The notes under the pieces were generated by a model that was given only the letters and a program-made list of their open reading frames with translations, had not been told where the DNA came from and searched no databases. Shown in pieces: positions 1 through 64,000 of a DNA stretch of 64,000 nucleotides; the stretch's first letter is position 1; every line of letters starts with the position of its first letter. Made by a program: the position numbers and the translations under genes. This stretch comes from Chitinivibrionales bacterium (GTDB lineage Bacteria > Fibrobacterota > Chitinivibrionia > Chitinivibrionales > WJKA01), in contig WJLZ01000129.1 of assembly GCA_014728215.1 (NCBI GenBank), forward strand, positions 1 through 64,000. The letters run 5' to 3'.

Positions 1-786
1 CTCTCCTTTATGGAAAAATGGACCGAATTACATGTGAAATACGCAAGTACAACAGGTCTGAATACAAGTAATGACATTACAATAAACGGTATTAAAGTAG
101 GGCATGTCAAAACTATGACCCTTGATGATTCGGGCTATGTTCAGGTTGCGCTTAAAATCAAGGAAAAGTACATGCCCCTGGTGAAAAAAGACAGCAAGGC
201 GAAACTCAAGCAGAAAGGTTTTGCAGTAGGGGACTGGGAAGTAGCATTGACTATGGGAAGCCCCGGGGCATCGCCTGCAACAGCTGGTGATACTCTCGAG
301 GCTGTTTTGCCCTTGCCGCTGGGTAAGACTATCACTCAGATAACCGATATGGTTGGCACGATCCAGACGATCCTGACCCATGTTTCAGAAGGCAAGGGTT
401 CGGTAGGCCGCATCCTCATGGAGGACTCACTCTATCGTCAGATCCACGGAATAACCAGGCAAGTCACCGGAATCGCAGCAGGAGCGAATACAACCTTATC
501 CAATTTTGATTCGGTCATTGTCTCCTTTTCCGACCTTGGAAAGGATGGCGGAATGCTGATCGATTCGGTTGTATGCATGATCAATCAATTCGAGAAGTTT
601 GTTGTGGGGCTCGATACGTTAGTCGGCAATGTCCAGTCCGTTCCCAAAGAACTCTCCAATACACTCAACATTCTGGAGCGAGATCTGGGGGAAACCGAGA
701 TCATTCTAAAGGCCATACAGAAGCACTGGCTGCTGAGGAAACGGGTTAAAAAGGTTTTGGAAGAATCCCCCGAACTGAAGCAATAA
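1..786 (+). CDS. MlaD/MCE-domain protein, 5' end outside window
   Basis: The open frame enters the window already coding (L-S-F before the Met at 10), so this is the C-terminal part of a longer gene. Near the start it reads TTGLNTSNDITINGIKVGHV, the signature of the MCE/MlaD domain (usually 'GL..G..V.i.GvkVG.V'). A helical tail follows, ending in a basic stretch (KHWLLRKRVKKVLEE). In the family, MlaD-type proteins are membrane-anchored hexameric lipid-binding subunits of ABC-type phospholipid transport between inner and outer membrane. The N-terminal membrane anchor expected in the family must lie upstream of base 1. The permease and ATPase partners are not in this window, so they are probably upstream. 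Nothing downstream on this strand belongs to the system. Confidence 0.8.
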   Translation, partial: LSFMEKWTELHVKYASTTGLNTSNDITINGIKVGHVKTMTLDDSGYVQVALKIKEKYMPLVKKDSKAKLKQKGFAVGDWEVALTMGSPGASPATAGDTLEAVLPLPLGKTITQITDMVGTIQTILTHVSEGKGSVGRILMEDSLYRQIHGITRQVTGIAAGANTTLSNFDSVIVSFSDLGKDGGMLIDSVVCMINQFEKFVVGLDTLVGNVQSVPKELSNTLNILERDLGETEIILKAIQKHWLLRKRVKKVLEESPELKQ

Positions 787-845
787 GCAGTGGTGGGGGA
801 GAGGATTTTAATAAAGGGCCAAACGGGCAGGTAGTTATGCTGTCC

Positions 846-2123
846 CTATAGACTGCTGATTAGATCTTTAACTTTATGTTTGAGCGCTGTAGCGCTTTCC
901 CAGAAAAAAAGACCGAATGGAATGTCTTTGCCCGCCTCGAATGCTTTTGAATGAATCAAAACATCCTTTTCAATGCGGGTTCCCTCCTGGATTGGATGAA
1001 CGATAAACTTACCTTCAACTTTAATGTATACCTCTTCAGTTTCATCACTGGAATACATCGACACCTGGCACAGGGTTTCTATCAGCAAATCGGCAATGTC
1101 ATCGCTTGATTGTTTTTCCATGTAGCATGAATCCTGCAGATACTGTTCGAGGTGGGCGCTGCCGGCAAAATGTTCGGGAATGGTAATGTCGCTGGCGGCA
1201 TTGACTTTATATTTAAGTGAATAGACCGGCCGTGTAATATTAAAAATCATTGAGATCTCTTTATTGCTTCCGGCCTGCAGGCCAAGATCGACAGCATCAA
1301 AATCGATTGGAATGCCAATGACTGCGCCATAGTAGGGTTGAATATGGAGAAAGGTGCCCTTGGCAACATAAGGTATATTCATATCGTCAAGTTTCACCAC
1401 CCCTTCCGGCCCTGTTTGCAGTGCAAATACCCGTTCATCGGAGGGCAATTTTCCAACCAGTTGAATTCCCGAAAACGGAATGGAATCGATCATCACATGG
1501 ATAACCGGTGCACTTTTTGCTTTTTGACCTGGTTTTCCGCTTATAACGATCTCGTCTGCTTTGAGGGTGAGTTTATTAATGACTTCCTGGGTTTGTTTAA
1601 CCGCAGCTTCGGCCGGCATGTTCATACATCCTCCAAAACATCCCAGATTGTAAAAAAGAGATTTCAGGCCGTTGCCGACAAAGGAGGGGAGAGTCTCTGG
1701 CTTTTTGAAAGTAAGTGCTTCATTCCAGAATTTTGTAGCCAGTTGATCGGATTGAGCAATATAGGCCTGCAGTGCCGAACGCATTATTTCTTCTGGAACA
1801 GATAAGGTAAGTATCCAGTCTCGCTGTTCGAATCGCGTATCCTTGCGGGCTTTGTCCAGCGCAGAGAGCATGAGCGAATTAAGGTGATAGGAAATAACCG
1901 GATTCGAGGTGTCCAACATTGTGTTCCCATTGTCTCTCATCCATCGGAGAATGTTCCTTTTCAAATTCTCTTTTGCTCGATCATGCGCTTTTGAAGAAAT
2001 CTCCCGGGTAACGGGAGATTTGAGTTTCATTCTTGATGTGCCCTCAATGACTTGCGCATTAAGACAACAAGGTATAAAAATCAGAAAAGCCCATACGATA
2101 ATTTTACTGGCACATGCATTCAT
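846..2123 (-). CDS. Hypothetical secreted protein (425 aa)
   Basis: Begins with a clear signal peptide (hydrophobic IIVWAFLIFIPCC, cleavage probably after NAQ). The mature part starts with a helical segment rich in Lys/Arg and Ala (about residues 40-75) that resembles the start of LPP20/FlgT-like secreted domains, but I cannot assign the family. A CFGGC motif near residue 165 could form a disulfide or ligand site. The rest looks beta-rich with no catalytic motif I recognise. It is followed on the same strand by nothing, and preceded 138 nt upstream by the coiled-coil protein gene at 2262-2855. Product location is probably periplasm or outer membrane. Function unknown. Confidence 0.75.
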   Translation of the reverse strand: MNACASKIIVWAFLIFIPCCLNAQVIEGTSRMKLKSPVTREISSKAHDRAKENLKRNILRWMRDNGNTMLDTSNPVISYHLNSLMLSALDKARKDTRFEQRDWILTLSVPEEIMRSALQAYIAQSDQLATKFWNEALTFKKPETLPSFVGNGLKSLFYNLGCFGGCMNMPAEAAVKQTQEVINKLTLKADEIVISGKPGQKAKSAPVIHVMIDSIPFSGIQLVGKLPSDERVFALQTGPEGVVKLDDMNIPYVAKGTFLHIQPYYGAVIGIPIDFDAVDLGLQAGSNKEISMIFNITRPVYSLKYKVNAASDITIPEHFAGSAHLEQYLQDSCYMEKQSSDDIADLLIETLCQVSMYSSDETEEVYIKVEGKFIVHPIQEGTRIEKDVLIHSKAFEAGKDIPFGLFFWESATALKHKVKDLISSL

Positions 2124-2261
2124 GGATTAAATACGGCATTCTGCAAAAGGTTAAACCTGTAAGTATCCAAATTGCTAAAAGATACATTTTATTCATCGAT
2201 CATGCAATAATGAAAATTCATTATCCGATATTTTCAGAAAAGTGGAAAGGGGGCGGGCATA

Positions 2262-2855
2262 TCAGTCGTGAAAATCTCTTAATTCGGAAATATTTATTTC
2301 TGTTGTATCATCCAGGTTTATTTTCTGCAGGATCTGGGTGTCGTCCAGAAGAGCCGAACACCTGCCGTTTTCGCTGGATGTTTTTGTCGGCAACCCCGAA
2401 TCAGACTCATGGATATGAAATTCCTGAGCAATTTCAGGTGGTTTTTCTCCGAGTCGTTCAGAAAGCTTTTTTATCCTGGCCCGTAAGGAGTAATTCTCGC
2501 TGAGAACAATATCGTACTCTTTTTGAAGCTCCCTGAGGCGGTTTTTCAGCTTATTTACCTCATTAGTATAATTGATGTTGACTCCCTGAACTCCTTCAAT
2601 AATACTTTGCTGGTTGGAAAGCATGCTGCTAACCAGTGATATGGTCTTCTCTATTTCGCCCAGATGAGTTCCGGGAATATCTTTGGGTGATATGGTCTGG
2701 GATGGCGTTCCTGCGTTGAATTCCTCGACTTCTTTAATCAGCTCATGTTCTTCCTTTTCCTTATTTTCATTTTTTTTCTGAACGTTAAGAAGAATTATCA
2801 AAGCAAAAAAACTGAGAGCGACAAGAGGGATAATATAAAGAAGCTCAATAGACAT
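2262..2855 (-). CDS. Hypothetical membrane-anchored coiled-coil protein (197 aa)
   Basis: The N-terminus (about residues 3-24) is one strongly hydrophobic helix, ELLYIIPLVALSFFALIILL, followed by a charged Lys/Glu segment and a predicted coiled coil around residues 95-140 (NEVNKLKNRLRELQKEY then SLRARIKKLSERLGEK). The architecture is that of a bitopic inner-membrane protein with a cytoplasmic helical domain. No enzyme motif is visible and I do not recognise the family. It is divergent from the phosphohexomutase gene at 2988, with 132 nt between the two starts, and co-directional with the secreted protein gene downstream at 846-2123. Confidence 0.65.
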   Translation of the reverse strand: MSIELLYIIPLVALSFFALIILLNVQKKNENKEKEEHELIKEVEEFNAGTPSQTISPKDIPGTHLGEIEKTISLVSSMLSNQQSIIEGVQGVNINYTNEVNKLKNRLRELQKEYDIVLSENYSLRARIKKLSERLGEKPPEIAQEFHIHESDSGLPTKTSSENGRCSALLDDTQILQKINLDDTTEINISELRDFHD

Positions 2856-2919
2856 ATTGTTAAATCCGATGCCTTTCTGAATGGTGCTTTCTTATAGAAT
2901 TCATAAATTATATTGATAA

Positions 2920-2948
2920 TTCAATATCAAGTACTCTTTTCTTATAAT
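2920..2948 (+). promoter_or_regulatory. Putative sigma-70 promoter of the phosphohexomutase gene
   Basis: A perfect -10 hexamer TATAAT lies at 2943-2948, 40 nt before the ATG at 2988. The hexamer 17 nt upstream (TTCAAT, 2920-2925) is a poor -35. The surrounding region is AT-rich. The -10 is convincing, the -35 is not. Confidence 0.35.
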
Positions 2949-2987
2949 ATAGTTTGTAACATAGTTTTTTCAACAAAAGGATAACAA

Positions 2988-4334
2988 ATGAGTGATCAGC
3001 CAATAATGTCGGTGTCGGGAATCAGGGGGATAGTTGGAGAATCATTTACTCCGGAACTATGCAGTAGTATGGCCTATTGCCAGACAAAGATTGCTGGTGG
3101 AGGAGATGTTATTATTGGCCGGGATACACGTCCGTCGGGCGAGAGTATTATGAAGGCGATATGCAAAGGGGTCCGTGCGGCCGGAGGGATCCCGGTGGAT
3201 ATCGGTATTGCGCCAACTCCTACCACCTGTGTGGCAGTTAAGGAAATGAATGCGCAGGCCGGCATAATTATAACCGCCAGCCACAATCCTTCTCAGTACA
3301 ATGGCTACAAGATGGTGCACCACTCCGGAAGGCTCTATACCGGCGCCGAATGCGAAGAGGTCTATAACAGGTATCGAAATAGCAAGGAAATATATGAGGA
3401 AAAAATAGCAGCGCATGACGGCACACCCGGTCGAACCGTTGATGCATCAGCACTGCACGTGGAACTGATATTAAATGCTGTTGATGTCGACACCATACGG
3501 AATATGGGTTTATCGGTTGCAGTTGATTCAATAAACGGCGCGGCAGGAGCGGTTTTCCCGCTTCTGCTCGAGAAACTCGGTGTCTCCTGGCATGGCGTTA
3601 ACACCGATTTGAGCGGCAATTTTGCTCATAATCCCGAACCCCGCCCCGAACATCTCATTCAGTTATCAGAGTTTCTGAAAAACTCTTCAGGGCTGAATGC
3701 CGGTTTTGGCTTTGATCCCGACGCCGACCGTCTCATAACCATGGGTGAGCATGGCGAGGCTGTTTCTGAAGAAATGACACTTGCTCTTTCACTGAATGCG
3801 GTACTGGAGAATGAAAAATCAGATATTGTCACAAATCTTTCAACTTCCCGGGTTATCGATGATGTTGCCGAAAAATTTGGCGTGAAAGTGTATCGCACAA
3901 AAATCGGTGAGGCCAATGTCGTTGAGGGAATGAAAGCCCATGGATGCGCTGTAGGCGGAGAAGGAAACGGAGGGGTAATCTATCCACGGGTATCGACCGC
4001 TCGTGACGGGTTTACCGCTATGGCCTTGATCATCGAGCTTATGGCCCGAAAAATGACAAATTTGATATCTCTTGTCAAAGAGTGGTCTTCCTATGCATTA
4101 GTCAAAGAGAAGATCCCCTGTGAAAATAAAAGTCCTCACGATGTTATTGCCCGGCTCGTTGAAAAATTTTCTGATGAAACGACCGATACACAAGATGGCC
4201 TTAAAATTATCAGAGAAAAATCATGGGTCCATGTACGACCGTCAAATACTGAACCAATAATCCGCTGCTATGCCGAAGCCCCTTCTGAAAAGGACGCCCG
4301 TCAATTGGCGGATATGATAATCGATGCAGTGTGA
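2988..4334 (+). CDS. glmM: Phosphoglucosamine mutase / phosphomannomutase family
   Basis: A 448-aa alpha-D-phosphohexomutase with all four signature loops: the phosphoserine loop TASHNP with Ser98, the metal loop DPDADR at 243-248, the sugar loop GEGNGG at 324-329 and the phosphate loop RPSNTEP at 417-423. The length is normal. Such enzymes move phosphate between C6 and C1 of a hexose phosphate. GlmM makes glucosamine-1-phosphate for UDP-GlcNAc. The loops GEGNGG and RPSNTEP, rather than GEQSGH and RPSGTEP, are closer to phosphomannomutase and archaeal-type GlmM enzymes, so substrate choice between glucosamine, mannose and glucose phosphates is open. It is monocistronic as far as can be seen. 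The gene symbol is a best guess. Confidence 0.85.
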   Translation: MSDQPIMSVSGIRGIVGESFTPELCSSMAYCQTKIAGGGDVIIGRDTRPSGESIMKAICKGVRAAGGIPVDIGIAPTPTTCVAVKEMNAQAGIIITASHNPSQYNGYKMVHHSGRLYTGAECEEVYNRYRNSKEIYEEKIAAHDGTPGRTVDASALHVELILNAVDVDTIRNMGLSVAVDSINGAAGAVFPLLLEKLGVSWHGVNTDLSGNFAHNPEPRPEHLIQLSEFLKNSSGLNAGFGFDPDADRLITMGEHGEAVSEEMTLALSLNAVLENEKSDIVTNLSTSRVIDDVAEKFGVKVYRTKIGEANVVEGMKAHGCAVGGEGNGGVIYPRVSTARDGFTAMALIIELMARKMTNLISLVKEWSSYALVKEKIPCENKSPHDVIARLVEKFSDETTDTQDGLKIIREKSWVHVRPSNTEPIIRCYAEAPSEKDARQLADMIIDAV

Positions 4335-4449
4335 TGTTTAACGGGTGGAAGGGTAAGGCGGAGAAAATATATTGCATTATTAAACAACAAATAATATATT
4401 CAGAAGTGAAGATTTTATGTATGATATCAACAGCACTGAGGGTTTGATT

Positions 4450-5223
4450 ATGAAAAGCAACACAGCTTTCGCCGTATTTCTTCTTTCCCTGGCCGTGGTT
4501 GCCGGACCTGTATCAATCCAGCGAGGCGACCTTCAGAATTTCGTTGCTGATGATATAAATTTCTTTTTCGCCGACACGGTACTCGCCGATGTCCCTGTGT
4601 CCGGAGCTTTTGATTTTACTTTGGAGTCAAGCTATACCGGTCTTGCCGCTACAACCGATATAGTTTTTACCGAAAGCGAACAGGCCAATGAGTTGACAAT
4701 AAATTTCAATCATCTGGTCGACAGTGATATCCGCGGCGCCCTGGCGGGCGATTGGGGTTATGTTACATTCAGGCCTTCCGTTGATGTCGAATACTCTATT
4801 ACCGGGTTTTACGGTATGGATGGAGCAGGCACCGCGGCGTATGACGTCAGTTTGTATGCAAGCAACACTACCGAACCCCTGTTCGGCAATTATCAATACA
4901 GTGAAGATGTTGTCAACGAATCGTTCACCGTTGGGGCGACCGGCGGCGATTCGGAGAATGAATTGTCCGGTTCGACCACCGGAACTTTAACTGCAAACAA
5001 AAATTATTCATTCAATTTTAACACTGCGACGGTAGCCTGGCCGGAACCCGGCGGCATTAAAACCTCTACCGGTAACCTGTCGATATCTTTCCGCAGTATC
5101 ACGACCCCCGAACCCCCGGTATCGGTCCCCGAACCTTCCACGATTACCCTCCTGGCGTCCGGACTGCTGGGCCTTTTCGGTGTGGGCCTGGTTCGCCGAA
5201 AAAACACTGCTTCTAAAAAGTAG
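4450..5223 (+). CDS. PEP-CTERM sorting-domain protein
   Basis: The 257-aa protein starts with a signal peptide (MKSNTAFAVFLLSLAVVAG) and ends with a textbook PEP-CTERM tail: VPEPSTI, then a hydrophobic helix (LLASGLLGLFGVGLV), then RRKN. In known systems exosortase recognises the PEP motif and the protein is delivered to an exopolysaccharide-associated surface. The body is Thr/Ser/Gly-rich and beta-like with no enzymatic motif. The ATG at 4450 is preferred over the in-frame ATG at 4417 because GAGGG lies 7 nt before it and the signal peptide then begins correctly. No exosortase gene is in the window. The neighbour is the GH28 gene 117 nt downstream. Confidence 0.8.
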   Translation: MKSNTAFAVFLLSLAVVAGPVSIQRGDLQNFVADDINFFFADTVLADVPVSGAFDFTLESSYTGLAATTDIVFTESEQANELTINFNHLVDSDIRGALAGDWGYVTFRPSVDVEYSITGFYGMDGAGTAAYDVSLYASNTTEPLFGNYQYSEDVVNESFTVGATGGDSENELSGSTTGTLTANKNYSFNFNTATVAWPEPGGIKTSTGNLSISFRSITTPEPPVSVPEPSTITLLASGLLGLFGVGLVRRKNTASKK

Positions 5224-5340
5224 TCCGTTTATCCCGGCCAAAGCCGGAATGGTAGCCCGGATTATCCATGATGACCTATGTGGCTACAATAATTATTTTA
5301 TTTTCCACCTTCTCTATCACCGAATCAACAAGGATATACT

Positions 5341-6646
5341 ATGGCCTATTCAGAATCTTCAGGGGAGTATTCAATCGATCGTTTCGGCGCTCGCGGTGAC
5401 GGCGAGGCAAAAAACACTGCCGCGATTCAGAAGGCTGTCGATACGTGCGCGCAGGCGGGGGGCGGTATTGTTATAATCCCTTCCGGAACCTGGCTCACCG
5501 GTTCTGTCGCGCTAAAATCAAATGTTACCCCCTTTCTCCACCCCGGGGCAACGATCCTTGGCGCCTGTGAAAGGGAAGACTATACGGATACCGATTTCAA
5601 TTCGGTGCATCCTTCAATCAAGCTCCGTTCCCTTGTGTATGCAAAGGATGCTGAAAATGTGAGTATTACGGGGTACGGCGCCATTGACGGCAACGGCAAA
5701 GTATGGCAGGATGAGTTTTTGATCTGGCATAAAAAACATGATGGTCGCGGTGATGCACTGGGCATAAAAGAGGGACGTCCTTTGCGTCCGCAACTGGTCA
5801 GGATGGAGCGATGTAAGAAGGTCCGTCTGGCCGGGTTTACCGCACAGAATTCTGCTGCCTGGAACATTCATCTTCTGCAGTGTGATGATGTTCTCGCTGA
5901 GGGACTCAGCATCGTAAATCCCGAGAATTCTTTGAATACCGACGGGCTCAATCCCCAGTCCTGCCGCAATGTGCGCATTACCAACTGTCATATTTCGGTA
6001 GGTGACGACTGTATTTGTATGAAAGCCGGACTTCCCGAACGCCCTTACGGCGTTTGCGAAAATATTTACGATTGAAAATTGTACGTTCGGCGCCGGCCAC
6101 GGAGCAATCGTTTTCGGCAATGAATTAAACGGAAGGGTAAGGAATTTGACGGTGTCAAATTGCACATGTATCGGCAACCACCGGGGTATCCGCCTTAAGG
6201 AACGGCGAGGACTCGGCGGCGGGGTGGAAAATGCTGTTTTCTCCAATTTTGTTATGCACGATGTTGCCTATCCCATTGTAATCGATATGTATAACTATGA
6301 TCTTGAGGAAGACCGGAATCCTCATCCGGTTGATGAAACGACGCCTTCGATTCGAAAACTCGTATTTTCGAATATTATGGCCGACGGCGCCAAAAAGGGA
6401 CCTCACTTTGTAGGACTCCCGGAGATGCCTGTCACCGATGTAACCTTGAATAATATTTATATGGAAGCAAAAAAGGGTATGATCTGCCGTGATGTTCGGC
6501 AAATGACCTGCCGGGCAGTCCGTATCCGGGTGGAAAGTGGCCCCCCATTGATGTGTGAAAGTGTCGAGGATATCGATTGCGACGAGGGATTGCCGATAGT
6601 GGAAGGCGAAGTGGACGCCTATACCGGCAAGTATATGGATACATAA
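5341..6646 (+). pseudogene. GH28 polygalacturonase-like gene split by a +1 frameshift
   Basis: Frame 1 (5341-6075) codes the N-terminal half: FGARGDG, NTDG (199-202) and GDD (221-223), the last two being catalytic-acid motifs of glycoside hydrolase family 28. It stops just after VCENIY. Frame 2 resumes at once with IENCTFGAGHG, which carries the GH28 His motif, and runs to 6646 through RLKE (family RIKT). Dropping one base near 6068-6071 restores CENIYIENCT, the spacing expected for the family. GH28 enzymes hydrolyse galacturonan or rhamnogalacturonan in pectin. No signal peptide is visible, so the intact enzyme would act on internalised oligosaccharides. Either a genuine recent frameshift or a sequencing/assembly error. 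A start with AAGG 7 nt upstream supports 5341. Confidence 0.8.
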
Positions 6647-6656
6647 GGGGGCCGAG

Positions 6657-6673
6657 CCTCATTGAGGTTTTTT
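6657..6673 (+). terminator. Weak terminator-like hairpin after the GH28 gene
   Basis: CCTC-ATT-GAGG followed directly by six T, 11 nt after the GH28 stop codon. The stem is only 4 bp, so it is weak despite the good T tract. Confidence 0.35.
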
Positions 6674-6733
6674 GCGAGGATAAATCGCGCAAGAGCGTAT
6701 GCAGATTGCCGGAATTCAATTGCGGAATTCGGG

Positions 6734-7339
6734 TTAATAGGTCTTAACGGTCCCGTCGGCATAGGTTAGCGATTTTATGCCGTATTCGGAAACAATGTCT
6801 TTTTTGTCGAGTTGCAGAAGGTCTCGGCTTTTGGGGGTACTGATATCGATGGCTCCATACCAGCTTGCCTGTTTCCCCGCTTCCAGTGTTTTATCGAAGG
6901 TTAGATCAAAGGAGACGATCTCTTCTCCGGTAGTCTTTTTGAATCCTATTATGCCTTCGCATTTTGTAACGTTATGGCCGGTTGTATTGGTGAACATCAG
7001 CATGATCTGGAGCTGTTTCGCTACATCGCCCGATTCCAGCGCAACCTGATTGGCCTCCTTTTTAATCAGCTCGACCTTTACTTTATCTGTGGGATAATCT
7101 TTTTTCTTTTCTTCGGCAGGTAAAGGTGTAGCTTCTGATTTTTGCGGGTTTTTGGAGGATGGGCGGATTTTTTCTGAAGATTTTTCAACACTTGGCGTTT
7201 CGAGCTGCGCCACCCGCTTTTCAAGCTTGGAAACACGCTCTTCCAGTGTTTGAATCCTTTTCTCCAGTAAAGGTTGAGCCTGCAGAGATACCGGAATTAC
7301 TCCCAGCGCCATTACTGCTCCAATTATCGTTGCTTTCAT
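6734..7339 (-). CDS. Hypothetical secreted protein with coiled coil (201 aa)
   Basis: Signal peptide (IIGAVMALGVIPVSLQA-Q), then a short leucine-zipper-like coiled coil (about residues 26-47: RIQTLEERVSKLEKRVAQLE). A Ser/Lys/Pro-rich linker follows, then a C-terminal domain of roughly 110 residues that looks like an Ig-type beta sandwich of the kind used for carbohydrate or protein contact (LMLMFTNTTGHNVTKCEG). Probably periplasmic and oligomeric through the coiled coil. It lies 31 nt downstream of the ApbE gene on the same strand, so the two are probably cotranscribed, but no functional link is evident. Family not recognised. Confidence 0.65.
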   Translation of the reverse strand: MKATIIGAVMALGVIPVSLQAQPLLEKRIQTLEERVSKLEKRVAQLETPSVEKSSEKIRPSSKNPQKSEATPLPAEEKKKDYPTDKVKVELIKKEANQVALESGDVAKQLQIMLMFTNTTGHNVTKCEGIIGFKKTTGEEIVSFDLTFDKTLEAGKQASWYGAIDISTPKSRDLLQLDKKDIVSEYGIKSLTYADGTVKTY

Positions 7340-7370
7340 GTCATCCTCCTTTTGAAATCAAAATGGACTG

Positions 7371-8390
7371 TTATTTTAATTCGACTACCCGTTTCCATCC
7401 ATCACTTACCGTAATTTCACCGCCACTGTCGACAATAATGCATTCGAACCGCGGGCGGGTTTCTATGAATGAGAGTATAAAATCTTTATCATAGCAGAAA
7501 AGTCCGGTACTTACAATATCCGCCTCCACCGGATCCATACTCCACACCGTGAGACTCTGAATCGTCGAGCATGGATATCCTGTATGAGGATTAAAAATGT
7601 GATGAATCCTCCGGCCTTCATGAAACCAGACCCGCTCATAATCACCGCTGGTGACCACGCATCCGCTATCGAGAGGGAAAACTACCAGAAGCTCTGATTC
7701 CCTCGGGTGACGAACACCGATTCTCCATTCCGAACCGTCACTTCGCTCACCATGAACCAGAATGTCACCCCCTGCCTCGATAAGATAATCATAATCCCCC
7801 CGTCTTTTCAGGAGTAGCGAGATTTCACGAAGGACAAATCCCTTGGCAATACCGCCTACATCTATTGCCATGGTATTCTTGCCAAAGCAGATGGTGTCTT
7901 TATCACTACTGAGCCATACACTGTGATACCCGGTCCGTTCGAGTGTTTTTTTGAGCGATGAAGAATCCGGGATTTTTTGCTTTTGATCATTTTCTCCAAA
8001 TCCCCAGAGTTTCTTTACCGGAAGGATCGTTATATCGAACATCCCATCGAGAGTATCTCCATACCGAAGTCCGTCGTAGAGCATTTCACCCAGAACCGGG
8101 GAGGGGATTGCCGCACATGAGTCATCAGCAAGGGTATTAATTTCAAAGACTTCCGAACGTTCATGGGTTTGTGAAAACCGTTCTTCCCAATCCCTGAGAA
8201 GACTGTCGATCGATGTCCAGGTTGAATCCACCCTCTTATCATCGGGGTGCGCTACAAGGGTGATTCGAATAATCGTATCCATACGGTAAAATGTGTGCTT
8301 GAAAGGAGCATTTGAACGCGAGCAGCTACATAAAATTATAGCAATGAATGAAATTAAAGAAATAAGAATGGGGTTAAAAAGGTGTGACAT
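7371..8390 (-). CDS. apbE: FAD:protein FMN transferase (ApbE), lipoprotein
   Basis: The 339-aa protein has a hydrophobic N-terminus ending in a lipobox-like ILCSC, so it is probably an inner-membrane lipoprotein facing the periplasm. ApbE hallmarks are present: YRMDTIIRIT near the start of the domain, DVGGIAKGF in the middle, FNPHTGYP, and EADIVSTGLF near the C-terminus, where the Asp and Thr bind the magnesium of the FAD site. ApbE covalently attaches FMN to Thr in proteins such as NqrB/C, RnfG or other redox membrane subunits. No Nqr or Rnf subunit lies nearby, so its substrate must be elsewhere. A secreted protein gene follows 31 nt downstream. Confidence 0.9.
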   Translation of the reverse strand: MSHLFNPILISLISFIAIILCSCSRSNAPFKHTFYRMDTIIRITLVAHPDDKRVDSTWTSIDSLLRDWEERFSQTHERSEVFEINTLADDSCAAIPSPVLGEMLYDGLRYGDTLDGMFDITILPVKKLWGFGENDQKQKIPDSSSLKKTLERTGYHSVWLSSDKDTICFGKNTMAIDVGGIAKGFVLREISLLLKRRGDYDYLIEAGGDILVHGERSDGSEWRIGVRHPRESELLVVFPLDSGCVVTSGDYERVWFHEGRRIHHIFNPHTGYPCSTIQSLTVWSMDPVEADIVSTGLFCYDKDFILSFIETRPRFECIIVDSGGEITVSDGWKRVVELK

Positions 8391-8552
8391 TACAGGGCCC
8401 TCTCAAGAATATACCATCGATTCAATTGGTCCGGTTAAAATGAAGGTATAAAAGAGAAAATAATATCTGCTTTTTATTAACCCTGGGATGAGTACCGGGC
8501 AACAATAAAAATCGCACATTTTCCACAGGAAAATCAATGAAGGCCAACGAAC

Positions 8553-8735
8553 TTATGCCGAAACACAATGGTAAGAGGAACAGGGTTCGAAATCCGGATG
8601 GCGTAAACGCCAGAGCTTTGCATACTTTCGGACCCAGATACGGGCAGCTGTATTGAAGGGGATATCTTTACCGGCTATTCTGGATAACCGGCGCCGGTAG
8701 TGAGCAATCTCTTTAATTTGTTGAATATTATCCAT
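8553..8735 (-). CDS. Small hypothetical protein (60 aa)
   Basis: A short basic helical protein with a tail AARIWVRKYAKLWRLRHP that resembles small uncharacterised proteins seen in several phyla. GGGG lies 8-9 nt before the ATG. It stands alone between ApbE and the protein kinase genes. No known domain. Coding status rests on composition and the ribosome site only. Confidence 0.4.
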   Translation of the reverse strand: MDNIQQIKEIAHYRRRLSRIAGKDIPFNTAARIWVRKYAKLWRLRHPDFEPCSSYHCVSA

Positions 8736-8838
8736 GAGACATACCCCATATTATTTATTATCGGCATATCGGTCAAAAATCTTGAAAACTGCAGAGACAC
8801 ATCCGTCGGCAGGGGGTGATTCAGTTCCTCTGAAATTC

Positions 8839-10005
8839 CTAACAATGCAATAATTCATCATCCAATCGCAGGCAATTAAGAGTAAAATCACGAAGCTCAT
8901 CGAAAACTTCATCCATAGTCTGGAAACGCTGATTGATATCTTTCATGCAGCGATAAATGATATTATTCAGTACGGTAAAATCTTTTGGAGGTGTGGGCAT
9001 CAATGGTTTTTCCAGAGCAAGCCGTTCGAGAAGATCGGAGGTGCTGTGATTAACATTTTTAGGGTGATATCCATAGAGAAGTTCGAAACAGGCTACACCA
9101 AAAGAATAAATATCGGTACGGGCATCTATCATTTTAGGGGTAAATATCTGCTCTGGAGACATATAAAACTGGGAACCGATTATAACACCGTCATAGCGGT
9201 CGGTATATGATTTGATCCATCTGACTGTACCGAAGTCTGCGAGTTTTACATGGATGTTTTTGGCACATCGCTTGGCAGGAGAATCGTACAGCATTGTATC
9301 GGATGTTGCGGGTCTATAGGGAAACAGAATATTTTCGGGCTTTATATCACGATGAATAATTCCTTCATGGTGCACATTCCTGATTATATCCGCAATTTTT
9401 GTCATGAGGATAGTCTTATAAACAAGCACATCACGGTCATGAGTAAAATTCCTTTTATCGTTGATACAATCACGCAATGTCATTCCCATCCGCTCCATAA
9501 GGATAAAGCGATAATTATCGGGATAACCGAATTCTCCGTGATCATATACCTGCACCACACTTTCGGCAACATTTTTAGAGAGGCTTTTTGAAAGATGCCA
9601 TTGGATATACGATTCATTGCTGAACCTCTTTTTGATATCCTTTAGCCGCATTTGTTCCTCGGCCGGATTAAAACCGGAGCCTTTGTGGATTTTCAGAAGA
9701 TCCGGACGGAGAATTTTTATGGCAAAATTCCCGGTCCCATCATACTCCGAAGTCGCCTTGAACACATCGGCAAATCCTCCGGTGCCGATATAATCACCAA
9801 TTTCAATAGGAGGGGTATGATTTAAAAAGGTCGTACGAACTTTTTCATGATACCTGTTCAGCCGAGTCTGGTCCGGGGGACTTGAATCAGGGCTGGTCAT
9901 CAGACGGATATTGAGTTTGTTTCCCAGGGAAGATGCTATTCTATCCAGAGAATGATAACTGCTTTTCAGGGTTTCTCTGACTGTTCTTTTTAATACGGCC
10001 TGCAC
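8839..10005 (-). CDS. Serine/threonine protein kinase (Hanks type), soluble
   Basis: A complete eukaryotic-like kinase domain fills most of the 388 residues: Gly-rich loop GTGGFADV (74-81), ATP Lys97 in FAIKIL, catalytic HRDIKPEN (218-225), DFG (257-259) and APE-equivalent SPE (283-285). The sequence ends at the kinase C-lobe, with no transmembrane or PASTA segment, so it is cytoplasmic. The start is GTG with AAAGGA 6-7 nt upstream. About 70 N-terminal residues precede the kinase fold and show no known domain. The substrate is unknown. The FHA protein at 55921-57132 is one possible phospho-Thr reader in this genome, but that link is only inference. Confidence 0.9.
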   Translation of the reverse strand: MQAVLKRTVRETLKSSYHSLDRIASSLGNKLNIRLMTSPDSSPPDQTRLNRYHEKVRTTFLNHTPPIEIGDYIGTGGFADVFKATSEYDGTGNFAIKILRPDLLKIHKGSGFNPAEEQMRLKDIKKRFSNESYIQWHLSKSLSKNVAESVVQVYDHGEFGYPDNYRFILMERMGMTLRDCINDKRNFTHDRDVLVYKTILMTKIADIIRNVHHEGIIHRDIKPENILFPYRPATSDTMLYDSPAKRCAKNIHVKLADFGTVRWIKSYTDRYDGVIIGSQFYMSPEQIFTPKMIDARTDIYSFGVACFELLYGYHPKNVNHSTSDLLERLALEKPLMPTPPKDFTVLNNIIYRCMKDINQRFQTMDEVFDELRDFTLNCLRLDDELLHC

Positions 10006-10308
10006 CGAATGTCCTTTGCTAATAAATAGGTTGAGCTATGCAGTATACTAATTTCCAATTTAAAAAGCAATTAAAAAATTAAATAGAATTATTTAGTTTA
10101 TGTTAATAAGACATATATCTTTGATGAGCCTATATTTAAGGTGTTGAAAATTTTGAAGTTGTGAGATGATAAGGAAGTCTTGCGGCTCAGAACCAATTTG
10201 TAACCGAAATAGTTGAAATTACCGGCAAGGGAGGAATATACTGATATTTCCGGTCCTTAATATGACAAGGGAAGAGTGGAATGATGGTGTTTGAAATATT
10301 AAAACATA
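10006..10308. other. 303-nt AT-rich intergenic region between two minus-strand genes
   Basis: Holds the candidate kinase promoter at 10042-10070 and nothing else I can name. The segment from about 10110 to 10308 contains imperfect inverted repeats around 10215-10255 without a T tract, so I see no convincing terminator for the upstream EF-hand gene. Confidence 0.5.
10042..10070 (-). promoter_or_regulatory. Putative sigma-70 promoter of the protein kinase gene
   Basis: On the minus strand, -35 TTGCTT (10065-10070) and -10 TATACT (10042-10047) are separated by exactly 17 nt. The -10 is 5/6, the -35 only 3/6. The predicted start of transcription is about 30 nt before the GTG start codon. Confidence 0.45.
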
Positions 10309-11187
10309 TCAGGCCAGGTAATTCAGATAAACTTCACCGATTTTTCCATTACCCGAAGCAGTATGGTAGGCTCCATAGCCCTCGATGCTGTTCCCTGCAA
10401 CAACGTCTTTTTCCCCGTTTGCAGAAAGTTCCACCGACTTGATGGTATAGTGATCAAGTTCAAATAATTCACTGCCTTCGGAATGTCCATTCTGGTTAAA
10501 GTCTTGCCATATACGTAACTTGTTGAATATTTTATCGTTAGAATCAATTATGTTATCCTGATTGTCATCATATTTCGAGAGTTCTTCAAAGCCGTGAAGG
10601 GCACCATTCTGATCACCGAAAAGCTCTTTGCCATTATCGATAGCTCCATTGTCATTTTTGTCTAAGGCCAGTAATCCATCATGCGGCGATACCCACGATA
10701 CCTTTTCATTGTTACCGTCCCCTGTAATATCGAAAGAAACACCGTTACCGGTTCTGACATCAGTAAGTTCAACGCCGTCATTATCAAGATCGAAAACAAG
10801 TGGTTCCTGTGATTCTACTTCCTGCCCTTCGAGTTCAACACGAGCATATTTTTCACTTTCATAGCTTACACTGAACGTTCCTCTATGGGTTTCAATTTCA
10901 AGTTTTGCCTGAGTTTGTCTGTATAACTCCATGGATTCTTTGGAGATAGAAGCTTTGTCTTTCATCTCGCCACTATCGCTTTCATTACGTACTACTATAC
11001 TTGGAGCGTTAGTTGCTTCATCCTTCTTTTTCACGAACATTTTTTCAATTAAGTCTTTCTGCTGATTGAGCTCAGGATCTGATGTCTCAAGCGATTTATC
11101 TATTTCTTCAGCCTTTTTAGAAGATTGGGGGCTGGTCGGCAAAATAACGCTTTCACTCGGTGTTGGAATAATTGAATTCAGAGCCAT
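10309..11187 (-). CDS. EF-hand/dockerin-like calcium-binding protein (292 aa)
   Basis: After a Glu/Lys/Ser-rich N-terminal half with no signal peptide, the C-terminal half (from about residue 130) carries a run of EF-hand-like Ca loops: DLDNDGVEL, DITGDGNNE, DKNDNGAIDNGKE, DDNQDNIIDSND and DFNQNGHSEGSE. It also has the phrases 'ELFGD' and 'RIWQDFNQNG' typical of a widespread domain found in RTX-type and other secreted calcium-binding proteins. The ATG at 11187 is chosen because AAGGAG lies 5 nt upstream; a longer reading from 11388 has no ribosome site. Function unknown, probably Ca-dependent folding or adhesion. How it would leave the cell without a signal peptide is not evident. Confidence 0.75.
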   Translation of the reverse strand: MALNSIIPTPSESVILPTSPQSSKKAEEIDKSLETSDPELNQQKDLIEKMFVKKKDEATNAPSIVVRNESDSGEMKDKASISKESMELYRQTQAKLEIETHRGTFSVSYESEKYARVELEGQEVESQEPLVFDLDNDGVELTDVRTGNGVSFDITGDGNNEKVSWVSPHDGLLALDKNDNGAIDNGKELFGDQNGALHGFEELSKYDDNQDNIIDSNDKIFNKLRIWQDFNQNGHSEGSELFELDHYTIKSVELSANGEKDVVAGNSIEGYGAYHTASGNGKIGEVYLNYLA

Positions 11188-11290
11188 TTTGTCTCCTTGT
11201 CGGTGATGGTATATAATGCTTATCGGAAAGTTAAAGTAATGTGTGAAGTTTTTTCTTAACTTGAGTGATATTCTTTTATACGGTCGATCG

Positions 11291-11680
11291 TTAAACAGTG
11301 AACTCTGGAGCGGCACAATGATGAGATGGGCTATTCGATAATACAAATCTGGTAACAATCGATTTTGTGCGGTGGTTGATCTGTACAATATAAGTTTTTG
11401 GTTTTAAAATATTTACATCGACGAGTTCGACATGTTTATCAATTGGCCTCAAACCATATCGTTTCAGAATCAGCCTCCCGCTGATATCAAAAATTGAGAG
11501 AATATAAAGAGACGGCTCGGGGAGGTAAACAAATATGGATACCATTACGTTATTCGAAAGGTTGGAGAGTCCTCTGTTTTTTGCGACTATTTTGAGGTCG
11601 ATAGTATCACCGTGGGGAAAAAATGTATTTGCCATCATACTTTCATCGTAGAAAGAAACGAGGATTTCAAAGCCCCCCAA
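11291..11680 (-). pseudogene. Fragment with CARDB-like segment and T9SS-type C-terminal tail
   Basis: The frame opens only about 10 codons above a TTG codon and has no ribosome site or signal peptide, yet its content is that of the end of a large secreted protein. A CARDB-like stretch (DTIDLKIVAKNRGLSN) is followed by a sorting-tail-like module: IFDISGRLILKRYG, then LKPKTYIVQI, then RFVLSN, resembling type IX secretion type A tails ('ydl.Gr.v......l..G.Yvv.i...g....rkf.v'). It is best read as the remnant of a longer gene whose 5' part is lost. A small real gene cannot be excluded. Confidence 0.4.
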
Positions 11681-12009
11681 ATAATTTACAAGAAAATGGG
11701 GGGAGAGTCATTCAGAAAGAAAACAGAGTTTGCAGTATTCCGAAGAAAAGCCAGACGGTTAATATTATCGTGCGGATAAATCGGGATTTGAAAGGGCTTG
11801 GGTTGTGAATCCCCATGACTTTTCAGTCCTTTCCAGTTTTTGAAATAATAAGCGAAATAGTTATTATAATTTTCTGCGTAAGCTTAATCATTATAAAAAT
11901 CAGGGTATAAAAAAAGGAAAAAATTAGCCTTGATTTTGGTGGTGCAAATTATATTGATAGATCAGCCAGAAACCTCAGCAAAAATATACGGGTAGAACGG
12001 AGCGAATCT
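11681..12009. other. 329-nt intergenic region
   Basis: No ORF, RNA or repeat that I can support. If 11291-11680 is a gene remnant, part of this region may be its eroded 5' section, but no related reading frame survives. The cupin gene promoter should lie in its right half. Confidence 0.4.
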
Positions 12010-12498
12010 ATGTTCGAATACAGTAAAAACCGGCTGATCAAAGCGGAAGACATTAAGAACAGGGAAGCTGCATTTTCTCATCCCTGGAATAAAAATTCCC
12101 AGATTTTCGGTGTCGAACTTGGTGTGTTGACCGGGCTTGGGCGGACCGGTGTCAATATTTTGCGAATTCCCGGCGGCAAGGAGAGTTTTGTCTATCATTC
12201 CCATTCAAATGAGGAAGAGTGGATTTATATTCTTGCAGGGAAGGGGATTGCTGAAATCGATGAGGAGGAATATGAAGTTGGTCCCGGTGATTTCATGGGT
12301 TTTCCAATTCCATCAGCAGCGCATCATTTGCGAAACCCTTTTAATGAAGATCTTCTCTATCTTGTCGGCGGCGAAATCAGGGATCTTGATATTGCTGAAT
12401 TCCCCAAACTCGGAAAAGTAATGCTTCGACGGGGTGATGATGTCCAGGTTTATAATCAGGATGATGGCCGGGAATTCGGGCCCTTGGAAGAATCCTGA
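12010..12498 (+). CDS. Cupin-domain protein (162 aa)
   Basis: A single-domain small cupin. Cupin motif 1 is seen as YHSHSNEEEWIYILAGKG (metal ligands His, His and Glu), and motif 2 as GPGDFMGFPIPSAAHHLRN (distal His). The C-terminal tail is acidic and specific to the subfamily. Such proteins bind a divalent metal in a beta-barrel and serve as sugar-binding, isomerase or dioxygenase-like enzymes. The substrate cannot be told from sequence. It stands alone, 224 nt before the next gene. Length and motif spacing are normal. Confidence 0.8.
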   Translation: MFEYSKNRLIKAEDIKNREAAFSHPWNKNSQIFGVELGVLTGLGRTGVNILRIPGGKESFVYHSHSNEEEWIYILAGKGIAEIDEEEYEVGPGDFMGFPIPSAAHHLRNPFNEDLLYLVGGEIRDLDIAEFPKLGKVMLRRGDDVQVYNQDDGREFGPLEES

Positions 12499-12722
12499 AT
12501 CCCCTTTTAATCGATCCGGACTTCTCCCGGCGGGTACCGTTATTAACGATCAGGTCTCCCTTGTTTCGGAATTGCATTGCAGGATTGTCGAGGTTTGCCT
12601 CCCTGGCTTATATTATTATTTGAGATTTATAAGCCCGTGGGGGCGGGGAAGGAGGAATACCTTTTCTTTTCATTAATTCCACTCCCAAATCATATTAAGC
12701 GCTTCAACTATATGGTGAAAAT

Positions 12723-13511
12723 ATGGTATACATATCTATGATATTCTTATGCCTCTTGGCATCAAATACAACAGCAGAAAATAAGTGGGAACAAGCGATA
12801 TTTCGTAATCTCAAGGCCTATCCCGGTATAGCCGCATTTCTTGATGTGAACACAGAGAATATCGATCTTGACGAAGTGCGTGATTCACTGCTGTCTCTGG
12901 AATTGGTTTCCCAGGGAACCGATCCGGTATCGAAGGATGTTTACCAGGCTCTTGATGGCGTTGCCGTTCTGGTCGAACCGGCAAAAAAAATGCAACGGGA
13001 TCTGGGGAAAGATCCTACTTATAGCGGTTTTGCCGAGGATTTGGGGGTAAACCCTGATGTTTCCCCTATGGCGCTGACAAAACAGATCAAAAAAGCTCTT
13101 ATCAAACGGGAATATATCAGTTCAGAAGCTACTGTGGATGAGCTTATTTTTGCCTACCAACAGTACCTTGTGGATAGAAGGAAGGAGCTGTATAAGGAAT
13201 TCAAAAAGAAATCGGCCAAAGCGGTTGAATATCATCAGGACCTTTGCAAGCTCCACAGCTGGATTCAATCGCATATCGGTGGTGAAGGCCAGTATGATCT
13301 TTATGTTCGATACCTTGGGATTAATAATATCAATGGTTCTACTGAAGATGTCATGGCAGAGTTGATAAAAAAATATCAAACTGTCACGGGGTCCCGAAAA
13401 GAAAACCCGAAACCCAGGAAACTGAAATCATTTGTAAAATCCCAGATCAGGCGCAGAGAAAGAGACATAGCCCGTGCTCGACGGAGGAATAAGATTTTGA
13501 AAATGAAATGA
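12723..13511 (+). CDS. Hypothetical exported protein (262 aa)
   Basis: Short signal peptide (MIFLCLLASNTTA) and a predominantly helical mature region. Residues 110-250 are Lys-rich with repeated helical stretches, and the C-terminus is very basic (RRRERDIARARRRNK), as in proteins that bind acidic polymers, membranes or nucleic acid. The start may be the ATG at 12723 or the one 15 nt further on. No family recognised. It is followed after 155 nt by the lsrF-type gene, which has its own promoter, so they are probably separate units. Confidence 0.6.
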   Translation: MVYISMIFLCLLASNTTAENKWEQAIFRNLKAYPGIAAFLDVNTENIDLDEVRDSLLSLELVSQGTDPVSKDVYQALDGVAVLVEPAKKMQRDLGKDPTYSGFAEDLGVNPDVSPMALTKQIKKALIKREYISSEATVDELIFAYQQYLVDRRKELYKEFKKKSAKAVEYHQDLCKLHSWIQSHIGGEGQYDLYVRYLGINNINGSTEDVMAELIKKYQTVTGSRKENPKPRKLKSFVKSQIRRRERDIARARRRNKILKMK

Positions 13512-13563
13512 CATCGGGATTGCTTTTTTCTGTATCGATGGGAGTGGAATCTCCATTTTCGGC

Positions 13564-13593
13564 TTGACTCCCCCAATCGTATCAACCTATATT
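13564..13593 (+). promoter_or_regulatory. Putative sigma-70 promoter of the aldolase-dehydrogenase operon
   Basis: TTGACT (13564-13569, 5/6) and TATATT (13588-13593, 5/6) with an 18-nt spacer, 73 nt before the ATG of the LsrF-type aldolase. One of the better vegetative promoters in the window. Confidence 0.55.
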
Positions 13594-13666
13594 TTTCGAC
13601 CGTATCCGGAACGATGAAATCCTTAATATAAATTGTGTTGTTGCTGTATTAACAGGAGGTATTACC

Positions 13667-14542
13667 ATGCCTGAAGCTGATAATGTTTCAAAGGAAAAGA
13701 ATTTTCATCTTGAGATACCACAGACCAGCGAGAAATTTTTTCTCAAGGGTTCCAATGCCTATGACTGGGGAATGAAAAATCGTCTTTCCCGCATTTTTAA
13801 TCCCGATTCGGGTAAAACAGTCATGCTGGCTTTTGACCACGGTTATTTTCAGGGGCCGACAACAGGGTTGGAGCGCATTGACGTGACAATTCGTCCGCTG
13901 GCCCCCTATGCCGATGCACTCATGCTTACCCGGGGGGCGCTCAGAACAATGATAGAGCCGTCGACAAATAGGGCCGTGGTTATGCGTGCAAGCGGTGGTC
14001 CGAGTATTCTCAAGGAGTTGTCCAACGAACATCTGGCGGTCGATATGGAAGATGCTCTTCGCATGAATGTCAGCGCCATGGCTGTTCAGGTATTTATCGG
14101 CGGTCCTTTCGAGACTCAGACGGTTAATAATATGACCCGCCTGGTCGATATGGGAATGCGATACGGTATCCCGGTTCTCGGGGTAACCGCAGTAGGCAAA
14201 GAGCTTACCCGTGACGCCCGGTATATCGGACTGGCCACCAGAATTCTCGCCGAACTCGGTGCATCTTTTGTGAAAACATATTTTATCCCCGGATTCGAAA
14301 CAGTAACTGCGGGATGTCCCGTTCCGATCGTCATTGCCGGAGGTAAAAAACTCCCCGAAAAAGATGCCCTTCAAATGGCCAGAGATGCTATCGATCAGGG
14401 GGCCAGTGGTGTTGATATGGGAAGGAATATTTTTCAGTCTGATGCTCCGGTCGCTATGATTAAAGCGGTGCGTAAAATCGTGCATCAGAATATGTCGGTG
14501 AAAGAAGCTTATCAGTTATATGAGGAATTGAAAAACCAGTGA
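13667..14542 (+). CDS. lsrF: LsrF-type class I aldolase/thiolase
   Basis: A 291-aa TIM-barrel protein very close to LsrF over its whole length. It shares [35 protein letters not shown] and [14 protein letters not shown], and the Schiff-base lysine falls at Lys203 (SFVKTYF), the same number as in Escherichia coli LsrF. In E. coli LsrF acts on phosphorylated AI-2 (3-hydroxy-5-phosphonooxypentane-2,4-dione plus CoA). Here there is no lsrK, lsrG, lsrR or Lsr transporter beside it. It is coupled by a 4-nt GTGA overlap to a zinc alcohol dehydrogenase, so a role in a sugar-phosphate pathway other than AI-2 processing is quite possible. AGGAGG lies 9 nt before the start. Confidence 0.85.
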
Positions 14543-15567
14543 AAACAGCTGTCTATTATTCTAACAGTGATGTCCGTGTTGAAGAGCGCCCCATTCCTGA
14601 GGTGGGTGATAATGATATCCTTCTCAAGGTCATGGCAAGCGGTCTTTGTGGATCCGATCTCATGGAATGGTACCGTATCAAGCGGGCACCTCTTGTTCTG
14701 GGCCATGAACCTGCGGGAGAAATTATCGCGGTTGGTTCAAAGGTGCAGAAATTTAAAATCGGTGACAGGGTTTTTACAACTCATCATGTGCCCTGTGATG
14801 AATGCTTTTACTGCAAAACAGGACATGAAACCGCTTGCACGGTCTTTCAAAGCGTAAATAACTTCGATCCGGGAGGGTTTTCTCAGTATCTCCGTATTAC
14901 CGGAAGAAGCCTTCATACCGGTACATTTGTTCTTTCTGATGATGTTTCCTGGGAGCAGGGAGCGTTTATCGAGCCGCTGGCCACAGCAGTAAGAGCTCTT
15001 CGTACGGTTGAGCTGAAACCTGCACAGTCGGTTCTCGTGTGCGGCAGTGGTATTGCCGGACTGCTTTTCATTAAACTCGCTAAAGCACTCGGTGCCGGAA
15101 ATATTATAGCCACTGATATGAGTGAATATCGCCTTAAACAAGCGAAGGAATTCGGAGCGGATCATACTGCAAAGGCCACCGAGGATATACCTTCCTTTGT
15201 AAAAGAGGTAAATGATGGCCGTTCTGCGGAGACGGTTATTATCTGCGCCGGAGCAGTTCCTGCTGCAGAATCGGCTCTCCAATCGGTGGATAAAGGAGGG
15301 CTTGTCCTCTTTTTCGCCGTACCAAAACCGGAAGAAACCATCCCCGTTGATTTTAATCCTTTCTGGAGAAATGATATCACTATCAAAACATGTTACGGCG
15401 CTGCGCCATTGGATAATATGCAGGCACTCGAGTTGATCGGGCGGAGGGTTGTTACCGTTACCGACATGATCAGCCACCGGTTTGGTATTGATCAAATACA
15501 GGAGGCCTTTTCGATTGGCGCACAGCCCGATGAATGTCTGAAGGTTATCATAGAGCCAAACAAATAA
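14539..15567 (+). CDS. Zinc-dependent medium-chain alcohol/polyol dehydrogenase
   Basis: A 342-aa MDR-family enzyme with the catalytic zinc ligands Cys37 and the GHE motif (55-57), the structural zinc set [15 protein letters not shown] (Cys86, 89, 92, 100), and a Rossmann NAD(P) site [12 protein letters not shown]. It is of the sorbitol/threonine-dehydrogenase type and should oxidise a polyol or hydroxy acid, or reduce the corresponding ketone. It starts with GTG overlapping the aldolase stop by 4 nt, implying translational coupling. The pair likely acts on one substrate, the dehydrogenase making or consuming a ketose that the aldolase cleaves. Exact substrate unknown. Confidence 0.9.
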
Positions 15568-15622
15568 TAATGTCTTTGTCCTCTTTTTATCACCCTCTTG
15601 TTGATAAGGCGGAGTTTATTTG

Positions 15623-16027
15623 ATGTCATCGCTACAAAAGCAGGCCAGGTTTATTCATGTTGGTTTGAGTGTGTCGGATATTGATCGTTCGATTGCATGG
15701 TACGAACATCATTTCGGTTGCCGGGTTACAAAACGGTTTGAAAAGCCCGAACTTGAAATCAAAGGCGTCGTACTTCAGTTTGATACTGTTATTTTCGAAA
15801 TACTACAGCCCTATAAATCCTGCAAAACCCAAGAGCCCACCGGTTCCCTTATTGAAGAACTCCGGTATCTCGGCGCCAATCATATCGCAATCGGCGTAGG
15901 GGATGTCGCCAAATGCTACGAAACCTTCAAAGATGCCGGTTGTGAAATGGTTACACAGCTCATCGGCGGCAAATTGTTTTTCTGCAAAGACCCCGACGGA
16001 ACACTGATTGAAGTGAAACAGAATTGA
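15623..16027 (+). CDS. VOC/glyoxalase-fold protein (134 aa)
   Basis: A single VOC domain: FIHVGLSVSDIDRSIAWYEHHFGC at the N-terminus and NHIAIGVGDVAKCYETFKDAG in the second beta-alpha-beta-beta-beta repeat, ending FFCKDPDGTLIEVKQ (metal-binding Glu). His13-like and the terminal Glu are the usual ligands. The family includes glyoxalase I, methylmalonyl-CoA epimerase and dioxygenases. The ATG at 15623 is chosen over the TTG one codon earlier because GGAG lies 8 nt before it. It is 55 nt after the dehydrogenase gene and may belong to the same operon. Convergent with the class II aldolase gene. Confidence 0.8.
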   Translation: MSSLQKQARFIHVGLSVSDIDRSIAWYEHHFGCRVTKRFEKPELEIKGVVLQFDTVIFEILQPYKSCKTQEPTGSLIEELRYLGANHIAIGVGDVAKCYETFKDAGCEMVTQLIGGKLFFCKDPDGTLIEVKQN

Positions 16028-16077
16028 AAAGCGAAGGATTTGATTACCTGCAATTTTTGATCTGTGACTTTGGCTTC

Positions 16078-17244
16078 CTATTCATATGCCCTTGCAACTT
16101 TTCTGAAATATTCGTTCCGGCAGAAATTCTCGATCTCAACAAGCTTATTGAATGGAAGGGTGAAATCATCTTCGCCCACAGTAATGAGACCGTGACCGTA
16201 TATGATTACGCCCGATTGCCCGGTGATAGCCGGGGGAACTGTCTTGCTTATGCTATGCTCTCCCGCTCCACCTTCACCTGAAACCACCGGTGTTGTTCCG
16301 ATGTACCGTTTATAGGGGCAGCCGGTATAGCATGTATCCGATGGGTGACAGCCATGACGGTTGCAATCCATGGAGAGTATGACCGGGAATTTCGGATGGC
16401 TATGAAGGATTGCCCGGTAGTGGGTGTTTTGGACTATTGCCCGGTGCACGGGAAGTTCACTGGATGCGCATGCTATTGCAGGCGAAGAACCTTCAACAGG
16501 ACAGGCGACAATGCAGCCGTCAAGTTTATCCAAGGGTGCGCCGGACCGGGTGATATGGATCATTTTATCGAGAACATATGAAATATTGCCCTGGACAGAA
16601 TCGACCAGTCCATTATCAACCGTCAGTTTCCCCACTTCTTTAATTGCTGGATAAACAGTTTCCGGTTCTGAAAAGGGGCCCTGTTCGAGAACCCATTGTC
16701 CGGATATTTCGGGCGGAAGAAAAGAACACACGCGTTCGAAAATATGTGGAGGAATTGAAGGGCGTATCGAGGTGCGCAACTCTGATAAGTAATCAACAAA
16801 AAATTTAACAAAAAAGGCGAAACAAACAGAGCTATAATAGACGTATGCTTTTTCGGGATCGACCGTGTCGACCGTAATGATTCCTTCACCGGCGATAAGC
16901 GCAGCTTTATGCTTTGTAAGCGCACCTGCAATCCGGACGGCACTGAAATGTGGAACAATAGGTATATCGTGGAAATAGACACGGGATTCCCAGTCGGTGG
17001 GATTGATGGTGTTCTCATAGAGTTCCGTAAACGTATTTACTATTGTACGGTAAGGTTCTTTGGGGATGCCGAAAAAAAGAGAATTGACCGCAAGCAACGA
17101 TAATGCCTTTTCGAGTTCCGGTATACGGCTGTCATTGCGGTTCCAGACAGTGGTATTGTTACGCATGCCAACCAGCGGAGTATCGGGCTCGGCGAGTCCT
17201 CTCCGGACAGCCGTCCGGGCCAGTCTCATTACTTTATTTTCCAT
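16078..17244 (-). CDS. Class II aldolase/adducin-family protein with extra N-terminal half
   Basis: The C-terminal half (from about residue 200) is a class II aldolase fold: Glu-containing SSELPVHRAI, the metal pair HSHPKFP (281-287) and GHGLITVG (350-357). In the family these bind zinc and act on fuculose-, rhamnulose- or ribulose-phosphate type substrates. The first 200 residues are unusual for a plain class II aldolase and I do not recognise them. They have no membrane segment, only a hydrophobic stretch near residue 145. An insert with CNRHGCHPSDTCYTGC, a dense Cys/His cluster right after the metal pair, may bind another metal. It is convergent with the lsrF operon and divergent from the SDR gene at 17322. 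Confidence 0.8.
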   Translation of the reverse strand: MENKVMRLARTAVRRGLAEPDTPLVGMRNNTTVWNRNDSRIPELEKALSLLAVNSLFFGIPKEPYRTIVNTFTELYENTINPTDWESRVYFHDIPIVPHFSAVRIAGALTKHKAALIAGEGIITVDTVDPEKAYVYYSSVCFAFFVKFFVDYLSELRTSIRPSIPPHIFERVCSFLPPEISGQWVLEQGPFSEPETVYPAIKEVGKLTVDNGLVDSVQGNISYVLDKMIHITRSGAPLDKLDGCIVACPVEGSSPAIACASSELPVHRAIVQNTHYRAILHSHPKFPVILSMDCNRHGCHPSDTCYTGCPYKRYIGTTPVVSGEGGAGEHSISKTVPPAITGQSGVIIYGHGLITVGEDDFTLPFNKLVEIENFCRNEYFRKVARAYE

Positions 17245-17321
17245 GGAAGCAGATAAAATACTATACGGAAAAATATATATTCAGATCTGGGCGATACTTT
17301 TTCATCCGAAAGGATCTCGAT

Positions 17322-18218
17322 ATGCACAAATGGACTCATCATGATATATCCGACCAGACCGGCAGAATAACCATCATTACCGGTGCCAACAGTGGACTGG
17401 GTTTTGCAGCGGCATCGGCACTGGCGCAGAAAAACGCCACAGTAATCATGGCATGCAGAAACATTAATAAGGGTGAGGCTGCAGCAGCAAAGATTAGAGC
17501 GTTATCTAATGATGCCCGCCTTTCAGTTATGAAAATCGATCTGGCCAGTTTGAGTTCGGTGCGGAAGTTTGCAGATGAATTTAAAACCAGATTCAACAGA
17601 ATCGACCATCTTCTCAATAACGCCGGGGTTATGGCGCCGCCATATTCGAAAACATCGGATGGATTTGAGCTTCAATTCGGCATCAACCATCTGGGACATT
17701 TTGCCCTCACCGGCTTGGTTCTCGACCTTCTGCTAAAAACCGGAAATTCCCGGATTGTTACGATGAGCAGCGGCGCTCATTATATGGGTTCTATGGATTT
17801 TGATAATCTGAATTGGGGAAAAGGGTATTCTCCCTGGCCTGCGTATGGAAGAAGCAAGCTTGCGAATCTGCTTTTTACTTACCAATTACAGAGAAAACTT
17901 GAGTCGGTAAATACCGATTCAAAAGCATTAGCCGCTCATCCGGGATACGCTGCTACCAATTTGCAGCGAAATTCATTCTTTTTTCGGATATTTAACCCTC
18001 TTTTCGCTCAGAAACCCGAGAAAGGTGCCTGGCCAATGCTGTATGCAGCCACCGCCGATAACGTTCGTGGTGGTGAGTATTATGGGCCCGATGGCCTTTT
18101 TCAGCTTCACGGGCATCCCCAAAAGGTTCAATCAAGCAAAGAGTCTTATAATCAGGATAGGGCCGGAAAACTCTGGGATATTTCAGAGAAATTGACCGGC
18201 ATATCATTTAATATCTAA
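17322..18218 (+). CDS. Short-chain dehydrogenase/reductase
   Basis: A 298-aa Rossmann SDR: TGANSGLG (20-27) binds NAD(P), NNAG is the structural loop, and the catalytic Tyr-Lys pair is YGRSK. The end of the protein has the extended form seen in the retinol-dehydrogenase/WW-oxidoreductase subgroup. The ATG at 17322 is preferred because AAAGG lies 8-9 nt upstream, and the residues before it in the open frame (17103-17321) lie over the aldolase gene on the other strand and lack SDR features. Divergent from the aldolase gene with a 77-nt gap. A hairpin terminator follows at 18268. Confidence 0.85.
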   Translation: MHKWTHHDISDQTGRITIITGANSGLGFAAASALAQKNATVIMACRNINKGEAAAAKIRALSNDARLSVMKIDLASLSSVRKFADEFKTRFNRIDHLLNNAGVMAPPYSKTSDGFELQFGINHLGHFALTGLVLDLLLKTGNSRIVTMSSGAHYMGSMDFDNLNWGKGYSPWPAYGRSKLANLLFTYQLQRKLESVNTDSKALAAHPGYAATNLQRNSFFFRIFNPLFAQKPEKGAWPMLYAATADNVRGGEYYGPDGLFQLHGHPQKVQSSKESYNQDRAGKLWDISEKLTGISFNI

Positions 18219-18267
18219 TTCAGTCTACCGTATTTCATCCTCCTTTCAATTATCCCCTATAATGCAG

Positions 18268-18294
18268 AACGGAAATGATCTTTCCGTTTTTTTT
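18268..18294 (+). terminator. Rho-independent terminator after the SDR gene
   Basis: An 8-bp perfect stem AACGGAAA / TTTCCGTT with a TGATC loop, followed by an unbroken T run to 18294. It lies 50 nt after the stop codon. Confidence 0.85.
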
Positions 18295-18364
18295 AACAGA
18301 GTATTTTATAATTATAAGTGAATGGAAAGCCGCCGTTACTCATAAAACTTTTAAGGAGGATGTT

Positions 18365-18790
18365 ATGCTGTTTTTACTGATTCTTTTGATGATTTCCTTC
18401 GGTACACAAGCAGGAGAATATGAAAATCTTGCCGACCGGATCGAGCGGGATTATAATAAGATGAAGTCTGAATATGATGGAATTTACAAAAGCGATTGCT
18501 ACAACTGGAAATTTGCTGAAGTTGGCGAGATTCCGGTGTGGTGTCGTGATGATATCAGTCTTGGCTGTGGTGAAACAGTTTGGGTTGAGGGACGCGGACA
18601 GATCATGCGGAAAACTAAAAAAGGCGTTTGCGTTGCGGTAAGAAGCTGGCTTGAAAGAAAAGAAGATCGGGCACAGGTAACACGGCTGTATGTTTATCGA
18701 AAAGATACCAATGGTATCTGGCAACGGAAAAGTACATATAAGATCACCGAAAACTGGAATGATGATGTAGGTTGGATATGCCAACGATAA
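18365..18790 (+). CDS. Small secreted protein (141 aa), unknown family
   Basis: Signal peptide MLFLLILLMISFGTQA-G, then a small mature domain with five or six Cys residues (SDCYNW, WCRDD, LGCGE, GVCVAV, WICQR) that could form disulfides in the periplasm. The start is the ATG at 18365 because AAGGAGG lies 7 nt upstream; the longer frame from 18275 overlaps the terminator. It could be a periplasmic binding or inhibitor protein. No known domain is recognised. Convergent with the lipocalin gene. Confidence 0.65.
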   Translation: MLFLLILLMISFGTQAGEYENLADRIERDYNKMKSEYDGIYKSDCYNWKFAEVGEIPVWCRDDISLGCGETVWVEGRGQIMRKTKKGVCVAVRSWLERKEDRAQVTRLYVYRKDTNGIWQRKSTYKITENWNDDVGWICQR

Positions 18791-18842
18791 CCGCCGGGGT
18801 GTAGGTGATGCGGTCTTTTGGGGATTTGTGAGCAGGATCTGC

Positions 18843-18874
18843 TTTCAAAATCCCATTTTTTTATGGTTTTGAAA
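18843..18874. terminator. Possible bidirectional terminator between convergent genes
   Basis: TTTCAAAA ... TTTTGAAA (8 bp) extended by CCAT/ATGG around a T-rich loop, between the stops of the small secreted protein and the lipocalin. The flanking T tracts are short. Modest candidate. Confidence 0.35.
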
Positions 18875-18878
18875 ATAA

Positions 18879-19421
18879 TTACTTCGTATGGGGGGTGGGG
18901 GTGAAATAGAGATTCGTAGTATCAAAACCAAGCTTTTGAGCATGTTTTACGAGCATATCCACCCTTTTTTGGTCCAACTCCGGCGTGCGGGAAAGTATCC
19001 AGAGGTTATCGTGAGAATCACCGGTAACGAGGGCATAGGAGTAATCATCGGCCAGTTCGACAACAATATAATCCGAATAGAAAATCCAGAAAAAGGAAAC
19101 TTTCAGATGCCCGATATCTCTGGGGCCTGCAAATTTGGCTTTCCCAACCACCTTTTTGATCTTTCCATCTTTTTTACCCTTGTTGACAACCTTCACCATG
19201 CCATTCTTTTTTAAGGAATAGGTTGCGGTTACGTTGGTCAAACCTTTTTCGAACCAGTTCGGCAACCGGGCGATTTCATACCAGGTCCCGAGATAGCGAT
19301 CCAGCTCGAAATCTTTCACTGGCGGAAAGGGCGGCTCATTTGCTGAAGTCATTGAAAACAGCATAAGCAGACCTTCGGCAATCATCCAGAATTTCATTCT
19401 GTTTTCGGCTCGTGTTTTCAT
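18879..19421 (-). CDS. Lipocalin (Blc family)
   Basis: Typical bacterial lipocalin of about 155 mature residues. The GXW motif is DRYLGTWYEIARLPNWFEKG, followed by VTATYSLKKNG and the C-terminal phrases ALVTGDSHDNLWILSRTP and LGFDT. In E. coli Blc is an outer-membrane lipoprotein that binds fatty acids and lysophospholipids and is induced on stress. This copy has a signal peptide-like start but no clear lipobox Cys, so it may be periplasmic rather than lipidated. The start is uncertain between the ATG at 19421 and one at 19397. Convergent with the small secreted protein. Confidence 0.85.
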   Translation of the reverse strand: MKTRAENRMKFWMIAEGLLMLFSMTSANEPPFPPVKDFELDRYLGTWYEIARLPNWFEKGLTNVTATYSLKKNGMVKVVNKGKKDGKIKKVVGKAKFAGPRDIGHLKVSFFWIFYSDYIVVELADDYSYALVTGDSHDNLWILSRTPELDQKRVDMLVKHAQKLGFDTTNLYFTPTPHTK

Positions 19422-19738
19422 ATTAAATCTCAATATACTCCTTTTTACAACTAATGGCAACAAGGGTTTTCAAATCACCAACAGGTTAAATGGAGCAGCC
19501 TGGCGCTAACCTTCTATTTGCCTTTGGGCGCCATGCGGTAAGAGGCCGGCAAAACAGTAGGGCTTGTCGGGCTTGTATGGGGTGGTGGGCAGTTAAGTAT
19601 GCACTCTCTTTGCAGAATAACAGCTGTATATAATAATCGTATCCGATAAACGAAATTTTTTGATTTCTACAATTTATTGCTTTTTATTTGGTAATTTTCG
19701 ATGTATTTTAAAAAAAACTCTATATTGAGGTGGTAATT

Positions 19739-20290
19739 ATGCTTAAAGAAGATTGGCGAAGCGAAGACGATAAAAAGATCGATCTGGAGCTGGAAAACAA
19801 AGCTCTGGAACTCGACCTGAAATTACAAGGAGCAGAATTCCATAAAGAAAACGATATTGATCCCGAACTCGAAAACAATTTCCTGAATTATGTAAAAAAC
19901 TATGAGGAACTCGACAAATTACCGAAAGTAAAAATGACTTCTCTTTTCCCTCCGGATTTTTCTTTTCCTAAAATTGAGGAGATGTCCAAAGAGGAATTGG
20001 AGAATAAACTTGATACGATTCTTGACATCTTCGAGCAACACAACATTTATCTCGAGCTTGCAAACGATGTTCCCGACGAGGTCATATACAAATTTCTGGT
20101 GGAAGATTATATTCCCCGGGAAGACACACTGCCTGATAATGATTTCGGAATTAATCATATTATTGATGGCTGTACGGGATGGTGTCCTGATTGTTTTCAG
20201 CGTGATTATTGTGAAACCTGTAAGGAAAACTGGACTGAAGAAGAGTTGGAACAGGAACGTCTCAACGGCGAAGCCGAAGACCACGATTAA
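19739..20290 (+). CDS. Cys-cluster protein, acidic (183 aa)
   Basis: A cytoplasmic-looking, very acidic protein with no signal peptide. Residues 1-60 are Glu/Asp/Lys-rich and helical. Near the C-terminus is CTGWCPDCFQRDYCETC, five Cys in the pattern C-x3-C-x2-C-x4-C-x2-C, which could hold zinc or an Fe-S cluster. The tail is Glu-rich. A similar GC.G.CPDCFQ motif occurs in uncharacterised proteins of other phyla, but I cannot name a family. The ATG at 19739 has GAGG 8 nt upstream. It stands alone before the flagellar cluster. Confidence 0.65.
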   Translation: MLKEDWRSEDDKKIDLELENKALELDLKLQGAEFHKENDIDPELENNFLNYVKNYEELDKLPKVKMTSLFPPDFSFPKIEEMSKEELENKLDTILDIFEQHNIYLELANDVPDEVIYKFLVEDYIPREDTLPDNDFGINHIIDGCTGWCPDCFQRDYCETCKENWTEEELEQERLNGEAEDHD

Positions 20291-20762
20291 TTATTTATCG
20301 ATCGTTAAAGAAAATCCATGGTTAAATAATTCTCTACACGTTTTTCGGTATTTCATATCATGTATTCCGGTTATGACTGTCATCGTCTCTGTATCGGAGG
20401 TCTGATCCTGGCCGAGTTCGGGCTGGTTCCGGTAATACAAATATTTCGATCCGCGCATCTGTATGGCGCTGTTTATGCATATGTATTCCCCTGTTCCGTA
20501 TGTTCATTACGGTAAATTAAACAGGTTGAATCAAGGCCGCCACTAATAGGCATTATCTGCCTCTCCCCGGCATTTGCTTCCCCCTTCACAACCTGATTTC
20601 CAGGGCAGAAAGGATAGAATTTCTGCATTTGTGGTGAAGGGGAATTTCTCCTATCTTATAATTAATCAGAATGTTATGAATATTTGTGGGTAATGCTCCA
20701 TCAACATGGCATAGGCATTGCTGAATTTTCACCGGTACCATACATAAATAAGGAATAGGCCT
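20291..20762. other. 472-nt intergenic region upstream of the flagellar cluster
   Basis: The longest non-coding stretch before the first flagellar gene. Its right part (20707-20722) contains a well-spaced sigma-54-type element. I find no ORF, tRNA or hairpin terminator that I would defend. Enhancer-type palindromes for a sigma-54 activator could lie here, but I could not identify one by eye. Confidence 0.55.
20707..20722 (+). promoter_or_regulatory. Sigma-54 (RpoN) type -24/-12 promoter of the flagellar cluster
   Basis: TGGCAT then five bases then TTGCT: the GG (20708-20709) and GC (20720-20721) have exactly the spacing of sigma-54 promoters (TGGCAC-N5-TTGCW), with only the sixth base of the -24 box differing. 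Transcription would start near 20733, about 30 nt before the first ATG. Sigma-54 control of hook genes is established in several phyla. No activator gene is in this window. Confidence 0.55.
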
Positions 20763-21362
20763 ATGAAGCTTCCCAATCTGAAACTCAAGGAATTGATCGC
20801 AATCGGTGCGGTCGCAATACTGTCCTTCCCGGTTATGTATATGACAGTCCTTTTCATGACCGGCCATGCCCGCATTGAATTCGGGCCACGGGAATTCGAT
20901 AAAAGGGAAGAGGGCGAACTTCGTCTCGAAAAACAATCGGAACGGATTGATTCACTCGCTGCTGTCCATTCCAAATCTTTTCAGGCAAATCAGCAAAAAC
21001 TCAAAGAACTCGAAAAGGAGCGGGAAAAGCTGATAAAACAGCAGGAACATGTGGCGATAATGCAACAGGAGCTTGAATCTGCAAAAACCGAATTGATAGC
21101 AAAGAAGAAGGAAATGGAGCAACTGGTTAAGGAGACATCGGAACTCGAGAAAAAGCGTATACGACAGTTGGCCAAAGTGTACGGATCCATGAGAGCCACG
21201 GAAGCTGCACGGATTCTGGAGACTCTCGATGATGATCTTTTGATTAAAATTTTGAATTCGATCAATGATGATCGTCAAAAAGCAAAAATTGTTGCTGCAA
21301 TTTCGCAGAAAAAAGCCTCACGAATAAGTAAAAAAATGGGAAAATCACTGTCGGACCTGTAA
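20763..21362 (+). CDS. MotE/MgtE-N-like flagellar coiled-coil protein
   Basis: The 199-aa protein has one N-terminal membrane helix (IAIGAVAILSFPVMYMTVLF), then a long coiled coil (about residues 55-140, rich in Lys/Glu heptads), then a small globular domain of the MgtE-intracellular-N/MotE type (KVYGSMRATEAARILETLDDDLLIKILN ... KKASRI). Such proteins occur in flagellar operons next to fliJ or fliK. In some bacteria they support motor or hook assembly. It is the first gene of the cluster, 96 nt before fliK. Confidence 0.75.
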   Translation: MKLPNLKLKELIAIGAVAILSFPVMYMTVLFMTGHARIEFGPREFDKREEGELRLEKQSERIDSLAAVHSKSFQANQQKLKELEKEREKLIKQQEHVAIMQQELESAKTELIAKKKEMEQLVKETSELEKKRIRQLAKVYGSMRATEAARILETLDDDLLIKILNSINDDRQKAKIVAAISQKKASRISKKMGKSLSDL

Positions 21363-21441
21363 GAATGAACGTATGAGTATACACGTATATAATAAAGAAG
21401 ACAAAAGTCTTGACATTTGGATTATAACCTTTAACCAGAAG

Positions 21442-21451
21442 AAAGGAGGTG
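21442..21451 (+). promoter_or_regulatory. Extended Shine-Dalgarno of fliK that decides its start
   Basis: AAAGGAGGTG complements the 16S rRNA 3' end over nearly its full anti-SD. An in-frame GTG at 21449 lies inside this site and cannot be the start, so the ATG at 21458 is used. flgD has an almost identical site (AAAGGAGGTG, 23092-23101). Confidence 0.8.
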
Positions 21452-21457
21452 AAAAAA

Positions 21458-23089
21458 ATGATGCAACAGCCTAACATTTTAAATCTGCTGAAAGTCACTA
21501 TTGAAGGGACGAGAAATAAGTCTCGATGTATGGACCGCAATGCACAGCTTGCCCGTAGAAATGACGGGGCCACAGTATCGGATCGATTTGGAACTGAAGA
21601 TTTCAGGAATGTTTATCGATCAGTTGCTCGTGAAAACCGGGAAGCATTTCAGACGGTAGAGAATCATGGGCGCTTCGATGATAAGGAAGTTGAAGTGCGC
21701 AGAGATGACAATGCCGTTCATGCGCAAGCTGGGAGCATGAAGGAGTGCATTGAGAAGCATGCCGCAGAAGAGACTCGAAAAATTCCGAAAGAATCGGATA
21801 CGGCCGAAGATGCAACTGATATGATTCGAACGTCACTTGAGGTTGTGTCTGAGGCTTTGGATCTCGAGCTTGCACAGGATCTGGATAAGTTGGAAATTAG
21901 TGCTCCATCGGAGAGCATTGTTAACCAGTTGTCGGAAATGGTCCATATTCTGCGGCAAATAGCATTACTCCTTGCTGATGCAGGTGAGAACAATCAATCG
22001 GTTGAAATCAAGGGAACAACTCTTGATCCGGCCCAGGCGCTGCAAACCGAACAGGTTGTCCGTACCCAGCTTCTGCACATCGAGTTTGCTTTTGCGAAGC
22101 TCGGTATTTCAAAAGACGTGGCCATGAAGGTTGCGGAGTTTGAAAACCGGCCAATGGATGTCGGTCTTCTCCAGGCCGCTAATCCCGACAAAGTCGATAT
22201 GCCGGCAGATCAAATCAGACAGTTTTTCAGTACCTACATTGCTTCCAGGGAAGCTGCAATGAAGAATCTGCTGCAAAATATCGCAGCATCGGCAATCGTT
22301 TCCGAAGAGGAAATGAAAAATGCTGCGAAAAGTATGGCGGATTTGTCGAATTTAGTGAAGCAAACCGACGTTGGAACTTTTGACACGATGGTTATGCGCA
22401 AAATGCTGAAGCTTGACGGGAAGGATTCTCAGGGTAGTGATCGGATGGCTTTCTCTGCCGATACTGTAATGCCGAAACCGGATGTGCTTAAAAATGTGCG
22501 CTCCTGGAATTTGACATTTTTGCAAACATCGGTAAAAGAGATGTCGTTGTCGGATCAGGGAACTTTGCCGGTAACTGAAATCGCAGGAAAATCCCAGGCT
22601 ATGAATACGCTTACGAATCTGCTCGGTCCCAAGATGAGCCAGACGCTGATGCGTAATATCGAAGAGACTGTCATGAAACAGATCGTGGAGAAAATGAACA
22701 CGGTCCTCAAAAACGGTCTTAACGAAATTCGCCTGACCCTTCGTCCCGAATCTCTTGGTGAAGTACGGATGAAAATCCAGGTTCACGAAGAAGTTGTTGT
22801 CGCAAGGATCAATGTAGAGAGTCAGCAGGTAAAGCAGATTATCGAAAGCAACCTTCAGAACCTCAAAAACGCTCTTGCCGAACATAACCTTCAAACAGGG
22901 GAGTTTAGTGTCAATGTCGGCAATGGTTCAAACGGAGAAACTGCGCAGTCTGACGGCGGTTCAACGCCGAAGGGGTCTTCAACAGACAATCCTGTTACCG
23001 ATGGATCGTTGCAGGAAACGGAGTCTGCAGAGCCCGGAACCGATACCGGCCGTCGATATGGAACAAATACTATTGAATATTTTGCCTGA
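21458..23089 (+). CDS. fliK: Flagellar hook-length control protein FliK
   Basis: A 543-aa FliK with a long low-conservation N-terminal ruler region (residues 1-410, rich in Ala, Glu and Gln) and the C-terminal Flg_hook domain: LKNGLNEIRLTLRPESLGEV, then VVVARINVESQQVKQIIESNL, then LKNALAEHNLQ. The Ser/Gly/Thr-rich tail after residue 490 is normal for the family. FliK is exported during hook growth and its C-domain contacts FlhB to switch the export apparatus to filament substrates. The FlhB here has a variant NPTY site, so the two should be considered together. It precedes flgD by 20 nt. Confidence 0.9.
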   Translation: MMQQPNILNLLKVTIEGTRNKSRCMDRNAQLARRNDGATVSDRFGTEDFRNVYRSVARENREAFQTVENHGRFDDKEVEVRRDDNAVHAQAGSMKECIEKHAAEETRKIPKESDTAEDATDMIRTSLEVVSEALDLELAQDLDKLEISAPSESIVNQLSEMVHILRQIALLLADAGENNQSVEIKGTTLDPAQALQTEQVVRTQLLHIEFAFAKLGISKDVAMKVAEFENRPMDVGLLQAANPDKVDMPADQIRQFFSTYIASREAAMKNLLQNIAASAIVSEEEMKNAAKSMADLSNLVKQTDVGTFDTMVMRKMLKLDGKDSQGSDRMAFSADTVMPKPDVLKNVRSWNLTFLQTSVKEMSLSDQGTLPVTEIAGKSQAMNTLTNLLGPKMSQTLMRNIEETVMKQIVEKMNTVLKNGLNEIRLTLRPESLGEVRMKIQVHEEVVVARINVESQQVKQIIESNLQNLKNALAEHNLQTGEFSVNVGNGSNGETAQSDGGSTPKGSSTDNPVTDGSLQETESAEPGTDTGRRYGTNTIEYFA

Positions 23090-23109
23090 CGAAAGGAGGT
23101 GAAATTCCT

Positions 23110-24339
23110 ATGGCCTTAACAAGCGACATCAGTTCATTGACATCAAAAAGCACCGAAGCACTTTATTCGGCCACCGCGTCGGTAAAGGATGGTGCGGTTG
23201 ACCCATCGACTACGAAGGTGACGGGGGATCGGAACGGCGGATTGTTCGCTGAAGAGAGCAATGAAATGAAAAAGGATGACTTTTTATTGCTACTCATCAC
23301 CCAGATGAAAATGCAGGATCCGCTCCAACCCATGGACAATAACGAGTTCATGGCTCAACTCACCCAGATGCGGCAGTTGGAAAGCGCCAACAATACCCAG
23401 CAGGCTATCGAAGGGTTAAAAGAAGCCTTTGCCGGAACCGTTGATGCGCAGAAGTATAGTGCTCAATCGATGACCAATGCTGCTGCTGTTTCTCTGATTG
23501 GTAAAGAAGTACGGCTTCTTGAGCAGGCGGTCACGTACTATGGGAAACCCGATGAAAGCATTCCGATTCGGGTCCATTTCGGAAACGCCCGTTCTGCGGA
23601 AGTTCAGATTCTGGATTCCGATGGGAATGTCGTGAGAACACTTGGTGCCGATGGTAAGGATGCGGAAAATTCCGCCACCATACTGTGGGACGGTACCCTG
23701 GATGACGGTACCTACGCTCAGGTGGGTTCTTACGAGATAAACATTGTTGGTCAGGATACCAACCCGGCCCTGTATGCCTTTGTCGAGGATATGGTGCAGG
23801 GTGTGCGCTTTGCTTCCGATGGAGCACTTATCAAGGTTGGCGGAAAGGAATTGTCAATCGATAATGTTCTTGATGTATCGGTTGGTGAGAACTCAAAGCG
23901 CGGCGGGACAATTTCTTCGTCTTCCGCTATCGAGCTTCTCGGTAAGCAGGTTCGTGTAGCGCGTAATGAAATTTCGCACAATGCGCAATACAATGAACAG
24001 CATACCATCCAGCTCAATACCGGGCGCCTTACAAGTGCAACGGTCAATATACAAAATAACAAAGGCGAAACAGTACGGAAATTACCGGCTCAGCTTAACG
24101 ATGATGGAACGGCTAGCGTGACCTGGGACGGCAGGCTTATGAACGGAACAGACTTTGCAGAGCCCGGTACATATTCTATTGTTATCGAGGAAGCAGCGTA
24201 TAATCCGGATGTGTATGCTTTTACCGAAGGAACGGTTGAAGGCATTTCAAATCTGGATGGAACTTCCCGGCTACGGATAGGCGGGGTATTGGTACCACTG
24301 TCGGATATCATTGATATTGCGCCGGTGGTAAACTCATAG
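23110..24339 (+). CDS. flgD: Hook-capping protein FlgD with two tandem cap modules
   Basis: Residues 50-110 carry the conserved FlgD N-terminus (KKDDFLLLLITQMKMQDPLQPMDNNEFMAQLTQ). The protein is 409 aa, about twice the usual length, because the C-terminal FlgD Ig-like/tudor module occurs twice: residues 127-258 and 273-405. The copies align at LIGKEVRL / LLGKQVRV, at ILWDGTLDDG / VTWDGRLMNG, and at NPALYAFVEDMVQGV / NPDVYAFTEGTVEGI. Both end in a short GG..L...D strand. FlgD forms the pentameric cap that guides hook monomer (FlgE) assembly. It is placed directly before flgE-related genes, as usual. Confidence 0.9.
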   Translation: MALTSDISSLTSKSTEALYSATASVKDGAVDPSTTKVTGDRNGGLFAEESNEMKKDDFLLLLITQMKMQDPLQPMDNNEFMAQLTQMRQLESANNTQQAIEGLKEAFAGTVDAQKYSAQSMTNAAAVSLIGKEVRLLEQAVTYYGKPDESIPIRVHFGNARSAEVQILDSDGNVVRTLGADGKDAENSATILWDGTLDDGTYAQVGSYEINIVGQDTNPALYAFVEDMVQGVRFASDGALIKVGGKELSIDNVLDVSVGENSKRGGTISSSSAIELLGKQVRVARNEISHNAQYNEQHTIQLNTGRLTSATVNIQNNKGETVRKLPAQLNDDGTASVTWDGRLMNGTDFAEPGTYSIVIEEAAYNPDVYAFTEGTVEGISNLDGTSRLRIGGVLVPLSDIIDIAPVVNS

Positions 24340-24351
24340 GAGGGAATTATT

Positions 24352-24723
24352 ATGAGAACTCATGGAATTAGGACTCCGGGGACCATAGGACCATCGGTGC
24401 GGCCTAATAATGCCCACAAGGACAAGAACGGCATTGAGTTTGGACGGATCCTTGAACAATCACGGAGGAACGTACGATTTTCGGCCCATGCGAAAAGCCG
24501 GCTTGTCAGCCGCAACATTACCATGACGCCAGAAATGACGGCAAAGCTTGACAAGGCTGTTGAAGGTGCCCGGGCCAAGGGCTCCAGAGATTCGCTTATC
24601 CTGCTTTCCGATATGGCGTTTATCGTCAATATTCCAAACAGGACTGTAGTAACGGCCATGGATGGTAACAGTATGAAAGACAATGTGGTCACAAACATAG
24701 ACAGTACTGTGATTGCGGACTAA
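24352..24723 (+). CDS. TIGR02530-type flagellar operon protein
   Basis: A 123-aa protein of the family found between flgD and flgE in many bacteria. It has an FSAHAKSRLVSRNITMTPEMTAKLDKAVEGARAKGSRDSLIL core and the phrase DMAFIVNIPNRTVVTAMD. The function is not established in the literature I know; genomic position indicates a role in hook assembly. A strong AGGAGG-like site precedes the ATG. Placement 12 nt after flgD and 111 nt before flgE matches the family. Confidence 0.85.
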   Translation: MRTHGIRTPGTIGPSVRPNNAHKDKNGIEFGRILEQSRRNVRFSAHAKSRLVSRNITMTPEMTAKLDKAVEGARAKGSRDSLILLSDMAFIVNIPNRTVVTAMDGNSMKDNVVTNIDSTVIAD

Positions 24724-24834
24724 GAGAGCTGGACTTTTTTCGTTGCATTGCACCGAAAACAGGGGCTCATAGCTGCCGACCGACTGAAAGCAGTAAAATC
24801 ACAGAACCTGTCTGCAGCTTCGAGGAGGAATCCA

Positions 24835-26946
24835 ATGGTCAGATCACTCTATTCAGGCATTAGCGGCCTGAAGAACCATCAGGTGGCAATGGATGTTACC
24901 GGTAACAATATTGCAAATGTCAATACGACAGGTTTTAAAGCAGGACGCGTCACGTTTGAAGAGGCCATGGCGCAGATGCTCAAAGGAGCGTCACGGCCAA
25001 CAGAAAGTGTGGGAGGTACCAATGCTCAGCAGATCGGGCTTGGTATGAATGTCGGATCTGTGGATATGCTGATGACTCAGGGAAACATGCAGTCAACCGG
25101 GAAAATTACCGACCTTGCCCTTGAAGGCAGAGCTTTTCTGGCCTATTCCAGCGGTGACGGTGTTTTTTACAGCCGTAACGGCGCCCTCCAGATGGATTCA
25201 ATGGGATACCTGGTGGCGCCAACCAATGGTTTCCGGCTTCAGGGGATGATGGCTGCCGAAGACGGTACGTATCCTCCGGGTACACGGATCAGCGATCTCC
25301 GTATTCCCTTTGGGGAAAAAGCGCCGGCAAATGCAACCACCGACGTTAGGTATCGCTGCAATCTCGATTCCGATTCTGAAGGTCTGGGAACTGTCGCACA
25401 TACCAACCGGTTTCTTGCAACCAGTGCTTCTACCGATTACCTGGTTTCAATGTATGACCAATATGGCCAGAGTCTCGGTATCGGTGCCGGAGATGTTTTA
25501 ACCATTTCCGCCGATGGGGTAAGTACTCCGGTAACACTCAACGTTACCGATACAACAACGCTTCAGGAGCTTGCCGGTGCAATTTCACAGGCTGTCAGTT
25601 CGGTGAATCCGGCAAATTCGGCTGCAGTTAATCCGGCAAATGGGACCATTGTGGTCAGTGCGCTTGGAAGTGCGGTTAATAACCTTCGGATACAAAGCAG
25701 TGATCCCATATCAGCTCCCTATGTCGCCAATACTTTTAACTGGGGTCCATCAATTGCTGTTGGTGGAGCTCCGGCATCAAGCCAGGTTCTTGCTCCGGCC
25801 GATGAGACCGACAACATTGCAGATGTCTACGATGCAAGCGGTAATCAACTGGGGCTTGAAGACGGTGATACGATCAGTATTAACGGTGCAATAGGCGGAA
25901 GAACAATTTCTCCTGTTACCGGCACGGTCGATTCAACCGGGCTTGTTCAGGGGGGGGTAACTACCCTGGGACAACTGGCCGATCTTGTCCGGTCGGCTTT
26001 TCAACTGCCGCCAACCGACGCAACGCAGTATCAGAACCAGTCGGTGGATATCAATAATCCCAACACCCCCGATGATCGTATACCCGACGGCGCTCTTGTT
26101 GTGCGAGGCCAGCCGGAACTTGCCTTTGCCCTGAACAATGTTTCGATTCAGGCTACCAATAACGACAACGATTCAACGGCGCCTACCCGGTTTAACACCA
26201 ATATGGTTGCTACCGAGATACAGGCCGCACGGGATACGGGGCAGCATTCAACCTCGATTACCGTTTACGATGAGTCGGGTGATGCCCATATTATGACCAC
26301 TACCTTTACTCATTCGGGAACACCGGGGGAATGGCTCTGGGAAATTACCACCGAAGGTGGGGAGGAGATCCTGGGCGGGAATACCGGACGGATCTCCTTT
26401 GGCCAGGACGGTACTCCTGCTGCATTTACATTCGATGACAACTCTACCAGTTTGAGATTCGATCCCATGAATGGCTCGAGTGTGGTTTCCGTTTCGCTCG
26501 ATACCGGTTCACCCGGATCGGTGGAAGGTATTACACAATTCCGTTCGGCATCGACTACCGCCGCATGGTATCAGGACGGTTATCCCATGGGCAATCTGCA
26601 GGAAATTTCCATTGATGAGTTCGGTGAAATCGAAGGTATCTATACCAATGGTATCAATATGTCGATCGCCAAGATTTATCTGGCCGAATTCAATAATCCT
26701 GCAGGATTGATAAAAACCGGCAACAGTATGTTTTCTCAGTCCAATAATTCCGGAGAAGCGGTAATGCTCGAGGCCGGAGTCGGTTCGACAACAAAAGTGA
26801 AACCGGGAGCTCTGGAGATGTCCAATGTGGATTTGGCCAGCGAATTCACTAATATGATAACCACACAGCGTGGCTATCAGGCGAATGCCAGGGTAATAAC
26901 CACGAGTGACACGCTGCTTCAGGAACTTGTACAACTGGTCCGGTAA
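24835..26946 (+). CDS. flgE: Flagellar hook protein FlgE
   Basis: The 703-aa FlgE begins MVRSLYSGISGLKNHQVAMDVTGNNIANVNTTGFKAGR, the standard hook/rod N-terminal helix, and ends with the matching helix SNVDLASEFTNMITTQRGYQANARVI. The central 500 residues form enlarged D1-D2-D3 domains rich in Ser/Thr/Asn, so this is a large hook protein (E. coli FlgE is about 400 aa). The ATG at 24835 is chosen because GAGGAGG lies 6-7 nt before it; an in-frame reading from 24748 has no flagellar N-terminus. A perfect hairpin follows the stop. Confidence 0.95.
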   Translation: MVRSLYSGISGLKNHQVAMDVTGNNIANVNTTGFKAGRVTFEEAMAQMLKGASRPTESVGGTNAQQIGLGMNVGSVDMLMTQGNMQSTGKITDLALEGRAFLAYSSGDGVFYSRNGALQMDSMGYLVAPTNGFRLQGMMAAEDGTYPPGTRISDLRIPFGEKAPANATTDVRYRCNLDSDSEGLGTVAHTNRFLATSASTDYLVSMYDQYGQSLGIGAGDVLTISADGVSTPVTLNVTDTTTLQELAGAISQAVSSVNPANSAAVNPANGTIVVSALGSAVNNLRIQSSDPISAPYVANTFNWGPSIAVGGAPASSQVLAPADETDNIADVYDASGNQLGLEDGDTISINGAIGGRTISPVTGTVDSTGLVQGGVTTLGQLADLVRSAFQLPPTDATQYQNQSVDINNPNTPDDRIPDGALVVRGQPELAFALNNVSIQATNNDNDSTAPTRFNTNMVATEIQAARDTGQHSTSITVYDESGDAHIMTTTFTHSGTPGEWLWEITTEGGEEILGGNTGRISFGQDGTPAAFTFDDNSTSLRFDPMNGSSVVSVSLDTGSPGSVEGITQFRSASTTAAWYQDGYPMGNLQEISIDEFGEIEGIYTNGINMSIAKIYLAEFNNPAGLIKTGNSMFSQSNNSGEAVMLEAGVGSTTKVKPGALEMSNVDLASEFTNMITTQRGYQANARVITTSDTLLQELVQLVR

Positions 26947-26955
26947 ATGATTACA

Positions 26956-26984
26956 ACAGAGGCGAACTGAAAGTTCGCCTCTGT
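26956..26984 (+). terminator. Long perfect hairpin after flgE
   Basis: A 12-bp perfect stem ACAGAGGCGAAC / GTTCGCCTCTGT with a TGAAA loop, 9 nt after the flgE stop. The 3' T tract is weak (CCTTGTATATAATT), so it may act as an attenuator or mRNA-end stabiliser for the very large flgE message rather than a full terminator. Confidence 0.75.
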
Positions 26985-27021
26985 CCTTGTATATAATTAA
27001 TGATTAATAGTAATAATAGGG

Positions 27022-27050
27022 TTGACCTAAAGTGGCTTTTAAATTAAAAT
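27022..27050 (+). promoter_or_regulatory. Sigma-70 type promoter for the flbD-motAB segment
   Basis: TTGACC (27022-27027, 5/6) and TAAAAT (27045-27050, 5/6) with a 17-nt spacer, about 50 nt before flbD. Together with the hairpin before it, this marks an internal transcription unit boundary within the flagellar cluster. Confidence 0.6.
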
Positions 27051-27099
27051 TTGTTAAGGTAGTCATCTATAACAAGTTACATGACAGGAACCGGAAATA

Positions 27100-27327
27100 A
27101 TGATTGCATTGCGACGGTTAAATGGTGATGAATTCGTTCTGAACGCCGATTTTATTGAATCAGTGGAATCGACTCCCGATTCGATTATCACCCTTTCTAC
27201 GGGCAAAAAGATTGTTGTAAGGAATGGGGTGGAAGATATTGTCAGAAAGACCATCAAATATAAACAGCTCTGTAATCAGACAGTTAATGTAGTACAGAAG
27301 AATGGCGAAAATGAGCAGAATCAATAG
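27100..27327 (+). CDS. flbD: FlbD/SwrD-type flagellar protein
   Basis: A 75-aa protein of the FlbD (SwrD) family: MIALRRLNGDEFVLNADFIESVE, then TPDSIITLSTGKKIVVRN. In Bacillus, SwrD increases motor power, and the gene is usually next to motAB as here. No membrane segment. The name FlbD is also used for an unrelated Caulobacter regulator, with which this should not be confused. 47 nt separate it from motA. Confidence 0.9.
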   Translation: MIALRRLNGDEFVLNADFIESVESTPDSIITLSTGKKIVVRNGVEDIVRKTIKYKQLCNQTVNVVQKNGENEQNQ

Positions 27328-27374
27328 AATACAAAATCTGGAAATAAGAATAGTGATCGGAGAAAGAAGCTGAT

Positions 27375-28142
27375 ATGGATATCGCAACGATTGGCGGTCT
27401 AATTGCGGCAATTACCTTGATAATTCTTGGTATGAAGGGTAATGCTGCAGCATTTATCGATATTCCATCGGTGCAGATCGTTGTTGGAGGTACTCTGGGG
27501 GCGGTATTTACTGCATTTCCTCTATCCCGGGTACTTGCAACGGGCGGTGTAATTAAAAATGTGATTTTTGTAAAGCAGAATACTCCAGTCCAGATTATCA
27601 AGCAGCTTGTAGAATTTGCCGAACAAGCCCGTCGGGAGGGGATACTTGCGCTGGAGGCGCGGGCATCTGAGATCGATGATGAGTTTTTGAAAAAAGGTAT
27701 TCAGCTGGCGGTTGACGGTACCGAACCGGATCTGATAAAAGATATCTTAAGCACCGAAATAACTTTTATTGAAGGCCGTCACGCAGACGGCGCCGTTATT
27801 TTCGATTTTGCCGGCACTCTCGCTCCGGCTTTTGGTATGATCGGAACGCTTATCGGTCTTATCCTCATGCTTGGTAATATGGCGGATGTCTCGTCGATCG
27901 GACCGAATATGGCCGTTGCGCTGCTGACAACGATGTACGGTTCCTTAATCGCCAATGTATTCTGCCTTCCAATAAATCAGAAACTCAAAGTTTATTCAGC
28001 CAATGAAATTCTCATAAAAGAATTGATGCTTGAAGGAATTATGTCACTCCAGTCGGGGGATAATCCCCGTATCGTGGAGCAAAAATTGACCGCATTCATT
28101 GAACCTTCACTGCGCGCTCAGGCAATGAAGCAGCAGAAGTAA
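27375..28142 (+). CDS. motA: Flagellar motor stator protein MotA
   Basis: A 255-aa MotA/PomA with four predicted membrane helices and conserved features: IATIGGLIAAITLIILGM at the N-terminus, an Arg/Glu-rich cytoplasmic loop (QARREGILALEARASEI), and the second pair of helices with FGMIGTLIGLILMLGNM and MAVALLTTMYGSLIANV. MotA with MotB forms the stator that converts ion flow to torque. Translation of motB follows after 14 nt. Ion specificity (H+ or Na+) cannot be assigned with confidence from sequence. Confidence 0.95.
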   Translation: MDIATIGGLIAAITLIILGMKGNAAAFIDIPSVQIVVGGTLGAVFTAFPLSRVLATGGVIKNVIFVKQNTPVQIIKQLVEFAEQARREGILALEARASEIDDEFLKKGIQLAVDGTEPDLIKDILSTEITFIEGRHADGAVIFDFAGTLAPAFGMIGTLIGLILMLGNMADVSSIGPNMAVALLTTMYGSLIANVFCLPINQKLKVYSANEILIKELMLEGIMSLQSGDNPRIVEQKLTAFIEPSLRAQAMKQQK

Positions 28143-28156
28143 GGACGATTCGAGTA

Positions 28157-28894
28157 ATGGCCGGCAAAAAGAAAAAGGAAGAACAGAAAAAAGGCGCACC
28201 GGAGTACATGACCACCTATGGTGACATGATGACGCTTCTGTTGTGCTTTTTTGTGATGCTTCTTGCAATGTCAACTATTGATCCGGCTAAATTCCATGTT
28301 GCGGCATCCTCGTTTCAGAATGCATTCAGCGGGGTTCTTGAAGATTTTCCATCCATACTTATCAGCAAAGACATTCTGATACCCCGTTTAGGTGGTGATG
28401 AGCAGAATAAACGTATGGCTATCGATGCCCGCCGGAGAATACTGAAAGTGGCAAAACAGGAGAATATGCAGGATGGTATCAAGGTTAAAGTCACCGATGC
28501 AGGGCTGGCGATAAAGATTGCCGATCCCATCGGCTTTGATGTGGGGGAGGCGCAAATCAAGCCTGAATTTACTGATCTGTTGTATAAATTAATCAAGATT
28601 ATCAATATCGATCCCAATGCGCAGATCAGAGTTGAGGGGCATACCGATAATGTGCCGATTAACACACGGAAATTTCCATCGAACTGGGAATTATCCGCGG
28701 CACGGGCGCTTAATATCGTCAAATTTTTCGCTTATAAATGCGGGATTGAACCGGCACGACTGAGCGCCGTCGGATACGGGGAATATAGGCCGGTTGCTCC
28801 CAATGATACGCCGGAAAGCAGACAAAAAAACCGCCGGATCGAAATTTATGTCGAATATCTTGAGAAAGAAGAAATGGACGAACTAAAGAGCTGA
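28157..28894 (+). CDS. motB: Flagellar motor stator protein MotB
   Basis: The 245-aa MotB has one N-terminal membrane helix (MTTYGDMMTLLLCFFVMLLAMS) with the ion-carrying Asp23, then a plug/linker and the OmpA-like peptidoglycan-binding domain (VRVEGHTDNVPI, NWELSAARALNIV, GYGEYRP, RRIEIYVEYL). The total is slightly short but complete. It anchors the stator to the cell wall. Confidence 0.95.
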   Translation: MAGKKKKEEQKKGAPEYMTTYGDMMTLLLCFFVMLLAMSTIDPAKFHVAASSFQNAFSGVLEDFPSILISKDILIPRLGGDEQNKRMAIDARRRILKVAKQENMQDGIKVKVTDAGLAIKIADPIGFDVGEAQIKPEFTDLLYKLIKIINIDPNAQIRVEGHTDNVPINTRKFPSNWELSAARALNIVKFFAYKCGIEPARLSAVGYGEYRPVAPNDTPESRQKNRRIEIYVEYLEKEEMDELKS

Positions 28895-28947
28895 AGCCTC
28901 ATAACGATAAATGGCGCACAGGACTATCAGTGTAAACGGAGGAATCC

Positions 28948-29508
28948 ATGGCAGAGGAAGAAAAAAAACAGGAGCAGAAGGAACAACAGGGACAAGGGGA
29001 AGGTTCTGAAAAGGGGGAGAAAAAAAAAGGATCGAATACAATCCTCTTTTTCGGAATTATCGGTGGCATTGTCGTTATAAATCTGATCATGGCATTCATT
29101 CTTTTTAATGTGACCAGGCCCAAGAGCGAAGAAGATCAAGCAGCCGAAGTTGCCGTGGATTCGGCTCAGACAGTCATGGAAGAGACAACGGCAATGGGGG
29201 CGACTTCGGAGCCTATAGAAGCCGTTGTCAATATTGCCGATACTGACGGCGAACGTTTTCTGAAAGTGGTGGTCATACTTGAATATAATGAAAGTAATAA
29301 AGATCTCCCCGAGGAACTGGTCAGGCGGGCGCCGCGGTTTAAAAATATTCTCATTGACCAGCTCTCGCAGATGACTCTAATGGAACTCAGTGAACCTGCA
29401 GCAAAGGAAAAGATCCGGAAAGAATTTTTACGACGGATAAACAGTACTCTGCCGCCGAAAATAGGGGAAGTAAGTAATGTTTATCTGGATCAGTTTATAA
29501 TCCAGTAA
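28948..29508 (+). CDS. fliL: Flagellar basal-body protein FliL
   Basis: A 186-aa FliL with a Lys/Glu-rich cytoplasmic N-terminus, one membrane helix (NTILFFGIIGGIVVINLIMAFILF) and a periplasmic C-terminal FliL domain (VEAVVNIADTDGERFLKVVVILEYN ... FKNILIDQLSQMTLMEL). FliL surrounds the stator and enhances torque. The low-complexity N-terminal 30 residues are unusual but within family variation. It lies before fliM by 20 nt. Confidence 0.9.
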   Translation: MAEEEKKQEQKEQQGQGEGSEKGEKKKGSNTILFFGIIGGIVVINLIMAFILFNVTRPKSEEDQAAEVAVDSAQTVMEETTAMGATSEPIEAVVNIADTDGERFLKVVVILEYNESNKDLPEELVRRAPRFKNILIDQLSQMTLMELSEPAAKEKIRKEFLRRINSTLPPKIGEVSNVYLDQFIIQ

Positions 29509-29528
29509 GTTGAGAAAAGGAATGAGTT

Positions 29529-30554
29529 GTGAGTGACATATTATCACAAGATGAAGTCGATGCCCTGTTGAGTGCGGTTTCCGCCGGTGGCGACAGCGAT
29601 CTTGGCGGTTTTGATGAAGGATCGATGGGAGGGGGCGAAGAAGAAGCGGAGCAGGAAAAAGCACTTTCGCTTTACGATTTCCGCCGTCCGGACCGTGTCT
29701 CCAAAGATCAGATGCGCACCTTGCAGAATCTGCATGAGGGTTACGCACGCCAATACTCAACATCCCTGACAAATTTTCTCCGCACCTTCGTGGAGATCGA
29801 ACTGGTCAGTGTGGATCAATTGACATTCTCCGAATTCATAATGTCGATTTCCAATCCAAGCTGTATCTACGTTTTCAAGATGGATCCCCTGGAGGGCAAT
29901 GCGATAATGGAAATCAATCCATCACTGGTCTTTTTCATTATCGACCGTCTGTTCGGCGGTCAGGGCAAGCCTTCGGAACAGAATAGAGAGCTAACGCTCA
30001 TTGAAGAGAATGTAATCCGGCGCATTGTCGACCGGGGGCTCAGTGATTTGAAAGATGTCTGGGAGCATATCGGTGTCTTTACTCCACGAATCGAAACGTA
30101 TGAAACTAATCCCCAGTTTGTTCAGATTGCTCCTCCCGGTGAAACGGTTATCCTGATTTCACTGGAAGTCCGGATGCAGAATGCATCGGGGTTGATGAGC
30201 CTTTGTTTTCCCTATGTTGTTTTAGAAAGTGTTATCAGTAAACTTTCGGGTGAATCGTGGATGTCGTCACAGAGCACCGCCACAGTTGAGACACGACAGG
30301 TTCTCGAACATGAAATCGAGGCGCTCAAGCTTCCGGTCTCGGCGGTGATCGGTCAGACTAAACTGAAAGTCAGAGACCTTTTACAGCTTCAGCGTGGGGA
30401 TGTTTTGTGCCTCGAAAAACCTGCCGAAAGCGATCTGGCGATCCAGGTTGGCAGTAAAACAAAAATGGCGGGAAAAACCGGCCTGATAGGCCGCAAAAAA
30501 GCGGTGAAAGTTACAAAGATAATTGAGAAGGAGGTTCCGGGTAGCGATGAGTGA
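29529..30554 (+). CDS. fliM: Flagellar motor switch protein FliM
   Basis: The 341-aa FliM opens with the CheY-P binding motif ILSQDEVDALL, followed by a flexible Gly/Asp/Glu linker. The conserved FliM domain follows (LYDFRRPDRVSKDQMRTLQNLHEGYARQ, then FVEIELVSVDQLTFSEFI), and a FliN-like C-terminal domain. The start is GTG at 29529, required to keep the CheY-binding motif. It overlaps fliN by 8 nt. Binds FliG, FliN and CheY-P in the C-ring. Confidence 0.9.
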   Translation: MSDILSQDEVDALLSAVSAGGDSDLGGFDEGSMGGGEEEAEQEKALSLYDFRRPDRVSKDQMRTLQNLHEGYARQYSTSLTNFLRTFVEIELVSVDQLTFSEFIMSISNPSCIYVFKMDPLEGNAIMEINPSLVFFIIDRLFGGQGKPSEQNRELTLIEENVIRRIVDRGLSDLKDVWEHIGVFTPRIETYETNPQFVQIAPPGETVILISLEVRMQNASGLMSLCFPYVVLESVISKLSGESWMSSQSTATVETRQVLEHEIEALKLPVSAVIGQTKLKVRDLLQLQRGDVLCLEKPAESDLAIQVGSKTKMAGKTGLIGRKKAVKVTKIIEKEVPGSDE

Positions 30555-31620
30555 ACCATTATCAGAAGATCAAATTAACGATTTGCTGTCCCAGGATACC
30601 GGGGAAGGTATTAGCGCGGATTCCCTTGACATGGGCGGGGGAAATGATTCGGGTGGTGAAAAAAATTACGATACATTACAGAAAACCGTTGAATTATTCA
30701 ATAATCATGCCCAGAATGTATTGACCACCGTTCTCAATAAACAAATCGGTTTTGAAATCACTCGTTGTGAAAAAACCGATACATCGGCCATTCAGGAAAC
30801 TGTTTCCGGTGATTTATTGTCCATAAAGATAACTGCAGAAGGCGCAGTGTCCGGTGATCTGTTTCTGGTTATCACTAAAAATGCGGTAGCGGTGCTTTCT
30901 GATCTTATGATGATGGGTGATGGTACCGCGGAATATGTTGACGATCACAAGGATGCAATCAGTGAACTTGCGAGTCAGATGATCAATCCCTTCGGGGTTG
31001 AACTTGGAGAGAAGTTCGGTGAAAGTGTTTCCTTTGGTAATATCGAAGTTCAGGAATGCGATTCGGGATCACTACCCTTTGATAGTGCTGCCTCTGATAT
31101 GGCCCTTCTAAACGTAACGGTTGAAGGCATGGAGGGGTTTACTATCGCCATGGTTCTTTCCGATGAGATAAGCGGAGCAATGATCGCGCGCCAGGGAAGT
31201 GCAAACGAGGGGAGCGGTGAAGAAAAGGATCTGGATGAAGGTATCGGCCTCAGCGCGGATGAGCTCAATGATCTTGCTTCGGTATCCTCAGATTTTGACG
31301 GCGGTGATTCGTTTCAGGAATCCCCGCTCATGGATAAATCCTCAGGATCGAAATCGCAGGGCGATTCGGTCGATATGCTTATGGATGTGGATCTTGATGT
31401 TTCCATTGAGCTTGGAAGAACATCCCTTTCTATTAAAAGGATTCTGGAGCTGGCACCGGGTTCAATCGTCGAGTTGGATAGAATGGCAGGCGAACCGGTC
31501 GATCTTATGGTGAATAATAAAGTTGTCGCAAAAGGTGAAGTTGTCGTCGTTGATGAAAATTTCGGAATCCGGATTGTTTCTCTGGTATCTGCAGAAGACC
31601 GCATAAGGAGTTTGCGCTAA
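30547..31620 (+). CDS. fliN: Flagellar switch protein FliN, FliY-like
   Basis: At 357 aa this is much longer than a simple FliN. It starts with a second CheY-binding-like motif (LSEDQINDLLSQD), continues with a CheC/CheX-like middle (about residues 35-220) and ends with a FliN/SpoA domain (MDVDLDVSIELGRTSLSIKRILELAPGSIVELDR). This arrangement is the FliY type found with a CheC-like phosphatase domain in several phyla. Whether the CheC part dephosphorylates CheY here is not shown by sequence; the diagnostic E-x3-N of CheC is not obvious. It overlaps fliM by 8 nt and fliO by 1 nt. Confidence 0.85.
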   Translation: MSEPLSEDQINDLLSQDTGEGISADSLDMGGGNDSGGEKNYDTLQKTVELFNNHAQNVLTTVLNKQIGFEITRCEKTDTSAIQETVSGDLLSIKITAEGAVSGDLFLVITKNAVAVLSDLMMMGDGTAEYVDDHKDAISELASQMINPFGVELGEKFGESVSFGNIEVQECDSGSLPFDSAASDMALLNVTVEGMEGFTIAMVLSDEISGAMIARQGSANEGSGEEKDLDEGIGLSADELNDLASVSSDFDGGDSFQESPLMDKSSGSKSQGDSVDMLMDVDLDVSIELGRTSLSIKRILELAPGSIVELDRMAGEPVDLMVNNKVVAKGEVVVVDENFGIRIVSLVSAEDRIRSLR

Positions 31621-32174
31621 TGTCGATAATCAGGTGTACGGGGTGTCTGTTGGTGATCTCTATTGTTTTGTTTGGAACCTCCTTGTGCACGGCGCAGGAT
31701 GATAAGGGCAAGCTTGATCTAAAAGAAGTCAAGCGGCTGGTTGCCGCAGAATCGGCCTCCGGCGACAGCGCCCCGGCTCATTCAGCCGCAACCGGAGGGG
31801 AAGAAGAGTCGGAAAATCTTATTCTGGTAATCTTGCGAATTACCGGTTATCTTGTGTTGATTGTCGTACTGATTTTTGCAATTGCCTGGCTGGTCAGAAA
31901 GGGAGGGTTTGCCGGCGGTTCCAAAATAGGCGGAGGCTCAATGGATATCCTGGAAGTCCTTCACTTGGGAACAAACAGAAGCCTTCTGATGGTACGGGTG
32001 ATGGATCAGGTGATACTTTTAGGGCAAACACAGAATACTATCAATGTTCTGGATAAAATCGAAGGGCCTCAGGCCCTCGAAATAATATCATCCTCGAAGA
32101 GAGGCGTTTCCATTAACGGGTTCAAGGATACACTTGAGAATTTTGTCGGAAAAATGGGAAAAAAATCATCGTGA
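31620..32174 (+). CDS. fliO: Flagellar biosynthesis protein FliO
   Basis: A 184-aa FliO with a cleavable-looking N-terminal signal, a Ser/Ala/Glu linker and a central membrane helix (ILRITGYLVLIVVLIFAIAWLVRKGG). A short cytoplasmic domain (MDILEVLHLGTNRSLLMVRVMDQVILLGQT) follows, as in other FliO/FliZ proteins. FliO helps FliP ring assembly. The start overlaps the fliN stop by one base and the end overlaps fliP by four, typical for fliN-fliO-fliP coupling. Confidence 0.85.
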   Translation: MSIIRCTGCLLVISIVLFGTSLCTAQDDKGKLDLKEVKRLVAAESASGDSAPAHSAATGGEEESENLILVILRITGYLVLIVVLIFAIAWLVRKGGFAGGSKIGGGSMDILEVLHLGTNRSLLMVRVMDQVILLGQTQNTINVLDKIEGPQALEIISSSKRGVSINGFKDTLENFVGKMGKKSS

Positions 32175-32986
32175 AATGCACGCATCCACAGACCTCTCCA
32201 TTATCGGTATCGGCTCTTTTTAAAAGAAGCTTGAGCAGTTTTTTTTCAAAGAAAAAAATTGTCCTTTCATACTTCTTTTGCCTGGCTTTAGTTTCACCCC
32301 TCTTTTCTCAGGTGTTGCCAAAAGTAACCTTGTCGGTTGCCGATGCCGAAAAGCCTGCCGATGTTGCAGTGGCCCTGCAGCTTCTCTTTTTGATCACCGT
32401 TCTTGCCCTGGCTCCATCCATAATGATCATGGTAACCTCCTTTGTAAGGATTGTGATTGTTTTTTCCTTTCTCAGAAGGGCATTGGGGACTCAGACGATG
32501 CCGCCCGATCAGGTAATGGTTGGCCTGGCACTGTTTCTGACCATGTTTATCATGATGCCTGTATTTATGCAGATTAACGACGAAGCTCTTCAGCCCTATC
32601 TTGCCGAAGAGATTCACTGGAAACAGGCATTAGAAAGGGCGGGGAACCCGCTGCGTAAATTTATGCTCAAACAGGTCAATGAAAAAGATGTCGCTCTTTT
32701 TGTGAGGATTTCGAGTTCGCCTCTACCGAAAAATGCAAACGACCTTCCCTACGAAGTTCTGATACCGGCATTTATTACCAGTGAATTAAAAACGGCATTT
32801 ATCATCGGTTTTATACTGTATATTCCCTTTTTGGTAATTGATATGATCGTAGCGAGTGTGCTCTTGTCGATGGGAATGATGATGCTTCCGCCAATAATGA
32901 TATCGATGCCCTTTAAAATAATACTCTTTGTACTCGTTGATGGATGGCACTTGCTGGTAAGGCAACTTGTTGTTTCATTTCAATAA
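32171..32986 (+). CDS. fliP: Flagellar export gate protein FliP
   Basis: A 271-aa FliP with a cleavable signal (VLSYFFCLALVSPLFSQ) followed by the conserved membrane core: LLFLITVLALAPSIMIMVTSFVRIVIVFSFLRRALG, the TQTMPPDQVMVGLALFLTMFIM segment and the C-terminal PPIMISMPFKIILFVLVDGWHLL. The GTG start overlaps fliO by 4 nt. FliP5-Q4-R1 form the export gate. Confidence 0.95.
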   Translation: MKCTHPQTSPLSVSALFKRSLSSFFSKKKIVLSYFFCLALVSPLFSQVLPKVTLSVADAEKPADVAVALQLLFLITVLALAPSIMIMVTSFVRIVIVFSFLRRALGTQTMPPDQVMVGLALFLTMFIMMPVFMQINDEALQPYLAEEIHWKQALERAGNPLRKFMLKQVNEKDVALFVRISSSPLPKNANDLPYEVLIPAFITSELKTAFIIGFILYIPFLVIDMIVASVLLSMGMMMLPPIMISMPFKIILFVLVDGWHLLVRQLVVSFQ

Positions 32987-33011
32987 CCGACGGAGATGAG
33001 GTCGAAGAATA

Positions 33012-33281
33012 ATGGAACCATTAGTAGCAGTCGATATTGGAAGAGAAGCATTGATTACGGTGCTCTTCATTTCCGGTCCTCTTTTGCTTGCCGGGCTTGT
33101 TGTCGGTCTGCTGGTCGGAATATTTCAGGCCGTTACACAGATTCATGAGATGACCTTGACCTTTATACCGAAGATTCTGGCTATTGTCGGTGTGCTTCTG
33201 GCATTGCTGCCCTGGATGCTGATAAAATTCATCGATTACACTATTCGTATATTTGAAATCATTCCAACGGTTACGGGATAA
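33012..33281 (+). CDS. fliQ: Flagellar export gate protein FliQ
   Basis: An 89-aa protein with two membrane helices: VLFISGPLLLAGLVVGLLVGIFQAVTQIHEMTLTFIPKI, then LLALLPWMLIKFIDYTIRIF. Length and the Gln-Ile-x-E-x-T-L motif are typical for FliQ. It lies between fliP and fliR with a 2-nt gap to fliR. Confidence 0.95.
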   Translation: MEPLVAVDIGREALITVLFISGPLLLAGLVVGLLVGIFQAVTQIHEMTLTFIPKILAIVGVLLALLPWMLIKFIDYTIRIFEIIPTVTG

Positions 33282-33283
33282 TA

Positions 33284-34063
33284 ATGACCTGGTTGTCCTT
33301 TGAAAATGTACAGTTTTTTCTGGTGGTCTTTGTTCGTGTCACCGCGATGATATCGCTGTTGCCGGTTCTCGGCTCCCAGAATATTCCGGTACATGTAAAG
33401 GTTATCTTGTCATTTGTTCTGGCGATAATAATTTTTCCCATGGTGCCGATACCTTCAACAAGGCTTGATCAGTTTTCGACGGTTCATTTTTTTGTAATGA
33501 TTATCAAAGAGGTATTTGTAGGATTACTCATCGGCTTTGCATCAACCTTCCTTTTTGCCGCAGTTCAGTTTGCCGGGCGACTTATCGATACCCAGATGGG
33601 TTTTGCTCTTGTTCAGCTGATCGACCCCTTTACAGATGCTCGGGTGTCGACCATGGGGCAGTTTAAAACACTGGTTTTTACCATTTTTTTCCTTTTGATA
33701 AATGGTCATTTTTTTCTGATTCTGGCAATCCAGAAAAGTTTTGAGGTTATTCCTCTTCTTGGAGTATCAATGCCCGGAGGAAAGATAGCATTTCTTCTGG
33801 TATCGATGGCCGGGAATGTTTTTGTCGCGGCGTTGAAGCTTTCGGCACCGGTCTTTATCGCGCTGGTTCTGACCTCGATCACAATGGGAATCGTAGCGCG
33901 GACTGTGCCGCAGGTTAATGTTTTTTTTGTGGGTCTTCCACTCAAAATCGGAGTGGGACTTGTTTCAATGATTGTTGCCCTGCCCATGCTGACAACTGTA
34001 TTTAAAAAGATGTTTGATGCATTGATGCAGGATTTATGGAAACTGTTGTACTTAATGGCCTGA
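33284..34063 (+). CDS. fliR: Flagellar export gate protein FliR
   Basis: A 259-aa polytopic membrane protein with FliR features: RVTAMISLLPVLGSQNIPVHVKVILSF near the start, the EVFVGLLIGFASTFLFAAVQFAGRLIDTQMGFALVQLIDP core and a C-terminal LKIGVGLVSMIVALPML segment. A single FliR sits with FliP and FliQ in the gate. flhB follows after 19 nt. Confidence 0.95.
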   Translation: MTWLSFENVQFFLVVFVRVTAMISLLPVLGSQNIPVHVKVILSFVLAIIIFPMVPIPSTRLDQFSTVHFFVMIIKEVFVGLLIGFASTFLFAAVQFAGRLIDTQMGFALVQLIDPFTDARVSTMGQFKTLVFTIFFLLINGHFFLILAIQKSFEVIPLLGVSMPGGKIAFLLVSMAGNVFVAALKLSAPVFIALVLTSITMGIVARTVPQVNVFFVGLPLKIGVGLVSMIVALPMLTTVFKKMFDALMQDLWKLLYLMA

Positions 34064-34082
34064 TCGTAGAGGATAGCAGACT

Positions 34083-35153
34083 ATGGCTGAAGATGGCTTT
34101 CAGGAAAAGACTGAAGCCCCAACCGAGAAGAGGCGTGCCGAGGCGCGCGAGAAAGGTAATGTTCCGAAGAGCACCGAATTAAATTCGGTTATTATTCTTC
34201 TTACCGGTCTCATTCTTCTACGCATGTTCGGCCGGAGAATGCTCGAAGATATCGGGGGGATTTTCAATTATTATCTTGGTATGTTATCCGACGTGGGGAT
34301 GTCGCCCGCTATCTTTGTCGGCATTTTCAGAGACGCTGCTTTTATGGTTGCCAAAGTTGCCATGCCGCTCGTTCTGGGTATTCTGGTGGCCGGGCTGATT
34401 GCCAACTACTTGCAGATCGGGGTGCTTTTTACATTGAAACCATTACAGCCGAAACTCGAAAAAATAAATCCTCTCTCGGGGATGAAAAGACTTTTTTCTA
34501 TGAAATCGATTGTTGAAACATTTAAAAATCTCATGAAAATTACAATCATTGCCATAATTGCGTATATAACTATCAGAGGCCGGTTTTTTCACTTTATGAA
34601 ACTTGCGGATACAGGCCCCGGCGCCATCTGGGTCTTTTTCATGACCACGGCTTTCACTATTGTATGGAGAATTGTGCTTGTCCTGATTATTCTGGCTCTG
34701 CTCGATTTATTCTATCAGCGGTATGAACATGAAAAAAATTTGAAAATGACAAAAGAAGAGATCAAGGAAGAGCGGAAACAGATGGAGGGGGATCCCCAGA
34801 TCAAATCGAGAATCCGATCACTGCAAAGAGAAATGGCCCGGCGGCGGATGATGCAGGAAGTTCCGAAAGCGACTGTCGTTGTAACAAACCCTACCTATAT
34901 CGCCATTGCCATTCGGTATGAACCCGAGGAAAATGCGACACCCCGCGTGCTGGCAAAGGGGAAAAGGCATGTTGCTGAAAAAATTAAGGACACAGCACGG
35001 GAGCATGAAATCCCTATTGTAGAAGATAAACCACTTGCAAGGGCAATGTACGATAAAGTCGAACCCGGTGAAGATATCCCGGTAGAATTCTTTACCGCTA
35101 TAGCCGAAATTCTGGCCTATGTCTACCGGCTCAAAAATAAGGTGGCTGCATGA
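34083..35153 (+). CDS. flhB: Flagellar export switch protein FlhB with NPTY motif
   Basis: The 356-aa FlhB has the standard N-terminal Glu/Lys segment (EKTEAPTEKRRAEAREKG), four membrane helices and a cytoplasmic domain. The autocleavage site reads VVVTNPTYIAIAIRYE (Asn269-Pro270-Thr271-Tyr272), not the usual NPTH. Cleavage after Asn drives the switch from hook to filament export together with FliK. The His of NPTH aids but is not the nucleophile, so cleavage may still happen, perhaps more slowly. The stop overlaps the next gene, an Ig-like protein, by ATGA (35150-35153). Confidence 0.95.
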   Translation: MAEDGFQEKTEAPTEKRRAEAREKGNVPKSTELNSVIILLTGLILLRMFGRRMLEDIGGIFNYYLGMLSDVGMSPAIFVGIFRDAAFMVAKVAMPLVLGILVAGLIANYLQIGVLFTLKPLQPKLEKINPLSGMKRLFSMKSIVETFKNLMKITIIAIIAYITIRGRFFHFMKLADTGPGAIWVFFMTTAFTIVWRIVLVLIILALLDLFYQRYEHEKNLKMTKEEIKEERKQMEGDPQIKSRIRSLQREMARRRMMQEVPKATVVVTNPTYIAIAIRYEPEENATPRVLAKGKRHVAEKIKDTAREHEIPIVEDKPLARAMYDKVEPGEDIPVEFFTAIAEILAYVYRLKNKVAA

Positions 35154-36871
35154 GAGCAAATAAAAATTCGATCCTCAGGGGAATCCTGACCGGGTGGTGC
35201 CTGATCGGCATGTTTCTCACCTGTGTATCACCAACAAATGTTGAGGAAGATGAATTCCCGATCATGATCTATCTGGATGAACTCGACAAAACAACAGCAA
35301 CCTTCAGCGGCAATCCTGTAAAGGTTATTATTATTCCCAACGATTCACTCTATTTTTCAGATCTGAACTGGAATATGGGTGAAGCCAGATTTCTCGAGTA
35401 TCCTTATGCAGGTTCTGAGGAAAAATATCGTCGCATGGAAGTCGAATTGACCTGGTTATATACTCCTCAGAACTATGATTCGGCAAAAGGTATGGCCTAC
35501 GATACTGTGTTTGTCACGGTAGGGGGCGAAAAGCTGCGAAGCAATGTGGTGAAAGTTTATGTATACAATATTCCTCCGGTTATCTATGAAATAAAGGTAA
35601 ACAGCACAAAATTATCCCCCGATTTTGATGTTGTGGAGTATAAGGTCGAATCAACAAGCGTGTGTACCATCTCTGTGGTGGCGAATGATTATGATGATGC
35701 CAATACTTATGATGTTACCTGGTACGCAGCGAGCGATACCTTAGATACCCTTCGTCCGATCGAACCGTTTACATCAAGGCTGGCATCCCGGAAAGGCTCC
35801 CTTAACTATTATACGACCCCAGGCAGCTATTTCCGAGATACCGTATATATTCAGGCCTATGATGGTGATGGCGGGCATGCGCGGAAAACATTGATCCTTT
35901 ACCGGCTGAGTCCCAATACATCACCGGTTATCGACAGCGTACGGGTAGACAGTACTACCTTTTGGGGGAGTTCCGGTATCTTCCGTTATCGTAAATTGTC
36001 ACTAGACACAATGGCATTAAGCGTTTTTGCTCGTGATGCCGATCAGGATACATTGACCTATACCTGGCTTGCCCGGAATTCAACCGCCCTTTCTTCCGAC
36101 ACTACCCATGGTTCCTACATTTGCCCGGCAAGCAATTGCAGCGACACTCTGCGTACAACGGTTATTGTCGATACAATCAAAATTGCCGTTACCGACCCTC
36201 GGAATAACAGCGACACTGTGGCTGTTCAGGTCGTTCACGGCGATATTCCGCCGGTTATTGACAGTATGAGCATTGGCGACACAACAACACAGCGTGACAC
36301 CATCGATATCAACCTCTTTCAGGGTGACACACTTACTTTACGGATATACACCTCGGATACCGATCCATGGGATTCGGTCACCACAACATGGGTACCCTTT
36401 ACCGGGCCGGGAGTAAGTGTAACAGCAATAGGAGATACAGGAGCACGGTATATCGCGAAAGATTCGACGTATACCGACAGAATACTGGTTACGTCAACCG
36501 ACGGCGTCTTTGATACCGGTAAAGCGGTCTTTATCAATGTCTTCAATAATGATCCTGTTCTCGACAGTATTTCTGTGTCCGGCGGTACCGACACGACATT
36601 TACCAGTGATGTTTCTTTGTATTCCTATGCAAAGAACGGTGCCGATACTCTGGTTTTAAAAGCCTATGCGGCAGATCCCGACACCGTGCACGGTGATTCG
36701 GTTGGATATGCATGGCTGAATGATGCAACTGAAATTGCGGTCGGAGACACTGCGACCTTTGTCTGCAAGGATTCCACCTATGCCGATACGTTATCACTCA
36801 GAGTAACAGATTCAAAGGATGGTCTGGTGGAAAAATATATCGAAATTTCTGTAACAGGATCCGGGATATGA
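35150..36871 (+). CDS. Ig/cadherin-like repeat lipoprotein candidate embedded between flhB and flhA
   Basis: The 573-aa protein is joined by 4-nt ATGA overlaps to both flhB upstream and flhA downstream, so it is almost surely translated with them. The N-terminus has a membrane signal ending GMFLTC, a possible but atypical lipobox. The rest is a repeated Ig/PKD-like array: repeats open with 'PPVIYEIKV', 'SPVIDSVRV', 'PPVIDSMSI' and 'DPVLDSISV', each followed by a D-T-x-T/L-rich strand with W near the end (VTWY, YTWLA, TTWVP, YAWLN). Such domains usually mediate surface adhesion or polymer binding. No known flagellar protein has this form. It may tether the basal body or sheath to the envelope. 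Confidence 0.85.
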   Translation: MRANKNSILRGILTGWCLIGMFLTCVSPTNVEEDEFPIMIYLDELDKTTATFSGNPVKVIIIPNDSLYFSDLNWNMGEARFLEYPYAGSEEKYRRMEVELTWLYTPQNYDSAKGMAYDTVFVTVGGEKLRSNVVKVYVYNIPPVIYEIKVNSTKLSPDFDVVEYKVESTSVCTISVVANDYDDANTYDVTWYAASDTLDTLRPIEPFTSRLASRKGSLNYYTTPGSYFRDTVYIQAYDGDGGHARKTLILYRLSPNTSPVIDSVRVDSTTFWGSSGIFRYRKLSLDTMALSVFARDADQDTLTYTWLARNSTALSSDTTHGSYICPASNCSDTLRTTVIVDTIKIAVTDPRNNSDTVAVQVVHGDIPPVIDSMSIGDTTTQRDTIDINLFQGDTLTLRIYTSDTDPWDSVTTTWVPFTGPGVSVTAIGDTGARYIAKDSTYTDRILVTSTDGVFDTGKAVFINVFNNDPVLDSISVSGGTDTTFTSDVSLYSYAKNGADTLVLKAYAADPDTVHGDSVGYAWLNDATEIAVGDTATFVCKDSTYADTLSLRVTDSKDGLVEKYIEISVTGSGI

Positions 36872-38979
36872 ACCTATCAAATGCCATAAGCGCGACCGTT
36901 AATCGTCCGATCTGGCAGAGTATTGCGCAGCGAAAAGACCTGCTGATCGTCATCGGAGTTGTTTCCATACTCATTGTCATGGTAATTCCGATTCCCACGG
37001 CTTTCATGGATATTCTGCTCACGTTGAATCTTTGCCTGGCGCTGATAATATTCTTATCGACCATGTACAGTTCGGAGGCCCTGGATTTTTCGGTGTTTCC
37101 CGCCTTATTGTTGACAGTGACACTCTTCAGGTTGTCACTTAATGTTGCGACAACCCGTCTGATATTGAGCCAGGCGGATGCCGGACAGGTAATTGAGGTA
37201 TTCGGTACCTTTGTTACCCGGGGAAATGCGCTGGTCGGATTTATCATATTCATTATCATTGTTTTAATTCAGTTTGTTGTGATCACTAAAGGTGCAGGGC
37301 GTATTGCCGAAGTTGCTGCGCGGTTTACTCTTGATGCTATGCCGGGGAAACAGATGGCGATCGATGCCGATCTCAACTCGGGATTGATTACTGAAGAACA
37401 GGCCCGGGATCGGCGGATGAAAATTTCTCAGGAAGCCGATTTTTACGGGGCCATGGATGGAGCCTCCAAATTTGTGCGGGGTGATGCCATTGCAGGCATT
37501 ATTATTACTATTATTAATGTTATCGGCGGCTTTATTATCGGTATTGCTCAGATGGGAATGGACTTTCAGACAGCCATTTCAACATATACCCGTCTGACAA
37601 TTGGTGACGGTCTTGTCAGTCAGATACCCGCACTCATGATTTCTACCGGTGCCGGTATTCTTGTAAGCCGTGCGGCTTCAAAGAGCAGTCTGGGTGATGA
37701 AATCAGTACCCAGCTTTTAAAAAATCATAAAGTTCTGTTTGTAGCCGGCGGAGTTATGCTTCTTTTTTCTATGATACCCGGCTTTCCCAAGATTCCCTTT
37801 ATCACTCTGGGGGTTTCGGTTATCGCAACCGGGTATATCGGCATGAAAAGAATAAAGGCGGAAGAGCAGAAGCAGGCTGAAGCGGTTCCAACCGCACAGC
37901 CGGAACAGGAACGTGCGGAAGACTACCTTCATGTTGACCCCATGGAACTCGAAATCGGATATGGTCTTATTCCACTTGTTGATAAATCGCAAGGTGGAGA
38001 TCTCCTCGATCGGATTACCATGATTCGCCGTCAACTCGCCACAGAACTCGGAATAATCATCCCCCCGGTAAGGATTCGCGATAATATTCAATTAAAGCCC
38101 AATGAATACAGAGTAAAAATTCGAACAATCCTGGTGGGCAAAGGCGAATTGATGAGCGGGTCGTATCTGGCGATGGATCCGGGGACTGCAACAAAAAAAA
38201 TACGGGGTATCGAAACCGTTGAACCGGCCTTCGGCCTTCCTGCACTCTGGATTACCGAGAGCCAGAAAGAAAATGCAGAACTGGCAGGTTATACAGTTGT
38301 CGAACTTCCGGCCGTACTGGCGACTCATATAACCGAGTTAGTTAAGAACCATGCGCATGATTTATTGACCCGTCAGGATGTACAAAATCTTGTTGACAAT
38401 ATAAAGGACGAGCATTCGACGGTTGTCTCCGAGTTGATTCCCAATATTCTTACGGTGGGAGAAGTTCATAAGGTACTGCAGAACCTTCTCCGGGAAAAGG
38501 TCCCGATCCGTGATTTACCGATAATTCTGGAAACTCTGGCCGATGTGGGTGTGAAAAATAAGAACCCCGAAATTCTGACCGAATATGTACGCAATTCTCT
38601 GGCGCCACAAATTTGCGACATCTATAAAGATGAGTCGAATATTATTCCTGTAATAACGGTCGATCCAAATCTCGAGGCCAAGCTTGAAGCCAATATTCAG
38701 GAAACCGAGGCCGGATTCCGGCTGGCCTTATCGCCCTCGGAAGTCGGACGGATACTCGATGCCTGTGGTGTTCAGGTCGACAATGCCAAGAAACGGAATG
38801 AAATTCCGATAATTATATGCTCGCCGACCATTCGCTCTCAAATAAAACGTTTGACGGAAAGTAATTTCAAAGATCTTGTTGTGCTGTCATATAATGAGAT
38901 TATTCCCGGAATCGAAATACGATCATCAGGAATGATTTCACTTGAAAGACCACAGGCTGATAAGCCGTCACAGGGATGA
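36868..38979 (+). CDS. flhA: Flagellar export gate protein FlhA
   Basis: The 703-aa FlhA has eight predicted N-terminal membrane helices (DLLIVIGVVSILIVMVIP and following) and the FHIPEP-type cytoplasmic linker: RFTLDAMPGKQMAIDADLNSGLITEEQARDRR. Its cytoplasmic FlhAC domain starts around residue 360. It includes GAGILVSRAA and FVRGDAIAGIIITIIN, which match the family exactly. FlhA forms the nonameric export ring and docks substrate-chaperone complexes. It starts within the stop of the Ig-like gene. Confidence 0.97.
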   Translation: MNLSNAISATVNRPIWQSIAQRKDLLIVIGVVSILIVMVIPIPTAFMDILLTLNLCLALIIFLSTMYSSEALDFSVFPALLLTVTLFRLSLNVATTRLILSQADAGQVIEVFGTFVTRGNALVGFIIFIIIVLIQFVVITKGAGRIAEVAARFTLDAMPGKQMAIDADLNSGLITEEQARDRRMKISQEADFYGAMDGASKFVRGDAIAGIIITIINVIGGFIIGIAQMGMDFQTAISTYTRLTIGDGLVSQIPALMISTGAGILVSRAASKSSLGDEISTQLLKNHKVLFVAGGVMLLFSMIPGFPKIPFITLGVSVIATGYIGMKRIKAEEQKQAEAVPTAQPEQERAEDYLHVDPMELEIGYGLIPLVDKSQGGDLLDRITMIRRQLATELGIIIPPVRIRDNIQLKPNEYRVKIRTILVGKGELMSGSYLAMDPGTATKKIRGIETVEPAFGLPALWITESQKENAELAGYTVVELPAVLATHITELVKNHAHDLLTRQDVQNLVDNIKDEHSTVVSELIPNILTVGEVHKVLQNLLREKVPIRDLPIILETLADVGVKNKNPEILTEYVRNSLAPQICDIYKDESNIIPVITVDPNLEAKLEANIQETEAGFRLALSPSEVGRILDACGVQVDNAKKRNEIPIIICSPTIRSQIKRLTESNFKDLVVLSYNEIIPGIEIRSSGMISLERPQADKPSQG

Positions 38980-39026
38980 TTGTGGGGAGACAGGAAGAAA
39001 AGTATGTTAAAAATGAAGGCTGATAT

Positions 39027-40247
39027 ATGAGAATTAAAAAATATACCGCAAAAAACATGCGGGAAGCTCTTCTGAAGATCAAGGATGATCTGGGAGAAGA
39101 AGCGGTTATTTTAAAGACAAATAAGCTGCAGGGCAACCTGTTTGCTTTGGGCAAAGGTGATCAGATTGAAGTCACTGCTGCTATCGATGAAAATGCCGGT
39201 CCTTCAAAACAAAAGGCAAATCCCATTCATCTGGCCGATCCCGGGGTATACCGGCGGCCCCGTCCGACCCGTGCGGGTGATTCAGCCATTCCCGCTGTTA
39301 CTCCTGTCAAACCGGCTTTTCCCCAAAAGGAAAGCGCCCCCAAAAGCAGCAGCCCGCAACCTGTTCAGATTCAAAGCTATAATGAGATTAAAAATGAGAT
39401 CAGGGAGTTGAAAGAACTGGTTCGGCTTTTGGCAAGGCCGGAGGATACGATGGCGGCAGGGGGCTTTACACGGGGCTGGGCTGTTTTGTATAAATGCCTT
39501 GTCGATTCCGAAGTGAAGCCTGATTCGGCCGGGCGGCTTATCGCTAATATCAGAAGTAAGTATGAAACCGACGATGTTACCATCGATGAAACATTTATTC
39601 GAGAACTCGAACGGTATTTTCCGGTATCGGGGCCTATCAGGTCGAAGATGGATGGGCCTGAGATTGTTGCCCTGGTAGGACCGACTGGTGCGGGGAAAAC
39701 CACAACATTGGCAAAACTTGCCGCCGGATATGCTCTGGAGCAGGAAAATATGGTGTCGGTTATTACGGCCGACACCTACCGAATTGCTGCAATAGAACAA
39801 ATCCGGACATTTGCCGATATCACCGGTATTGCACTTCATGTTGTCTTTTCCCCCGAAGAGATCCCCGATGCCCTTGCTGCATGCGAAAATGATGATTTTG
39901 TTTTTGTCGATACGGCAGGTCGAAGTCAGAATAACAGTGAACATATGAACGAGCTGAAAGAGCAGTTAAAAGTCCTTCATCCGGATGAAGTTCATCTTGT
40001 GCTCAGCGCTACCACAAAAGACTCCGATCTGGAAGATATCGTCGGCAGGTACAGAGAAATGAATGTAAATCGTCTACTTTTTACTAAACTCGATGAAACC
40101 CGTCACGTGGGAAATATCTACACGCTGGTCGATAAGACCCAGATACCGGTATCCTACTTTACCGCCGGGCAGAGTGTGCCTGATGATATTGAACCGGCTC
40201 ATTCATCGAAGTTTATGCGCAGGCTCTGGGAGGGAACAAGGCTGTGA
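39027..40247 (+). CDS. flhF: SRP-type GTPase FlhF
   Basis: A 406-aa FlhF: basic N-terminal domain (MRIKKYTAKNMREALLKIKDDLGEEAVILKT), a Pro/Ser/Lys linker, and the NG domain with P-loop VGPTGAGKTTTLAKLAA, TADTYRIAAIEQIRTFA, DTAGRS and TKLDETRHVG. FlhF sets number and place of polar flagella in other bacteria. The stop overlaps flhG by 4 nt (GTGA). Confidence 0.95.
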   Translation: MRIKKYTAKNMREALLKIKDDLGEEAVILKTNKLQGNLFALGKGDQIEVTAAIDENAGPSKQKANPIHLADPGVYRRPRPTRAGDSAIPAVTPVKPAFPQKESAPKSSSPQPVQIQSYNEIKNEIRELKELVRLLARPEDTMAAGGFTRGWAVLYKCLVDSEVKPDSAGRLIANIRSKYETDDVTIDETFIRELERYFPVSGPIRSKMDGPEIVALVGPTGAGKTTTLAKLAAGYALEQENMVSVITADTYRIAAIEQIRTFADITGIALHVVFSPEEIPDALAACENDDFVFVDTAGRSQNNSEHMNELKEQLKVLHPDEVHLVLSATTKDSDLEDIVGRYREMNVNRLLFTKLDETRHVGNIYTLVDKTQIPVSYFTAGQSVPDDIEPAHSSKFMRRLWEGTRL

Positions 40248-41125
40248 AAGATCAGGCGTTGAAGTTAAGGCATATGGCACGGCTAAAATATGGCGCCACC
40301 ACCGAAAGTCTCGTGCAAAGGAAAGAAGCCAAAGGTGTGCTACCTCGTAGCATAGCCGTAACCAGTGGTAAAGGCGGCGTGGGAAAAACCAATATTGCTC
40401 TTATGCTGAGTATGGCACTCTCCTCACTCAATAAGAAAGTGCTTCTTTTTGATGCAGATCTCGGACTTGCAAATGTTCATATCCTCCTTGGATTGTCGCC
40501 GCGGTTTAATTTGTCTCATGTTGCCAATGAAGCGTGTTCGGCCCGGGACACAATCTGCAAAGGGCCGCTTGGTATCGATATTGTACCGGGCTCTTCGGGA
40601 ATACGCCAGATGGCAAATATGGATTCGATGGCACTTGGGATTCTTCACAGGAAGTTAAACGAACTCGAACAGGAATACGATTTTATCGTGATCGACACCG
40701 GGGCCGGTATCGGTGCCTCGACAACGGAGTTTATTCATTTTTCCGATGCCGTAATGCTGGTGATGACCCCCGAACCTGCATCGCTGGCAGATGCCTATGC
40801 CATGATTAAGGTGCTCTATGAACAACGTTCTTCGGATATCAAAGTAATCGTCAATATGAGCAATTCGGACAGGGAAGGGGAAGAAGCATTTTTAAAGCTT
40901 GGTTCAATCGCAAAAAAGTTTCTGAACCGTTCGGTGGTATTAAGCGGAATTTTACCCTATGATAAAGCTGTTCCTCAACTGATACGGAAACAACAAATTC
41001 TGTTTTTAAAAAAACCGAAACAATTGATGTCTTGTCGTATAAAATCGATTGCCCGTTCGCTCTGTTCGGTACCTTCACGTGGCGAGGAAGGTTTTTTCGG
41101 CAGGCTTTTTGGAAAGAATTCATAG
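40244..41125 (+). CDS. flhG: MinD-like ATPase FlhG
   Basis: A 293-aa ParA/MinD protein with deviant Walker A GKGGVGKTNIA, the FDADLGLANVHILLG motif and a C-terminal region with Lys/Arg but no obvious membrane-targeting amphipathic helix. FlhG (YlxH/FleN) restricts flagellar number and activates FlhF. The GTG start overlaps flhF. The genes flhF and flhG here strongly suggest polar flagellation, although this is a family-based inference. Confidence 0.92.
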   Translation: MKDQALKLRHMARLKYGATTESLVQRKEAKGVLPRSIAVTSGKGGVGKTNIALMLSMALSSLNKKVLLFDADLGLANVHILLGLSPRFNLSHVANEACSARDTICKGPLGIDIVPGSSGIRQMANMDSMALGILHRKLNELEQEYDFIVIDTGAGIGASTTEFIHFSDAVMLVMTPEPASLADAYAMIKVLYEQRSSDIKVIVNMSNSDREGEEAFLKLGSIAKKFLNRSVVLSGILPYDKAVPQLIRKQQILFLKKPKQLMSCRIKSIARSLCSVPSRGEEGFFGRLFGKNS

Positions 41126-41140
41126 AGGAGAATCTGGGTA

Positions 41141-41464
41141 ATGATTTATTGGATTAAAAAAATATCAAAAACCGTCAGTGCAGGATCGTTTTTTATAATT
41201 TTTTTTCTCAGTCTGGATTTTTATGATCCGTTGAACACCGGTACCGTTGCATGGGCGTTCTTTAAGGGAGGCGGTGCCGCGGTTTTGGTATGGCTCTGCA
41301 GTTTCTTGCTGGCCGATATCATTTTAAAAAACCTTCTTGAGGATATTGATGATCAAAAAAACGATGTTCTCGATGATGGTTTATTGCAGCGTGTACGGGA
41401 AGAAAAAGAACGCTCAAAATACGGCATCCAGCAAACAGGCAAAAAACAGGGGACTACCACTTGA
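41141..41464 (+). CDS. Small membrane protein between flhG and fliA (107 aa)
   Basis: Two predicted membrane helices (GSFFIIFFLSLDFYDPL then FFKGGGAAVLVWLCSFLLADIIL) followed by an acidic/basic cytoplasmic tail (DDGLLQRVREEKERSKYG). It is placed 15 nt after flhG in the flagellar cluster. I do not recognise a family. The position suggests a flagellar or regulatory accessory protein. Confidence 0.6.
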   Translation: MIYWIKKISKTVSAGSFFIIFFLSLDFYDPLNTGTVAWAFFKGGGAAVLVWLCSFLLADIILKNLLEDIDDQKNDVLDDGLLQRVREEKERSKYGIQQTGKKQGTTT

Positions 41465-41555
41465 TAGAAATGAGCCGTGATTTTACAATATTAAGGATAG
41501 CCGCTGGTGCCCCGGGCAACCAGAAAAGCATCTCGGACCTCGGAAAGGGATTCCT

Positions 41556-42320
41556 ATGGCCAATATAGAAGCCCTGTGGAAGGAATACAGGGAAACTGAG
41601 TCGAAAATTGCAAAAGATAAGCTGCTGGTGGAATATGCACATCTTGTGAAATATGTTGCCTATCGTCTTGCAGTAAATCTGCCGGCGTCAGTTGATAAAA
41701 ATGATTTGATCGGTTCAGGCATTATGGGGCTGGTTAAAGCTGTCGAGACCTTTGATCCTGAAAGGGGTTTTAAATTCGAAACCTATGCCGGGCATAAAAT
41801 CAGAGGGGCTATCCTGGATGAATTGCGGGCACTCGATTGGGTCCCACGATCGGTCAGGCAAAAATCAAAAGACCTCCAGCGGGTCTATTCAAAATTAGAA
41901 AATGAATTGGGAAGAATGCCCTATGATGATGAAGTATGCCAGGAAATGGGAGTGTCTATGAAGGAGTATGAAGAGCTGCTTTCTGAGGTCACTCCCACAA
42001 CAATCCTTTCACTCGAGGAAGCTATGCCGAATCGAGAAGCCGATTCCAAGGAAATCAAGCTTATTGATACCATTGAGAATCCTGGAAGCGAAAACCCTTT
42101 AAAAGCTCTCGGGTTTGCAGAAATAAAAAACATTTTAAAGGAAACAATAGCAAATTTGCCGGAAAAGGAACGGCTGGTTGTTGCTCTGTATCATTATGAA
42201 GAACTTACGTTGAAAGAAATCGGAGTTGTCCTGGAAATATCTGAATCCAGGGTCAGTCAGATCCATTCAAAGGCAATCCTGAAACTCCGGGGCCGACTTT
42301 TGCAGCGGATTAATGCATGA
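41556..42320 (+). CDS. fliA: Flagellar sigma factor FliA (sigma-28)
   Basis: A 254-aa group 3 sigma factor of the FliA/WhiG type: region 2 VEYAHLVKYVAYRLAVNLP, then DLIGSGIMGLVKAVETFDPERGFKFETYAGHKIRGAILDELRALDWVPRSVR. Region 3 and region 4 (LPEKERLVVALYHYEELTLKEIGVVLEISESRVSQIHSKAILKLR) complete it. It would direct late flagellar genes such as flagellin and is normally held by the anti-sigma FlgM, not seen here. Start ATG at 41556, with a GGAAAGGGA site 7-8 nt upstream. Confidence 0.95.
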   Translation: MANIEALWKEYRETESKIAKDKLLVEYAHLVKYVAYRLAVNLPASVDKNDLIGSGIMGLVKAVETFDPERGFKFETYAGHKIRGAILDELRALDWVPRSVRQKSKDLQRVYSKLENELGRMPYDDEVCQEMGVSMKEYEELLSEVTPTTILSLEEAMPNREADSKEIKLIDTIENPGSENPLKALGFAEIKNILKETIANLPEKERLVVALYHYEELTLKEIGVVLEISESRVSQIHSKAILKLRGRLLQRINA

Positions 42321-42480
42321 TTATTAAGTGTATGGAAGTGGTGGCACAGATGAACAAGAGTATCCTGGCAGCATATTCATTTGAGGCTCATATATTTTAT
42401 TTGACTGTTCCACCATTCCATTGCTTTATCTCAAGGCCACATGCTCCGGTACAGGGTGATATTTCTCAAGGGCAGCTTCA

Positions 42481-42783
42481 ATGAAAGGTGTTGATTTTCG
42501 GGCATCGCTTAACAATCTGACTCAACTCGATCGTCATCAGCAGGATATTCACAAGGCTCCGTTGTTAAATCAGGAACGCAATTCTGAGATTGCCCGGCAG
42601 AAAGCCGCTCAGCGTGTAGAAATGCCGGTTCAACCTGATGAGACTGAAGGAAAGAATATCGATCCTGAAGAAAGACGGCGAGAACAGGCTGAAGGCGAGC
42701 GGAAAAAGAGGCGGAAAAACAAGAATACGAATGAGCACAAACGACCTCGCAATAATGGTCTATTTGTGGATATTGATGCCTGA
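42481..42783 (+). CDS. Small charged protein following fliA (100 aa)
   Basis: A hydrophilic protein with Gln/Glu/Lys/Arg bias and a strongly basic middle (EERRREQAEGERKKRRKNKN). It ends RPRNNGLFVDIDA. It is reminiscent of short uncharacterised proteins beside fliA in other flagellar clusters. No domain is recognised. It may be a chaperone- or FlgM-like factor, but it has no FlgM signature. Confidence 0.5.
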   Translation: MKGVDFRASLNNLTQLDRHQQDIHKAPLLNQERNSEIARQKAAQRVEMPVQPDETEGKNIDPEERRREQAEGERKKRRKNKNTNEHKRPRNNGLFVDIDA

Positions 42784-42828
42784 ATCAAACCTCTTTAACG
42801 GAAAATTCTGCGCGGCATGTGGTAATCA

Positions 42829-43722
42829 ATGAAAAATTCCCATACACAGGTTCAACGGATCAAACGGATAACGGAAAGCATAATCAGCCTTCCGACACTG
42901 CCTACCGTCGTATCGAAAATGCTTGAACTTGTCGACAATCCGAAAACCTCGGCTGCATCTCTGGCTCGACTGATATCAACCGATCAGGCCCTTACCGCCC
43001 GTATACTCAAACTCGCTAATTCGGCTTATTATGGTTTCCCCCGGGAAATATATACTGTCGATATGGCAATTGTTGTACTCGGATTTAATAGTGTCAGGGA
43101 TATGGGGCTCTCACTAACTGTTCTGGATGTTTTCAAAAATAAGGGTGAAGAAGATGTTTTTGATATATCGAAATTCTGGGAGCATTCAGTCGGCTGTGGT
43201 ATTGGTGCTAAAATGCTCGCTCGTCGATTTCACCGCCGTCTGGTAGGAGAGGCCTTTGTCGCAGGATTACTTCATGATATAGGAAAAGTCATACTCAATC
43301 ATTATGTTTCCAAAGAGTTTCATGAGATTATTGTTTCTGTTCAAAATGGAGAGACAAACCTTGATGATGCAGAGGAGAAGGTGCTGGGAACGAGCCATGG
43401 GGAAATAGGTGGATGGCTCGCCGATAAATGGCGACTTCCCAAAATAATAGCCGAAAGTATCCGTTTCCATCACATACCATGGGAATCCCGATTTGAGTCG
43501 GTGCTTGTGGCAATCGTATCACTCAGTAATTATCTCTGCCATAAGGCCTCAATCGGCAATTCAGGTCGAAAATGTCCTCTTGCGCCCGATGAACAATTAT
43601 GGGATATTTTCAAAAAACACAATATTGAAATTGATGAGTCTTCCCTTGACCTTCTTGAAACCGACCTTCTTCTGGAATACGATCAGGCCGAGACAATGCT
43701 TTCATTTATTCATGAAGATTAG
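42829..43722 (+). CDS. HDOD-domain signalling protein
   Basis: A 297-aa single HDOD domain: ITESIISLPTLPTVVSKMLELVDNPKTSAASLARLISTDQALTARILKLANSAYYGFPREIYTVDMAIVVLGFNSVRDMGLSL. An HD-like GLLHDIGK (residues about 145-153) is present. HDOD proteins lack the phosphohydrolase site in many cases; here the motif HDIGK is largely intact. They are common in motility and sensory clusters. Last gene of the flagellar cluster, 45 nt after the small charged protein. Confidence 0.85.
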   Translation: MKNSHTQVQRIKRITESIISLPTLPTVVSKMLELVDNPKTSAASLARLISTDQALTARILKLANSAYYGFPREIYTVDMAIVVLGFNSVRDMGLSLTVLDVFKNKGEEDVFDISKFWEHSVGCGIGAKMLARRFHRRLVGEAFVAGLLHDIGKVILNHYVSKEFHEIIVSVQNGETNLDDAEEKVLGTSHGEIGGWLADKWRLPKIIAESIRFHHIPWESRFESVLVAIVSLSNYLCHKASIGNSGRKCPLAPDEQLWDIFKKHNIEIDESSLDLLETDLLLEYDQAETMLSFIHED

Positions 43723-43849
43723 TACTGCTCCCCGGAGCTTCCTCACTTTCCATCTGTTTACCGTTGTTTTTTAAAATGAGGAAAAAGGTCTGAACGAAAG
43801 TTATTTTAATTTACTTCCATGAAGAGTAAGATCCGGAAATGAGTTTTAA

Positions 43850-44440
43850 ATGCTAAAATATTTTTTATTATTCTGCATTCCTTTTCTGGTTTTAGCCGGA
43901 GAAAATCGAAGAGCGGCCATTGCTCTTAAGTCGGTACCCTGTTTTGAAACGCCTGTTGAAGGCACTTTGCCGCGCAACTATATCGACAAGCTGGATACCT
44001 GTTATGTGGAGAGTCTGCATGTCGATTCAACAGAACAACCATGGTTCCGGGTTGTAAACGATCAGGCGAGTGGGTGGGTACGGGCGCAGAATATCAGATA
44101 TGTTTCTGATTTAAATGCAGATTTCATTGCCGGCCGCCTTCAGGGGGATGAGGACAAAAAACGGCGGCTGGTTATCTTACGCAAACATCCGGAATGGCCC
44201 CGGCGAATACAACGGGCCGTACGAAATGGTCAGATCTGCATGGATATGACTGAAGAACAGGTAAGGGCTTCGTGGGGTAAGCCGTTACATGCCGAAATGG
44301 CATTCATTCTCGGATTGGGAGACCATCGAACATGGTTTTATAAAGACAAAACCGGGAAGCCGGTCTGTGTTACATTGCAAAATGAACGGGTTATTGGATG
44401 GTCGGGTAAAAATAATCGGGTAATGAGAGGTGAACAGTAA
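43850..44440 (+). CDS. Secreted SH3-like protein with BamE/SmpA-like tail (196 aa)
   Basis: Signal peptide MLKYFLLFCIPFLVLAG-E, then an SH3b-like region (residues 22-85, ending RVVNDQASGWVRAQNIRYV). The C-terminal part is reminiscent of the OmlA/BamE fold (RNGQICMDMTEEQVRASWGKPLHAE ... RTWFYKDKTGKPVCVTLQNERVIGW). The combination suggests a periplasmic peptidoglycan- or outer-membrane-binding protein. It overlaps queA by 1 nt (TAATG), so the two are translated together, although no functional link is known. Confidence 0.7.
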   Translation: MLKYFLLFCIPFLVLAGENRRAAIALKSVPCFETPVEGTLPRNYIDKLDTCYVESLHVDSTEQPWFRVVNDQASGWVRAQNIRYVSDLNADFIAGRLQGDEDKKRRLVILRKHPEWPRRIQRAVRNGQICMDMTEEQVRASWGKPLHAEMAFILGLGDHRTWFYKDKTGKPVCVTLQNERVIGWSGKNNRVMRGEQ

Positions 44441-45474
44441 TGAAAACAAGTGATTTCGATTATTATCTGCCCCCGGAGCTTATAGCCCAGTACCCGCCTT
44501 CTCGCCGTGGTGAAAGCAGGTTGCTGTCGCTGAATAAGGGGAACGGACAGATCTCCCATAAGCAATTTTCAGATCTTCCCACCCTTCTTGCGCCGGGGGA
44601 CCGCCTTGTTTTTAACGATACAAAAGTTATTCCTGCTCGTCTCTTCTGTACAAAAGAAACCGGCGCCAGAATAGAACTGCTTTTTATTGAACCGGATGCT
44701 TCCGGACGTTGGAAAGCATTGGCAAAACCGCTCAAAAGGTTAAAAAAGGGGATGCACCTGAGCATTGAAAAGTCTCCTGATAAAGGTGTTAGTATAGATG
44801 ATATTCTCTCTGAAGGATACGTGTCGGTACGAGCTGCAGACAGCAATGGTTCACTTATCGATATTATCGAGCACTACGGAGATATGCCTTTGCCTCCCTA
44901 CATTAAAAGAAAGAGTGAAGCTATCGACAAAGACCGGTATCAGACAGTCTTTGCAGAAAATCCCGGCGCGGTTGCCGCACCTACTGCCGGTTTACATTTT
45001 ACCCCGTCAATTATGAATATACTGCGCAGAAATGGAATAGACTTCTCGTTTGTAACACTGTCCGTAGGAGCCGGAACATTCCTCCCTGTAAAAGACGAGG
45101 ATCCCGAAAAACATCCGATGCATAAAGAGTCATACATACTGAGCGACAGTGCGGCAAAAGAAATCAAAGAAACTCATCGGCAGGGAAGAAGGGTAATCGC
45201 TGTCGGTACAACTGTTGTAAGGGTGCTTGAGCATTGTTCCGATTCATTGAGTCGTGGTGAAGGATCAGAGGGAGAAACTTCACTGATGATTCTTCCCGGT
45301 TATACGTTTAATGTTGTCGATGGACTCATTACAAATTTTCATCTTCCCTGTTCCACACTGCTTATGCTTGTCAGTGCATTTGCATCCTTTGATTTTGTAA
45401 TGAAAGCATACAAAGGAGCTGTTGAAAAAGGATATCGTTTTTACAGTTATGGTGATGCCATGATTGTCTTGTAG
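44440..45474 (+). CDS. queA: S-adenosylmethionine:tRNA ribosyltransferase-isomerase QueA
   Basis: A 344-aa QueA with family features throughout: DFDYYLPPELIAQYPPSRRGESRLL, the GDRLVFNDTKVIPARLF segment, MPLPPYIKR, AAPTAGLHFTP and the C-terminal TNFHLPCSTLLMLVSAFA. It transfers the ribosyl of SAM to preQ1-tRNA to make epoxyqueuosine. Cytoplasmic. Overlaps the secreted SH3 protein gene by 1 nt. No other queuosine genes are nearby. Confidence 0.95.
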   Translation: MKTSDFDYYLPPELIAQYPPSRRGESRLLSLNKGNGQISHKQFSDLPTLLAPGDRLVFNDTKVIPARLFCTKETGARIELLFIEPDASGRWKALAKPLKRLKKGMHLSIEKSPDKGVSIDDILSEGYVSVRAADSNGSLIDIIEHYGDMPLPPYIKRKSEAIDKDRYQTVFAENPGAVAAPTAGLHFTPSIMNILRRNGIDFSFVTLSVGAGTFLPVKDEDPEKHPMHKESYILSDSAAKEIKETHRQGRRVIAVGTTVVRVLEHCSDSLSRGEGSEGETSLMILPGYTFNVVDGLITNFHLPCSTLLMLVSAFASFDFVMKAYKGAVEKGYRFYSYGDAMIVL

Positions 45475-45656
45475 AAATTTATTGTCAATTTCTTTGCTTA
45501 CCGTTTGTTTGTAATTTCAATTTCAGACAAAGAGCTAACACACAAATAATTTTCCGGTATTAATTCCCTAACAAAACAACATTATTGATCATCTCTTTGA
45601 TTTGACTCATACGGCACCAGAGAGTTATCTTTCATAACATATACTTTGAGTACGAT

Positions 45657-45690
45657 AGCCCGTATAAATAATACGGGCTTTATTTTATTG
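45657..45690 (+). terminator. Rho-independent terminator between queA and the next gene
   Basis: A perfect 9-bp stem AGCCCGTAT / ATACGGGCT with an AAATA loop, followed by TTTATTTTATT. It lies 182 nt after the queA stop and 27 nt before the GTG of the next gene, so it may also influence that gene from its leader. Confidence 0.8.
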
Positions 45691-45716
45691 TTAATGCTCT
45701 TCCAAGGAGAAGAATC

Positions 45717-46379
45717 GTGTTATTTTCTGAAGGAACAGTTCAAAAATCAGTTGACAGCATTCCCTGGCAGGATTATCGGGCTTCGGATTCGGGAATGATA
45801 GTAATGTATTCCTCTGATCCGGTATCTGAACTGCCGATTCGCGAGGTACCGGAAGAGATTCCATCCACCGATATTTTACCCGAACCAAATTACGAAACCG
45901 GTACGTATGGTTTTTATGGCTGCATACGGAATAAGGCGCGAACTACATTTACAAAATCAAAGCACCGCTATCTGTTTTTTATGACAAAATATGAAGGTAC
46001 CAAAGAGGACTTTCGCGAAAAGATTCTGGTGACCGGTTATTATCGGATAGTTAAAACTGCCGATGTTAACAGGATTCATCTCCGCTATTTAAGTGACACT
46101 CCCTGTATCAATGCTGATTCCTGCATCGCTCTTCGGGCTGATGATATATGTTTTGTTTCCTGTGAAGATGCATTCGAGCTAACTCCCGACGTACTCGAAA
46201 CGTGGGAGCATACATCGAAAATAACCAAACAAAGCCGTATTATTCTCGATGAAGAGAAATGCAAAGAACTTGTTGAATATCTTTCTTCGAAGAATAATAT
46301 TGTTGACACCTATGTAGCCGAAACAAAGCGTTTGGAGCCTCATTCTCCCGATGAAGAAGAAGAGGATGAAGAAATCTGA
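45717..46379 (+). CDS. Hypothetical protein (220 aa)
   Basis: A cytoplasmic-looking protein without signal or membrane segment, with an acidic C-terminus (EEEEDEE). The core (YGFYGCIRNKARTTFTKSKHRYLFFMTKYEG then GYYRIVKTADVNRIHLRYLSDTPCI) is beta-rich and might form an SH3- or nucleic-acid-binding fold, but no family is recognised. Cys at CIRN, CINADSC and FVSCED could bind metal. The start is GTG with AAGGAGA 6-7 nt upstream. Confidence 0.7.
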   Translation: MLFSEGTVQKSVDSIPWQDYRASDSGMIVMYSSDPVSELPIREVPEEIPSTDILPEPNYETGTYGFYGCIRNKARTTFTKSKHRYLFFMTKYEGTKEDFREKILVTGYYRIVKTADVNRIHLRYLSDTPCINADSCIALRADDICFVSCEDAFELTPDVLETWEHTSKITKQSRIILDEEKCKELVEYLSSKNNIVDTYVAETKRLEPHSPDEEEEDEEI

Positions 46380-46550
46380 ACGATGAATTTCAGTTTATAC
46401 CCGCTAATCTTATGAAAAATAAAGAAGTTACCATGGTTGCATAATATTCGTTGTTAATATTCAAGCCTAACTTCCTGGTATTATACAGGATGTGGTTGTG
46501 TCAAGCTTCTTTTCGGGTGCTCTTTATAAATTCCTCAAAAAAAACAGAGA

Positions 46551-46575
46551 TTTCCCCAAATATGCCTTGGGGAAA
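46551..46575. other. Perfect 9-bp hairpin in the leader of the propeller gene
   Basis: TTTCCCCAA and TTGGGGAAA around a 7-nt loop, 70 nt before the ATG. There is no T tract on the plus strand. On the minus strand a T8 run follows 6 nt after the stem. Function unknown; a leader hairpin or a minus-strand terminator remnant. Confidence 0.4.
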
Positions 46576-46644
46576 AGCGAAATCCTTTCGGATATCCTGT
46601 ATCTTTGTTATACGACAGAGATGCAGTATGCTCGGGAGGAAATG

Positions 46645-48078
46645 ATGGAGAGCATGGCAAAAGGGCGGATGAGCGGCAGTATTTCGGTATCACTCTGTAT
46701 CGCATTTTTATTGTTTTCAGCACGTGCCCAGGATTCTTCTGTAACCTTCACCACACATAATTCTTCTCTTCCTGCAAATTCCGTTCAATGCATTTTGAAA
46801 GATGGGTTCGGTACTCTATGGGTGGGTACTCGCCGCGGGCTGGCACGATACGATAATTATACCTGGACTCTTCATGACAGAAATGGGAATCGTCTCCCAT
46901 CATCGCATATTCTGTCGCTTTTAGAAGATAATAATGGACATTTGTGGGTTGGTACCTATGGCAACGGTCTTTTCAGGTATGACGGCCAGTCGTGGGATGT
47001 CTTTTATCGGGATAATTCGGGATTACCCGATAATAGCGTATGGAGTCTTGCCCAAAGGGGGAGTGGAGCTGTTTTTGCGGGTACCCTGGAAGGCGGTATC
47101 GCTGTTTATGATGATAATTCATGGAGTGTAATGGATACCGGTAATTCATATCTTCCTTCGAATCTTATCAGTTCAGTTTTCATTTCACGTAAAAATGAAT
47201 TATGGATCGGTACACGGAATCACGGCAGTAAGGATGGAGCGCTGGCCTTCAGCAATGGCGTTGACTGGAGAATATTTGATAGTACAAACAGCAATATAGC
47301 TCATGTGGAATGCATTATCGATAACCGAAAGGGCCCCGTAATTGTCGGAACCTGGGGAAATGGCCTTGCACAGTATGAAAACAATGGGTGGACATATCTC
47401 ACAACCGAAAACTCGAAACTACCATGCAATTACATTTGGGTTTTAGAAGAAGATCCTTTGGGAAGCCTCTGGATCGGGACACTTTCCCGGGGACTCATCT
47501 ATCATAGAGCCGATCAATGGGTGACTTTCGATTCTTCAAATACCTGTCTTCCGATGAATTCGATTTGCGCAGTCTATATCGATTATGATGCCTCTGTGAT
47601 CTGGGCCGGTACACCGGGAGGTGGACTCGCGAAGCTTGTTGATGTTATTGATTTGACGGGTAATATCTCACCTTCAGTCGATTTGCCGGAGGAAGATAAA
47701 ATTGAAAATAAAAGGCTGAATTTTGAGGATACATATTTGCACGAAGAGGAATGGAAAAAGTATCAAAAAAATAAAGGAAAAGAAATAGCTTCTTCATCGA
47801 CTGCTTATGGGATTTATCAGAGAGTGAGGCATTCAAAGGGGGAGTGTCCTGATAAATGTCCTGTAAAGAACAGGTCTGTGTCGACAATTGCAACCTATAT
47901 GCTTGCCGACAGAACCATAGAGGTCATTACCTGCGGTTTATGTTCTACCTCCTTTTCATCATTGTGCAAAGCAGAGGAAAATGCACACTGTTCCTGTCCG
48001 GGTGCACTCTGGAATTGCCGGTTTACAAAAGGTCGTGTAGGGGGTGATGGGATGATACAACCCTCTTTATTTCCCTGA
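46645..48078 (+). CDS. Secreted seven-blade Reg_prop-type beta-propeller with Cys-rich tail
   Basis: A 477-aa protein with a signal peptide (ISVSLCIAFLLFSARA-Q) and seven Reg_prop-like blades, each with the phrase 'LW(V/I)GT....GL..Y': LWVGTRRGLARYD, LWVGTYGNGLFRYD, VFAGTLEGGIAVYD, LWIGTRNHG, VIVGTWGNGLAQYE, LWIGTLSRGLIYH and IWAGTPGGGLAKL. This is normally the sensor half of hybrid histidine kinases. Here it stands alone and ends in a Lys/Glu spacer and a Cys-rich module (CPDKCPVKN then CGLCSTSFSSLC then CSC). The 3' end overlaps comEC by 56 nt convergently. Probably periplasmic or outer-surface ligand binding. Confidence 0.75.
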   Translation: MESMAKGRMSGSISVSLCIAFLLFSARAQDSSVTFTTHNSSLPANSVQCILKDGFGTLWVGTRRGLARYDNYTWTLHDRNGNRLPSSHILSLLEDNNGHLWVGTYGNGLFRYDGQSWDVFYRDNSGLPDNSVWSLAQRGSGAVFAGTLEGGIAVYDDNSWSVMDTGNSYLPSNLISSVFISRKNELWIGTRNHGSKDGALAFSNGVDWRIFDSTNSNIAHVECIIDNRKGPVIVGTWGNGLAQYENNGWTYLTTENSKLPCNYIWVLEEDPLGSLWIGTLSRGLIYHRADQWVTFDSSNTCLPMNSICAVYIDYDASVIWAGTPGGGLAKLVDVIDLTGNISPSVDLPEEDKIENKRLNFEDTYLHEEEWKKYQKNKGKEIASSSTAYGIYQRVRHSKGECPDKCPVKNRSVSTIATYMLADRTIEVITCGLCSTSFSSLCKAEENAHCSCPGALWNCRFTKGRVGGDGMIQPSLFP

Positions 48079-50305
48079 TCCCATTGGGTTTAATCTTTAA
48101 AACCCATGCTCCCTTTCCTGTATTCGTTCGAATACTGTTCGTGCCTTCTTTTTTATTCTTTAGGGGTATTGATTCCGAAGGTTCTATGAGCAAGTAATCC
48201 TTGTTGTCGGGACCCAGGGTAAGGTGGTGTCCATAAGCGGATATATGAAAAATCGGAGGCGCATTCATTCTTTTGTTAGAAGCCTGAACATAGCTGACTG
48301 TGCAGGTACATGGCCGAACCGGTACAAACCTGGTGTCGGGCGATATCGGGAGTGTTGGTATTCCGAACTCATCGGCAAATTCCTTTATAGTTGAAGAGGG
48401 ATTCCTATTCTGCTGAGAGTTCAGGGTATAAATTGAGCCTGGTTTATGTTGTTTCAATAACGGATCAAGCGAATGGATCGGATTTGGCTGTAATCCGGTA
48501 GCAATTACAGCATCGATACGGCAGAGGGGGTGTTGTCTGAGCCAGGGCTTGATAATTTTCCGGTAGGTGGATGACATAGGATGCTCATTTCCCAGTCCGA
48601 TTATCCAGAGTTTCCTCCCGGGCCATCGTATTCCGGCCACAGCATTTTCGGGGCAATTGAACAAGGTAATTTCCACAGTATTATCTCTTGATTTAAGCCA
48701 GAAGATCAGAGGGAAGGCAAAGAGAAAAACCGCTGAAGTATAGAGCAGCCAGGTTGTTCTGAATTTTCGGGTAATTCCAATTACCCCTGCTACAACTATT
48801 CCATAAATAATAATAATTTCCGGGTGTATAACCGAGAGGGTAAGGGATGAAAGAGGCGTTTTCTGGGACAGTTGTGCACTTGAAACGAGTAGATTGAGAA
48901 AAACTTCAGCGATATAAGTGAGAATTGAAGCCAGAGGTGGCAGGAGTGACTGCGCCATTAGTCCTGCGAGAAAGAAGCACATGCAGAAGGACATAAGGAA
49001 GGGTGAAAAAATATTTGCAAAAAATCCAAATAGTGAAACTGTTTCGAAATGGTACGCCAGAATCGGAGCCGTGCCAATAAAACCTGCTATTACTATCTCA
49101 AGGGGCAAAATTATTGCTCGATGCATGAGTTTGCCTGCAGTTGTTTGCATCAGTGGTTCAAAGCCTTCCTTTAACAAAGGAGTAAGGGCAATTATGGCGA
49201 AAGTGGCGGCAAATGAGAGCTGATATCCAGGCATGAACAGACTTTTGGGAGAGAAGAGAAGCCAGAGAATCCCTGCCATACCAAGCGTATTAATCGAATA
49301 ATTATGGCGCTGAAACAAAAATGATGAGGAAAATAGCGTTATCATTATAACAGCCCTGAAAAGTGATGGTATAAATCCAATGAAAAGAAGATAGGACCAG
49401 ATAAGCAGGAGAACAATGACTATTTTCACCCCTTTTCCAAGGGGCAGTAGAAAGAGTAAGGCATAGATGAAACCGGTGATAATGGTGAGATGCAATCCTG
49501 AGATTGCCAGGAGATGATATACCCCTGCATCTCGAAAAAGAGTTTTGATTTCGTTTGTTAAAAGGTGACGCTCTCCTAAAAACGCTGCCTGGAGTATGGC
49601 TCTGTTGTCGAGATCTTTAATATGCGAAAGCGTTGACAGGACTTTATTCCTGAGGAGATTAGACAGAGCAGCAACTGATGAGGGCCCGTGGGTGATGGTC
49701 AACACCGAATCGGCATAGAATTTCCCCCACAGATGGCGGGAATGCATATATGAGTATTCATCGAAAGCACCGGGGTTCTTCGGGGGATAAGGGAGTATAA
49801 ATTCCCCCTTGCAAGTGATTTTGCTGCCCTGTATGAGCGGTTGATCGGTAACACATATTAAATTTTTGTTATGAAGGACACTTCCGATGAATGGATGATG
49901 AATCGAGTCGGCTTTTATAACAAATCGGTATTTTCCATAACAGGGGAGAACCGGAGAGGTAACGGTACCCGATACATAGCATGGTTCGTTCAGATGAAGG
50001 AGGGGGGATATGTTGGAATAAGCGATTCTTTCTGAAGAAACGGTACTCGTTATCAGTAAAATTCCGGCAATATATATCAATATGTTTCGAAAAATCAGTT
50101 TTGAACTGATTAGTGCTGCAATCAGCAACAATGCGGTTGACATGAAACCGATTCTGGGGTACACTATAGTGCTAAGGCCAGACAGGACAAAGTGGCCTGA
50201 AATTATTCCTGCACAAAGGAAAAGCCAGCCTGTAAATGCGGGTAATCTGAGCATTAAATTCAGGCCGGGCATGTAATGTTTTAATCGGTATTTTGTAAAA
50301 TGCAT
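48023..50305 (-). CDS. comEC: ComEC/Rec2 family DNA-uptake membrane protein
   Basis: The 760-aa protein has the ComEC plan: an N-terminal OB-like DUF4131 region, a polytopic competence core with GVYHLLAISGLHLTIITGF, and a C-terminal domain in the place of the metallo-beta-lactamase. That tail lacks the HxHxDH metal motif (the equivalent reads IATGLQPNPIHSLDPLL), so it is probably not a nuclease. ComEC forms the inner-membrane channel for single-stranded DNA in natural transformation. No other competence gene is visible. The start at 50305 has no good SD; MPGLN at 50272 is an alternative. Confidence 0.85.
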   Translation of the reverse strand: MHFTKYRLKHYMPGLNLMLRLPAFTGWLFLCAGIISGHFVLSGLSTIVYPRIGFMSTALLLIAALISSKLIFRNILIYIAGILLITSTVSSERIAYSNISPLLHLNEPCYVSGTVTSPVLPCYGKYRFVIKADSIHHPFIGSVLHNKNLICVTDQPLIQGSKITCKGEFILPYPPKNPGAFDEYSYMHSRHLWGKFYADSVLTITHGPSSVAALSNLLRNKVLSTLSHIKDLDNRAILQAAFLGERHLLTNEIKTLFRDAGVYHLLAISGLHLTIITGFIYALLFLLPLGKGVKIVIVLLLIWSYLLFIGFIPSLFRAVIMITLFSSSFLFQRHNYSINTLGMAGILWLLFSPKSLFMPGYQLSFAATFAIIALTPLLKEGFEPLMQTTAGKLMHRAIILPLEIVIAGFIGTAPILAYHFETVSLFGFFANIFSPFLMSFCMCFFLAGLMAQSLLPPLASILTYIAEVFLNLLVSSAQLSQKTPLSSLTLSVIHPEIIIIYGIVVAGVIGITRKFRTTWLLYTSAVFLFAFPLIFWLKSRDNTVEITLFNCPENAVAGIRWPGRKLWIIGLGNEHPMSSTYRKIIKPWLRQHPLCRIDAVIATGLQPNPIHSLDPLLKQHKPGSIYTLNSQQNRNPSSTIKEFADEFGIPTLPISPDTRFVPVRPCTCTVSYVQASNKRMNAPPIFHISAYGHHLTLGPDNKDYLLIEPSESIPLKNKKEGTNSIRTNTGKGAWVLKIKPNGIREIKRVVSSHHPLHDLL

Positions 50306-50375
50306 ATGAGTCGAAACCGATTCCCCTATGCCAGTGAATTAACAGTAGTATTGTTTTCCCCGGAGTTTTCATAAG

Positions 50376-51314
50376 ATGACTGATTCAAATATATATTCAA
50401 CCAATGTTTTGGTTGTAGATGATGAACCTGAAATGCGGAGTTTTATTGCTGATTATCTTCGGGACATCAAGGGTTACACTGTGTTCGAATCGCCCGGTGG
50501 TTCGCATGCTCTCGAACATGTGCTTCCTAAAGAAAAGATCGATATAATTCTATCGGATATCAATATGCCCGGTATGAAAGGATTTGAACTGTTGAAAGCT
50601 GTTCGTGAAAAATACCCGGATATTAAAAGAGTTCTTATTACTGCATACAATGTCGAGGATTATCTCGAACTTGCCATGAAATACGATATAGGTAACATTT
50701 TCATTAAAACAATCCCCTTTAACTTTGAAGAGCTCGTCGTGCTTATCGAAAGCCTGATTAATAATACTGTTTTCGGGGTGGATAAATATTTCGATTGTAA
50801 TGCTGAACGCCACACTTTTATTATAAAAAGGGGAGATACCCTCGAGGATAATGCCCGTACCATAGTCAACTGTCTTCCCGAACCGGAAAAATTTAAAAAG
50901 CTCGAACTTGTACTGTTTGAGATCCTGACTAATGCAGTATTTTACGGTATTCGGAATGAATCACCCGAAAGCAAAGAAGACTGGGATTTTGATTTTGAGC
51001 TTTCCGAAGACGATGCCATAACTGCTTCGGTTATTTATGACGATACCAAACACGGCATTTCAATTCTCGATAACGGAGGCAGACTAAAGAAAAATAATGT
51101 TCTTTACTGGTTGCACAGACAGATTACGTCCGGCGAAGAGGGCATACCGATCGGTTTATACGACAGCCACGGCAGGGGGCTTTTCATTGCCCGCAAATAT
51201 ATCGATAGGGTCATAGTTAATATTGAAAAAGACAAACAGACTGAGATAATCCTCATAAACTACAATGCTAAAAAATTCAGCGGATATAAACCGCTGTATA
51301 TCAATGAATTATGA
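50376..51314 (+). CDS. Response regulator with HATPase output domain
   Basis: An unusual 312-aa fusion. Residues 8-125 are a receiver domain (VLVVDDEPEM, phospho-acceptor Asp61 in SDINMPG, conserved Lys111). The remainder is a GHKL/HATPase fold of the anti-sigma RsbW type, with the N-box ELVLFEILTNAVFYG (Asn186), the G1 box SILDNGG and the G2 box GRGLFIA. No dimerisation and phosphotransfer (HisKA) domain is present, so the ATPase part is probably regulatory, perhaps an anti-sigma or kinase-like switch. It is joined to rluA-type gene by a 4-nt ATGA overlap. Confidence 0.85.
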   Translation: MTDSNIYSTNVLVVDDEPEMRSFIADYLRDIKGYTVFESPGGSHALEHVLPKEKIDIILSDINMPGMKGFELLKAVREKYPDIKRVLITAYNVEDYLELAMKYDIGNIFIKTIPFNFEELVVLIESLINNTVFGVDKYFDCNAERHTFIIKRGDTLEDNARTIVNCLPEPEKFKKLELVLFEILTNAVFYGIRNESPESKEDWDFDFELSEDDAITASVIYDDTKHGISILDNGGRLKKNNVLYWLHRQITSGEEGIPIGLYDSHGRGLFIARKYIDRVIVNIEKDKQTEIILINYNAKKFSGYKPLYINEL

Positions 51315-52213
51315 TTTTTAAATCTGAAGTTCCTTCTCATCTTGCTCAACACACACTTATTGATTATCTTGCGGAACGCTTTACCTATCATCCCCGGGAA
51401 CAATGGCTGATTCATATCAGAGAAAACCGCATCCTGCTCAATGATAAGCCGGCCGCACCCGGTACCACTGTCATGCGGGGTGATATTGTCACGTATAAAC
51501 CGTTGCCTTTTAGTGAGCCTGAGGCAAATTTAAATTATCAAATTGTGTACGAAGATGAATGGTATATCGGGGTAAACAAACCCCCCAATCTGTTGGTCCA
51601 TCGTGCAGGCAAGGCATTTACGAAGAATCTTGTTTACCAGTTACGCATCCGGAAAAAGGAATACAAAGATGTTTCGGTAATAAATCGTCTGGATAGGAAT
51701 ACCTCGGGCGTTGTTGTAGCGGCGAAATCCAGCGATGCAGCCGTGAAACTTGGAAAGATGTTCCATATCCGGAATATTAAAAAAGAATATTTTGCCCTTG
51801 TTCATTCTTCTCCTCATACAGTGCCTTATACAATAGATTTACCGATTGCAAAAAATGTTGAATGTACCAAATACCCCCGCTACCATATTGATCTCGACAA
51901 TGGAAAGAGTTCGAAGACGGAAATAATCACTATGCAGAGAATCGGAAATTCACACAGTCTGCTTACCGTCATCCCGTACACTGGAAGAACCCATCAGATC
52001 AGAGTGCATCTTCAATCAATTGATTGTCCTCTTGTCGGAGATCATGTTTACGGAACAGAGTCGCCAGAAGAATCCGATAAATGGATACAGCGCCAGGCTC
52101 TTCACTGTACCCGGATTACCTTCGACCATCCCTTTACTCGAGAACCATGCGTTATCGAAGCAGAACTTCCGGAAGATATGGAACGACTGATAAGAATACT
52201 CGGTAAAAAATAA
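51311..52213 (+). CDS. RluA-family pseudouridine synthase
   Basis: A 300-aa enzyme with a short S4-like N-terminus (WLIHIRENRILLNDKPAAPGTTVMRGDIV) and the RluA catalytic domain: VVINRLDRNTSG with Asp128 as nucleophile, the KKEYFALVH stretch and TGRTHQIRVHLQSIDCPLVGDHVYG. It makes pseudouridine in rRNA or tRNA; the target site cannot be told. Translationally coupled to the receiver-HATPase gene upstream. A hairpin terminator follows. Confidence 0.9.
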   Translation: MIFKSEVPSHLAQHTLIDYLAERFTYHPREQWLIHIRENRILLNDKPAAPGTTVMRGDIVTYKPLPFSEPEANLNYQIVYEDEWYIGVNKPPNLLVHRAGKAFTKNLVYQLRIRKKEYKDVSVINRLDRNTSGVVVAAKSSDAAVKLGKMFHIRNIKKEYFALVHSSPHTVPYTIDLPIAKNVECTKYPRYHIDLDNGKSSKTEIITMQRIGNSHSLLTVIPYTGRTHQIRVHLQSIDCPLVGDHVYGTESPEESDKWIQRQALHCTRITFDHPFTREPCVIEAELPEDMERLIRILGKK

Positions 52214-52217
52214 AAAT

Positions 52218-52254
52218 AACACTGCTTTTGTCATAAAAACAGAAGCGGTGTTTT
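52218..52254. terminator. Bidirectional terminator between rluA-type gene and the beta-helix enzyme
   Basis: A 14-bp stem with two G.T pairs (AACACTGCTTTTGT / ACAGAAGCGGTGTT) and a CATAAAA loop. TTTT extends it on the plus strand, and ATTTTTATTTTTT follows it on the minus strand, so it can end both convergent genes. Confidence 0.85.
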
Positions 52255-52278
52255 CCTGTGGTAATCGATGATAAATTA

Positions 52279-54561
52279 CTATTTATCGATATACTTAATT
52301 GTTGTTACACTCCTTGTAACGTGTTGCGGCAGCTGGATTGAAGTGCTTGTCCGAACATTAACACGTCGATATTCCCACACCTTTCTTCCCTGGAGGTCAA
52401 ATAGTTCGAAACCCGCAACTCCTTTGGGAAGAGCAATCGGGGTTCCCTGGCCTGCAGGGCGGAGTGCCGTTACCTTACGGGGTGAGAGGGAAGGTCCTAT
52501 TTTTGCTTCATTAATCCCCTGGGTAACCGGTATTTTGTGGGGGCAAATGACCCCGGCAACCGGTTGTCCTGATGCATCGGTTTCATACCCTACATAGAGG
52601 GGTATTGAGTGCGATGGGTTGTACCTGACCGGTGCTTCTGAGGCGGCAAGTGTCTTAAGTGTACACAGGCGTGTTTCCGCGACAAGGGGATCGTAGTTAC
52701 CCCGTCCTTTAATCTCCGAGAAACTGACTGACAGCACCGAAGATTCGTTGGTAAACATCGGCGCATCACCCGGGTCGCGTGTCGAATAGCTGAATCCGCC
52801 CAGTAATTCGGTGAAACCGCCACCGGTAGTTTTAATGATTATTCCATCACGTTCTGTCTTGAATCCCAGTATCCAGAGTTGAGCTCCATCGTTGCAGATT
52901 TTCCCTCTGAATGCTGAGCTGTATTCGGTGTTTTCGATGTTTAAACCTCGGGCAAAAACTTTTGTATCGCCGGAAAAATAACATTGGAAGGCACCATGAT
53001 TTTCGAGGAATATTTTTCCGGTTCCCTGTGAATGGATATTGCCCCCGCAACTGCTCATTACCAGTGTTTTGCTTGAATTGAAATGTATCAGATAGCCGAT
53101 CGGTATCGGGCACGGCATATCGATATGCTCCATGATAACAACATCGGCTGCATCGTTGCCGAATTCTATGGCAGGAGTCAGATTCATGCTGAATTCTTTG
53201 CAGAGGGCTGCTTCAGTGCCAATCAGACGGGTCAGGCTCGCGCCGTGAATGGTAACCGTAGAATCGGCATGAATATCATACAAACCGCTATGGCCGTGGG
53301 GAAAATAGACCGTCGTCTTATTGTTGGCCGCTGCATAATCGATTGCCGCCTGGATTCCGCCTGCATCATCAATTCCGTCATCGGGCAAAGCACCGAAATC
53401 GGATACGCTGACCCAGTTGTCGAAATTTTCATCCCAAGGTACTTCGGGTGCATCTTCAATGGAAAGATTCAGCGACTTTTGGGGGGTATCAAATAAAGAG
53501 AGTACCGGATGAGAAACGTATTCATCGATATCAGGGCCGTCAAAATGACCACTGCCACCCGATACGCTATAGATCGCCTTGTCATATCCTGTGGTTTGAA
53601 TGTTTCGGGCAAATAAAACCGGTGTTCCTGTTGCATTGGTAATTGCAGGCTTTGTTTTGGCAACATCCCCGGTTCCTGTAAGGATACAATCGATCAGAAC
53701 CATAAACCCTAAACCCGTATTCGAGACCGCAGTAACATCGTTATTGCTTACAAGCCCTCGAATACTGACTGTCTGGCCGAGATTGAGGAAACCAAAAATG
53801 ACCTGATCTTCCAGGGTGATGTTTTCAAAAGTAATACTGTTAATTGCTGTCTGTGCGGTTTTGATTCCTCTGCCGAAACCGGTAATATGCACATTTTTTA
53901 TCAGACAAGGACCGATCTGGCCGGTAAAAGCCATGTCGAGTCCGATAAGGGCCTGACGATCGTTATTGATGATTTTTACATCACGAATAGTACCGGTATT
54001 GCTTGCATTAAACTGAACACCGAATGCGCCGGTGTTGCCGTCGGCAATATCGATAGTCATATTTTTGATTGAATTCCTGAATCGCTGCGCCGGTGCCTCT
54101 CCGGTATAAATCGCTGGTTTGGGTTGGGTGGGCTCGGTAAACGTTCCCGGTGCAAGTCGAATAATGGTGCCGTCGGTACTCTGGCCCTGGAGTACTATTT
54201 CGTTTTTCGGATGGATCGTTTCGGATGCCGCCCAGGCGTGCTCCAGATCGGTAGAATCGTAATAGGGGTTGCTTACCTCACCGAAATCATTCTTCCCCCA
54301 TTGAAGAGTTCCTGATATCAGGTAGACACCGTTTGGAAAGTAGAGAATAACCTTTTTATTTGCACAGATATTGATTGCCGTCTGTATCGCATCCGTAGCA
54401 TCAGTAACACCATCATTGGGGGCATTAAAAGGGTATTGCGTTACATCAACAATGCCGGCATCGGGAGGAAACACAATGTTTTCAGCGTAAGCATGAACCA
54501 CTACGGTTATAAATATCAAGATGCTGCATAGATAAAAAAGTGTATTTATCGATTTTTTCAT
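52279..54561 (-). CDS. Secreted pectate-lyase-3/GH55-like beta-helix enzyme with sorting tail
   Basis: The 760-aa protein has a signal peptide (FYLCSILIFITVVVHAYA-E) and two Pectate_lyase_3 entry motifs: VTQYPFNAPNDGVTDATDAIQTAI near residue 40 and VSDFGALPDDGIDDAGGIQAAIDYAAANNKTTVYFPHG near residue 390. This is a double parallel beta-helix as in GH55-type glucanases. The last residues (FDLQGRKVWEYRRVNV...) resemble a shortened type IX secretion tail. It is likely a beta-1,3-glucanase or pectin-active enzyme on the cell surface. It is the second gene of a two-gene operon, 16 nt after the CBM-like gene. Confidence 0.8.
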   Translation of the reverse strand: MKKSINTLFYLCSILIFITVVVHAYAENIVFPPDAGIVDVTQYPFNAPNDGVTDATDAIQTAINICANKKVILYFPNGVYLISGTLQWGKNDFGEVSNPYYDSTDLEHAWAASETIHPKNEIVLQGQSTDGTIIRLAPGTFTEPTQPKPAIYTGEAPAQRFRNSIKNMTIDIADGNTGAFGVQFNASNTGTIRDVKIINNDRQALIGLDMAFTGQIGPCLIKNVHITGFGRGIKTAQTAINSITFENITLEDQVIFGFLNLGQTVSIRGLVSNNDVTAVSNTGLGFMVLIDCILTGTGDVAKTKPAITNATGTPVLFARNIQTTGYDKAIYSVSGGSGHFDGPDIDEYVSHPVLSLFDTPQKSLNLSIEDAPEVPWDENFDNWVSVSDFGALPDDGIDDAGGIQAAIDYAAANNKTTVYFPHGHSGLYDIHADSTVTIHGASLTRLIGTEAALCKEFSMNLTPAIEFGNDAADVVIMEHIDMPCPIPIGYLIHFNSSKTLVMSSCGGNIHSQGTGKIFLENHGAFQCYFSGDTKVFARGLNIENTEYSSAFRGKICNDGAQLWILGFKTERDGIIIKTTGGGFTELLGGFSYSTRDPGDAPMFTNESSVLSVSFSEIKGRGNYDPLVAETRLCTLKTLAASEAPVRYNPSHSIPLYVGYETDASGQPVAGVICPHKIPVTQGINEAKIGPSLSPRKVTALRPAGQGTPIALPKGVAGFELFDLQGRKVWEYRRVNVRTSTSIQLPQHVTRSVTTIKYIDK

Positions 54562-54577
54562 TTTTTTACCTTTCAGA

Positions 54578-55438
54578 TTACTTTCTGTTCATGAACATGT
54601 GTTCGGTTTGCTTTTTATCCGGAGCAGTCAGTTTGAATATATACATGCCCGGTGCCATCGAATGTGAAGGAAGCGTGTATCTGGATGGACCACTCTGAAA
54701 GGATTTGGCTACAAGAGATCCGTCAGGACCATAAAGTGCAATAGTGTATTGTCCTTGTTGTTCGAGATCGATCCGAATACCTGAGCTTGTTGTAATGAAG
54801 CTCTTTCGACGATTGGTATGCCTAGACAGTTTTGTTTTTGTTGCGGACTGTGGAATGGTGATATAGGGAGGGACAATTTCATCGTAAAACCGGTAGCCAC
54901 TGGAATCATTCGAGAGGTAAATCCATTTAAATGCGATAATACCAACACCGCCAGGGTCTGCACCACCACACATCCCTCCTTTTATATAGAGGTCATGAAC
55001 ACCCGTTACACTGGACTTTACCGGAATCCGGTGAATGATTCCGGCCTTCCATCCCCCCGATGGATAGGTGTGCAGGCGTTCTTGTATATTGTCAACTATT
55101 AATGTGCCGTTATCAACATCGTCGGTCCGGAATTCAAAAAGACATCCGCAGAGGTTTCCACATGAATAGTAAACATATAAATATTTAAAACCGTTTGCAA
55201 AATCAACATCCTGAAATGCAATCCAGTCTCCAACATTGAAATCACCAACACCGCCACTGGCGCAATACTTACTATCATTTGATAAATCGTATGCACAATC
55301 CCATTCACCGGTTGTTTCATTGTACCTCGAGCCGTACATGGTATCGCCGGGTGCAATCGCTGAGAATACTGCAGAAGGTACGGCTATTAAAAAAGCAAAA
55401 CATACCGTTAAAAGCCTTGTATGACGATTAAAAATCAT
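54578..55438 (-). CDS. Secreted CBM-like protein with type IX sorting tail (286 aa)
   Basis: Signal peptide TVCFAFLIAVPSAVFS-A, a Cys-bearing carbohydrate-binding domain of CBM6/CBM35-like appearance (VGDWIAFQDVDFANGFKYLYVYYSC ... HDLYIKGGMC ... IIAFKWIYLS) and a T9SS type A-like tail (RIDLEQQGQYTIALYGPDGSLVAKS ... APGMYIFKLT). GGAGG lies 7 nt before the ATG. Probably a surface glycan-binding partner of the beta-helix enzyme downstream in the operon. Confidence 0.7.
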   Translation of the reverse strand: MIFNRHTRLLTVCFAFLIAVPSAVFSAIAPGDTMYGSRYNETTGEWDCAYDLSNDSKYCASGGVGDFNVGDWIAFQDVDFANGFKYLYVYYSCGNLCGCLFEFRTDDVDNGTLIVDNIQERLHTYPSGGWKAGIIHRIPVKSSVTGVHDLYIKGGMCGGADPGGVGIIAFKWIYLSNDSSGYRFYDEIVPPYITIPQSATKTKLSRHTNRRKSFITTSSGIRIDLEQQGQYTIALYGPDGSLVAKSFQSGPSRYTLPSHSMAPGMYIFKLTAPDKKQTEHMFMNRK

Positions 55439-55920
55439 AAATTGACCTCCGTTGAATTGGAAAGAACATGCTCGAAGGGAGATTTTACAGCCTAATCCCT
55501 TTATTATCCAATAATATACTAAATTTAACAGCGATAGTGCCGATTTTCTTTAAACCGGAATTAATCGGCTTTTGCAAAACATACTCCAGTTATTCACCAC
55601 GACCGGCCCGTTCTTCAATCCTGTTAAGGGCACTTCTAATAATTCAGCTGGGGGAAATATCGACGGTTGCTTTAAAATCATTGAAGGTTCATACGAAGAA
55701 TTATCGATAAGGCTTCTCGAGACGATTCTGAGCAACTCGGAACTGTTTTCAAGCAGTGTTTCCTCGATATGGAATAATTGGATGTTCCGATTTTAAATAA
55801 TCGGTGTAGAAAATTATATTGAATAAACCAGGCTGCCGGAAAGATGACAGGTAGAAAAAAAATGAACGTATCTGTTGTTTCCTGGAAAGCAGAAAAACCG
55901 ACCGGAAAGGTACAGACTTT
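55439..55920. other. 482-nt intergenic region between divergent genes
   Basis: Carries promoters for the CBM-like operon (leftward) and the FHA gene (rightward), which I cannot place precisely. A 74-codon frame at 55572-55796 (+, TTG start) has a coding-like composition in its 3' half, with E/S/L-rich helices (SYEELSIRLLETILSNSELFSSS), but no ribosome site. I do not annotate it as a gene. Confidence 0.4.
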
Positions 55921-57132
55921 ATGGTCAAAGCAGTACTGGATCTGAAAGAAAAGGATGCCATTCTTGTCTCTTACGAATTACCCGAAAAAGAAGTGACAAT
56001 CGGCCGCTCACGGGATAATTCGATTTCCATCGCCGATAAAAGCATCTCCCGTCATCATGCACTTATCGCTTTCACCGATAAAGGATTCAGAATAAAAGAC
56101 CTCAATTCTCTCAATAGCATTTATGTTAACGAGATCAAGATAAGAGAAGCTGTTTTACAGGATGGAGACATAATTGAACTCGGGAAAGTCACTCTCATAT
56201 TCAGGCAGCGGAAACCTGCTCAGGCCCCAGATGGGGGCTCTCACCAGGGGGGACTTGAAGAAACGGCAACGATTCCTGAAAATGGCGAGGTCATGTCCGA
56301 AAAAGACGCTCAGGATTCTTTTGAAAGTTTTGCCGAAGAGATAGAAGGGGCTGTCGATGAGCATCTTCATTTAAAAACCGAAATCGCTTCGGTCGAGACA
56401 AATCGGCCCGAATCGTCCGAAACACCGCCTTCGGAGGATCTTCTTGCTGAACTGGAAATGCTTGACCGGAACCATCTTTTTTTCCTGCTGAAACTTCGTG
56501 GGAAAATTTACACCGGTACCGAAGATAAATTTGAGCGGATACTATGCAATGTTTTCGCCGCTGGGGGCGTTGATGTTGTCATTTCGTTTGAAAATATCTT
56601 AGAGATAAGTGCACAAGGATGGCAGATATTATGTAACCATAATCGGGCATTAAAAAAAGAAAATAAAGTACTTCTGGTATCTCATTGCCCCTTGTCACTT
56701 ATCGAAAATGCCAAAGACGGTTCATTCGGAGAAAACATTTCTTTTTTTGATTCTACCGATATGGCTATGGAATTTTTAAATTCCAGAAAGAATGAAAAAA
56801 AGCCTCTCTCGGAGGAAATAGAGGTAGAATCAGAAAATCAAAGACTCGAAATGGAGGTCCTTAAATCGGGAAACATCGCCCAGGAAACAATCGATGTTGC
56901 AAAGGAAATGCACACGACGGTTGCGGGCATTGAAAAAGAAATCCTGCAAATAATTTTCGAGAATCCATTTTTTACTCCCGGGCAGATCAGAAAAGCGCTC
57001 CGTGATCCGATTCACGGCAATCATCGATGCGGCTATTTCAAGATTCACAATTATCTAAAAAAAATGGATCTGGATACTCCGGCAAAACGGTACGAATTTT
57101 ATGAGATGCAAAAACAACGATCTCAGAAATAA
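55921..57132 (+). CDS. FHA-STAS signalling protein
   Basis: A 403-aa protein with an N-terminal FHA domain (residues 10-100: ...TIGRSRDNSISIADKSISRHHALI..., the phosphothreonine-binding Arg29 and SRHH 43-46), an acidic linker, then a STAS-like fold (about residues 185-290: LLKLRGKIYTGTEDKFERILC ... VDVVISFENILEISAQGWQILCNHNRALKK). The C-terminal region (about 300-403) is helical and not recognised. FHA binds phosphothreonine and STAS domains act as anti-sigma antagonists, so it fits the Ser/Thr kinase / anti-sigma type of network. A partner phosphatase is not seen. It stands alone. Confidence 0.75.
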   Translation: MVKAVLDLKEKDAILVSYELPEKEVTIGRSRDNSISIADKSISRHHALIAFTDKGFRIKDLNSLNSIYVNEIKIREAVLQDGDIIELGKVTLIFRQRKPAQAPDGGSHQGGLEETATIPENGEVMSEKDAQDSFESFAEEIEGAVDEHLHLKTEIASVETNRPESSETPPSEDLLAELEMLDRNHLFFLLKLRGKIYTGTEDKFERILCNVFAAGGVDVVISFENILEISAQGWQILCNHNRALKKENKVLLVSHCPLSLIENAKDGSFGENISFFDSTDMAMEFLNSRKNEKKPLSEEIEVESENQRLEMEVLKSGNIAQETIDVAKEMHTTVAGIEKEILQIIFENPFFTPGQIRKALRDPIHGNHRCGYFKIHNYLKKMDLDTPAKRYEFYEMQKQRSQK

Positions 57133-57431
57133 AAGAACATCAAAGAACAACCAGAGGGCCGTTCCCTGAGTTCACATACGCTCTTTCTCAATTCGCCTCG
57201 GCAACGAAGCAGGTTTCAGGATAAGCTCTAAGAAAAAAGCTGGCTACTCAGGTGCCCGTAAATCCGTCGCAACCGGGTTGTTAGCGTGCTATTGTGGGCA
57301 AGGCTGGTCCTGAATCAGAATTAATAACATTTAATCGAGAAAATTCCTTATATTTAAACAGGAAAAATGTTTGGAGGTAAATTCAAGCAAAAAATTAAAC
57401 GTTTAAACAAATGGATTTAGAGGGCTTTCCC
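57133..57431. other. 299-nt leader region, possibly structured RNA
   Basis: No ORF. The sequence is unusual for the window, with nested inverted repeats: TCAGG-TGCCC at 57253-57262 with GGGCA and CCTGA at about 57297-57315, and CCTGA / TCAGG at 57167 and 57216. It lies in the leader of the secreted beta-helix gene. It does not match any riboswitch consensus I know. Confidence 0.35.
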
Positions 57432-59741
57432 ATGAAATGTTCCCGCAAATCTTTCCCGGCCTGTATTGTTTTTCTTCTCGCACCGGTGGTGGTTTTATCC
57501 GAAACTTACTATGTTGCCACCAACGGCTCAAATTCCAGCGACGGCAGTCTTGAGCATCCCTTTCGGACAATTCAGAAAGCTGCGGATATATGCGATGCCG
57601 GTGATGTCTGTGTGATTCGTGGGGGCATGTATCATGAAACGGTAACCCCACAGCATTCGGGGAGTTCATCCAATCCCATTACCTACAAGGCCTATCCGGG
57701 TGAGCGGGTGATTATCAGCGGCGCCGATACTGTTGGGGGATGGGACCATTATGAGGGTGATATCTACAAGGCGCCGATTGGCTGGGACCTGGGGCCGGGG
57801 CTCAATCAGGTGTTTGTTGACGGCCGGATGATGTGTGAAGCGCGGTATCCTGATGTTGCCGAGGAGTTTGACTATAACAGTGACGGCTGGGTTACAGGAC
57901 TGGGCCAGTGGGATAAAGGCGAGCATTTTCGTCGGACCCAACCTTTCGATTCGACGCCATCGATTATCCGTCCGGTACTTGCCTATCAATTGCAGGTACT
58001 CAGTCCGGACGGAATGGCACACAGAGATTCTTCGGGATATGTTCGGGTCAGGATAACCCATACCAATCCTTACATTCACGGTCGGGCCGATGATTTCTGG
58101 AAAGGCGCGATGCTCTGGACCAGGGGGTCGTATTATGCCGGGGGCGGACAGATTGTCGGGTCCCATGATGACGGCGATTTTACCATTCTTTACTGCGATG
58201 TCGACCGGATTAAGCATGAAGCCGGTTTTGCGGGGTTTTATCTTTCGGGCCTGATGCATTTCCTTTCTTCGCCCGGCGAGTGGGCGATTGTGGATGGAGA
58301 ACTCTATCTTCATGCTCCCGGCAGCGATAATCCGTCAACCATGCTTGTTACTGCAAAGAAACGCCATATGGGGTTTGATCTTTCGGAGCGTGATTATATC
58401 ACTCTCGAAAACCTTGTTTTTCATGCGACAAGCCTTGTCATGCACCGGTCGCGTAATTGCACTGTTGACGGGTGCCATTTTTATTGCGTGAGCCACTATA
58501 CGGGTTTTCAATGGGAAACCAATGCCCGGAACGGCGGGAGCAAGGAGGAAAAACTGGGGGGCAACCGGGGCATTTATATCGGCGGGTCCGGCAACCTGTT
58601 TACCAACAGTTCTGTCAGATGGAGTGCGGGAAACGGTATCATTATGGGAGATACAAACAATGTGGTTGACAATAGTGTTGTACGCTCCTGTAATTATTCG
58701 GGAACCTATTGCGCGGGGATATTTCTGGATGCACTCAACGACGATGACGTTGACCCCTCGCACGGGCATATTATTACCCGGAATACCATCAATGCCATGG
58801 GGCGGTCGGTTATCCATACCGGCGGGGCCTCGGGCGATTTTGCCGATATTACGATCACCTATAATAATTTTTACGATTGTGTTTTGCTTAATGAAGACGG
58901 CGGTATAATTTACGGGGCGGGTTTATGTAACAATAACCTGGAAATCGGCTATAACTGGTTTCGCGGGGTCTATCATTACAATGTCGGGTATGTGTATCTC
59001 GATCATGGAGGCGGCAATGATGTCCACCTGCATCATAATGTGTTTTTCCCGAACCCGATCAAAAACGGGACTTTCAATCCGCTGGCCATGGGACCGAGCA
59101 ATTACTACTACAATAACACATTTGCAGCAGAGACCTATGAATATGATATTACTTTTTCGGAGCACTGGGACAACCTGAAAGTCGAGGCTTTCGGAGCAGC
59201 CAATAATATCGACGCATCGGCTGATTCGGCAGACTGGAAATTTACCGACCCGGATAATGGAGATTATACCCTGACTGAAAATTCTCCTGCCAGAAATGCC
59301 GGAGTTGAAATCGGTTCTTTTACGACCCGTGAGGGCAAAGTATATTCGAGCCCCACCGAGGGTTTTGCGGAGAGCGCTCCCGACCTGGGAGCCTATGAAT
59401 ACGGGAAAGATCCCTGGGTAGCCGGTCATACCTGGGGGAGTCCTCCTGCGATCGACGAAATATTCACCATAACTACCGGTTCTGTTATATCCTCTGTTCA
59501 ATCACCTGTCGTGCCACGGCTTTCACTGAAAACTATGGGGCAATTTCTTTGTCTGGATACAGAAGGGCACGGTACTGTTACTGTGAGACTCTTTGACCCC
59601 CGCGGGCGGACGGTTTTTTCTTCCATGGTACGAGGTTCGTCGGTCATCCCACTGCCGCAACTCGGCGCCGGAGCATACCTTGTCAAGGCCGGCGACGCCA
59701 AAAACACCCTGATCAGGAAACTGATTATTGATCGTCGTTGA
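57432..59741 (+). CDS. Secreted right-handed beta-helix protein with T9SS tail (769 aa)
   Basis: Signal peptide (SFPACIVFLLAPVVVLS-E), then TYYVATNGSNSSDGSLEHPFRTIQKAADICDAGDVCVIRGG, the DUF1565/PL-type beta-helix entry. A long parallel beta-helix region follows (residues 330-620, with H-x-N / N-x-F spacing), then a type IX secretion tail: VTVRLFDPRGRTVFSSMVRG, then LPQLGAGAYLVKAGD, then TLIRKLIIDR. It is likely a polysaccharide lyase or glycoside hydrolase. The start is the ATG at 57432 with GAGGG 8 nt upstream, since the 57411 ATG gives no clean signal peptide. Confidence 0.8.
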   Translation: MKCSRKSFPACIVFLLAPVVVLSETYYVATNGSNSSDGSLEHPFRTIQKAADICDAGDVCVIRGGMYHETVTPQHSGSSSNPITYKAYPGERVIISGADTVGGWDHYEGDIYKAPIGWDLGPGLNQVFVDGRMMCEARYPDVAEEFDYNSDGWVTGLGQWDKGEHFRRTQPFDSTPSIIRPVLAYQLQVLSPDGMAHRDSSGYVRVRITHTNPYIHGRADDFWKGAMLWTRGSYYAGGGQIVGSHDDGDFTILYCDVDRIKHEAGFAGFYLSGLMHFLSSPGEWAIVDGELYLHAPGSDNPSTMLVTAKKRHMGFDLSERDYITLENLVFHATSLVMHRSRNCTVDGCHFYCVSHYTGFQWETNARNGGSKEEKLGGNRGIYIGGSGNLFTNSSVRWSAGNGIIMGDTNNVVDNSVVRSCNYSGTYCAGIFLDALNDDDVDPSHGHIITRNTINAMGRSVIHTGGASGDFADITITYNNFYDCVLLNEDGGIIYGAGLCNNNLEIGYNWFRGVYHYNVGYVYLDHGGGNDVHLHHNVFFPNPIKNGTFNPLAMGPSNYYYNNTFAAETYEYDITFSEHWDNLKVEAFGAANNIDASADSADWKFTDPDNGDYTLTENSPARNAGVEIGSFTTREGKVYSSPTEGFAESAPDLGAYEYGKDPWVAGHTWGSPPAIDEIFTITTGSVISSVQSPVVPRLSLKTMGQFLCLDTEGHGTVTVRLFDPRGRTVFSSMVRGSSVIPLPQLGAGAYLVKAGDAKNTLIRKLIIDRR

Positions 59742-59877
59742 GAAATCAGACGGTAGATCTGTCTCTGTATTGTTTCCCCCGGTTTTTTGCCGGTAAAATG
59801 GTTGCATCCGGGTTTATTGGAGAGGTATTTTGAAATCGAGGGGGGCAGATAAGAATCAACCGGAAGGAGAAACACTC

Positions 59878-60522
59878 GTGAGACGATTACTGTTTGCAGG
59901 TTTTGTGATGATAATTGCTTCAGGAAGCATTGTTGCGGAGGAAGATTTCGCCGATGCATTTTCCGACAGCCATTCCACTGAAACAGCGAACGAAACAGCG
60001 GAGCCCAATGGGTCTGAAGGCACTTCGAATACTTCATCATCTCAATCGGATTGGGCAACTTCCTCGGGAAGCTGTTACGGCAAGGGTGATATTATCGTTT
60101 CCGCCGGTATCCCGCTCTGGCCCTTTGGACTGTATGGCGCTTTCGATTATGGTTTTCACGATTGTATTTCCGGGGGTGGCGGTTTTGGGTTCTATGGATA
60201 TTCCTACAGTTCGTTATGGAAATATCGATATCTACCTATTGGAATTCGGGCCGCTTTTCATCCCTTTAACCTTGAAGTACTTGCCGATAAAATCCCGGTG
60301 CGGGACAAACTCGATGCCTATGCCGGACTTGCGTTCGGCCAGCGAATCGGATGGGCTTCCTGGGAAGGTGCCGGAGCAAAGCTGGAGGAACCTGAGGTCG
60401 GCGGGTTCATGGTCAGAGAGTATATCGGCATACGGTATTTCCCGACAGACAATTTCTTTCTTACCGCTGAAGAAGGTGGGTTGACCTGGACCCTGAATAT
60501 TGGCGTTGGATTAAAATTTTAA
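59878..60522 (+). CDS. Outer-membrane beta-barrel candidate (214 aa)
   Basis: A secreted protein with signal peptide (LLFAGFVMIIASGSIVA-E), then an acidic Ser/Thr/Asn-rich stretch, then a Gly/aromatic-rich region with beta-strands (IIVSAGIPLWPFGLYGAFDYGFHDCISGGGGFGFYGYSY, and LDAYAGLAFGQRIGWASW). It ends in alternating hydrophobic residues with a terminal Phe (TWTLNIGVGLKF), the normal signature of outer-membrane beta-barrels. The GTG at 59878 is taken because AAGGAGA lies 7 nt upstream. It lies between a secreted beta-helix protein and a glycosidase, suggesting a polysaccharide locus. Confidence 0.7.
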   Translation: MRRLLFAGFVMIIASGSIVAEEDFADAFSDSHSTETANETAEPNGSEGTSNTSSSQSDWATSSGSCYGKGDIIVSAGIPLWPFGLYGAFDYGFHDCISGGGGFGFYGYSYSSLWKYRYLPIGIRAAFHPFNLEVLADKIPVRDKLDAYAGLAFGQRIGWASWEGAGAKLEEPEVGGFMVREYIGIRYFPTDNFFLTAEEGGLTWTLNIGVGLKF

Positions 60523-60569
60523 TAACAGTAATCTCTCCGAGTACATTTTAACCCATAGGGAAACATATT

Positions 60570-62918
60570 ATGATCGATTCTCTTTTTAAAGGAACTGTTA
60601 TTTCGGTCCTGTTGTTGACAATGGTCGTTTCGGCGGACCAAGCCAAAAGCAACAATGCCCCCGCGGAAGAAGAATATTTTTCCTCTCAGTTTTTAGCCAA
60701 TACCTATGAAGCCGATCCCGACCAGTTTATCGAAATAAAAAACGGTCATCTGTATCTGGGTGAAAAGCGAGTGCGGTTCTGGGCGGTCTCGGGTGGTTTT
60801 CCAAATAAAAATGCGGCAGGTTCTTCGACCCATGCGGCGAACAGAGCATGTGTAAAGCGGCTGAAAGAGCACGGGTTTAACATGGTCAGATTATGGCAGG
60901 CGCCGTATAAAGACTACAAAAAAGGCGACGGCAGCCGTGAAGACCTTATCGATCATATCATTTATTGCTTTAAAAAAGAAGGATTTCGAATATGGTCGGC
61001 CCAGTTTGTGGGTATTGAAGGTGCAACGGCCGAGGAAGTTTCTATTCTTGATGATCCCACAACAGAAGAAGAGTGGAAAGAAGCAATGGGAGAAGAAGAG
61101 GTTGATATCGCCGAACATCTTGGGCGGTACTACGATGAGCGGATACACCGTCTTTGCGTTAAAAGGATGAAGCGAATTCTTAATCATGTGAACCAGTATA
61201 CCGGATTGCGATATGCCGATGATCCCGTGTTTGTTGCCTGGGAACTGGTTAATGAACACTGGTGGTTCAATATGATGAAACGGGGAAAGTTTCTCAATTA
61301 TCCCGCCTTTTTCCGCAAAGAGTTGTATTCCCAATGGAACGATTATCTTCACAAGAAATACAAGACATCAAAGGCCCTTGATAAAGCATGGATAGGCAAC
61401 CTTCTTCCGGACGAATCCTTTGACAAAAAAAACATTCGCCTGTTGCCTCTGATTCGTGCGGTGCGAGATGATCAGGCGGCGACACTGGGCGTAGGGGTTT
61501 CCGCTGAAGCCGAAAAACAGCAGTACGATCCCGCATTTTTCAATGAAAAGCGTGGAGGCGATGTTATCGAATTTCTGCTCGACCTCTGGATTACCCATAA
61601 GCAGCGGGAAGTTGATGCGATCCGCAATGAAGGTGAGGCCATTAAACGAGCGCCTGTTGTCTGGGAAAACGGCGTGGGGTGGGGGATGCCCACCCAGTAC
61701 ATGCAGCAGCATGCCGATGTGATTTCTCACGATTCCTACTGGAACGGTACTTTCCAGACCGATCCTAATCATAAACGCTTCCCCTGGTCGAGTCAGCTCG
61801 AAGAATTGCCGAAGATTTCGTGGGACAAGCCGTGGCTCGAACAGAACAGAATGGAAGGCAAACCCTTTTTTGTGTACGAGACCGGATATATGCAGCCGGG
61901 GAAATACCGGGCCGAATATCCCATGACCCTTGCCCGGACCGGAGCAATCCAGGACTGGGACGTCATTTGCTGGCATTACTGGGGGTGGCCCCAGGACACC
62001 ACCCAGGAGGAGCCCTATAACAAACCCATGGATTATGCAACAAAGAAGCAGTTTACACAGGGGTATCATTTCCAGTTTGACGAGGTTTATAATTCGAGCC
62101 TCAAAGCCGCGGCGACTATTTTTACACGCGGCCATCTGAAGCCTGCGCCGAACCCTACAAAATTTATTTTCGGCAGAAAAAGCCTCTATAGCTGGTCGAT
62201 GAACGGGTATGGGGACGCCGGAGACATGTTTGTGCCGACTGCCTACCGCTACGGAATGCGCCTTCTAATCGACCCGGAGCGGGAAAACGACGAGATTATC
62301 GGGCCACGGGTCAAGTATCGAGGCGTTTTTGAGTCGTGTCCTATCGAACCGACCGATGAAATCAGTATCGACTGGCAGTGCGGCCATCTTATGTTCGATG
62401 CTCCCGGGACGGCAATGTATTGCGGTTTTCTGGCCCAATATCCCGACAAAGATAACGTAGCATTCGAAAATGGCGTTACATTGCAGGATGTTGTTATAAC
62501 AAATCCTCCCGATATGCCCTATCCGGTGAAAAAAGATGAAAAGTATATCGAGTTCTGTATCGTTTCCTCCGACGGCAAGCCGTTGAAAGAGACCGACAAT
62601 GCCATCATTTCGCTTGTCAGCACGAGTTTCAACCGGGGATTCGAACTCGATGAAAAACAACATGCAAATCAGGAGTGGAATCCTATTAAAGAGTGGAATA
62701 TCAATGTCGATGCCATAACAATGCCCAATGATACAACCGGTGATCCTGTTTGTGTCGCCCGCGTAGGCGGCACCGTAATCATTCCCATGCTTGATGGCAT
62801 GAAATACCAGTTTATTGACTGGCATTCAAAGGTCATCAAGGAAGGAACTGTTAAAAATGGACGGTTAACCATTCCCAGCACCATGCCTGTGTTTATTACA
62901 AAATTATACCGTAAATAA
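60570..62918 (+). CDS. Secreted GH5/clan-A-like glycoside hydrolase (782 aa)
   Basis: Signal peptide (VISVLLLTMVVSA-D), then a (beta/alpha)8-type domain with a Glu pair in the right places: WELVNEH (acid/base Glu229 after Asn228) and VYETGY (nucleophile Glu437), as in clan GH-A enzymes. The strand-1 segment KRVRFWAVSG and the HGFNMVRLW segment fit GH5-related families. A C-terminal beta-sandwich of about 230 residues follows and has no clear family. It has a function in polysaccharide breakdown; whether glucan, mannan or other cannot be told. It is 47 nt after the barrel gene, so part of the same operon. Confidence 0.8.
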   Translation: MIDSLFKGTVISVLLLTMVVSADQAKSNNAPAEEEYFSSQFLANTYEADPDQFIEIKNGHLYLGEKRVRFWAVSGGFPNKNAAGSSTHAANRACVKRLKEHGFNMVRLWQAPYKDYKKGDGSREDLIDHIIYCFKKEGFRIWSAQFVGIEGATAEEVSILDDPTTEEEWKEAMGEEEVDIAEHLGRYYDERIHRLCVKRMKRILNHVNQYTGLRYADDPVFVAWELVNEHWWFNMMKRGKFLNYPAFFRKELYSQWNDYLHKKYKTSKALDKAWIGNLLPDESFDKKNIRLLPLIRAVRDDQAATLGVGVSAEAEKQQYDPAFFNEKRGGDVIEFLLDLWITHKQREVDAIRNEGEAIKRAPVVWENGVGWGMPTQYMQQHADVISHDSYWNGTFQTDPNHKRFPWSSQLEELPKISWDKPWLEQNRMEGKPFFVYETGYMQPGKYRAEYPMTLARTGAIQDWDVICWHYWGWPQDTTQEEPYNKPMDYATKKQFTQGYHFQFDEVYNSSLKAAATIFTRGHLKPAPNPTKFIFGRKSLYSWSMNGYGDAGDMFVPTAYRYGMRLLIDPERENDEIIGPRVKYRGVFESCPIEPTDEISIDWQCGHLMFDAPGTAMYCGFLAQYPDKDNVAFENGVTLQDVVITNPPDMPYPVKKDEKYIEFCIVSSDGKPLKETDNAIISLVSTSFNRGFELDEKQHANQEWNPIKEWNINVDAITMPNDTTGDPVCVARVGGTVIIPMLDGMKYQFIDWHSKVIKEGTVKNGRLTIPSTMPVFITKLYRK

Positions 62919-63006
62919 GGAGCAAATCAGGATAGGACGATCGTATCGGTTACTATCCGTTCTGCCGTATATGATTTCAGCCGGGGCTAAATGCTATTTT
63001 CAATTT

Positions 63007-64000
63007 ATGCCCCGTTCGAATAAATCCTTGCCGCAACTATACCTTTTCTTTCTTTTTGCGTTTGCTCTGCCGGTGGTTTCCGAACCCATTGTCATAACCG
63101 GGGCGTCGACGCCCTCATTGCTGGGAAAATCAATTGACAATATACGTATAATCAACGGCCGGGGAAAACCGATACCTTTCCAAATTGACGAATTGACGCC
63201 TGAAGGCGAGTATGTATGTTTCCGCGGCGATTCTCCCAATAACGATGAAAGTAATGGAATACTTGATTCGATTGATGAGATTGTATTTTTGAGAAAAGAC
63301 TGCTCTCCGATTGAAATGTTCCAGAACCCCGCGATTACGCAAAACAGCACGGCCGTTTTTGAAAAAATCGAAATCGGCACGGGGGAGGGGACTAAAATCG
63401 CTTACATCTCCAATGATACTTCGATTACCCTTTCCCCGTACTCTTATATTCAGTATGATCCGGTTAAACAGAAAATTCGGACCCCCTGGTACTATGCGGT
63501 GTTCGGCAAAGACCGGTTTCATTTCACTCATGCTGGCGTAAAAGAAAAGGGGACTCCAGGGTATATCGATCTCACCAGGGAACTCCGGCTGAAAATTTAT
63601 CTCAATGCCCTCTGGGGCCTTCTCTCGATACAATATAATGAAGAGAGTCTGGTTTGCAAGGTGAAACGATATAAAATTGGTCCAATTCGTCTTATTCGAC
63701 GAGGGGACCTCTATCTGAAACTGGGCCTTATCCTCAAAGCAAACAGCGCGGCGGTGAACCAGATCTGCTACCCCCAGATGGTACGAGTACCGGTGTATGT
63801 TCATCTGCCGGTCAGGTTTAAATCCTTTCTCAGGGAAGCCTATATTGAGATGACGCCGGTAATATCCGAAAAGGGGAAAGAGTATGATTTCACTATTCCG
63901 GAAAAGAATATTACTTTTCCCCTTACAGAAAATACCCCTCTCGATACGCTCATTCCGGTTATGCCCAACAACAGCTACTTTTCCGTCACGAACGGCCTTT
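63007..64000 (+). CDS. Partial secreted protein, 3' end outside window
   Basis: Reading from the ATG at 63007 gives an uninterrupted frame to the last base (331 residues, no stop), with a signal peptide (LPQLYLFFLFAFALPVVS-E). Then a beta-rich region follows: PIVITGASTPSLLGKSIDNI, IPFQIDELTPEGEYVC, and later residues with NALWGLLSIQYN. It follows the GH5-like gene by 88 nt on the same strand. The family is not recognised. It may be a surface glycan-binding or enzyme protein, and its C-terminus lies beyond the window. Confidence 0.75.
   Translation, partial: MPRSNKSLPQLYLFFLFAFALPVVSEPIVITGASTPSLLGKSIDNIRIINGRGKPIPFQIDELTPEGEYVCFRGDSPNNDESNGILDSIDEIVFLRKDCSPIEMFQNPAITQNSTAVFEKIEIGTGEGTKIAYISNDTSITLSPYSYIQYDPVKQKIRTPWYYAVFGKDRFHFTHAGVKEKGTPGYIDLTRELRLKIYLNALWGLLSIQYNEESLVCKVKRYKIGPIRLIRRGDLYLKLGLILKANSAAVNQICYPQMVRVPVYVHLPVRFKSFLREAYIEMTPVISEKGKEYDFTIPEKNITFPLTENTPLDTLIPVMPNNSYFSVTNGL

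Follow-up and report, generated by a model that had tools for sequence, protein, structure and literature searches.

In a 64,000-nucleotide stretch of DNA from a Chitinivibrionales bacterium (hereafter the window), a gene for a secreted, lipoprotein-like protein, referred to below as X, lies between the flagellar export-gate genes flhB and flhA, and homologues occupy this place across the phylum Fibrobacterota. The recurrence of a homologous gene at the same locus across the phylum puts its location far beyond chance, and the evidence for flagellar dedication of X is strong. Few bacterial machines are as conserved as the flagellar export gate, and flhB and flhA are neighbours in many bacteria; finding a secreted putative lipoprotein throughout a phylum at this position, with signs of selection and one instance of fusion to FlhB, leads to the prediction of a so far unseen accessory of the motor or of its envelope passage. 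Lineage-specific flagellar accessories are themselves known, but specialists would expect neither a secreted lipoprotein conserved in the flhB-flhA interval nor its fusion to FlhB. X indicates a so far undescribed component of the flagellum whose function is unproven, and it illustrates how a module can be replaced in an accessory protein of the flagellum. No description of the gene was found in the literature searched, although one may exist elsewhere, nor was a flagellar motor structure for Fibrobacterota found there. Relatives with and without X are natural controls, and X is a defined target.

Gene setting and domain anatomy of X

As shown in Table 1, X is embedded in a flagellar operon. 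All genes from motA through fliA, including flhB, X, and flhA, run in a single direction in the window, and the order from motA to fliR matches that of relatives (phmmer). The initial annotation had described a 573-aa exported protein overlapping flhB and flhA by 4 nt (ATGA) each, which is confirmed from the sequence; the −4 overlap of flhB and X is also present in 11 other genomes and that of X and flhA in 4. A second copy of X was not found in the window's own genome (G000, 5.0 Mb, 229 contigs). The closest FlhA with a name (77%) belongs to a Chitinivibrionales MAG, which places the window within Fibrobacterota, in Chitinivibrionales or near that order. Among the neighbours, orf107 (41141-41464 in the window; 14227-14529 in L142, for example) encodes a small protein conserved phylum-wide between flhG and fliA, which is without a match in Pfam or NCBIfam and was not found in G266, a genome outside the phylum, or in two outgroup genomes. 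The cleavage motif of FlhB is NPTY in the window and varies among NPTH, NPTY, NPTF, and NPTT in the phylum; no association between these variants and the presence of X was found.

Table 1. Position of X, its parts, and its flagellar neighbours in the window
Feature	Position	Strand	Basis
X, 573-aa exported Ig-array protein	35150..36871	+	ORF, ATG start; subject of this report
flhB, export gate/switch protein	34083..35153	+	Pfam Bac_export_2, 1.4e-130
flhA, export gate	36868..38979	+	Pfam FHIPEP, 1.8e-273
ATGA overlap, flhB/X	35150..35153	+	X ATG 35150-35152; flhB TGA 35151-35153
ATGA overlap, X/flhA	36868..36871	+	flhA ATG 36868-36870; X TGA 36869-36871
AGGTGG, possible Shine-Dalgarno for X in flhB tail	35140..35145	+	Inferred from sequence; 4-nt spacer
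motA motB fliL fliM fliN fliO fliP fliQ fliR, upstream operon part	27375..34063	+	ORFs; phmmer
flhF, flhG, orf107, fliA, downstream	39027..42320	+	ORFs
Signal peptide up to Cys25	35150..35224	+	Alignments A1/A2; AlphaFold2 helix 2-24
D1, family-defining N-terminal Ig-like domain (residues ~38-140)	35261..35569	+	A2/A5 conservation, profile matches, AlphaFold2 strands
D2, second beta-sandwich (~144-252)	35579..35905	+	AlphaFold2; alignable phylum-wide
D3, Ig/cadherin-like repeat (~260-363)	35927..36238	+	AlphaFold2; weak PKD_2 292-358
D4, Ig/cadherin-like repeat (~369-477)	36254..36580	+	AlphaFold2
D5, Ig/cadherin-like repeat (~482-569)	36593..36856	+	AlphaFold2

The AlphaFold2 model of window X consists of a signal helix (residues 2-24) and five beta-sandwiches (about 38-139, 144-252, 260-363, 369-477, and 482-569); it was built on a 7-sequence alignment, and with moderate confidence (mean pLDDT 70.6) and a pTM of 0.38, its domain arrangement is not reliable. 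Cadherin and Ig arrays top the Foldseek list for this model, as they would for any such array. Against Pfam, window X reached 22.2 bits with PKD_2, below the gathering cut-off of 39.2, while its orthologues match Big_9 as strongly as 1.6e-14; the "at least four Ig/PKD-like repeats" of the initial annotation were thus right in kind, given the five modelled sandwiches, the Foldseek result, and Big_9 in orthologues. D3-D5, and probably D1-D2, share the fold of Big_9/PKD domains and cadherin-like arrays; however, such domains do not specify function, and D1, for which no Pfam match was found, is specific to the family. The window X sequence gave a single spurious match in the PDB, a designed protein, and no match in PHROGs. 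Conservation is highest in the membrane-proximal D1, where C1, W78, D94, and N116 are invariant and G30, S107, and P119 nearly so.

The C-terminus of X is exchangeable, being an NHL beta-propeller in most lineages and an Ig/cadherin-like array in Chitinivibrionales, where X varies from 496 to 1025 aa within the order. In the predicted structure of the homologue L142, a signal peptide and two low-confidence beta-sandwiches are followed by a propeller of high local confidence, which groups with NHL/YVTN propellers by Foldseek and profile searches; Pfam NHL was matched in 7 of 14 family members. The C-terminal half of most non-Chitinivibrionales X is accordingly like known NHL propellers (the PknD sensor domain, the Pizza designs, and the archaeal S-layer YVTN-PKD protein 1l0q), whereas window X has an Ig array there and no propeller. 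Since the fold class of this part has changed, any outward contact it makes is not conserved.

Cys25, which follows the hydrophobic segment, is invariant in Chitinivibrionales (11/11 and 12/12 sequences). The residues before it in window X are F-L-T-C, and bulky residues (C, H, V, F, W) often precede Cys in other Chitinivibrionales, where a canonical lipobox has a small one (G/A/S); in most other lineages a canonical lipobox is found, such as LLFSC or FSGC. A lipid anchor on the N-terminal Cys is likely but not certain, because the Chitinivibrionales residues before Cys are non-canonical.

Distribution, fusion to FlhB, and evolutionary history

X homologues were sought among 40 relatives, with a D1 profile (A2), and with a broader profile (A5) in 168 phylum genomes; FlhA served as bait for locating the loci. 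Several families among the 40 relatives have X homologues (~25-37% identity), and wherever the surroundings of a strong match are assembled, the match abuts flhB and/or flhA; A2 identified 17 genomes, some of them distant and in other classes, all at the flhB/flhA locus. A5 found one family member each in 32 of the 168 genomes (a second weak match in G007 falls within the same protein), and none in phylum genomes without flagellar genes. All 32 directly adjoin flhB and/or flhA, or 33 of 33 when G266 is included. Homologues are therefore not mostly away from flagellar genes, nor is the insertion unique to one strain, the two outcomes that the initial annotation had named as making a flagellar role unlikely. 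flhA was detected in 62 of the 168 genomes, of which 31 carry X; the 32nd X genome (G006, 83% complete) has flhB beside X as well as FlgH and FlgI, flhA not having been detected in it.

X separates flhB from flhA in the Chitinivibrionales genomes G000, G002, G003, G004, G007, G009, G012, G014, G026, and G039, and also in Raymondbacteria (L142), L129, Fibrobacteria nGRbin1 (L131), and L144. In Fibrimonadaceae, flhB is located away from flhA and X is directly upstream of flhA (mostly 1-12 bp), and in G029 (L078, 8836-9958) X stays with flhB, flhA being 24 kb off on the contig; retention with one gene or the other after the operon had split counts for flagellar dedication. The contig breaks inside X in G027 and ends after flhB-X in G146. 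In G029 the gene is broken up, as a pair of ORFs of 205 and 180 aa that overlap, and looks to be decaying toward loss. Second, divergent fliR-flhB-flhA-like loci are present in G012 (L075) and in G156 and G158 (L177-L179), with FlhA identity of 37-38% and X absent; small ORFs lie between flhB and flhA in L177-L179, which possibly belong to another type III secretion system.

One genus is represented by two genomes (G165, L175; G164, L180), and in each of them FlhB and X form a single uninterrupted frame, of 910 aa in the first and at least 811 aa in the second, which is cut by the contig end. The signal peptide and Cys of X (LGQS-C, FQQG-C) come straight after the FlhB C-terminus, with no in-frame stop and no ATG between the two parts. 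Residue divergence between the two genomes is 29%, the frame is kept in both, and dN/dS is 0.15 for the X part versus 0.14 for the FlhB part. A single FlhB-X polypeptide would be the simplest reading of these sequences, though no proof, since an internal GTG start is possible; the fusion supports coupled production and goes beyond the overlaps noticed at first. Fusions of FliR with FlhB exist in some flagellar and type III systems, and there, too, an export-gate protein is joined to its neighbour's product; however, the partner of FlhB here is a secreted lipoprotein precursor rather than a gate protein.

The dN/dS of X is about 0.2, and 0.15-0.32 within Fibrimonas relatives, which indicates purifying selection, the values being simple Nei-Gojobori counts with many Fibrimonas pairs near saturation. 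Distances of X (D1-D2) and FlhA are correlated, with r = 0.94 overall and 0.99 outside Chitinivibrionales, and weakly so within ten Chitinivibrionales (r = 0.21, p = 0.09); since this is expected of any vertically inherited pair, the correlation backs vertical inheritance and not interaction.

In a set of 392 genomes, about 97 from outside the phylum bear flhA, and no D1 match at E 0.001 was found among these ~97. The flhB-flhA interval was read in 40 of them; two had no flhB that could be located in the vicinity of flhA, and in 37 of the 38 readable ones the genes are adjacent (gaps of −11 to 224 bp). The exception is G266, where a 548-aa ORF in a 1.6-kb gap has a signal peptide ending in FSGC, a D1-like domain (E 3e-5), and a C-terminus that appears propeller-like by eye; its phmmer match with L131 is 2e-11. 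In a quick tree, the G266 FlhA branches as sister to every Fibrobacterota FlhA sampled (SH-aLRT 90), and X is found on both sides of the basal split of the phylum in the FlhA tree. Because X occurs in this sister lineage, it probably predates Fibrobacterota; likewise, the propeller is common to G266 and all non-Chitinivibrionales, so it is probably the ancestral form, from which the Ig array of the window would be derived.

Flagella are regarded as an ancestral, vertically transmitted trait of the phylum (PMC4704652). The presence of X on the FlhA tree needs 8 changes, some of which are perhaps contig-end artefacts (G047, G031); several losses of X fall in flagellated Chitinispirillaceae and in the families f7 and f11. 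Direct flhB-flhA adjacency shows X to be clearly absent from G021, G022, G025, G028, G030, and G032 (family f4) and from G155, G156, G158, and G159 (family f11), and the A5 profile has no D1 match anywhere in the genomes of family f7 and genus g5. A Chitinispirillum genome (L127) has a 240-bp flhB-flhA gap without X, and the type species of this genus bears a single flagellum (PMC4814513). In the 93-255 bp gaps of genomes lacking X, no convincing remnant was found, the best tblastn match being E 0.008 over 22 aa. X is thus not carried by all flagellated members; its repeated loss, including in Chitinispirillum, marks it as an accessory rather than a core flagellar gene, and it is probably dispensable for having a flagellum. 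As for the initial interpretation, a lipoprotein-like, exported, Ig-like protein tied to the export gate stands, on the signal peptide and Cys, the beta-sandwiches, and the linkage of 33/33, whereas these losses in flagellated relatives weaken the case for a strict stoichiometric need of X in the structure.

Proposed role and alternative explanations

It has been reported that periplasmic and outer-membrane scaffolds surround some flagella, such as the H-ring of Vibrio (FlgO/FlgP/FlgT) and the disks of Campylobacterota (FlgP-PflA-PflB) (PMC7990780). Like X, these are lineage-specific accessories that serve polar flagella (flhF/flhG being present here), and several are lipoproteins of the outer membrane, but X is an Ig array or an Ig part with an NHL propeller and its gene lies inside flhB-flhA. 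Pfam, NCBIfam, and PDB profile searches found no sequence match between X and FlgO/FlgP/FlgT or PflA/PflB, so that the likeness on which a scaffold role would draw is one of analogy and not homology; no homologue with known function was found by sequence and structure searches. A secreted, lipid-anchored protein whose domain near the membrane is conserved while its outer part can be exchanged would suit an accessory scaffold or anchor, and on balance we lean towards X being a lineage-specific, flagellum-dedicated lipoprotein that acts in this way at the basal body or envelope passage.

According to this proposal, stop-start coupling with FlhB and FlhA would have X translated from the export-gate operon, in small amounts and in step with new export gates; Sec would secrete it, and the N-terminal Cys would anchor it to one of the membranes. 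The conserved D1(-D2), beside the anchor, may then dock to the basal body or envelope passage, the propeller or Ig array reaching out toward the cell wall, the outer membrane, or the cell surface, and X would improve the building of an external flagellum without being required. A motor contains about one FlhB and nine FlhA, and overlap with genes of such low copy number implies low-level synthesis of X per new gate; such coupling would be more in keeping with an accessory of the basal body than with a sheath or an adhesin made in bulk. Of the roles suggested initially, those of a sheath, a periplasmic flagellum component, and an adhesin gained no positive support, and the second is disfavoured: FlgH and FlgI, the outer rings, occur in nearly all flagellated members of the phylum with or without X, and a spirochaete-like periplasmic flagellum is therefore unlikely. 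More tentatively, X could belong to a substructure of the motor confined to Fibrobacterota and the sister lineage, a lipoprotein ring or tether at the export gate and rod or at the outer-membrane passage, co-assembled with the gate (as the FlhB fusion in one genus may indicate), whose outward module was swapped from propeller to Ig array.

It is rather unlikely that X is instead a surface lipoprotein, an outward-facing adhesin or substrate sensor that binds polymers or neighbours and has only a regulatory tie to the flagellum. Its nearest structures are cadherin/Ig arrays and surface-layer propellers, Ig arrays and propellers are typical of surface adhesins, and so are the variable repeat number and the C-terminal swap; cultured relatives, moreover, live attached to polymer particles (PMC4814513). 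However, coupling to the export gate would yield few copies, X is absent from all genomes without flagellar genes, including the non-motile Fibrobacter group, and conservation peaks next to the membrane rather than at the outward tip. Less probable still is a role in gate assembly or quality control, in which X would be membrane-anchored, face the periplasm, aid FlhA/FlhB insertion or guard the gate until the rod passes, and stay outside the finished motor. The strict placement between flhB and flhA, the two-sided overlap, and the in-frame fusion would agree with it, but FlhA and FlhB expose little periplasmic surface and are otherwise ordinary in lineages without X, and the variants of the FlhB cleavage motif are not linked to X.

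That X is a passenger without flagellar function, retained through operon inheritance, is very improbable, since, its repeated loss notwithstanding, X evolves under purifying selection, stayed with either flhB or flhA where the operon broke, is fused to FlhB in one genus, and occurs nowhere else. It is equally hard to credit that X stands in for an outer-ring part that is missing, or provides FlgH with the lipid anchor it appears not to have: X has a Cys where the FlgH of readable relatives has none, but replacement of FlgH/FlgI is ruled out by the occurrence of both genes in almost all flagellated genomes irrespective of X, and an anchoring role is weak because G025, G022, and G005, which lack X, share the same kind of FlgH. 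As a separate observation, the FlgH of readable Fibrobacterota (L182-L198) has a signal peptide and a mature start without Cys, so the L-ring protein in this phylum appears to be free of a lipid anchor and not a lipoprotein.
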